The position numbers and the translations under genes were made by a program. Of a stretch of 28,708 nucleotides of DNA, positions 1 through 28,708 are shown piece after piece. The DNA is taken from IMG/VR virus record IMGVR_UViG_3300042465_003489, positions 1-28,708 of that record; one strand, given 5' to 3'. The notes under the pieces were generated by a model that was not told the DNA's origin, searched no databases, and worked only from the letters and a program-made list of their open reading frames with translations. Numbering within the stretch: the first letter of the stretch is position 1; every line of letters starts with the position of its first letter. The DNA comes from a virus.

Positions 1-1
1 C

Positions 2-2446
2 TTGGTTGGGACTAGCGTTGCTATTACGGCAGCGTCTGTGACCAGCAATGTGGTGACGCTGACAACAGCCTCGGCTCATGGCTTAACGAATGGTTCAGCG
101 TTTAGCACCAGTGGGATTATCTACACTACTGGGACGAATCCAAACAATTCGTTTATTGCGACTACTGCAAGCGGAACAAGCATTACTTATCCGCTTGTTG
201 GTGGATCTGGGACGTATACGACAGACGCTACTTCTGAGGTTCTTACAGCCACATCAAAAGCAATTGCATCCTCTAGCCTTGCTGCCAACGAGGTGACGAT
301 TGTTGTCACAGCTGGACATGGGTTTGCTGTAAGTAGCGTTGGGTATGCTTTAATTGCTGGATTGGCTTTTACTGGGACTGACCCTAATGGAGTCAGGTCT
401 TTGATTTACGTTTCATCAACAGAGATGAAGTTCTCTGTCACGGCAGCAACCACTGCTGTTTCTGGTGCTGGCACATTATCTCAAATTCCAATCAATGATG
501 CTGCTAACGTGAATGTCAGAGCATCTTGTTTGTTTAGCGATCCAAACTCTAGCAATGCTGAGAGCGTGGTGCTGGCATTAGATACTAAAGCTATCTTGGT
601 TGATCTAGACGAATATACAATTAGTGATTTAGATTACCCAACCAATCAGACTGTCAGTGAAGATACTGATATGATACAAGCGTTTGATCGCGTGTTTCTA
701 TTTCGTGATGGAAAACAAGCATTTGAATGGTTTCCTAATGGTAGGCAGATCGAGAGTGCTAGTTCTAGTGCATTTACTGTGACAATGCGAGTTAAGGATC
801 ATGGATTGACTGTAGATGATGAAATCATTGTTAGCGGATTAACTGGTGGTGTTCCTGCAAATGGCACATTTACAGTTCTTTCTGTTACCGACAAGGATGT
901 ATTCACATATACATTCACAACATCACAGACTGTGACCTTTGGCGTTACTAATGGAGTATTAAAAGCTGGTTTCACGCTAGTCCCTGGAGGTGTATATACG
1001 CAGCCACAGGTATTTGTTTCGACTACTGGAACAGTAACTAGCGGTGTTGTAAGCCTAACGGTTACTGGTAATACAACCATTATTGCTGGTGACACGATTG
1101 TTGTATATGAAACAAACATCCCAACATTTAGTTCTATTTCTGGACAATCGTTCGAGGTATTAAGCGCGACATCTACAAATATTTCTTTTATTGCTCCAGT
1201 AGCCAATCTTGCAAGTATCCCTGGTAGTCAGCAGATTGAATTTGGTGGAAGGTTCAGCGTAGGTGGTGGATTTATTCATCAACCCGCACCACCTTGGGGT
1301 GTTTACTTTCAGCGTAGGTTATGGGTGCCGTTTTATTACACTCCAGCAGGATTATTTAGTTCACCTACCTACACAAGCAGGAAGATTACTGATGAAATAT
1401 CCGTTTCGGATATTCTAGACAGTCATACATTTGATCAAATTGCTAATCAATTTAGAATTACTGGTGGAACAACTGATTATTTAGTTGCGATGCAAGGATT
1501 CTACGATGACAAGCTAGTTGTTTTAAACAGAAACAGCTTACATTTGATAAGTGGGACTGCTGGAGGGCTTGAAGATACTAAAGTTACAGCATTGACTAAT
1601 GAAGTCGGGTGCTTGGCAAAGAAAAGTGTCGTGATGAAAGGTAATGCCATGTTCTTTTTATCGGATGATGGGATTTATGCTGTAGAATTCTTAAACGACT
1701 ACAACCTTCGTGGTGCGGATGAGCCTATTTCTAAGAATATCCAACCTTATATTGATAGAATCAATAAAAATCTAGCTAAAGAAGCAGTGGGAATCTTGTT
1801 TAACAACAGATATTACATTGCAGTTGCATTAGATTCGATTGCTGGAGCCAATGATGCAAGTGGTAACAATACAATATTGATATTCAACTTTCTAAACAAA
1901 GGATGGGAGTCTGTTGACACGTTTGGGGCTGGTGATTTTATCATCAAAAACCTTATTTCTGGTAGTGCAGCAGAAAGAAATAGCATTTATGCCGTAACTT
2001 CTTTAGGTGGTTTACATGAACTTGAGGCAGCAGATACATCAAACGATAGTTTAGTGTCAGATGGTATTGTAACTAGCTTTTCAATCAACTCATCATTAAC
2101 AACTAGAGGATACTCCTTTGGAAATCTTGATCGGAAACGATTTACTGATGGTCAGATTACCATGCAATGTATTGATTCTGGACTAGGAGAGTATAGTATT
2201 TCCTTTGCCGCAGAAGATCCAGATAACAATCAAAGTATTGGCACAACAACTACATTCCTTGATGGAGTAGTTCTTGGCACTGGCGCAGTTAATGAAGATG
2301 AGACAGGCAATATTAGATTCCGTCTCGGTGGTATTCGTGGATATGTTGGAAGCCTAACCTTGACACGCACGATTGGTTCACCTAAGATAACATCCCTAAA
2401 GGTCACTGGTTCTGTGACAAATCGACAAATCATTTCCCAAACGTAA
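2..2446 (+). CDS. Nozzle-like tail tube protein, 5' partial
   Basis: The reading frame is open to the left edge, so the 814 visible residues are probably a C-terminal part; the TTG at position 2 is not a trusted start. Residues about 430-660 look like podovirus tail nozzle / stabilisation proteins (T7 gp12, P22 gp10 type): a QRRLW segment near residue 437, then a GCLAKKSVV segment followed by FFLSDDGIY, which are hallmark-like stretches of the beta-propeller core. The first about 400 residues are Thr/Ser/Val-rich and contain three or four copies of a beta-rich module, three of them with an HGL or HGF signature (His26, His106, His267). The gene is followed after 1 nt by the fibre gene. The role is inferred as the distal tail tube that closes the tail and releases DNA. 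A different beta-propeller tail hub remains possible. Confidence 0.7.
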   Translation: MVGTSVAITAASVTSNVVTLTTASAHGLTNGSAFSTSGIIYTTGTNPNNSFIATTASGTSITYPLVGGSGTYTTDATSEVLTATSKAIASSSLAANEVTIVVTAGHGFAVSSVGYALIAGLAFTGTDPNGVRSLIYVSSTEMKFSVTAATTAVSGAGTLSQIPINDAANVNVRASCLFSDPNSSNAESVVLALDTKAILVDLDEYTISDLDYPTNQTVSEDTDMIQAFDRVFLFRDGKQAFEWFPNGRQIESASSSAFTVTMRVKDHGLTVDDEIIVSGLTGGVPANGTFTVLSVTDKDVFTYTFTTSQTVTFGVTNGVLKAGFTLVPGGVYTQPQVFVSTTGTVTSGVVSLTVTGNTTIIAGDTIVVYETNIPTFSSISGQSFEVLSATSTNISFIAPVANLASIPGSQQIEFGGRFSVGGGFIHQPAPPWGVYFQRRLWVPFYYTPAGLFSSPTYTSRKITDEISVSDILDSHTFDQIANQFRITGGTTDYLVAMQGFYDDKLVVLNRNSLHLISGTAGGLEDTKVTALTNEVGCLAKKSVVMKGNAMFFLSDDGIYAVEFLNDYNLRGADEPISKNIQPYIDRINKNLAKEAVGILFNNRYYIAVALDSIAGANDASGNNTILIFNFLNKGWESVDTFGAGDFIIKNLISGSAAERNSIYAVTSLGGLHELEAADTSNDSLVSDGIVTSFSINSSLTTRGYSFGNLDRKRFTDGQITMQCIDSGLGEYSISFAAEDPDNNQSIGTTTTFLDGVVLGTGAVNEDETGNIRFRLGGIRGYVGSLTLTRTIGSPKITSLKVTGSVTNRQIISQT

Positions 2447-2447
2447 T

Positions 2448-3323
2448 ATGCCTGGAGTAGTAGAAACAACGCACACTTTCGCAACAAACGAAGTAATCAC
2501 AAGCACGTTAATGAATAACATCATTGACGAGACATTGTTTACTGCTGATGCTTTGGCAAATACTACGCTTGCATTAACTGCTGGCAAAATGAAAGTCGGC
2601 ACAATTACTTCCAATGAGATGGGAGCAGGTGCAATCACAACTAATGCAGTTGCATCGTCTTCAAGTGCTACTACTGGAATTACATATGCTAAGATGCAAT
2701 ATGTAGCTAATATGAAAGCATTGGGAAATGTTTCTGGTTCTCTTGGTGTTCCATCAGAGGTTCCTATTCTTGATGAGGACAATATGGTGAGCGACAGTGC
2801 CACTTCATTGGCTACTCAACAAAGCATTAAGGCTTATACAGATACTAAGTTTGCGGCAGTAATTACAAGAGGAACTGCCGTAGCAACAACTAGTGGAACA
2901 ACTGTTGATTTCACATCTATACCATCAACCGTTAAGCGGATTACAGTAATATTATCTGGAGTTAGCACAAATGGGACTAGTCCTATTATTCTTCAACTTG
3001 GTGATTCTGCAGGGTTTGAACTAACTGATTATTTAGGTAGTGCTGGAGAGGTAAGAGCGACTCCAGATGTTGACTTATTTACTACTGGGTTTGGATTATT
3101 ACAGTCTCCATCCGCAGCTGATTTATTCTATGGTATAGCAACAATAGTTAATATTTCTGGTAATGTATGGGTTTATTCCTTTACTGGTGGCAGTTCTACT
3201 GTAGCAAATAATTATATTGGAGGTGGGAGCAAAACCTTATCAGCAACACTAGACCGCATACGTCTTACTACTGTTGGCGGGAATACTTTTGACGCAGGAT
3301 CGGTAAATATCATGTATGAGTAA
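2448..3323 (+). CDS. Tail fibre / receptor-binding-like protein
   Basis: This 291-aa protein is rich in Thr, Ser, Ala and Gly with almost no Cys, as fibre proteins are. The N-terminal third (FATNEVITSTLMNNIIDETL) resembles the virion-attachment part of short phage fibres. A middle segment near residue 110, DEDNMVSDSATSLATQQSIK, resembles the coiled stretch common just before fibre tip domains. The C-terminal half is predicted beta-rich and resembles the tip domain of phage tail fibres, with a TSIPSTVKRITVILSGVS stretch. The start ATG follows the nozzle stop with 1 nt between (TAATATG). It likely binds the host surface, but no specific receptor can be read from the sequence. Confidence 0.65.
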   Translation: MPGVVETTHTFATNEVITSTLMNNIIDETLFTADALANTTLALTAGKMKVGTITSNEMGAGAITTNAVASSSSATTGITYAKMQYVANMKALGNVSGSLGVPSEVPILDEDNMVSDSATSLATQQSIKAYTDTKFAAVITRGTAVATTSGTTVDFTSIPSTVKRITVILSGVSTNGTSPIILQLGDSAGFELTDYLGSAGEVRATPDVDLFTTGFGLLQSPSAADLFYGIATIVNISGNVWVYSFTGGSSTVANNYIGGGSKTLSATLDRIRLTTVGGNTFDAGSVNIMYE

Positions 3324-3329
3324 TCGTAA

Positions 3330-3662
3330 ATGAACCAACACCTAGCAACCGCACTTAAACTTTATGAATCAAGAAACATTAACCTTCAAGACCTTATCGG
3401 TTGGCATTTATGTCATGGGATTGTTATTTGTAATCCAGATGTTTTTGCGTTGTGTTTTCACTGCACTAGTTACGATCTTGAAAAAGCTGTTGAATTTAAG
3501 GATTCAGATACTATTTATGTCACTATGTGTTGCGGAAACATGGCTAGTGGACTTGAATCACTTAAAGATAAATATAAATATATTGCTTTTAGACGTGATT
3601 TCAAAGGTTCAAATTACAATCGCTTGTTAAATATCAAAAATTTCTACTTAAAACTACAATAA
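3330..3662 (+). CDS. Small conserved-looking phage protein, unknown function
   Basis: The 110-aa product begins MNQHLATALKLYESR and has a Cys-containing centre (HLCHGIVICNPDVFALC) and a CCGNMASGL segment. It is between the fibre and the first ejection gene, with 6 nt and 2 nt spacers, in the same direction, so it is probably transcribed with the virion genes. A shorter frame at 3364-3630 is a shadow. The pattern recalls small phage proteins found near tail genes, but I cannot name a family. No signal peptide or membrane segment is evident. A chaperone or small virion component would be a guess. Confidence 0.6.
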   Translation: MNQHLATALKLYESRNINLQDLIGWHLCHGIVICNPDVFALCFHCTSYDLEKAVEFKDSDTIYVTMCCGNMASGLESLKDKYKYIAFRRDFKGSNYNRLLNIKNFYLKLQ

Positions 3663-3664
3663 TT

Positions 3665-4510
3665 ATGGGATCAGCACCAAAAGTCAAGGCTCCAAAAATG
3701 GACATCGCTAAAGATATTAGTGGTTATGTCTCAGGAATGTCGCAGTCATTACCACAAATTCTTTCACAAGAACAAGAATTCCGTCCACAGTTTCAAGGGT
3801 TAAATCTTGGTGACATTCAATCGTTTCTAAGTGGGCAAGGTGGACAACAAGGAATCTTTGGTCTTAGTCGTGAAGCAGCCCAACAAGCAGGTATGGGATT
3901 GGGCGAAGCTCGCGGAGCAGAACTTGGTCAGATGACTGGGCAAGCAGGACTCACCAGAGGCTTAATGCAGGGTCTTTCACCAGAACAGGCATACGCAGTT
4001 CAAAATGCTGATGCAGAGGCTAGACGGGCGTACGCGTCCTCGCAATCACTAAACCCGCAAGAGCAACGCAGTTACCAACAAGCTGCTAGAGAAGGTGCAT
4101 CTGCCGCTGGTAGAATTGGTGGCAATGCCGCAATCGCATCGGAAGTAATGGGTCGAGAGGATATGCTTGCTAGGAAAAGAATGGAGGCAGCACAGGCAGC
4201 ACAGAACTCGTATAATCTTTCACAAGGATTCTACACGCAGCCTGGTCTTAACCTTCTAAGCTCTGCGCCAATGTCGTATCAACAAGGGCAGAACTTCTTG
4301 CAAACTGGATTAGGTGCTATTGGCTCTGGAACTCCTCAGTTGTTTGATACATCTGTCGGATTGAACCTTGGTGCTGCTCAACGATCAAATCAACTTGCTG
4401 CACAATCAGCTAATGCACAAGCCAAAGCTGCGCAACAAGCTGCAATAATAGGTGCGGTAGGAAAGATTGGTGGCGCCGCATTTGGTGCTGGGGGAACGTT
4501 TGGCAAATAA
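3665..4510 (+). CDS. Internal virion (ejection) protein, small
   Basis: This 281-aa protein is Ala/Gln/Gly-rich with long helical stretches and a low-complexity C-terminus (QSANAQAKAAQQAAIIGAVG, then a Gly-rich tail). That composition is typical of the smallest ejection protein of podoviruses (T7 gp14, P22 gp7 type), which leaves the virion first and helps form a conduit through the envelope. It is the first of three consecutive genes of increasing size (281, 513, 1347 aa), the usual order for ejection proteins. The call rests on composition and position rather than a firm family signature. Confidence 0.6.
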   Translation: MGSAPKVKAPKMDIAKDISGYVSGMSQSLPQILSQEQEFRPQFQGLNLGDIQSFLSGQGGQQGIFGLSREAAQQAGMGLGEARGAELGQMTGQAGLTRGLMQGLSPEQAYAVQNADAEARRAYASSQSLNPQEQRSYQQAAREGASAAGRIGGNAAIASEVMGREDMLARKRMEAAQAAQNSYNLSQGFYTQPGLNLLSSAPMSYQQGQNFLQTGLGAIGSGTPQLFDTSVGLNLGAAQRSNQLAAQSANAQAKAAQQAAIIGAVGKIGGAAFGAGGTFGK

Positions 4511-4522
4511 GGATAAAATATT

Positions 4523-6064
4523 ATGGCAACTTACGGAAGTGGACAAATGCTTGGGTCAGGAATCAATCCTGAATCGTTTAAACAGGATTATAGTGGGTTT
4601 ACTCGCGCTGCTGAAATGCAAGCGCAGGGTATTGCTAGTCTTGGACAGAATATTAGTGGAGCTATTGAAGACTATGGTAAAATGAAGAAACAACAGCAAG
4701 AAGATGAACGCGCTGTCCAGAAATCTAAAAACGTAGCAAAAGCCATTGGTGATTTGATTCCAGATTTAAAACCAACAATTCAAAACTCTTTGACTATTCT
4801 TGACAATAAAGAACTTCCACTTAGTCAAAGAAAAGCTGAAGCAGAAGCAATTTCTGATATTCTTAATTTAGGAATTGGAGAAATCCGCAATCGTCAAGAT
4901 ATTGGATTTAAAGAAAGAGCTTTAAAAATTCAAGAAGATGAAGTTGCTGCAAGAAATGCCCCACAACCACCTTCTTTTGATTTTAAAGAAGTAAGTGTCC
5001 CCCATTCTGTTAATGGTGTTAAAGGAACTATACGTATGCTAGAAGATGCTAATTCTGGAAGAGTTAGAACATCAGATGGTAAAGAGTATTCTAATATTGA
5101 AGATGCAAAAGCTGGAAGAAATCCAATAGGACAAGGAGATAATGGGATTGATGCAGCATTAAATCTCCCTATTCCAGCACTAACTGGAAATTTAAACAGA
5201 GATGCGATTGCAATAAATAATGCTCAACAACTTCCTTCTACTAGCGAACTGGATAACACCCCAGCAATCATATTGACTGGTGGAATGCCAGATGGTCAAG
5301 ATAATCTCGCTAATGTTACTCCAGTCGTAACAGGAACACCAACAGTTACTAAAGAACCAACAATAGATGGTCCTCCTGGATTTGTCCCAGATGAAGTTCC
5401 AGCAGTCGAGCCAGAAACAACCGCTAGAATTATAACTGGAGAAGAAGCGTCTGCTCTCAATTTAAGTCCAGAAAATACTTACGAGGTTAAAATGAAAAAT
5501 GGAAAAGCTGTTGGATATACTGTTATAGATAAATCCGCAGCACCAATGAACGAAGCTGATAAAGTAAAATTAGATGAATCATCTTTAAGATCGGCAGCAG
5601 AGGCTGTTTATGCGATCGATACAATAAATGAATTAACTTCATCAAAAGGATTCTCCGATGTTTTTGGAGCAGGATATGGACTTAAATATATTTTTGGCAC
5701 TGAAGCTTACGATGCTGAAGCAGCAAGAGGAACGATTGTATCACTTGCAACTACTGACAGTATGAGGAAGTTTCAAGGATTAGGCTCTATGTCTGATGCT
5801 GAATTTGCAGTTGCTCAAGAAGCAGCTACACAAATTAAAAAAGCTGGGATTTCTGATAAAAAAGCTGCTCGAGAACTTAATAGATTAAGAAATTATTTTG
5901 CAGAATCAATTCGTAGAGCAGAAGATTTAGGTCGCATTCCAAAAGGAAGTTATCAAAAAATGCTTACTGGTCAAACTGGAAATCAAAATAACCCAAGCAC
6001 AGAAGCACCTATGTCTGCAACAGATAGATTTAGAGCTAAAGTTAAACCATTACCCTTACGATGA
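4523..6064 (+). CDS. Internal virion (ejection) protein, middle
   Basis: This 513-aa protein has a helical N-terminal half (residues about 30-150, many Glu/Lys/Gln) that could form coiled coil. A Pro/Thr-rich, probably flexible section spans about 205-300, and a second helical domain covers about 345-490. The start ATG at 4523 has a modest SD (AAGGA) 11 nt upstream. It ends with an ATGA overlap onto the 1347-aa gene, so translation of the two is probably coupled. By position it corresponds to the T7 gp15 / P22 gp20 slot. No enzymatic motif was seen. Confidence 0.6.
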   Translation: MATYGSGQMLGSGINPESFKQDYSGFTRAAEMQAQGIASLGQNISGAIEDYGKMKKQQQEDERAVQKSKNVAKAIGDLIPDLKPTIQNSLTILDNKELPLSQRKAEAEAISDILNLGIGEIRNRQDIGFKERALKIQEDEVAARNAPQPPSFDFKEVSVPHSVNGVKGTIRMLEDANSGRVRTSDGKEYSNIEDAKAGRNPIGQGDNGIDAALNLPIPALTGNLNRDAIAINNAQQLPSTSELDNTPAIILTGGMPDGQDNLANVTPVVTGTPTVTKEPTIDGPPGFVPDEVPAVEPETTARIITGEEASALNLSPENTYEVKMKNGKAVGYTVIDKSAAPMNEADKVKLDESSLRSAAEAVYAIDTINELTSSKGFSDVFGAGYGLKYIFGTEAYDAEAARGTIVSLATTDSMRKFQGLGSMSDAEFAVAQEAATQIKKAGISDKKAARELNRLRNYFAESIRRAEDLGRIPKGSYQKMLTGQTGNQNNPSTEAPMSATDRFRAKVKPLPLR

Positions 6065-9000
6065 CCCCAGAAGAAGAAAAAGCAGAGTATAATAAACTAG
6101 CTCCATCTGCAATAAATGAAGTTCTTGTTTCTATTGACAATAATTTTGCAGCAACTAGAAAAGCGCAAGATGATTATCGAAGCCAACTTCCTATTGGTGA
6201 TCCTCGCGCACTTGAGCCTTCATTAATTTCTGCTGAATTTCTTACCATAAAAGGGATGCAACAACGTGGTCTTCTTGATGACAAAGAAGAATCAACTAAA
6301 CTTGGTGAAGACTATCTTCTTATGGAAGATCAAGGCTTTATGCAAGATGGTAAATTAACAGAAAAAGGCATGGCTTTTATAGCTAATCCAGATGATTTGC
6401 TTCCTGTTGATGCAATCAATGACTGGACAATCTTAACTAATGCTATTGACCAAGATGAATCTGGAAAGTTTACAGATCCTATTGTTGAAAGTAAGTATCA
6501 ACAATTTCAGATAAGAAAAAATGAAGGACTTGATAAAGTAGAAGAAGGCAATACATTTAGTAATATTGGCAAAGGATTACTTAATATCGGAAAAGGTATT
6601 GCTAGTTTAGACACTTTTGGAACATTAGGGAAAGCTATAGCTGGAGGAGGATTTTCAATATCAGGCGAGATAGAAAAACGTGCAGCATTTGCATCAGGTG
6701 CGTTTAATGTAATGGCAACTACTCCTGTTAAGGCAACTGCCTTTGTTGGAAAACTAATCAACAGTAAAGATAAAGATGATCGAAATGATTTTATCGTTGC
6801 TACAAGAGTGAAATTAAATGAGGTTGCAACTAAGCCAGATACATTAGATGCAATTACTGGGACAACCGTTATGGCTGACAACTATGCCAGAACTCTCAAT
6901 GACTACAAAGAAAGATTTGGAGAAGCTGGAGAAAACAAATTACAAGAAGAATTGCTAAATGCAAAATCTGTTGGTGAAGTTGTTGGTGATCCATTAAACA
7001 TTCCTTTAGCAATAGCAACAGAAGGATTATCTCTTTTGGCTAAAACTGCAATGCTTGCAAGAACCAGTAAAGCAATAAATATTGCTAATAAAACTGCAAC
7101 TACAATTTCAAGACTTGAGAAAGCAGCACCAGTAATTGCAAATCAACTTAATGAAGCCACGGTTCTAAATCAGACTCTAGTTAAGCGACTAGCTGACGCT
7201 GTAAAAGTTAAAAATTCTTCTTTAGTTGCAGAATTAACCCCTCTAGTTGAATCTAGTACTACTGCATTAGATGACATAGCTCTAAAAGCAACGCAACTAG
7301 AAGAAGGACTTGCTGTTAATCGATTAGCAAGAACAGAAGCACTTACAGAGTTTGCCAATAAAACTAAACCTTTTGATGCTTCAAGAAAAATAGCTGCTGG
7401 TGCAGTTAAAGGCGTTGAAATTGCTGCTGAAAAAATGGGCAATACTCTTGCTTTTGTTAATAAGGGATTGCGTGCCGTTGAGAGAACAATAGGATTTTAT
7501 GGGGCGCAAAGAACAATTTCTACTGCATTGGGCATTGCATCTGGCCCTGTTGGACAAGGTGCTATTGGCGCGTATTATACTGCTAGAACTGGATTAGCTA
7601 TTGCTCCCAAAATTCTTAGTAAAACAGCAAGATTTGCAAATGTTGTTGGTGAGGAGTTAGCTCAGATGAAAAATAGCACTCCATTCTGGCGTAGAGTTGC
7701 TGCTAATGAAAACATAGGCGGCATTGGAAAGGCGATGGCAACAACGCTAGACTACGCATCTCCTATTGCTCGTTTTGGCGTTGGGAGTATAAAACAGGGT
7801 GCAAAACTTGCTCCAGCATTAGCTGTTTATGAAGCAATTAATAACGGCGGATTAAACGAACAAGCAATGAAGCGAGTTGGTGCTAATGCTTTAGTTTTTG
7901 GCGCATTTGCCAGAGTTGTTGGTGGCGGAAAACAAGACCTAACCAAAAGGCAATCAGGCGACTTCTATAATTATCGCAATAAACAACAAAAGCTAGGAGA
8001 AGATAAACTTGCAGCTTTTGATGCTATTCCAGACCAAGAAGTAAAACAATTCGTATCTACTTATGATGCAGCTTACCCAAACACTTGGGATTGGCAATTT
8101 ACAAAAGAAGGTAATAGCTCTTTTAATCCATCATCCAAGACAATTACAGTAAATGTAAATGACAAGTTAGGATTTATTCGTGCATTAACTTCTCATGAAA
8201 CGCTTCACTCATTGACGTTTAAGCACGGGATGGATGATTCTATTGTTTCGAGAATGCTTGGAGATGAGACAAGACCTGGTCTAGTAAGAGATATAAACGG
8301 CAATTTAGATAAAGACTTCAAACAGTTTTACAATGCTTACAATGAGCGTTTAGATGCTCAAGGATTACCAAAGATTGGCATTGAAGACGCGGCTGTTGAG
8401 TTCTTTACAGATAATGGAACGGCTTCATTGTTTGATGATGTCGTATCTGGAAAGATGACTAAAGCAGCAGTAAAAACTCCATTAAGAAGAAATATTGAGA
8501 ATATTTTTGATACTGTTTTTGCAGCAACTCCAATTATAAAAGACCTTCACTATAAGCTAGGAGGAGCTACTGATGTTAATGGGAATTTAGTTATGGGATC
8601 GGGACTTCTTGCTGATGGCATGAAAGAATTGCCAGAAGTAAAAGCGATGATTCGCAAGATGTATCGTGAATCTGCTGGATTACCAAAGTCAGCTATTAAG
8701 CCTGATGCGATGCGCGATGCTCCATCATCGAATCCAAAACACTATAAAGCGGCTGAGATCATAGATAGAATAAATAAGAAAAATGTCAAAGATGGAAAGC
8801 CGCTTGTTGATGGAGTAATGATTCCTGATAAAAAAGGCAATGGCACTGGCTTGCTTTCCGATGAGCATTTTCAAGCACTTGAAGAAGCAGGTGTAATCAA
8901 AGAAGGAGGTGCGCAAGAGCTTATTCATATTCAATCTACGTTTGACGCTGATAAAGCTGCTCTACTTGATTATACACCAATCGAACAAGGCCGTTCAGTC

Positions 9001-10104
9001 CAAACCGCAGGTAAGACAGCTAACAAGGTTAAGCCTATTGACTTTATGGTCAAGAACGGAAGGCTTTACATGATTGGAATGGATATTGTTCAGCTTGGAT
9101 TAAACATTAAAAGACTTGAAGGTAGAGCTTCCGCAATGGGAATGTCTCGCGCTGATGTGCTTACTGATATTGTAGAGACAGCAAAACTACATAAAAAAGG
9201 TCAGTCAACTGATGGGTATTTTAAAAGTGTTGGCGGCAAGAGTTGGCAAAAAAGAAAGAATTTGATCAATGCAATTCAAGGTCTTAATTCAAATGCACAA
9301 CGTGGAATCAATCCTGTATTTGACAAGATGGGTATGAATACTCAAACTGGGACATATCGCACGTTTGCTTACGATCGTGTTGATGGATTTACAGACCTTA
9401 CTGGGGATATGGTTATTCCGTATGGGAATAACGCTTACTACACATTGAAGGCAAATCTCATGCCACAAGCTCCACGTATCAACGTGAAGGGCGAGATCGT
9501 GAAGGATGCGCCAAACGTTCGCGTTTCTTCAATAGAAAATTTAGATACCGAGATTCCATTAGGTTTTAATCGAAAACCTGTTATTGACACCAGATTACAA
9601 AGTTTATCTGATGATGATTTTTGGATATATTCACGAGACATAAATTCCAAAGTCGATAAACTTGAAGGGTTATGGGATGATAACGAATCTCTTATAAATG
9701 ACCGAGCTTTTCGCAAAAAACTCGCCACAAGCCAAGATGAATTTTCAGCTATGGAAAATGAAAATTTTCGTCGAAGCATAGAACATGCTCCATCTGAAGA
9801 TATTGCTTACGAATTTAGGCAGTTAAAACCTTGGCTTGACGATGATAAAGTAAAGATGGCAATTTTAATAAATAACATTGGTCGAAGAGGACTTATGGAA
9901 GAAATGAGATCATTTCTTACTGAGTATGCAAAACGTTCGCCTGACCATGCTGAGATTCTTTCTAGTAAAATGGAAGATGCAGCTCGCGTAGTCCGTGAAA
10001 TGGGTGATAATCAACGTGGATCTGTGGAAGGAAATCTGCCAACTAATAATATCTCGTATATGCCTCAAGGTGAAACTAAAGCCAAGCCAACAAGCTCGCC
10101 TTAA
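6061..10104 (+). CDS. Large internal virion protein with metallopeptidase-like motif
   Basis: This 1347-aa protein is the largest in the window and occupies the slot of T7 gp16-type ejection proteins. Residues about 460-640 hold several Gly/Ala-rich hydrophobic stretches that could insert into a membrane. Residues 712-716 are HETLH, the HExxH zinc-metallopeptidase signature, preceded by a beta-strand-like KTITVNV segment as in minimal gluzincin-like domains. Downstream Glu775 or Glu780 could be the third zinc ligand. The C-terminal 450 residues are of mixed composition and unassigned. The start overlaps the previous stop (ATGA). The peptidase could trim cell-wall peptides or process virion proteins during entry; this is inference from one motif. 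Confidence 0.65.
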   Translation: MTPEEEKAEYNKLAPSAINEVLVSIDNNFAATRKAQDDYRSQLPIGDPRALEPSLISAEFLTIKGMQQRGLLDDKEESTKLGEDYLLMEDQGFMQDGKLTEKGMAFIANPDDLLPVDAINDWTILTNAIDQDESGKFTDPIVESKYQQFQIRKNEGLDKVEEGNTFSNIGKGLLNIGKGIASLDTFGTLGKAIAGGGFSISGEIEKRAAFASGAFNVMATTPVKATAFVGKLINSKDKDDRNDFIVATRVKLNEVATKPDTLDAITGTTVMADNYARTLNDYKERFGEAGENKLQEELLNAKSVGEVVGDPLNIPLAIATEGLSLLAKTAMLARTSKAINIANKTATTISRLEKAAPVIANQLNEATVLNQTLVKRLADAVKVKNSSLVAELTPLVESSTTALDDIALKATQLEEGLAVNRLARTEALTEFANKTKPFDASRKIAAGAVKGVEIAAEKMGNTLAFVNKGLRAVERTIGFYGAQRTISTALGIASGPVGQGAIGAYYTARTGLAIAPKILSKTARFANVVGEELAQMKNSTPFWRRVAANENIGGIGKAMATTLDYASPIARFGVGSIKQGAKLAPALAVYEAINNGGLNEQAMKRVGANALVFGAFARVVGGGKQDLTKRQSGDFYNYRNKQQKLGEDKLAAFDAIPDQEVKQFVSTYDAAYPNTWDWQFTKEGNSSFNPSSKTITVNVNDKLGFIRALTSHETLHSLTFKHGMDDSIVSRMLGDETRPGLVRDINGNLDKDFKQFYNAYNERLDAQGLPKIGIEDAAVEFFTDNGTASLFDDVVSGKMTKAAVKTPLRRNIENIFDTVFAATPIIKDLHYKLGGATDVNGNLVMGSGLLADGMKELPEVKAMIRKMYRESAGLPKSAIKPDAMRDAPSSNPKHYKAAEIIDRINKKNVKDGKPLVDGVMIPDKKGNGTGLLSDEHFQALEEAGVIKEGGAQELIHIQSTFDADKAALLDYTPIEQGRSVQTAGKTANKVKPIDFMVKNGRLYMIGMDIVQLGLNIKRLEGRASAMGMSRADVLTDIVETAKLHKKGQSTDGYFKSVGGKSWQKRKNLINAIQGLNSNAQRGINPVFDKMGMNTQTGTYRTFAYDRVDGFTDLTGDMVIPYGNNAYYTLKANLMPQAPRINVKGEIVKDAPNVRVSSIENLDTEIPLGFNRKPVIDTRLQSLSDDDFWIYSRDINSKVDKLEGLWDDNESLINDRAFRKKLATSQDEFSAMENENFRRSIEHAPSEDIAYEFRQLKPWLDDDKVKMAILINNIGRRGLMEEMRSFLTEYAKRSPDHAEILSSKMEDAARVVREMGDNQRGSVEGNLPTNNISYMPQGETKAKPTSSP

Positions 10105-10192
10105 AAAAAATTTACAGGGGGGGGACTAAATAAAAACAATAGTGTTGCAAATGGTATTGCAATAGCATTAAGTAGCTCTTGGGGAAAACAAA
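10103..10192 (+). promoter_or_regulatory. Gap before terminase with A8, G8 and a TTGCAA direct repeat
   Basis: This spacer holds an A8 run (10103-10110, overlapping the previous stop), a G8 run (10117-10124) and two TTGCAA boxes 12 bp apart (10145-10150 and 10157-10162). No convincing sigma70 promoter was found; TTTACA at 10111 has only a weak partner 18 bp downstream. The position directly before the terminase small subunit makes a regulatory or packaging-recognition role possible but unproven. Confidence 0.3.
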
Positions 10193-10747
10193 ATGAACGA
10201 AGAACAACTTCAGAAAATAAAAGATAACCACTACGATGACCGCCCAGATAAAAGCGAGTGGTTTCTTGAGGTAAGAGAACGTGCGAAGTTGTTGCCACGC
10301 AATAACATCGAGCATTACGCCCCACATAAGGCAGCGTTGGCATTGTTTCTATTATCTCAAGGAGCGAGACTTACTGAAATATGCAAGAAAACAGGCGCGA
10401 GTAGAGAGACTATTCGTATGCTTGAATGGAGGCATAACGACACACTTGAGACAAAGCGGAAGGAGTTTTCTATGCGTTACGCTATTGCCGCGCAGGAATA
10501 CACTGACTTGCTGTTTGAGAAAGCCACACAGCTATTTGACGATCCAGACAGTCTTGCCAAGATTTCTCCTGAGAAGCTGGCAATTACTGTTGGTATCCTT
10601 ACTGACAAGGCAGCGCAGCTTACAGGCATGGCAACAACAGTTGTGGAGCATCGCAAGGGAGCAAGCCTAGATGACGCTGCAAACCTCATTAACGAGGCAA
10701 GATCGCGTATTGCCAAAGGTAAGGTAATCGAAGCTGAGTTGCTATGA
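10193..10747 (+). CDS. terS: Terminase small subunit
   Basis: This 184-aa protein sits immediately before the large terminase and overlaps it by ATGA. Residues about 44-75 (LTEICKKTGASRETIRMLEWR) read as a helix-turn-helix, the DNA-recognition domain of small terminases. The middle section is helical, as expected for the oligomerisation region, and the C-terminus is short and charged. The start codon has the leader AAAACAAAATG with no good SD, the same leader used by two minus-strand genes. It would recognise the packaging site and load TerL. The assignment relies on position plus HTH. Confidence 0.8.
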   Translation: MNEEQLQKIKDNHYDDRPDKSEWFLEVRERAKLLPRNNIEHYAPHKAALALFLLSQGARLTEICKKTGASRETIRMLEWRHNDTLETKRKEFSMRYAIAAQEYTDLLFEKATQLFDDPDSLAKISPEKLAITVGILTDKAAQLTGMATTVVEHRKGASLDDAANLINEARSRIAKGKVIEAELL

Positions 10748-12342
10748 TTTGGAGACCACATCAAATACTAACTCCTCCAACGGATGAAGAGTTAATCCAG
10801 ATGACTCCTGAAGAGGTATTGTCTATCCATCGCATCTACCACGAAGCGATTGAGAATGCTGAGAAAGACCCGTATGAGTATGGCTTTCGTCTTCCCCACT
10901 GGACAAAAGCTGAAGAACAATTACACGAAGTTAATGAAATCCTAGCTTTGGGAGGCAACAGGTCAGGGAAAACTCAATGGGGTGCATTCTCCGTTGTCCG
11001 AGCCGCAGTTGATAATCCTAATTCTGAGATATTCTGCTTCGCTCAAACATCCGAGGTCTCGATTAGGCAGCAACAAAGCGCAGTATGGGCATGGTTGCCA
11101 GAATATCTGAAGACTAAGTTCACTAGCGCAAGTGCTTACATTTCCTACAAAAAGAAAACTGGCTTTACTGATTCGTCGCTAATCTTGCCAAACGGTTCAC
11201 AGATCATCTTTAAGACGTATTCCCAGTATCAAAACAATCCGACAATCCTAGAAGGTGCTGAACTTGGATCGAGAAATCCTGTATGGCACAATGTTGGTGT
11301 GTGGCTGGACGAGTATCTTCTTGGCCCTGAACTGATAAACACCCTACGATTTCGTCTAGCTACTCGTAACTCTAAGATGCTTGTTACGTTTACGCCTATT
11401 GATGGGTGGACTGAAGTAATCAAAGAGTATCTTGATGGAGCAACAACTGTTGAAAGCCGTGAAGCTGAACTACTTAATAACGAACTTGTTCCGTATGTGC
11501 AGCGATCCAAGAAGCTAAATGCTTCAGTGCATTACTTCCACTCTCAGGACAACGCCTTTGGTGGATATGAGCGGATTAAAGAAACGCTAAAAGGCAGGAC
11601 ACGCGAGGAGATTCTAATCCGCGCATACGGTGTGCCAATGAAGTCACACGCTACTAAATTTCCTAAATTCAACAAGGTTGTGAACGTAGTCGATCCTGAC
11701 AAGATTCCTAAAAACAACGTCACAAAGTATCATGTAATCGACCCTGCTGGATCGAAGAATTGGTTCATGTGCTGGATTGCAATGGATGAGACTGGAACAA
11801 TGTGGGTATATCGTGAATGGCCTGGAGTTGACGTAGGTGACTGGGCTGAGTGGCGATCTGGAAAGTGGATGCCTGGAGAAGGTGCTAAAGGACAGGGGTT
11901 TGGTATCCGTGACTACGTTGAGCTTATCGAGGAACTTGAAGGTGATGAGGAAATCTTTGAACGGTTAATTGACCCTCGACTTGGTGCTGCAAAGTATCAG
12001 GTGCAAGATGGTTCATCCTCGATTATCGAAGACTTGAATGATGCCGGCATGGTCTGCATTCCTGCGCCTGGACTAGATATTGACGATGGATTGCAAGCAT
12101 TGATTGGGAAAATGGCATGGGACACAAGTAAGCCACTAGATGCCGTTAATCGTCCCCATTTCTACATCAGTTCTGACTGCGAGAACATTATTCAAGGATT
12201 ATCTGAATACACTGGAGAAGGTGGATTGAAGGAAGCATGGAAGGATGTGATTGACGTTTTGCGCTATGCTGCGATATCTGGAATAGATCATGTTGACAAT
12301 TCTGTCAGTTTGGTTACAACTCAGGGCGGTGGAGGTTACTAA
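10744..12342 (+). CDS. terL: Terminase large subunit
   Basis: This 532-aa protein shows both halves of a packaging motor. The ATPase half has Walker A GGNRSGKT at residues 70-77 and a Walker B VWLDEY with Asp189-Glu190. The nuclease half has VIDPAG with Asp333 and LIDPRLG with Asp410, acidic residues typical of the RNase H-fold metal site. The length is normal for the family. It pumps DNA into the prohead through the portal and cuts concatemers. The start overlaps the TerS stop. The last codons contain the SD (GGAGG) for the following small gene. Confidence 0.95.
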   Translation: MIWRPHQILTPPTDEELIQMTPEEVLSIHRIYHEAIENAEKDPYEYGFRLPHWTKAEEQLHEVNEILALGGNRSGKTQWGAFSVVRAAVDNPNSEIFCFAQTSEVSIRQQQSAVWAWLPEYLKTKFTSASAYISYKKKTGFTDSSLILPNGSQIIFKTYSQYQNNPTILEGAELGSRNPVWHNVGVWLDEYLLGPELINTLRFRLATRNSKMLVTFTPIDGWTEVIKEYLDGATTVESREAELLNNELVPYVQRSKKLNASVHYFHSQDNAFGGYERIKETLKGRTREEILIRAYGVPMKSHATKFPKFNKVVNVVDPDKIPKNNVTKYHVIDPAGSKNWFMCWIAMDETGTMWVYREWPGVDVGDWAEWRSGKWMPGEGAKGQGFGIRDYVELIEELEGDEEIFERLIDPRLGAAKYQVQDGSSSIIEDLNDAGMVCIPAPGLDIDDGLQALIGKMAWDTSKPLDAVNRPHFYISSDCENIIQGLSEYTGEGGLKEAWKDVIDVLRYAAISGIDHVDNSVSLVTTQGGGGY

Positions 12343-12343
12343 T

Positions 12344-12604
12344 ATGAATACGAAAAAAGAAGCAAAGAAACGAGGAAGACCAGCAAAGGTTGTAGAAGAG
12401 ATTATTGTAGAACTACCAGAAGCCCCATTACGAGCAATGATTGTAGGAATTTGCAATAATCCGACATGGCTAAAGGCTCGCATTGATGGATTTAGCGTTA
12501 ATGTTAAATGTCCAGCACAGATATCAAAACGCTTGCTAGGAAAGGAAGTTGATGTTATGCTCGTCAATTCCGACCTTGAGGACTACTATCAATACATACC
12601 ATGA
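12344..12604 (+). CDS. Small basic protein between terminase and portal
   Basis: The chosen ATG at 12344 lies one base after the TerL stop and has a strong SD (GGAGG) about 8 nt upstream; a longer frame starting at 12290 inside TerL is less likely. The 86-aa product starts with a Lys/Arg-rich stretch containing an AT-hook-like KKRGRPAK (residues 8-15), followed by a compact domain containing PLRAMIVGICNNPTWLKARI. It overlaps the portal start by ATGA. The N-terminus suggests DNA binding or a disordered basic tail. No family is recognised. Confidence 0.7.
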   Translation: MNTKKEAKKRGRPAKVVEEIIVELPEAPLRAMIVGICNNPTWLKARIDGFSVNVKCPAQISKRLLGKEVDVMLVNSDLEDYYQYIP

Positions 12605-14667
12605 ATGACGTTCAGCAATTAGAAGATGAGTCTCTTGTTTATTTAGACAAGAAGCCTGATATTAACGCATTGGCTAACGCTTATGACACTTGCTTAGTTG
12701 ATCTTGATTATTATTTTGAATCATGCCTACGGTCATACAATGATCGGCGCAACATTTGGGATGGCAAATCTGATGACTTACGCAAGAATGGTTCAAACGC
12801 ATTCCCGTGGCAAGGTGCTTCCGATCAAGAGGTGAACGTAGTTGGTGAGCGCATCGACATGTATGTTGCTTTATTTGACCAAGCCCTCCAGCGTTCCCAC
12901 ATCAAAGCATTTCCTACGTCGATGGCAGCAATGCCTAAAGCTGCTGTAGTTTCTGGTTTCTTAAAATGGATGCGATCATCTTACATTCCTGACTTTAAAC
13001 GTCAAATGGAGCTTGGGGGCAACTACCTAATGGAAAAAGGAATCATGGTTTCCTACATTGGATGGAAGCGTGAAAAGCGTTCCTACCTACAAAGTGTAAG
13101 TCTTGAAGAGATTCAACAAGCATCACCTGACCTAGTAGAGTTGATTCTTAGCGAGCAAGATGACGAAATGCTTATTGATTTGATTCAGCAATCATTTCCT
13201 GATCTTTCTACTAAGAGAGCAAAGAAATCAATTAAAGACCTTCGCAAGATGGGTGTGGCTGAGATTCCTATCTCTCGCCAAACTATTGACTGCCCAGTTG
13301 TTTACTCATGCGCTCCTGATGGTGAAGTAATGTTCCCATCGTATATTTCTGACCCACAACGCGCACCATATATGTTCTGGCGCACATTCCTCACAGCGCA
13401 AGAGCTAGAGAAGAAGGTGACCAATGAAGGATGGGATCGCAAATGGGTAGATAATGCCATCGAAACACTTCGCGGTAAAGATTCTATGTATCTCGATGGC
13501 GAGAAAGTAAAAACCCAAACTCGCTTGCCAATCACAGATGACAATGATCTTGTAATGATTGTCTATGCGTATCAACGATTGATCGACGAAGAAGATGGTT
13601 CAGAGGGCATTTACTGCACAGTATTCCATCCACAGACAGATGGATATGCCAAGCATGAGCTTCTTAATGGCTACGATGATTATCCATTTGTGGTAACTCG
13701 CTTAGCCAATGATCAGAAGCGCATGTATGAAGTGCAGACATTCTCTGATATTCTTCGTGGGCCACAGATGCAAATCAAGACAGAGCGCGATAGTCGAATT
13801 GACCGTGCGTCTCTTGCTACTTTGCCTCCTATTATGCACCCTGCTGGAAGACCGCCATCTGATTGGGGTCCTGGACGTAGAGTGCCATATCGTCGATTGG
13901 GTGAGATTGCTTTTGGGCCAATCCCCCCTCGCGATGACGGCTCAGTAGAGAGCGAGCTTTCCATGCGTGGACAAGCTGATCGTGCCATCGGATTAGACCT
14001 TACAAATCCGCTCTCATCGGCACGTCAGCAGTATTATATCGGCAAGTTCCTTGATCACGTTAAGGATGTGCTTACGATGGCATGGAAGCTGTATCAGCGG
14101 ATGGGGCCAGATGAAGTATTCTTCCAAGTAACTGGTAATCCCAACCCGCAGGTAATGACGAAGGGTAGCCCTGATGAGAACTTCTCCATCATGGTATCGT
14201 TTGATTCATTGTCTAGCGATCCAGAAACAGCAGAGACGCAGTTGAAAAACATGGTGTCACTTGTCCAATTGGATCGTAATGGCATCCTCGATGTCAACAA
14301 GCTACTTGAGTTTGCCGCATCGTCGATCAATCCTATCTTTGCTGACTACGTATTGCAACCAGTCGAGGAAGCGCAACAGAAGGTTCAGAAGAACGTCACT
14401 GATGACCTTGCGAAGATATTTGCTGGCATCGAAGTCCCTGCTCAACCGAATGGAGCGCAGATTGCAATGCAAATGGTTCAGGCTTACGTTCAGCAGCCCG
14501 ATGTTGCGGCTAGAGCGCAGCAAGACGAGGCTTTTGCTGGTCGCTTGCAGAAATATGCCAGCCAATATCAATTCCAGCTACAACAGGCGCAGAACGCCGA
14601 GATTGGACGTATCGGAACAGCACCCGCCGAAATGGGTGGAATGACAACTCAAGGAATGGAACAATAA
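12601..14667 (+). CDS. Portal protein
   Basis: This 688-aa protein follows the terminase, the standard slot for the portal. The N-terminal region (SNAFPWQGASDQEVNVV, about residues 65-80) and the segment DILRGPQMQIKTERDSRIDR (about 382-401) resemble podovirus portal proteins, as does the Pro-rich part near HPAGRPPSDWGPGRRVPYR. Residues about 590-680 are Gln/Ala-rich and helical, fitting the C-terminal barrel. The dodecameric portal would sit at one capsid vertex, serve as DNA channel and dock TerL and then the adaptor. Its start overlaps the upstream gene by ATGA. Confidence 0.88.
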   Translation: MNDVQQLEDESLVYLDKKPDINALANAYDTCLVDLDYYFESCLRSYNDRRNIWDGKSDDLRKNGSNAFPWQGASDQEVNVVGERIDMYVALFDQALQRSHIKAFPTSMAAMPKAAVVSGFLKWMRSSYIPDFKRQMELGGNYLMEKGIMVSYIGWKREKRSYLQSVSLEEIQQASPDLVELILSEQDDEMLIDLIQQSFPDLSTKRAKKSIKDLRKMGVAEIPISRQTIDCPVVYSCAPDGEVMFPSYISDPQRAPYMFWRTFLTAQELEKKVTNEGWDRKWVDNAIETLRGKDSMYLDGEKVKTQTRLPITDDNDLVMIVYAYQRLIDEEDGSEGIYCTVFHPQTDGYAKHELLNGYDDYPFVVTRLANDQKRMYEVQTFSDILRGPQMQIKTERDSRIDRASLATLPPIMHPAGRPPSDWGPGRRVPYRRLGEIAFGPIPPRDDGSVESELSMRGQADRAIGLDLTNPLSSARQQYYIGKFLDHVKDVLTMAWKLYQRMGPDEVFFQVTGNPNPQVMTKGSPDENFSIMVSFDSLSSDPETAETQLKNMVSLVQLDRNGILDVNKLLEFAASSINPIFADYVLQPVEEAQQKVQKNVTDDLAKIFAGIEVPAQPNGAQIAMQMVQAYVQQPDVAARAQQDEAFAGRLQKYASQYQFQLQQAQNAEIGRIGTAPAEMGGMTTQGMEQ

Positions 14668-14690
14668 TCTCAATTAACAACTAATAAATT

Positions 14691-15050
14691 ATGTCAACTG
14701 ATAAAAAAGAAAAAAATAGTGGAGTCTTTGGTTCAATTAGTCGCGCTATTTCTAAGCCTATAAGAGCATATCAAGAATATCAACGTATAGATAGCGAAAA
14801 TGCCTATAAGGCAAGAAAAAAACGGCTTGAAATTGAAGACAATCAGAGAAAAAAACCTACTCCGCAACCATTATCGTCACCTTCTCGTTCTCAAATTTTA
14901 AAGGACAAAGAAGTTCAATTACAGAAAGCGTTGTCCTCAAGCCCTATTGACAAAGCACTTATCGAACGAGGAAGGCAACTAAACCGAGAAGCACAATCCA
15001 ACAAATCTCGCGGCACTCAATCGTCTACCACTCGCAAACTTATTAAGTAA
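14691..15050 (+). CDS. Small charged protein downstream of portal
   Basis: The 119-aa product is very rich in Lys, Arg, Ser and Gln and looks helical or disordered, with a basic KARKKRLEIEDNQRKKP section. The leader AACTAATAAATTATG lacks an SD and resembles the leader of the major capsid gene. It is the first of a run of tiny same-strand genes. No family is recognised. A minor head component or DNA-binding protein is possible. Confidence 0.6.
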   Translation: MSTDKKEKNSGVFGSISRAISKPIRAYQEYQRIDSENAYKARKKRLEIEDNQRKKPTPQPLSSPSRSQILKDKEVQLQKALSSSPIDKALIERGRQLNREAQSNKSRGTQSSTTRKLIK

Positions 15051-15051
15051 T

Positions 15052-15198
15052 ATGAAACAAGGACTATACAGCAACATCAATGCTAAACGCAAACGGATTG
15101 CATCAGGGAGTGGCGAGAAGATGAACAAAGTTGGCAGCAAGAAAGCACCAACTGCGAAGGACTTCCGCGAATCAGCCAAAACAGCAAAGAAAAAGTAA
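15052..15198 (+). CDS. 48-aa basic phage microprotein
   Basis: This gene starts one base after the previous stop (TAATATG) and ends with a TAATG stop/start overlap onto the next gene, which supports it despite its size. The product begins MKQGLYSNINAKRKRIASGS and ends in a Lys-rich AKTAKKK tail. The GLYxNIxAKRKRI opening resembles small conserved proteins that I associate with marine and freshwater phage genomes. Function is unknown; a basic virion or DNA-associated peptide would fit. Confidence 0.7.
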   Translation: MKQGLYSNINAKRKRIASGSGEKMNKVGSKKAPTAKDFRESAKTAKKK

Positions 15199-15440
15199 TG
15201 GAGAAGAGATTCACCAAGATCGTCACTAACCCTACAACTGGACGGAAGAAAACCGTCAAGTATGGGCAAGCAGGTAAAGCTGCTGACGGTGGTGATCGGA
15301 TTCGTCCAGGCACGGCCAAAGGCGATTCGTATTGCGCGAGATCAGCCAAGATCAAAGGTGACTGGAAATCAGACCCTAATTCGCCAAATAACCTATCCCG
15401 CCGAAAATGGAAGTGCCGTGGGAGCAAGTCAATGAAGTAA
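15198..15440 (+). CDS. 80-aa basic phage microprotein with two Cys
   Basis: The start overlaps the previous stop (TAATG) and its own stop overlaps the next start in the same way. The product is very basic and Gly/Lys-rich, with a GDSYCARS segment and a C-terminal SRRKWKCRG. This YCARS...KLSRKKWKC-like layout is typical of a small family seen in phage genomes, usually beside the 48-aa type encoded just upstream. Two Cys could bind metal or form a disulfide. Function is unknown. Confidence 0.75.
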   Translation: MEKRFTKIVTNPTTGRKKTVKYGQAGKAADGGDRIRPGTAKGDSYCARSAKIKGDWKSDPNSPNNLSRRKWKCRGSKSMK

Positions 15441-15694
15441 TGAGAGACTACAAAAAAGAGTATCAGGAATATCACGGCAAGCCTAAGCAGGTATCTCGCC
15501 GTGCGGGTCGTAATGCTGCGCGAGCGAAAGCAGTGAAGTCTGGGATGGCTTCCAACGGAGACGGAAAGGATATTCATCACAAGAACAATAATCCCAAGGA
15601 TAACCGTGCTTGTAACATTGCATCTGTATCAGTAAGCAAGAACCGAGGGTTTCCACGAACATCAACTAACAAACCGAAAGGAAGATTGAAGTAA
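15440..15694 (+). CDS. Small HNH-like basic protein
   Basis: The start at 15440 is chosen because it overlaps the previous stop (TAATG); a longer in-frame ATG at 15407 would read 33 nt into the upstream gene. The 84-aa product has a basic helical N-half and a GKDIHHKNNNPKDN segment (His46-His47) that resembles the HH...N...N part of HNH nucleases. The Cys or second His cluster of a full HNH is missing and the protein is short, so an active endonuclease is doubtful. Small HNH-like proteins near terminase can assist packaging in some phages; whether that applies here is unknown. Confidence 0.7.
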   Translation: MRDYKKEYQEYHGKPKQVSRRAGRNAARAKAVKSGMASNGDGKDIHHKNNNPKDNRACNIASVSVSKNRGFPRTSTNKPKGRLK

Positions 15695-15699
15695 AGATT

Positions 15700-16077
15700 A
15701 TGACAGATATGCCATACATGCCCAATTTTAAAAAAACAGGACTGCCAATTAGTCTGAAAAAAGACTACTCAAAACGTCCAGATGCAAATTATGGGAAACG
15801 TCCAGATGGGTCAGTTAAAGGTAAAGGATTTCTTGGCGAGTTGAAACTGCCAGATGGAGGAGTTGCTACTGAATACTCGACACAGTCTAATGCTATTAAG
15901 GTTAACGGTAGTCGAATTGATTTCCCTACACTTGTTCCTACATTAACCAAGGATGAGGTTCTATTGATGCAGAATGACATCATTCCAAACAAAAAACCAA
16001 TCCCAGAAGAAATTATGCAGAAAGCGATTCAACACGCTAAATTAAGATTAGATCAAAAACTTAGTCCATTCAAATGA
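15700..16077 (+). CDS. Conserved-looking phage protein with IDFPTLVPTL motif
   Basis: The 125-aa product has a repeated KRPDxxxGKRPDG element near residues 26-38, a GKGFLGELKLPDGG segment, then RIDFPTLVPTLTKDEV and a C-terminal helix ending LSPFK. This layout (RPDGSxKGxGFLG, then PTLVPTLT, then a helix) matches a small family I recognise from many phage genomes, where it is usually called hypothetical. A weak SD-like AAG lies before the ATG. It overlaps the next start by ATGA. Confidence 0.75.
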   Translation: MTDMPYMPNFKKTGLPISLKKDYSKRPDANYGKRPDGSVKGKGFLGELKLPDGGVATEYSTQSNAIKVNGSRIDFPTLVPTLTKDEVLLMQNDIIPNKKPIPEEIMQKAIQHAKLRLDQKLSPFK

Positions 16078-16286
16078 CACCAATACCTAAGCCAAGCATA
16101 TCGCAAGCAGTCGAAGCTCTCTCTGATCGAGATGAGTTTAAGGCCATCCTACAATTCCTCTATGACGAGCGTGAGCGTTTCTTCGGAGACCTACGCCAGT
16201 GTGTAGAGGCAAACGAGGTAATGAAGATCGTAGGCAGCATTTCAACATTGGACGAACTTCTCATTCTTTTGAAAAAAGAGGCTTGA
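16074..16286 (+). CDS. Small helical protein, last gene of terminase-portal block
   Basis: The 70-aa product is helical and acidic/basic mixed, with a FLYDERERFFGDLRQC segment followed by VMKIVGSISTLDELLILL. The start overlaps the previous stop (ATGA). It is the last gene before a terminator and a strand switch. It resembles other short phage proteins of unknown role; no domain is named. Confidence 0.65.
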   Translation: MTPIPKPSISQAVEALSDRDEFKAILQFLYDERERFFGDLRQCVEANEVMKIVGSISTLDELLILLKKEA

Positions 16287-16310
16287 CATTCATCAGCATT
16301 CCACTATTAC
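16283..16310 (+). promoter_or_regulatory. Possible sigma70-type promoter before a terminator
   Basis: TTGACA at 16283-16288 and TATTAC at 16305-16310 are 16 bp apart. The box overlaps the end of the 70-aa gene and points at the terminator about 45 bp downstream, so a transcript would be only about 75 nt. It could be chance. Confidence 0.25.
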
Positions 16311-16352
16311 TTCTTTGCTGTTTTGTTTTCAGCTTGTTTGTGTTCAAAGGGA

Positions 16353-16390
16353 CTCGTAGGGTAGTAAAATACTCTACGAGTTTTCTTTTT
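16353..16390 (+). terminator. Intrinsic terminator at convergent junction
   Basis: A 7-bp stem CTCGTAG/CTACGAG (16353-16359 and 16374-16380) is extended inside by AGTA/TACT and followed at once by TTTTCTTTTT. It ends the plus-strand terminase-portal block four bases before the stop of the convergent minus-strand gene. Confidence 0.85.
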
Positions 16391-16393
16391 GGA

Positions 16394-16681
16394 TTAGTAA
16401 GTAGGTAAAAATTGCAGTTCATCAAGCATATCGCTTGGATCTTCTTTCCCGTTTGCCATCGCCTCAATCCATAGTGCTGGGTCAATAGTTGCGGTGCGCT
16501 TCCATCCTGCTGCTAACAATTCTGTTTCTTGGATTTCATCTGCGGATAGGCATTTTATCACTCCATTCAGAGCGTAAACAAACAGCATTCGGTTTAGCTT
16601 AACCCACTCCATGTGCCTAGGTTTATTAGAGCCGTAATCTGGACTCCAATCTACGTGTCCTACTTGGAATTTATCGTTCAT
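16394..16681 (-). CDS. Hypothetical protein, minus-strand island gene 2
   Basis: The 95-aa product begins MNDKFQVGHVDWSPDYGSNK and contains an ADEIQETELLAAGWKRT segment with several Trp and acidic residues. It is read against the flanking structural genes. The leader is CCCCGCAACACAAAAAT then ATG with no SD; the CCCCGC-ACA core recurs before the neighbouring gene and before the gene at 28680. No domain, signal peptide or membrane segment is seen. The acidic, compact look would fit a small accessory or host-takeover protein, but that is not supported further. Confidence 0.6.
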   Translation of the reverse strand: MNDKFQVGHVDWSPDYGSNKPRHMEWVKLNRMLFVYALNGVIKCLSADEIQETELLAAGWKRTATIDPALWIEAMANGKEDPSDMLDELQFLPTY

Positions 16682-16698
16682 ATTTTTGTGTTGCGGGG

Positions 16699-17046
16699 TT
16701 ATTCAAATTGAGCTAAGTATTTTTCTCTGAATAGCTCTATGGATGCGGCGGATTCACGCAAGGCTTCCGCTAGTGACGTTGAGCAATCAGCTACATTCCC
16801 GTCACTGCATAGGTTCTCAATGAGTTTAATTGTAAAATCTTCAAGTGACAAATTCCATCCATTTTCAAGTCCATTAGCTGAAATGTAAAATCCTTGATCG
16901 TCAGGATAATAAGCCACATGAAGATCCCCAAGGTCTTCGGTGTAAATCTCACATGATGCTTCTTCAAATTGAGAAGTAGCCTTTCTCATGGCTTCAATAG
17001 CCAATTCCATCTTATCAACGCGCTTAATAGCTTTTTTGTTTTTCAT
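16699..17046 (-). CDS. Hypothetical protein, minus-strand island gene 1
   Basis: The start at 17046 (MKNKKAIKRVDKMELAIEAM) is preferred over an ATG at 17109 because it follows the leader TCCCGCAACAAACAACAAA, similar to other minus-strand leaders. The 115-aa product has a helical N-terminus, then DLGDLHVAYYPDDQGFYISA which looks like a small beta-sheet, and a helical C-terminus ending in FREKYLAQFE. Acidic overall. It is first in a two-gene unit with a promoter candidate about 80 bp upstream. No family is recognised. Confidence 0.6.
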   Translation of the reverse strand: MKNKKAIKRVDKMELAIEAMRKATSQFEEASCEIYTEDLGDLHVAYYPDDQGFYISANGLENGWNLSLEDFTIKLIENLCSDGNVADCSTSLAEALRESAASIELFREKYLAQFE

Positions 17047-17124
17047 TATGTTTGTTGTTTGTTGCGGGATTAGTTTCCCTTTTTTCTCGTTCAAATCAAG
17101 AACAATCACTTCGCTTCGCTCAAG

Positions 17125-17153
17125 TTTATACTACCTACAACTAGATCGGACAA
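17125..17153 (-). promoter_or_regulatory. Promoter candidate for the minus-strand island
   Basis: On the minus strand TTGTCC (17153-17148) and TATAAA (17130-17125) are separated by 17 bp. It lies about 80 bp upstream of the chosen start at 17046 and points toward it. Confidence 0.45.
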
Positions 17154-17209
17154 TCAAGACAAAGTTCGCCCATTACAGCTAACCTTGCCAGATTTACTAC
17201 CTCATAACT

Positions 17210-17324
17210 GAGTCGTCAACCTTGAACAAACCGTTGATACGGCTCTCATCCTATCCGTGGGAATTACGGCTTAACAAATGAGCGTTTCGTGCATTACTCT
17301 CGCTTCAATTATCGTCAGGCGAGA
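17210..17324. other. Cluster of hairpins, possible structured RNA
   Basis: Hairpin 1 (17210-17245) has 11 pairs, including one G-U, with a 2-nt bulge and a 12-nt loop: GAGTCGT/ACGGCTC plus CAAC/GTTG. Hairpin 2 (17245-17282) has CTCAT/ATGAG around an inner CCGT/ACGG. Hairpin 3 (17298-17324) is TCTCGC/GCGAGA with a 15-nt loop. The run of helices in non-coding DNA suggests a structured RNA or operator region; strand is unknown and no known RNA family was recognised. Confidence 0.35.
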
Positions 17325-17413
17325 ACCCCTAAAAAGCAGTCTAATTACTATCACACTTCTTTTCGCATGACTCATAATTTAATATGTGAACCTTCCACTC
17401 AACTACAAATGAA

Positions 17414-17447
17414 AAGCCCGTTCAGGCTACAACCTCTGAACGGGCTT
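17414..17447 (-). terminator. Perfect 12-bp hairpin, terminator-like
   Basis: AAGCCCGTTCAG and CTGAACGGGCTT form a perfect 12-bp stem around a 10-nt loop. On the minus strand it is followed by TTTTCATTT, a fair U-tract; on the plus strand the tail AATTGC is poor. It may stop antisense transcription coming from the capsid side, or partly insulate both directions. Confidence 0.6.
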
Positions 17448-17585
17448 AATTGCAATGAACACACAGCAAGAAAAGTTTTTGTTTAGCGGTTGTAGCGCGC
17501 GAACGAGATGACAATAAATCACAAAATATGAATTGGCAAGAATTATTTTCATAAAACGAAAGATTTATTTCATTTATATTGGCTA

Positions 17586-17613
17586 TTGACAACTGCATCA
17601 TTTTTGCGTTAAT
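17586..17613 (+). promoter_or_regulatory. Extended -10 promoter candidate for the capsid unit
   Basis: A perfect TTGACA (17586-17591), 16-bp spacer and GTTAAT (17608-17613) preceded by TGC, which makes an extended -10. It lies 43 bp upstream of the scaffold ATG and is the best plus-strand promoter seen in the window. Confidence 0.55.
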
Positions 17614-17656
17614 GTCCCTGCGAATCGCACCGCCGAGCGTAAATGGCGTTCCTAAT

Positions 17657-18670
17657 ATGAGTAATCCAGAAGCTACCGCTGAAGCTATTGAATCAGTGTC
17701 CAATATGTCATTTGAAGAGCTTGTAGCTCAGAGAACGGCAAGACAAAGTAATCCAGAACCCGAATCAGAGGAGCAATCTGAAGAATTGGAACCTGAAGGT
17801 GAAGTGGAAGAGATTCCTGCCGATCCAGAAGAGACCGAAACCGAGGAGGAAGCCGAAGAAGAGGAAGAGGAAAGTGAAATTGATCTACTGTCGTTGACTA
17901 CGGAGCAGATTCAATCTTTAGCCAAAAAGGGTAAAAGCCGACTCCTGCAACGGATTGGTGAGCTAACCGCTCAGAAGAAAGCCCTGGAGGAGAAGATTCA
18001 ATCTCAACCTGCAATCAAGGAAGTCCCACAAGAACAGAATCCATTTCGTGAGATTGAGTCACTAGCTGACTTAAAAGCGAAATACCAAGAACTTGAGAGA
18101 ACCCTTGAATCAACGGATGAATTACTGGAAGAATACGAAGATTATCGTTCTGAGGACATAATCCTAGTTGGAGACCGCGAGTTCACCAAGCAGCAGATTA
18201 AGAAAGCTAACCGAAACTCCCGCGAGGCGTTGACAAAATACCTTCCTGCTCAACAGGCGCATCTCCAGCAGATCGCGCAATTAGACCAGTTAAAGGTGCA
18301 ATACATCGCAGCGGCAGAAGAAGAAGTTCCAGACATCAAGGATGAAACCACAGTTGTCGGGAAACAATTCAAGGATTTAATGTCTGACCCGCTTATCGAA
18401 AAGCTACGGAAACAAGTTCCTGAAATTGGCTACCAAATCGAATATATCATGGCTCATGCGTCAAACTCCATCAACGGAGGAACGAGAATGAAGAAGCAAC
18501 CTGCGGTGGGAACAAAACTGAAAATCAGTCCATCTCCGTCCCCATTTGGTGCGGGTGCTGCTAAATCCTCGCCATCCTCTAAGATCAAGGGTGCAGATGC
18601 TTACACACGCTTTGAAAAGAGCGGGAGTCCTGAAGAATGGGTTGCTGCAAGAATCGCCAAATACAAGTAA
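17657..18670 (+). CDS. Scaffolding protein
   Basis: The start ATG at 17657 (MSNPEATAEAIESVSN) is preferred over an in-frame TTG at 17579, which would lie upstream of the promoter candidate. The 337-aa product has a strongly acidic stretch at residues 34-76 with a Glu run, a helical/coiled region from about 85 to 125, a Gln/Glu-rich helical middle and a basic Ser/Pro-rich C-terminus ending EEWVAARIAKYK. Acidic helical body plus basic C-terminal tail, directly before the major capsid gene, is the classic scaffold layout: it guides prohead assembly and is then lost. Confidence 0.8.
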   Translation: MSNPEATAEAIESVSNMSFEELVAQRTARQSNPEPESEEQSEELEPEGEVEEIPADPEETETEEEAEEEEEESEIDLLSLTTEQIQSLAKKGKSRLLQRIGELTAQKKALEEKIQSQPAIKEVPQEQNPFREIESLADLKAKYQELERTLESTDELLEEYEDYRSEDIILVGDREFTKQQIKKANRNSREALTKYLPAQQAHLQQIAQLDQLKVQYIAAAEEEVPDIKDETTVVGKQFKDLMSDPLIEKLRKQVPEIGYQIEYIMAHASNSINGGTRMKKQPAVGTKLKISPSPSPFGAGAAKSSPSSKIKGADAYTRFEKSGSPEEWVAARIAKYK

Positions 18671-18688
18671 ATTTAACCAACTAATATT

Positions 18689-19684
18689 ATGCCTATCTCA
18701 AATACTTATCAACCATCAGCCCCAGCCGCCAAATCAGGCACGGGTTCCGCTGTTTCCAACCGTGAGGATCTCTCTAACGAGCTTGCTATCCTAGCACCAG
18801 AAGAAACTCCCATCCTCTCGCTTTGCGGCAAGGGTAAAGCAAGTGCCACTTATTCTGAGTGGACTGTTGACTCCCTAGCTGCTCCTGCCACTACTGGCAT
18901 CAGCGAAGGTTCCGATGTGACCTCGTTCAGCGACAAGTTCGCAGATCGCGCTCGCCTTGGTAACTACATCCAACTCATGCGCCGCGATTATATCGTGTCC
19001 AACCTTCAGCAAGCTGTTACCAGCGTTGGCCCTGCTAACGTGGCACAAGCAGAAGCGAAGTCCATGCGTGAAATCAAGCGCGACATCGAAGCAACCATCG
19101 CCTCCAACAACGAGATGACGGTTGAAAACGGTGCTGGCACTCCTTACGGTATGCGTGGTCTTGGCAAATGGATCGACTCGGCGGCGCAAGCAACTAATCC
19201 AGTTCCCGCTGCTTATCGCACTCCATCTGGTTCGATTATCTCATCGACTCTTAGTGAGACCACGTTCAACACAATGATCGGTTCGATATTTGCTAAAAAC
19301 GGTGAGATGAACAGCTTGACACTTGTTGCAAACGTGGCACTTCGTCAGCTTATCAGCAACTTTACCCGCGCCACTCCTGCTTCCGCTGGAGTTACCTACC
19401 ATGTCAACCAAGACGCTACGAGTAAGCAGATCACCTTGTCGGTGAACCTGTATGACTCCGACTTTGGTCTTGTGAAGATCGTGAATGGCAACCCTAGCTG
19501 TATGCCAACCACGAATACTAACGTAGGCTATGTTCTTAATCCTAAGTATCTTGGTTTCAACACCTTGATTCCTATGGGTGCCACTCGCCTGGAGAACCAA
19601 GGTGGTGGAGAGCGTGGATTCGTTGACGTTGCAGGAACTCTGTGCGTTAAACATCCACAAGCACACGGAAAAATCGCCTACTAA
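18689..19684 (+). CDS. Major capsid protein, SU10/DUF5309 type
   Basis: This 331-aa protein matches the pattern of the SU10-type major head protein family (DUF5309): an N-terminal NREDLSNELAILAPEETPIL followed by GKGKASATYSEWTVDSLAAP, then LGNYIQLMRRDYIVSNLQQA and MREIKRDIEATIASN, and a YGMRGLGKWI segment. An HK97-type fold is expected for the family. It follows the scaffold gene by 18 nt with leader AACCAACTAATATTATG and no SD. Codon choice here is richer in C-ending codons than in the ejection genes, consistent with high expression. Confidence 0.9.
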   Translation: MPISNTYQPSAPAAKSGTGSAVSNREDLSNELAILAPEETPILSLCGKGKASATYSEWTVDSLAAPATTGISEGSDVTSFSDKFADRARLGNYIQLMRRDYIVSNLQQAVTSVGPANVAQAEAKSMREIKRDIEATIASNNEMTVENGAGTPYGMRGLGKWIDSAAQATNPVPAAYRTPSGSIISSTLSETTFNTMIGSIFAKNGEMNSLTLVANVALRQLISNFTRATPASAGVTYHVNQDATSKQITLSVNLYDSDFGLVKIVNGNPSCMPTTNTNVGYVLNPKYLGFNTLIPMGATRLENQGGGERGFVDVAGTLCVKHPQAHGKIAY

Positions 19685-19707
19685 TCCTAACTAACTAAAA
19701 ATACATT

Positions 19708-20166
19708 ATGTCTAAACTTACTAATAACGAACGCTCCCCATACACTGATGTTATCCGACTTACGGCAACCGACCTGATTGCCATTGGCAACGGAGGAACC
19801 CGTCAAATCGCAACAATCCCTGCTGGGGGTGCTGTAAGCCTATGCGCTGTTACTAATACCGTTGATATTGTTGGTTCAACAACTTTATCTATTGGTATCG
19901 GTACAACTCTTGCTACTCCAGTAGAGTTTATCAGCGCACTTGATGTGGATGGTGCAACTGTTGGTCTTCCAACATTTAACACTGGAACTTCATTTGTTCA
20001 AACTGCTGGAAATACCACCATTAAAGGAGGCGTATTGCCAGTTGGAGCAGCGTCTACAGCTACACCAATCTATATTAAAGTGACTGATGCTGCTGTTACA
20101 AGCATCACTGCTGGTGAAATACTGATTGGTATTGATATTCTTGATCTTACTCAGTTTCAAGCCTAA
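19708..20166 (+). CDS. Head decoration-like protein
   Basis: The 152-aa product is almost entirely beta-prone (Thr, Val, Ile, Gly, Ala) with very few charges, for example IGNGGTRQIATIPAGGAVSL and later TPIYIKVTDAAVTSITAGEI. A small beta-barrel-like protein directly after the major capsid gene is usually a capsid decoration or cement protein. The leader CTAACTAAAAATACATTATG lacks an SD. It ends just before a strong terminator, so scaffold, capsid and this gene appear to share one transcription unit. A minor tail role is the alternative. Confidence 0.6.
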   Translation: MSKLTNNERSPYTDVIRLTATDLIAIGNGGTRQIATIPAGGAVSLCAVTNTVDIVGSTTLSIGIGTTLATPVEFISALDVDGATVGLPTFNTGTSFVQTAGNTTIKGGVLPVGAASTATPIYIKVTDAAVTSITAGEILIGIDILDLTQFQA

Positions 20167-20175
20167 TCCATAACT

Positions 20176-20214
20176 GGGGAGGGAGGTTAAAATCTCTCTC
20201 CCCTTTCTTTCTTT
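20176..20214 (+). terminator. Strong terminator abutting the next start codon
   Basis: GGGGAGGGAG (20176-20185) pairs with CTCTCTCCCC (20194-20203), 10 bp with one G-U and an 8-nt loop, followed by TTTCTTTCTTT. The next ATG begins at 20215, directly after the T-tract. It probably limits transcription beyond the capsid genes. Confidence 0.85.
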
Positions 20215-20493
20215 ATGCTAATTAACGAAGAAATCAATGCTGCCCTTGTCCGAGAGTTATGCTCTGGACGCAAGTTCATCGAGAGCATGGAGAAGCGCAG
20301 GGAGATCGAAGCTGCTGAAGAAGCAAGAAAGATGCGCGAAGTGAAGTCCATTGCAGGTAAGCCTGTTGGTTCTATTCCGCAACGTGAGTATTTACTACTC
20401 GCAAAAAAATATGGGAACGAGTGTTGGGATGACCGCACCTTTGTTCGAGACTTTTTCAAATCACAATCACACCTAAAAGCAGGTAATATTTAA
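20215..20493 (+). CDS. Small head-completion-like protein
   Basis: The 92-aa product is helical and charged (EKRREIEAAEEARKMREVKS) with a PQREYLLLAKKYGNECWDDRTFVRDFFKS segment that resembles a short phage protein often found between capsid and connector genes. The start codon is pressed against the upstream terminator, so expression depends on read-through or on an unseen promoter; the only purine-rich SD-like sequence is locked in the terminator stem about 30 nt upstream. It overlaps the next gene (TAATG). Exact role unknown. Confidence 0.65.
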   Translation: MLINEEINAALVRELCSGRKFIESMEKRREIEAAEEARKMREVKSIAGKPVGSIPQREYLLLAKKYGNECWDDRTFVRDFFKSQSHLKAGNI

Positions 20494-21107
20494 TGCAAAC
20501 GAGAACCTACGCTGAACTACTTTCTTTGATTCAATCGTTAAGCGGGGTTATCTTCGCCACTCTAGAACTTGGCAGGATTAAGGCTTTAATCAACCGTCGA
20601 GCATTAAGAGCATTTCGCTCAACTAATTACTGGCCTCGCTTCCTTAAAATCGGAGAAGAGCGAGTAGTAACAAGTAATGTAGTTCCATATACTGAGTCTG
20701 GAAAAGACCCTATTGACACCTACTTGCGTATTCATGTGCAAGCTCCGTATTTGACTACTTCTGTTCAGGAGTATGACATTATGGTGACGGCAGATGGTGC
20801 GACATTAGTAGCTGGCAATAGCAGTCCTACGGAAGCATTTGTGACTTACAAGAAGCAATTATCTGATACTTACGGTGATGGATCAGGTGAGTCCACAGCA
20901 ATCCCTGCTGAATGGTATCAATACATGGCACATGGGACTTATGCTGACTACCTTCGCGCAGAGGGACAGCAGGAGAAAGCGGCGTTGGCAGATCAAGAGG
21001 CAGATATGCTGCTCCAAGATGAGATGATCAGAATCGACGAACAACATACTTTACAAATGGTTGCTAACAGGATATTTACCAACGCGAATATGCAGATGCG
21101 ATACTAA
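20493..21107 (+). CDS. Head-tail adaptor (connector) protein
   Basis: This 204-aa protein is close in size to T7 gp11. It has a helical N-terminus (YAELLSLIQSLSGVIFATLE), a GRIKALINRRALRAFRSTNYWPRFL segment, a beta middle, and a C-terminal helical region with HGTYADYLRAEGQQEKAALA. The layout, helical bundle plus beta insertion, and the place after the capsid genes fit an adaptor ring that joins portal and nozzle. Start and stop are both coupled by TAATG overlaps. The identity is inferred from layout. Confidence 0.65.
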   Translation: MQTRTYAELLSLIQSLSGVIFATLELGRIKALINRRALRAFRSTNYWPRFLKIGEERVVTSNVVPYTESGKDPIDTYLRIHVQAPYLTTSVQEYDIMVTADGATLVAGNSSPTEAFVTYKKQLSDTYGDGSGESTAIPAEWYQYMAHGTYADYLRAEGQQEKAALADQEADMLLQDEMIRIDEQHTLQMVANRIFTNANMQMRY

Positions 21108-22279
21108 TGAACTACTCACTTTCAAACATGCTTGGTGGAGGAGCGATTGGAGTCAATCTACTCCCACCACTTCCTACTCTTCCATCTTTAATTGTTTATG
21201 GTCAAAGTTTAGCAACTGGAGATACTAAAAACCTACTTGTTGGAGCAACTGGCCCATCAGCAACTCACAAAATGCTTGCAAGTTCTCCTAGTAATGGAAC
21301 TCCACGCTTTAATTTATATGATGGAGGCGCAGCATTAACGGCAAATCAATTCAATGCGTTACAGGAAAAATTTGATGGGTTACAGGGGCAAACAGTTCTC
21401 ACATCATCTTTAGAAGGAATGTCTCGTCAATGGCTTGGAATGATCGGTGGACTTAGAGCTACTACGATTGCCGACATGAGTCCAGGAACAAATCCATATA
21501 CTAGACTTACCCAGAACATTACCAATATGACAGCACTTGGTGCAATGCCTACTGCGTTTGTGTTTTGGCAAGGTCAGCAGGACAATGGAGCAACAACAAA
21601 AGCAAGTTATAAAGCATCTTTAGCTGCATTAAAATCTGCTGTTATTTCTACAAGTGGAAATCCAAAATTGATTTTTGCCGTTATTATTCCAACAGGTGGA
21701 TGCAATGGAACAAATACTTGCGGTGCTACATTAGCTATTTCAGAAATGATCCGCGAAGGATCAATCGTAGGTATTGCAACTGATTATTTTCTTCCATTCA
21801 ACAAAAACGATGTGCATCCTTGGCAAGAAGGACAGGCATGGTTGGGCAACTATATTCAAAGATTCATTAACGCAGCAGCAAGGGGCAAGGCATACGATAC
21901 TATGCGTATGACTGGTGCTACTTTATCTGGTGCTACTGTTACGATCTCAACAACTAAGCCAGCAACATTTGACACTGTAAATTATCATCCAATTACGCAA
22001 GCAGGATTTAAAGTTTCAGACTCTACTGGTGGAGCAAATATTGCCGTTTCTAATGTCGCAGTGAGTGGATCAAGTATTATATTAACTTTGGCATCTGCTC
22101 CAACTGGGCAAGCTGTTATTCGCTACGCGCTAGATTATGCGAAAATTTCAGACTGGTCTACATCTAGCTCTGGCACTGCTGGTAGCATTTACAGCGCATC
22201 AACTGACAGATGTTCCATTATTGGAAAGACTTACCCTATGCATCACTGGCTAACTCCTGACCAAATTACAAGCGTATGA
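21107..22279 (+). CDS. SGNH-hydrolase-like esterase, probable virion enzyme
   Basis: This 390-aa protein has the block pattern of SGNH/GDSL esterases related to sialate O-acetylesterases: YGQSLA with Ser34 as candidate nucleophile, WQGQQDN at residues 154-160 (the usual WxQGExD block) and NDVHP with His237 near residue 235. The usual Glu of block III is Gln, and the Asp spacing before His is one short of the common DxxH, so activity is not certain. Residues about 265-350 are a beta-rich domain. It overlaps the LamG-like gene (ATGA). It could de-acetylate host surface polysaccharide during adsorption. Confidence 0.7.
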   Translation: MNYSLSNMLGGGAIGVNLLPPLPTLPSLIVYGQSLATGDTKNLLVGATGPSATHKMLASSPSNGTPRFNLYDGGAALTANQFNALQEKFDGLQGQTVLTSSLEGMSRQWLGMIGGLRATTIADMSPGTNPYTRLTQNITNMTALGAMPTAFVFWQGQQDNGATTKASYKASLAALKSAVISTSGNPKLIFAVIIPTGGCNGTNTCGATLAISEMIREGSIVGIATDYFLPFNKNDVHPWQEGQAWLGNYIQRFINAAARGKAYDTMRMTGATLSGATVTISTTKPATFDTVNYHPITQAGFKVSDSTGGANIAVSNVAVSGSSIILTLASAPTGQAVIRYALDYAKISDWSTSSSGTAGSIYSASTDRCSIIGKTYPMHHWLTPDQITSV

Positions 22280-22941
22280 TTACTTCTCAAATTTATCATC
22301 AATTAGGAGTCGATCAGGCATCAACATTTTTAAATCGTGCTACTGTCTCTCCTATCTCAAATACCCCATCATGGAGAGGAACTTCTGGAACTCCTACTGG
22401 GCCAGGGGCATACTATGCAGCAGCGATTACATGCAAAGGCACCAATTCATTCGATACTGGCTATGCTCCAACAGGAGACCATAGCGCACTTGTTGCTTTT
22501 AAAATTTCTGAAAATGCTCAAATAAATATTATCGGTTGCGGAAATTCAGGAGGGTTTGTTTTTCCAGGTGGGCCTGAGATTATTGTAAGTGGAGCAAGTG
22601 GAGTTACTTCTTTCTTGGGTACAACAGGATCTGGTGGTGATGGATATATTGAAAGAGGTTGGCGTGTTTTTGGTTATACTAGAACTGGTGCGACAATTAC
22701 ATATCTTATCGGAACAGGTGCTAGGATTTTACAGGTTCGTACAGCATCAGTCGCGAGTCTGTCTAGCAACGTTCTTACCATGTGCCTTGGAGGCGGTCGT
22801 TATACTTGGTCAGTCGATCCAACCTACGATGAGTTCTCTGAAGTAGCAATCTGGTCAAGTGCATTAAGCACCGCTAATCTCATTGCACAAGCTGAAGAGA
22901 TTCGCCTATCAATTATTGCAAGGGGCTTGCAAGCAGAATGA
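22276..22941 (+). CDS. LamG / concanavalin-like lectin domain protein
   Basis: The 221-aa product is beta-rich with a C-terminal YDEFSEVAIWSSALSTANLI segment, the typical closing strand and helix of LamG-type jelly-roll domains, and a middle GYTRTGATITYLIGTGARIL of the same fold. It lacks an obvious fibre shaft, so it is either a lectin subunit bound to the esterase encoded just upstream or a short tip protein. The ATGA overlap suggests that the two are made in similar amounts. Sugar binding is inferred from the fold. Confidence 0.65.
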   Translation: MITSQIYHQLGVDQASTFLNRATVSPISNTPSWRGTSGTPTGPGAYYAAAITCKGTNSFDTGYAPTGDHSALVAFKISENAQINIIGCGNSGGFVFPGGPEIIVSGASGVTSFLGTTGSGGDGYIERGWRVFGYTRTGATITYLIGTGARILQVRTASVASLSSNVLTMCLGGGRYTWSVDPTYDEFSEVAIWSSALSTANLIAQAEEIRLSIIARGLQAE

Positions 22942-22979
22942 TTTCATGACTCTACACCAATTATTCGCACATATTAAAA

Positions 22980-23258
22980 ATGAAATTTGACTTGCTCACA
23001 GAATTTTCCATTGGTATTTCAAAAACAATTACGTTGTTTTGCAGTAGTGGAGCGAGTTTTCTTTTATCCACCGAAATCCCCGATGATCTTGGCGTGGCTA
23101 AATACGCTAGTGCGCTGACAGGCTGGGGGCTTGCGATCGCTTGTATCTTTGTGCTGACTAGGACAGTTAAGCATCTGTTCGAGAAGCTGGAAAAAAAGGA
23201 TGACTACATCAAGGAGCTGCACGAAACAGCATTGAAAAAAGCAGAGGAAAGCAAATGA
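22980..23258 (+). CDS. Holin candidate
   Basis: The 92-aa product has two probable membrane segments, residues about 12-30 and 43-62, and a highly charged C-terminal tail (KLEKKDDYIKELHETALKKA). This two-segment plus charged-tail layout, with an amidase gene less than 700 bp downstream, fits a small phage holin that times lysis. An inner-membrane spanin-like role is an alternative because of the helical tail. It overlaps the next start (ATGA) and carries its SD (GAGGAAAG). Confidence 0.65.
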   Translation: MKFDLLTEFSIGISKTITLFCSSGASFLLSTEIPDDLGVAKYASALTGWGLAIACIFVLTRTVKHLFEKLEKKDDYIKELHETALKKAEESK

Positions 23259-23728
23259 ATTACCGCATCTTACATCCGACAAAAGAAGGCAAGCGCAAAT
23301 ATCGCTTTGCGGCAGTGGGTGTGAATTGCACGGCACTAAAAGGAAGGCTTTCACAACATCCGAATGTAGAATTTTATAGTGCCGATGGAATCCTCCGCGC
23401 ATGGATTAAGAACGGATGGATTTTTGCAACGAACGAGTATTTTTGGAACGGATGCAGCCCGAAGAAATACGTCGGGATTCACCCGTTTGGATTTTGGGCG
23501 GGAACACCAGACTTTGCTGGCACCATCGAAGCGTCATTTTGGCACGATGTTCTTTTCCAGTTTGCGGCAGTCGGCATGTATGATTTGAACGATGCAAACT
23601 ATCAATTTCTGCACCTCATGGAGCGCAATGGCTTTTTGCTTGCCAGTCATTATTTTGACGCAGTGGAAGCTTATGGCGACAAGTATTTTGGAAAAGACTC
23701 AGAAGGCGTTTATGTAAAAATCTTATGA
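23255..23728 (+). CDS. DUF1353-like protein in lysis cassette
   Basis: The 157-aa product shows the DUF1353-type pattern: an aromatic beta region (NEYFWNGCSPKKYVGIHPFG), a SFWHDVLFQF segment with a conserved His-Asp pair, and then NDANYQFLHLMERNGF. Members of this family are common in phages and often lie near lysis genes; their function is unknown. SD GAGGAAAG precedes the start. Both ends are coupled by ATGA overlaps. Confidence 0.6.
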   Translation: MNYRILHPTKEGKRKYRFAAVGVNCTALKGRLSQHPNVEFYSADGILRAWIKNGWIFATNEYFWNGCSPKKYVGIHPFGFWAGTPDFAGTIEASFWHDVLFQFAAVGMYDLNDANYQFLHLMERNGFLLASHYFDAVEAYGDKYFGKDSEGVYVKIL

Positions 23729-23874
23729 AACTACTAATTGTAAATATTTTAGCACTTGCTTACTCAAGCTGCACATTAACGGTCAACCCAGATGGAAGCC
23801 GAACCTACGGAACGGACGCAAAAACGGCAGCGATCATCGCGGCGCAAATCGTGGAGGCTGAGAGCGGGAAATGA
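23725..23874 (+). CDS. 49-aa small lipoprotein, o-spanin (Rz1-like) candidate
   Basis: The start overlaps the previous stop and its stop overlaps the amidase start (ATGA at both ends), which supports the gene despite its length. The product begins MKLLIVNILALAYSSC, a short hydrophobic signal ending in a lipobox-like SSC with Cys16 as lipidation site. The -3 residue is Tyr, so the box is imperfect. The mature part is about 34 residues. Small outer-membrane lipoproteins in lysis cassettes are usually Rz1-type spanins, but no partner inner-membrane spanin is clearly seen unless the holin candidate serves. It implies a Gram-negative host. Confidence 0.65.
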   Translation: MKLLIVNILALAYSSCTLTVNPDGSRTYGTDAKTAAIIAAQIVEAESGK

Positions 23875-24422
23875 AACCGATCATCATCATTGATCCTGGT
23901 CACGGCATGGGTAACCGTAAGCCAGGGCGTTACGATTGCGGGGCAGAATCAAACGGCATTACCGAAGCGGAAATCGTGATGACTTGGGCAAATGAATTGC
24001 GCGACATTCTGCGTTTCCGAAAGGTGGCAGTTGTTAGAACTCGCACCGATGATAAAGACCCTTGCAGCATTTCGGCACGGGCAAGAATCGCCAAGGCTTA
24101 TAATGGCACGATTATGATCAGTTTGCATTGCAACGCAGCAAACGGCAAAGCTAGCGGAACTGAAACATTCTATCGCGGTGAAACTAATAAATCAATGGCG
24201 CTGGATTTGAATCTTGCCGTATGCGCTGGATTACTAACTGTGAATCGCGGAGTGAAAACCGAGAATCAATCTCAGCATTCAACTCTTGCCGTTATGTCGT
24301 TTCAGCCATGCTTTTTGATCGAGCTTGGATTTATCGATCACGCTGGAGATCGTGCGAAAATGCTTAACGCGGAAAAGCGCAAGGCAACGTGCAATGCTAT
24401 TGCAAATCTGCTACTTGAATAA
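23871..24422 (+). CDS. N-acetylmuramoyl-L-alanine amidase (endolysin)
   Basis: This 183-aa protein matches Amidase_3 zinc hydrolases: DPGHG with His11 as zinc ligand, Glu32 or Glu34 as second ligand, SLHCNA with His86 as third ligand and FLIELGF with Glu151 as catalytic base. The length covers just the catalytic domain, with no cell-wall-binding domain or signal peptide, so a holin would be needed to reach the peptidoglycan. It cuts the bond between MurNAc and L-Ala. The start overlaps the small lipoprotein stop. Confidence 0.9.
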   Translation: MKPIIIIDPGHGMGNRKPGRYDCGAESNGITEAEIVMTWANELRDILRFRKVAVVRTRTDDKDPCSISARARIAKAYNGTIMISLHCNAANGKASGTETFYRGETNKSMALDLNLAVCAGLLTVNRGVKTENQSQHSTLAVMSFQPCFLIELGFIDHAGDRAKMLNAEKRKATCNAIANLLLE

Positions 24423-24497
24423 ATCATCACATCGTTCGAGCCATCGAGCATTTATTTTTTCCCGCGTTTCACAAGGTCACATTCAGCCTAAAATAAC

Positions 24498-25232
24498 ATG
24501 AGCAAATTCAAAAAGTTTTTAGTTGCGGCAGATAATCACGGAAGCCTAGTTTGCCAAGATGCGAAAAAGGTATTGCTATCATTCGCGGAAACGTGGAAGC
24601 CTGACTATCGCGTTCATCTCGGCGACCTATGGGACTTTTCACCATTGCGGAGGGGTGCAAGCCAAGAAGAAAAAGCAGATGGGATTTCAGATGATTTTAT
24701 TCAGGGCTTGGAATTTCTCGACGACTTCAAACCAAACTTTTTAACACTTGGAAACCACGATGACCGCATATACCAACACGCTACGCATTGTAGCGATGGA
24801 ATCCTACGCGAGCGATGCGAGGAGCTAGTCAAAGCCGCGGAGCAACAATTCAAGCGGCGGCGCATTACCTTTTGCCAATACAAGGTAACAGAGTTTTTGC
24901 AAATGCCCGGGTGCAACGTCAAACTAATTCACGGATTCAGATCCACGGTCTACCCCGCCAAGGCTCATTATGAAAATTGGGGTGAATGCTTGCACGGTCA
25001 CTGCCATACTAAGGATGAACACACGGCAAGGCATATCGACGGCGGAAAGTCGTTCAGCGTGGCTTGCATGGCAGACCTTAACAAGTTAAGTTACTCAGAC
25101 AGACAACCAGCAAAGCTCGGTCACAGAAACGGATTTTTATATGGCATTATCAACACAAAAACAGGAAGGTGGGAAGCATGGCAAGTAACCAAAGAACACG
25201 GGGACTGGATCAGTCCACAAGGAATACTCTGA
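24498..25232 (+). CDS. Calcineurin-like metallophosphoesterase
   Basis: The 244-aa product carries all the metal-site blocks of the family: DNH (Asp12, His14), GDLWD (Asp43), GNHDDR (Asn86, His87, Asp88), His145 in LIHGF and GHCH (His168, His170). The fold suggests a two-metal phosphatase or phosphodiesterase. A 75-nt gap separates it from the lysis cassette. The substrate cannot be told from sequence; nucleic acids, nucleotides or phosphoproteins are all possible. It shares its last 55 nt with the next gene. Confidence 0.88.
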   Translation: MSKFKKFLVAADNHGSLVCQDAKKVLLSFAETWKPDYRVHLGDLWDFSPLRRGASQEEKADGISDDFIQGLEFLDDFKPNFLTLGNHDDRIYQHATHCSDGILRERCEELVKAAEQQFKRRRITFCQYKVTEFLQMPGCNVKLIHGFRSTVYPAKAHYENWGECLHGHCHTKDEHTARHIDGGKSFSVACMADLNKLSYSDRQPAKLGHRNGFLYGIINTKTGRWEAWQVTKEHGDWISPQGIL

Positions 25233-25453
25233 GCGCACTGGATTATGCGCTAGAACAATCGGAGGTATCGGCATCGCGCAAAGGTGATGAATTTACGTCG
25301 CAAGAATACTATGCCGCGCTACTAGCTAAGGGGGCGAGTATAAGCCACTCAGGGGCGTTGTATCGGCTAAACGGATTGGTTACTAGTGGCAAGCTCAAAA
25401 AGCGCAAGATGACCATTGCCGGCGCACCTACCAACCTCTACAGCAAGCCATGA
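25178..25453 (+). CDS. Winged-helix-like small protein overlapping the phosphoesterase
   Basis: The ATG at 25178 has a good SD (AGGAAGGTGGG) inside the upstream coding region and is preferred to the in-frame GTG at 25169. The 91-aa product has a DEFTSQEYYAALLAKGASIS helix, then SGALYRLNGLVTSGKLKKRK and a short NLYSKP end, which reads as a winged-helix DNA-binding domain with a basic wing. It shares 55 nt with the phosphoesterase in another frame. It could be a regulator of the module; this is inferred. Confidence 0.65.
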   Translation: MASNQRTRGLDQSTRNTLSALDYALEQSEVSASRKGDEFTSQEYYAALLAKGASISHSGALYRLNGLVTSGKLKKRKMTIAGAPTNLYSKP

Positions 25454-25644
25454 GCGACGAGCTACCAAAGTGTGAGCATTGCAAAAAGAAGCCTTGCCGA
25501 ATTGCGACTTTGATTAACAGCGATAAAAAAGCGCAACGAATGATCGGGCGAGTCTGCGATGATTGCGAGCATTTGATCTGCGGCTTCGATATGCCTTTTG
25601 TCGAAAAAATGCACCTCATGATGTTGCGTCCGATTGCAAAATAA
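25450..25644 (+). CDS. Small Cys-rich (zinc-binding-like) protein
   Basis: The 64-aa product has two Cys clusters, C8-C11-C16 and C36-C39-C44, in CEHCKKKPC and CDDCEHLIC. Two CxxC pairs about 25 residues apart are typical of a zinc ribbon. The start overlaps the previous stop (ATGA). It ends 11 bp from the convergent minus-strand gene. Role unknown; a DNA- or protein-binding accessory factor is likely. Confidence 0.7.
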   Translation: MSDELPKCEHCKKKPCRIATLINSDKKAQRMIGRVCDDCEHLICGFDMPFVEKMHLMMLRPIAK

Positions 25645-25655
25645 AGTGGCAAGGT

Positions 25656-25853
25656 TTATTGTGCATTTGCCTTTTTGTAAATCGCCTTACAATGCGCCAC
25701 AAGCTCGCTTTGCATCAATCGCCCGTTGCCATAGCCAACAGCGCGACGAATGTCGGCAATCAGGAATAGCGCGGCAACAAGTGACCCGCTAGTATCGGCA
25801 AGTCGCTTTTCAAGATCGGCGTTTTCTATTTTCAGTTTTTCAATGTCGGTCAT
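25656..25853 (-). CDS. Short coiled-coil protein with hydrophobic segment
   Basis: The 65-aa product begins with a heptad-like MTDIEKLKIENADLEKRLAD and continues into a hydrophobic SGSLVAALFLIADI stretch and a basic C-terminus. The leader contains ACCAAACAACGAAAG, the same motif found before several other minus-strand genes. It lies downstream of the terminator at 26011-26065, so it probably has its own promoter, not clearly identified. Function unknown. Confidence 0.6.
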   Translation of the reverse strand: MTDIEKLKIENADLEKRLADTSGSLVAALFLIADIRRAVGYGNGRLMQSELVAHCKAIYKKANAQ

Positions 25854-26010
25854 TTTGTTTCTTTCGTTGTTTGGTTAAAAAATGCGTCAACTTTTATTTT
25901 CACTTGTCGATCAATCGCCATAGCGAATCCGTATCTTTTCCTACGCATGGCAGGTAAGCGAGAAAACAATCGCAGAAATACGCAGATTGCGCAACCTCGA
26001 ATTTTCGTGG

Positions 26011-26065
26011 CAAAAAAGAACGCCACGAGACCTATTGCGCGGGGGCAAGGAAGGTTTCTCGTGGC
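26011..26065 (-). terminator. Terminator of the minus-strand small-gene operon
   Basis: On the minus strand GCCACGAGAAACC (26065-26053) pairs with GGTCTCGTGGC (26032-26022) with one bulged A and a 20-nt loop, followed by GTTCTTTTTTG. The stop codon of the last gene overlaps the first stem bases. A third GCCACGA arm lies just after the T-tract (26011-26005). Confidence 0.85.
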
Positions 26066-26220
26066 TAGGTAAGTATTTTAACATGGAAAATCAGCATTGC
26101 AAGCCTAACAATTTGCGCATTCCTCGCATACGTCATCGTGTTGGTTAAAATTACCTTATTCCATAAAGGATTCCGTCTTGTTCTTGCAAATAAGTGTAAC
26201 TCATTTAGTTGTGTGTTCAT
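26065..26220 (-). CDS. 51-aa small protein, last gene of the operon
   Basis: The start overlaps the previous stop (ATGA) and the stop codon is embedded in the terminator stem, both strong context clues for a real gene. The product begins MNTQLNELHLFARTRRNPLW and ends in RLAMLIFHVKILT, with a basic centre and a short hydrophobic end. No family is recognised. The opening MNT is shared with three other genes of the operon, reflecting the shared leader context. Confidence 0.55.
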   Translation of the reverse strand: MNTQLNELHLFARTRRNPLWNKVILTNTMTYARNAQIVRLAMLIFHVKILT

Positions 26221-26402
26221 TGTTGGTCTTCCGTCTCTGGAAAATCATAGTATTTGTGAATCCACTCCATAATAGCGGAGTGGACAGCATCTTTAATAAC
26301 CTCGTGGGATGGGTTTTCCGTATGCTTATGCGCTCTCATAACGCCGTAACGACATCTCTCCTCGATACAATCACTTAGTATTGCGTAATATTTTGGTTTC
26401 AT
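26217..26402 (-). CDS. Small hypothetical protein
   Basis: The 61-aa product (MKPKYYAILSDCIEERCRYG at the start, DFPETEDQQ at the end) is helical with two Cys and several His. The ATGA overlaps at both ends and the upstream ACCAAAAG leader place it firmly within the minus-strand operon. Function unknown. Confidence 0.65.
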   Translation of the reverse strand: MKPKYYAILSDCIEERCRYGVMRAHKHTENPSHEVIKDAVHSAIMEWIHKYYDFPETEDQQ

Positions 26403-26599
26403 GGTTTTATTTCTTTTGGTTCTATGTGAAATTCACACCAGAAAGCGATGATTTTCGGCGGTTCGATGTAGGAATGCACGCCATTTCTCGGTGCTGTCCT
26501 GCGCAGGCATGTCTCGCATCCTTCGCGCCAGTCCCATGTTCCGTCCTCATCGAATCCCACGCCCTCGCATCGGGCAACGTCATTTGGTAGGGTGTTCAT
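26399..26599 (-). CDS. Small Cys-containing conserved-looking phage protein
   Basis: The 66-aa product has WREGCETCLRRTAP (Cys28, Cys31) and a C-terminal IEPPKIIAFWCEFHIEP (Cys55), plus Cys11. This WREGCxxCLRRT...FWCEFxIEP layout is one I recognise from many small phage proteins. The Cys pattern suggests metal binding. Start and stop both overlap neighbours by ATGA. Function unknown. Confidence 0.75.
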   Translation of the reverse strand: MNTLPNDVARCEGVGFDEDGTWDWREGCETCLRRTAPRNGVHSYIEPPKIIAFWCEFHIEPKEIKP

Positions 26600-26838
26600 T
26601 GGTCAGTTGGTTTGTAGTTTGCGTGATCGAAAAGCACCTGCCAGTCGTCGCGGTTGTATTGTGCTTCGTTGTATGCTTCGCGCAGGATTGTATCGCGCGT
26701 AGATTGTTCAATGCGCTGCCAATTAAAAATCAGGCATCGGACAAGCAATAGCGTGGCTCCTGTGTTACGGTTGTGAGTGTATCTCGCTGCAAAAACAAGC
26801 GCGGTGTTTTCTAGGCGTTGATATGGTTCTGTGTTCAT
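26596..26838 (-). CDS. Small conserved-looking phage protein (AARYTHNRNTGA type)
   Basis: The start at 26838 (MNTEPYQRLENTALVFAARY) is preferred over an in-frame ATG at 26865 because it follows the leader ACCAAAACAAA, identical to that of the gene at 27112. The 80-aa product carries AARYTHNRNTGATLLLVRCL and a C-terminal REAYNEAQYNRDDWQVLFDH. This layout is familiar from small proteins of unknown function in many phages, usually near replication genes. It overlaps the next gene (ATGA). Confidence 0.7.
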   Translation of the reverse strand: MNTEPYQRLENTALVFAARYTHNRNTGATLLLVRCLIFNWQRIEQSTRDTILREAYNEAQYNRDDWQVLFDHANYKPTDQ

Positions 26839-26887
26839 TTTGTTTTGGTCATTTTGTTTGTACATGTTGATACGCTAAACGTAAGCG

Positions 26888-27112
26888 TTAGTGATCTTGG
26901 CTGTTCTCCCAAGAGAAATTCCATGGTTCGGATTCGCTCCATGGAACAAGATCGCGAAGCTCTGCGGCGATCTTCCGCGCCTCGTTTCGCTCACGTTCAA
27001 GGGACTCACAAAGATCCCAAATATCTCCCTCGGTTGCGCGGTGGATGTGGTTTTCCCGCAGGTCGCGGAGTTGGTCTGTTTCTGGCGTGTCGTTCATTTT
27101 GATTGTGTTCAT
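26888..27112 (-). CDS. Small acidic helical phage protein
   Basis: The 74-aa product contains DTPETDQLRDLREN and CESLERERNEARKIAAELRD, the ETDxL...LERERNEAR layout common to small phage proteins that I recognise but cannot assign a function to. The start at 27112 gives an ATGA overlap with the helicase loader and follows ACCAAAACAAA; a second in-frame ATG at 27097 with leader AATCAAA is an alternative. Confidence 0.7.
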   Translation of the reverse strand: MNTIKMNDTPETDQLRDLRENHIHRATEGDIWDLCESLERERNEARKIAAELRDLVPWSESEPWNFSWENSQDH

Positions 27113-27693
27113 TTTGTTTTGGTTCTGTAGCTTTTCCAGTCAAACGATAGTTTCGCCCCGTTCTCCTCGATCCGATCAATCACGGCTGGAGATAGCGTAG
27201 ATGCTAATCTCTCCCATGTATAGTTCGAAATCAGGATTGTCGGCATATCGGCGGCATATCGCGCATCAATGATGGCGGTTAGCTGTCTATCCTCGTATTG
27301 TGTTTCCCCACGCTCCTGGACTTCATCAATCACCAGCAAGGCGGCTTCACAGTAATCCGACACAACTTCCTTTTCTGATTTGCCAGATCCAGAAGTGTAA
27401 GTAGATTTGATCGTTGAGAACAAGTTCACCGCTGTGGTGTAAACCATCGGGCGTTTCTTCGTGCTTGTCGTCCATCCAATGCCGCCATTGCTGATTGTTG
27501 GACGTTTGGACTTATGCGCTCTAGCTACCTCCCAAGCCATGCGTGTCTTGCCGGTGCCATATCCTCCGTAAAGGATCGTAATGCCCCCAGAATCGGTTGT
27601 CGCGAGTGCCTTGGCATAGTTTGCCAACCACCCGTCACCTGTCGCTGGTGGGGCATCCTCGTAGCGTTTTGGAAATCCTCTTAGTGTATTCAT
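27109..27693 (-). CDS. DnaC-like helicase loader / AAA+ ATPase
   Basis: This 194-aa AAA+ protein has Walker A GGYGTGKT (residues 43-50), Walker B LLVIDE with Asp123-Glu124, a sensor-like ISN at 155-157 and an arginine-finger-like IDRIEENG (Arg174). Size and order fit the DnaC/IstB-like loaders phages use to place the replicative helicase. The expected helicase gene is not in the window and may lie beyond the edge, or the host helicase may be used. It is coupled to both neighbours by ATGA overlaps. Confidence 0.85.
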   Translation of the reverse strand: MNTLRGFPKRYEDAPPATGDGWLANYAKALATTDSGGITILYGGYGTGKTRMAWEVARAHKSKRPTISNGGIGWTTSTKKRPMVYTTAVNLFSTIKSTYTSGSGKSEKEVVSDYCEAALLVIDEVQERGETQYEDRQLTAIIDARYAADMPTILISNYTWERLASTLSPAVIDRIEENGAKLSFDWKSYRTKTK

Positions 27694-27968
27694 TTTTGAT
27701 TGAGTATATCGGATATTGTGTAGCTCCCACCTTTTTTCAATAAGTGCGAGTAATCAACTGGAAGTGTCGGCTCGATCTTCTCTGAGTCAGGTGTGCATAA
27801 AAGCAATTCTGCTGCTTCGCTTATACTGCATTTCAATCGAGTGGCTAATCTTCTCATGCGCTGATACGTTTCCTGCTCCAGACGCATGGTTACAGTTGCT
27901 TTCTGCTCCCATGGTTTCTTTCTTTTCCGTCCAGTTACAATGTTAAATCCTTTGTCGCTTGCTCTCAT
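27690..27968 (-). CDS. Ribbon-helix-helix-like protein
   Basis: The 92-aa product has a basic N-terminus (GRKRKKPWEQK), then ATVTMRLEQETYQRMRRLAT and SISEAAELLL, which reads as strand-helix-helix of the Arc/CopG class. The C-terminal 35 residues are unlike the family and end in TISDILNQK. Placed directly upstream of the helicase loader and coupled by ATGA, it could regulate the operon or assist replication. Confidence 0.7.
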   Translation of the reverse strand: MRASDKGFNIVTGRKRKKPWEQKATVTMRLEQETYQRMRRLATRLKCSISEAAELLLCTPDSEKIEPTLPVDYSHLLKKGGSYTISDILNQK

Positions 27969-28165
27969 AGACTGTATTGGGCGAAGGTTTTTCCATTGCG
28001 CTTAATCTTCGTCGTTTTGACGTTAATTCCCTCGCTGCGTAGTTCAGCTATCCGCGCAGCTAGTCGCATACATCCCCACTTCTCTAATGCTTCTAGCGGG
28101 GTGATGTTGTAGCCGTCTAATATCCACTCTTTTATCTTGCTTGTTGTGCTTGGTTCTTTGTTCAT
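27965..28165 (-). CDS. Helix-turn-helix protein
   Basis: The 66-aa product contains YNITPLEALEKWGCMRLAAR followed by IAELRSEGINVKT and a C-terminal beta-hairpin. ITPLEAL...WGCxRLAARIxxLR is the pattern of a small winged-HTH domain found in many phage proteins. A DNA-binding regulatory or replication role is likely. Both ends are coupled by ATGA. Confidence 0.8.
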   Translation of the reverse strand: MNKEPSTTSKIKEWILDGYNITPLEALEKWGCMRLAARIAELRSEGINVKTTKIKRNGKTFAQYSL

Positions 28166-28320
28166 GCTTCATCCTCCTGTTCGCGTTCTCCCATGAAATC
28201 GTGCATCTGCTCGATCTTTTCTTGTTTCATTTCCCACTCCCATTCCTCTTGGTCGCGCTTACGGTTTAGTTCATAGGACAGGTTAAGGATTGATACTGCT
28301 TGTTGTGTTGGTTCGTTCAT
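28162..28320 (-). CDS. 52-aa acidic helical protein
   Basis: The product (MNEPTQQAVSILNLSYELNR at the start, EQEDEA at the end) is Glu/Gln/Lys-rich with a Trp pair in QEEWEWEMKQEK and looks like one long helix. Its stop overlaps the HTH gene start (ATGA), and its ATG comes one base after the previous stop (TAATATG). The leader carries ACCAAACAACAAACAC. Function unknown. Confidence 0.65.
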   Translation of the reverse strand: MNEPTQQAVSILNLSYELNRKRDQEEWEWEMKQEKIEQMHDFMGEREQEDEA

Positions 28321-28321
28321 A

Positions 28322-28495
28322 TTAGTTTTTGTGTTTGTTGTTTGGTCTTTCCATTGATGCTGCTCTGGCTAGGCAGAATGCCATAACAAGGACAAGTGCT
28401 GCCAAGAGAATAAATGCTATGATCATGTTTCCGCTGGCTAGGCAGAATGCCATGACTAGCGCAAATACAGCGAAGAGAATAATTGCGATGATCAT
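28322..28495 (-). CDS. 57-aa membrane protein of two duplicated TM segments
   Basis: The start overlaps the upstream stop (ATGA) and has a purine-rich AGAGGTGCGGAG before it. The product is two near-identical hydrophobic segments, residues 1-20 (MIIAIILFAVFALVMAFCLA) and 24-43 (MIIAFILLAALVLVMAFCLA), joined by SGN, then a basic tail (MERPNNKHKN). The tandem copies arise from a 69-bp DNA duplication. It should sit in the inner membrane as a hairpin. In this early-type operon it could alter host membrane traits, for example superinfection exclusion, but no family is recognised. Confidence 0.7.
   Translation of the reverse strand: MIIAIILFAVFALVMAFCLASGNMIIAFILLAALVLVMAFCLARAASMERPNNKHKN
28358..28495 (-). 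repeat. Tandem duplication, 2 x 69 bp, in frame
   Basis: Two copies, 28427-28495 and 28358-28426, share a 20-bp block around GGCTAGGCAGAATGCCAT (plus strand) and similar flanks with point differences. The period is 23 codons, so the repeat keeps the reading frame and doubles one transmembrane segment. Confidence 0.85.
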
Positions 28496-28680
28496 AACTC
28501 CGCACCTCTTTCTACTAATTCAATTACAAAGGAAGAAAATAATCGCCCTTTGCTTTTCGCTATTTTTTTCAGCTTGGCGATTGTTTCCATCGGCATCTTT
28601 ATGCACACGATTTGGTGCGTCTTTTCTGTCATGTCTTCAGCGATAATCTCGCTACGTTTTTTTGTTTTCTTGGTATACAT
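28492..28680 (-). CDS. Ribbon-helix-helix-like regulator candidate
   Basis: The 62-aa product starts with a basic MYTKKTKKRSEII tail followed by HQIVCIKMPMETIAKLKKIA and FSSFVIELVERG, a strand-helix-helix order typical of Arc/MetJ-class DNA-binding proteins. It is the first gene visible of the minus-strand operon. Its leader CCCCGCCACAAGG resembles the leaders of the minus-strand island near 16.4-17.1 kb. The window ends 28 nt upstream, so its promoter is probably outside or partly visible. Confidence 0.7.
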   Translation of the reverse strand: MYTKKTKKRSEIIAEDMTEKTHQIVCIKMPMETIAKLKKIAKSKGRLFSSFVIELVERGAEL

Positions 28681-28708
28681 AATTTTATTTGTGTGCCTTG
28701 TGGCGGGG

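Follow-up and report, generated by a model that had tools for sequence, protein, structure and literature searches.

The window analysed here is the whole 28,708-nt stretch of the IMG/VR virus record IMGVR_UViG_3300042465_003489. Near its right end, an open reading frame (28322-28495, stop included) encodes a 57-aa membrane microprotein that has a single-copy homologue in another phage. The preliminary description had placed the gene correctly; it is read from the minus strand, 28495 to 28322, and translates as MIIAIILFAVFALVMAFCLASGNMIIAFILLAALVLVMAFCLARAASMERPNNKHKN. The product runs MIIAIILFAVFALVMAFCLASGN-MIIAFILLAALVLVMAFCLARAASMERPNNKHKN, has cysteines at residues 18 and 41, and consists of two 23-aa copies of a membrane segment followed by an 11-aa basic tail. 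Copy 1 (28427-28495) comprises predicted transmembrane residues 1-20 and the linker SGN, whose codons (28427-28435) align with the bases directly 5' of the copy 1 start: the bases preceding the ATG are CGGAGTT for copy 1 versus CGGAAAC, the linker DNA itself, for copy 2. Copy 2 (28358-28426) comprises predicted transmembrane residues 24-43 and RAA, and opens with an ATG of its own (Met24), from which internal initiation could give a 34-aa product of ancestral length. The tail, SMERPNNKHKN with the stop (28322-28357), is conserved in the homologue as SMERPKNKQK. The A-rich 3' end of the gene (CAACAAACACAAAAACTAATATG) doubles as the leader of the next gene, and because it is A-rich like the leaders of many genes here, leader function may shape the terminal NNKHKN as much as protein function does. 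That the membrane segment is duplicated in tandem, in frame and with a 69-bp unit, as had been proposed from first reading, is borne out by the reading frame and by independent repeat detection, and we hold this anatomy of the gene and its duplication with high confidence.

The gene sits in a minus-strand operon. Immediately upstream, a 62-aa gene (28492-28680) overlaps the microprotein start with its stop in a 4-bp ATGA (28492-28495). This neighbor had been taken for a DNA-binding protein gene, and it does resemble one, although through weak Arc/ribbon-helix-helix-like matches only (Pfam E 0.004, below the cut-off); it has no close relative in IMG/VR, and a clear winged-HTH gene is found two genes further along. 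Downstream, on the same strand, lie a charged 52-aa gene of no family (28162-28320), the winged-HTH (HTH_39) gene (27965-28165; E 9e-10), which is conserved in most relatives, a 92-aa gene that, together with the loader, is conserved among relatives (27690-27968), and a DnaC-like helicase loader (27109-27693; PHROG E 6e-38). The operon's promoter lies outside the window; its content of replication and regulation genes points to an early-type operon, in agreement with the preliminary description. Among the window genes, the mean A content of the 20 bases before starts is 0.42 vs 0.30 overall, and a Shine-Dalgarno-like core is present at only 7 of the 43. Such scarcity of cores, with A-rich leaders, resembles hosts in which initiation is largely independent of Shine-Dalgarno sequences.

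A single-copy homologue and a mobile gene

The microprotein gene was found in IMG/VR on two contigs, L002 (IMGVR_UViG_3300042549_003222) and L003 (IMGVR_UViG_3300037493_002653), and on no third, by scans that used the 57-aa protein, an alignment of three rows and two DNA words. This makes three sequences of the gene in all, two of them from nearly the same phage, as L002 matches the window at 97-99% identity along most of its length. The L002 contig starts at the copy junction, four bases ahead of the linker DNA CGGAAAC, and so includes the linker and copy 2, the contig end leaving the copy 1 region out. No relative of the microprotein was found in GTDB genomes, which were also searched with the DnaC alignment without finding a relative, and tblastn of the microprotein gave no match in 50,697 phage records or in plasmid records. 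In the otherwise 97-99% identical contig G002 (L068/L069), three blocks of the window have no nucleotide match: 16603-17130, in place of which there is about 100 bp, 4707-10192, which spans large plus-strand structural genes, and 19704-20160.

L003 comes from another phage, whose similarity to the window is only patchy. At positions 5962-6063 it encodes a 33-aa homologue (MIIAFIILAIFALVMAFCLTRAASMERPKNKQK), the kind of single-copy relative that the preliminary description had proposed to look for, which is 79% identical to copy 2 and 65% to copy 1. An in-frame TAG directly abuts its ATG, and therefore no second copy is fused upstream. The two genes have in common the helix, the MAFCL..RAASMERP end, the A-rich gene end and an operon-internal setting; they differ in that L003 has one copy, 33 aa in length, behind an upstream gene of the 81-aa MSIFDDTP family. 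The existence of this single-copy gene shows that the one-helix protein is a real gene, of which the window carries the duplicated form. Copy 2 and L003 show 17 differences over 33 codons (dS 0.60, dN 0.11), 12 of the 17 at third positions (binomial P 0.002; count over the compared stretch), and under random substitution the joint chance of so few residue changes and such high hydrophobicity is about 0.001. Frame, hydrophobicity and tail are thus conserved between the phages; conservation of the frame had been set beforehand as a test of the proposed protein.

These comparisons bear on whether the frame is translated at all. It is a short ORF near the end of a record, and no Shine-Dalgarno sequence lies at a clearly canonical distance from its start, as would fit an untranslated repeat, whether a feature of the DNA or RNA or an artefact of assembly. 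This reading is very improbable: frame and tail are conserved in another phage with codon-position bias, the ATGA overlap couples the microprotein to the upstream gene, the region has no Rfam match, and the copies differ at 15 sites, which excludes an assembly echo as the source of the repeat.

The distribution of the gene is patchy. The winged-HTH gene, the 92-aa gene and the loader recur in most of the 58 loci found via the loader, and of these loci only the L002 contig has the 52-aa gene and the microprotein. In L003 the preceding gene belongs to an 81-aa family present at 30 loci, and the others that were readable past this gene lack the microprotein and have other genes there. Judged by its surroundings, the microprotein gene is a mobile accessory gene, because its neighbors differ in the two phages and it is absent from nearly all relatives of each neighborhood. 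One-helix microproteins as a class are ordinary in the early regions of relatives, since other, unrelated ones are present there.

Two other features were seen in these neighborhoods. About 10-75 bases past the stop of the MSIFDDTP gene, loci L111-L119 carry a recurrent intergenic element of the type GTTGCGACAG...AAACACTC...GCCCTGAGAATCGCAACAGGGC. It contains an inverted repeat, GCCCTG/CAGGGC, as well as repeats of a CGCAACAG/CGCGACAG-like word, and precedes differing downstream genes. The L003 operon also has a second membrane gene (4530-4769, 79 aa), whose helix ends AFCLAKAA, compared with AFCLARAA in the microprotein; we considered it as a paralogue and set this aside, as the common motif is short and no other relative of the 79-aa gene was found.

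Divergence of the copies and history of the duplication

The 69-bp tandem repeat is 81% identical in its own register and has the top TRF score in the window (192). The copies had been called almost identical; they are similar, but this wording is too strong, with 15 of 69 bases and 8 of 23 residues differing (15/23 identical). In a survey of 147 fetched sequences (1.12 Mb of phage DNA, partly overlapping), no short ORF but that of the microprotein had a whole transmembrane segment duplicated in frame with diverged copies. A repeat of another kind, a 48-bp tandem array of 5.4 copies that adjoins or is fused to an early gene, occurs at L026:2410-2668 and is open in several frames, as Ala-Leu/Met or Gly-Ser/Tyr repeats.

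Selection on both copies is tested by one comparison of 15 differences. Between the copies, dS is 0.42 and dN 0.21 (dN/dS about 0.5), and 8 of the 15 differences fall at third codon positions (P 0.09). The preliminary description had set beforehand a test of whether substitutions between the copies preserve the hydrophobic pattern. Hydrophobicity is retained better than under random substitution (P about 0.012-0.015), but synonymous changes are not significantly favored (P about 0.2); for hydrophobicity together with few residue changes the joint P is about 0.005. All of these substitution tests assume independent sites, and few changes underlie each.

The same figures leave some room, though rather less than an even chance, for a near-neutral length variant in which the working product is the ancestral one-helix form of 33-34 aa, made from Met24 or supplied by a tolerated longer form, and having two copies adds nothing. 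Copy 2 retains an ATG, the tail and the length of the ancestral form, the synonymous bias between the copies is weak, and the accessory genes in this region vary in presence from one relative to another, all as expected of such a variant. Yet after roughly 0.4 synonymous changes per site both copies are still open and equally hydrophobic (3.08 and 3.09), and the helix core of copy 1 is the least changed of the three.

Over the 60 bases of the helix core, private differences number 1 in copy 1, 6 in copy 2 and 5 in L003, with 3 sites where all three differ, and copy 1 is here the copy closer to the L003 gene. The two copies have diverged from each other about as much as copy 1 has from L003, so that the duplication is, on these counts, of roughly the same age as the split from the L003 allele rather than very recent. 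The repeat reaches seven bases 5' of each ATG. The simplest history would be a 69-bp tandem duplication, from CGGA... through ...CTAGCCAG, that turned the former pre-start bases into in-frame codons for Ser-Gly-Asn. Less simply, two diverged alleles could have fused, or L003 could have gone from two copies to a single one, and the three sequences are compatible with either polarity, duplication or collapse.

Predicted topology

Two 18-residue segments of the microprotein are very hydrophobic (mean 3.2, Kyte-Doolittle). AlphaFold run on the single sequence predicts helices at residues 2-21 and 24-48 (mean pLDDT 78), with a pTM of 0.48 that, obtained without an alignment, does not establish helix packing; fold searches with this model returned chance-level matches to two-helix proteins only and were uninformative. 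Basic residues occur only after copy 2. Residue 21 is Ser in copy 1, and Arg is found at the matching place in copy 2 and L003. By the positive-inside rule the tail would be cytoplasmic, and because copy 1 has lost its charged flank, a helical hairpin with both ends inside is likely. The three-residue linker, the two predicted helices and the charge found only after copy 2 suggest that the copies may be antiparallel, in opposite orientation.

This arrangement would follow from the duplication itself. Duplication of a membrane unit can set the copies antiparallel, and a unit with an odd number of helices does so by direct fusion (PMC9574504). EmrE/SMR and DUF606 are dual-topology or inverted-repeat membrane proteins (PMC9574504), and like internally duplicated antiparallel proteins the microprotein has two homologous membrane units per chain, together with a single-copy homologue. 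However, the EmrE/SMR and DUF606 units have several helices, with transport functions in SMR, whereas in the microprotein, of 57 aa, the unit is a single helix. Many membrane proteins are believed to have gained antiparallel repeats through internal duplication, of which the usual cases are old and large. Here, the one-helix form of 33 aa and the two-helix form of 57 aa, each from a different phage, would allow topology, charge bias and function to be compared before and after duplication.

The suggestion in the preliminary description that Cys18 and Cys41 could pair fares poorly within one chain. In the predicted hairpin, Cys18 would lie near the turn and Cys41 near the opposite, cytoplasmic face, so an intramolecular disulfide is unlikely and we rejected it on this geometry. 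Contact between chains is possible.

A putative role in the host membrane

PADLOC, PHROGs, Pfam, NCBIfam and PDB gave no credible match for the microprotein, and we found no literature on phage membrane microproteins. A role in lysis is improbable. The size and two helices would suit a small holin, and holin, antiholin and spanin part can all be considered; there is also a PHROG match to an Rz-like spanin family, at chance level (E 0.03-0.05). We rejected this role on location: the gene belongs to the minus-strand replication and regulation operon, outside the late region, while a separate cassette on the opposite strand (22980-24422, plus) has its own candidates, namely a 92-aa protein that contains a membrane segment, a 49-aa protein whose start resembles that of a lipoprotein, and an Amidase_3 endolysin (23871-24422, plus). 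The microprotein also lacks a spanin-like periplasmic domain.

We infer a host-membrane-directed accessory protein, with superinfection exclusion as one option. The preliminary description had named superinfection exclusion, membrane-potential control and anti-defence as candidates, and each would be a putative role. Phage superinfection exclusion proteins include P22 SieA, HK97 gp15 and Tuc2009 Sie2009 (PMC10883804). By analogy, SieA and gp15 would be the nearest functional model, as phage-encoded inner-membrane proteins (gp15 by prediction), the microprotein likewise being a predicted membrane protein. The likeness has limits: SieA is 162-164 aa long, is predicted to form three helices and is expressed by prophages, whereas the microprotein has 57 aa and two predicted helices, and no sequence relation to known exclusion proteins was found. 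This assignment to a role class is doubtful.

Taken as a whole, we tentatively favor a duplicated accessory microprotein that forms a two-helix hairpin and has a role in the host membrane. The ancestral product would have been a one-helix inner-membrane microprotein of about 33 aa, encoded by a rare mobile gene of tailed phages, with its N-terminus out and its basic tail in. In the window phage, a 69-bp segment holding the seven pre-start bases, the start codon and the helix would then have been duplicated in frame, giving a two-helix hairpin with both ends cytoplasmic, with Met24 perhaps still serving as a start for the ancestral short form. As an early product, the microprotein would most likely insert in the host inner membrane and act by helix-helix contact with a membrane component of the host or of an incoming phage, the likeliest roles being superinfection exclusion or host take-over. 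The fuller proposition, that a single in-frame duplication turned one helix into an antiparallel hairpin, with both copies selected, the one-copy form extant and a host-membrane role, is unlikely to hold in every part. For phage biology, the gene is one more rare accessory membrane microprotein.
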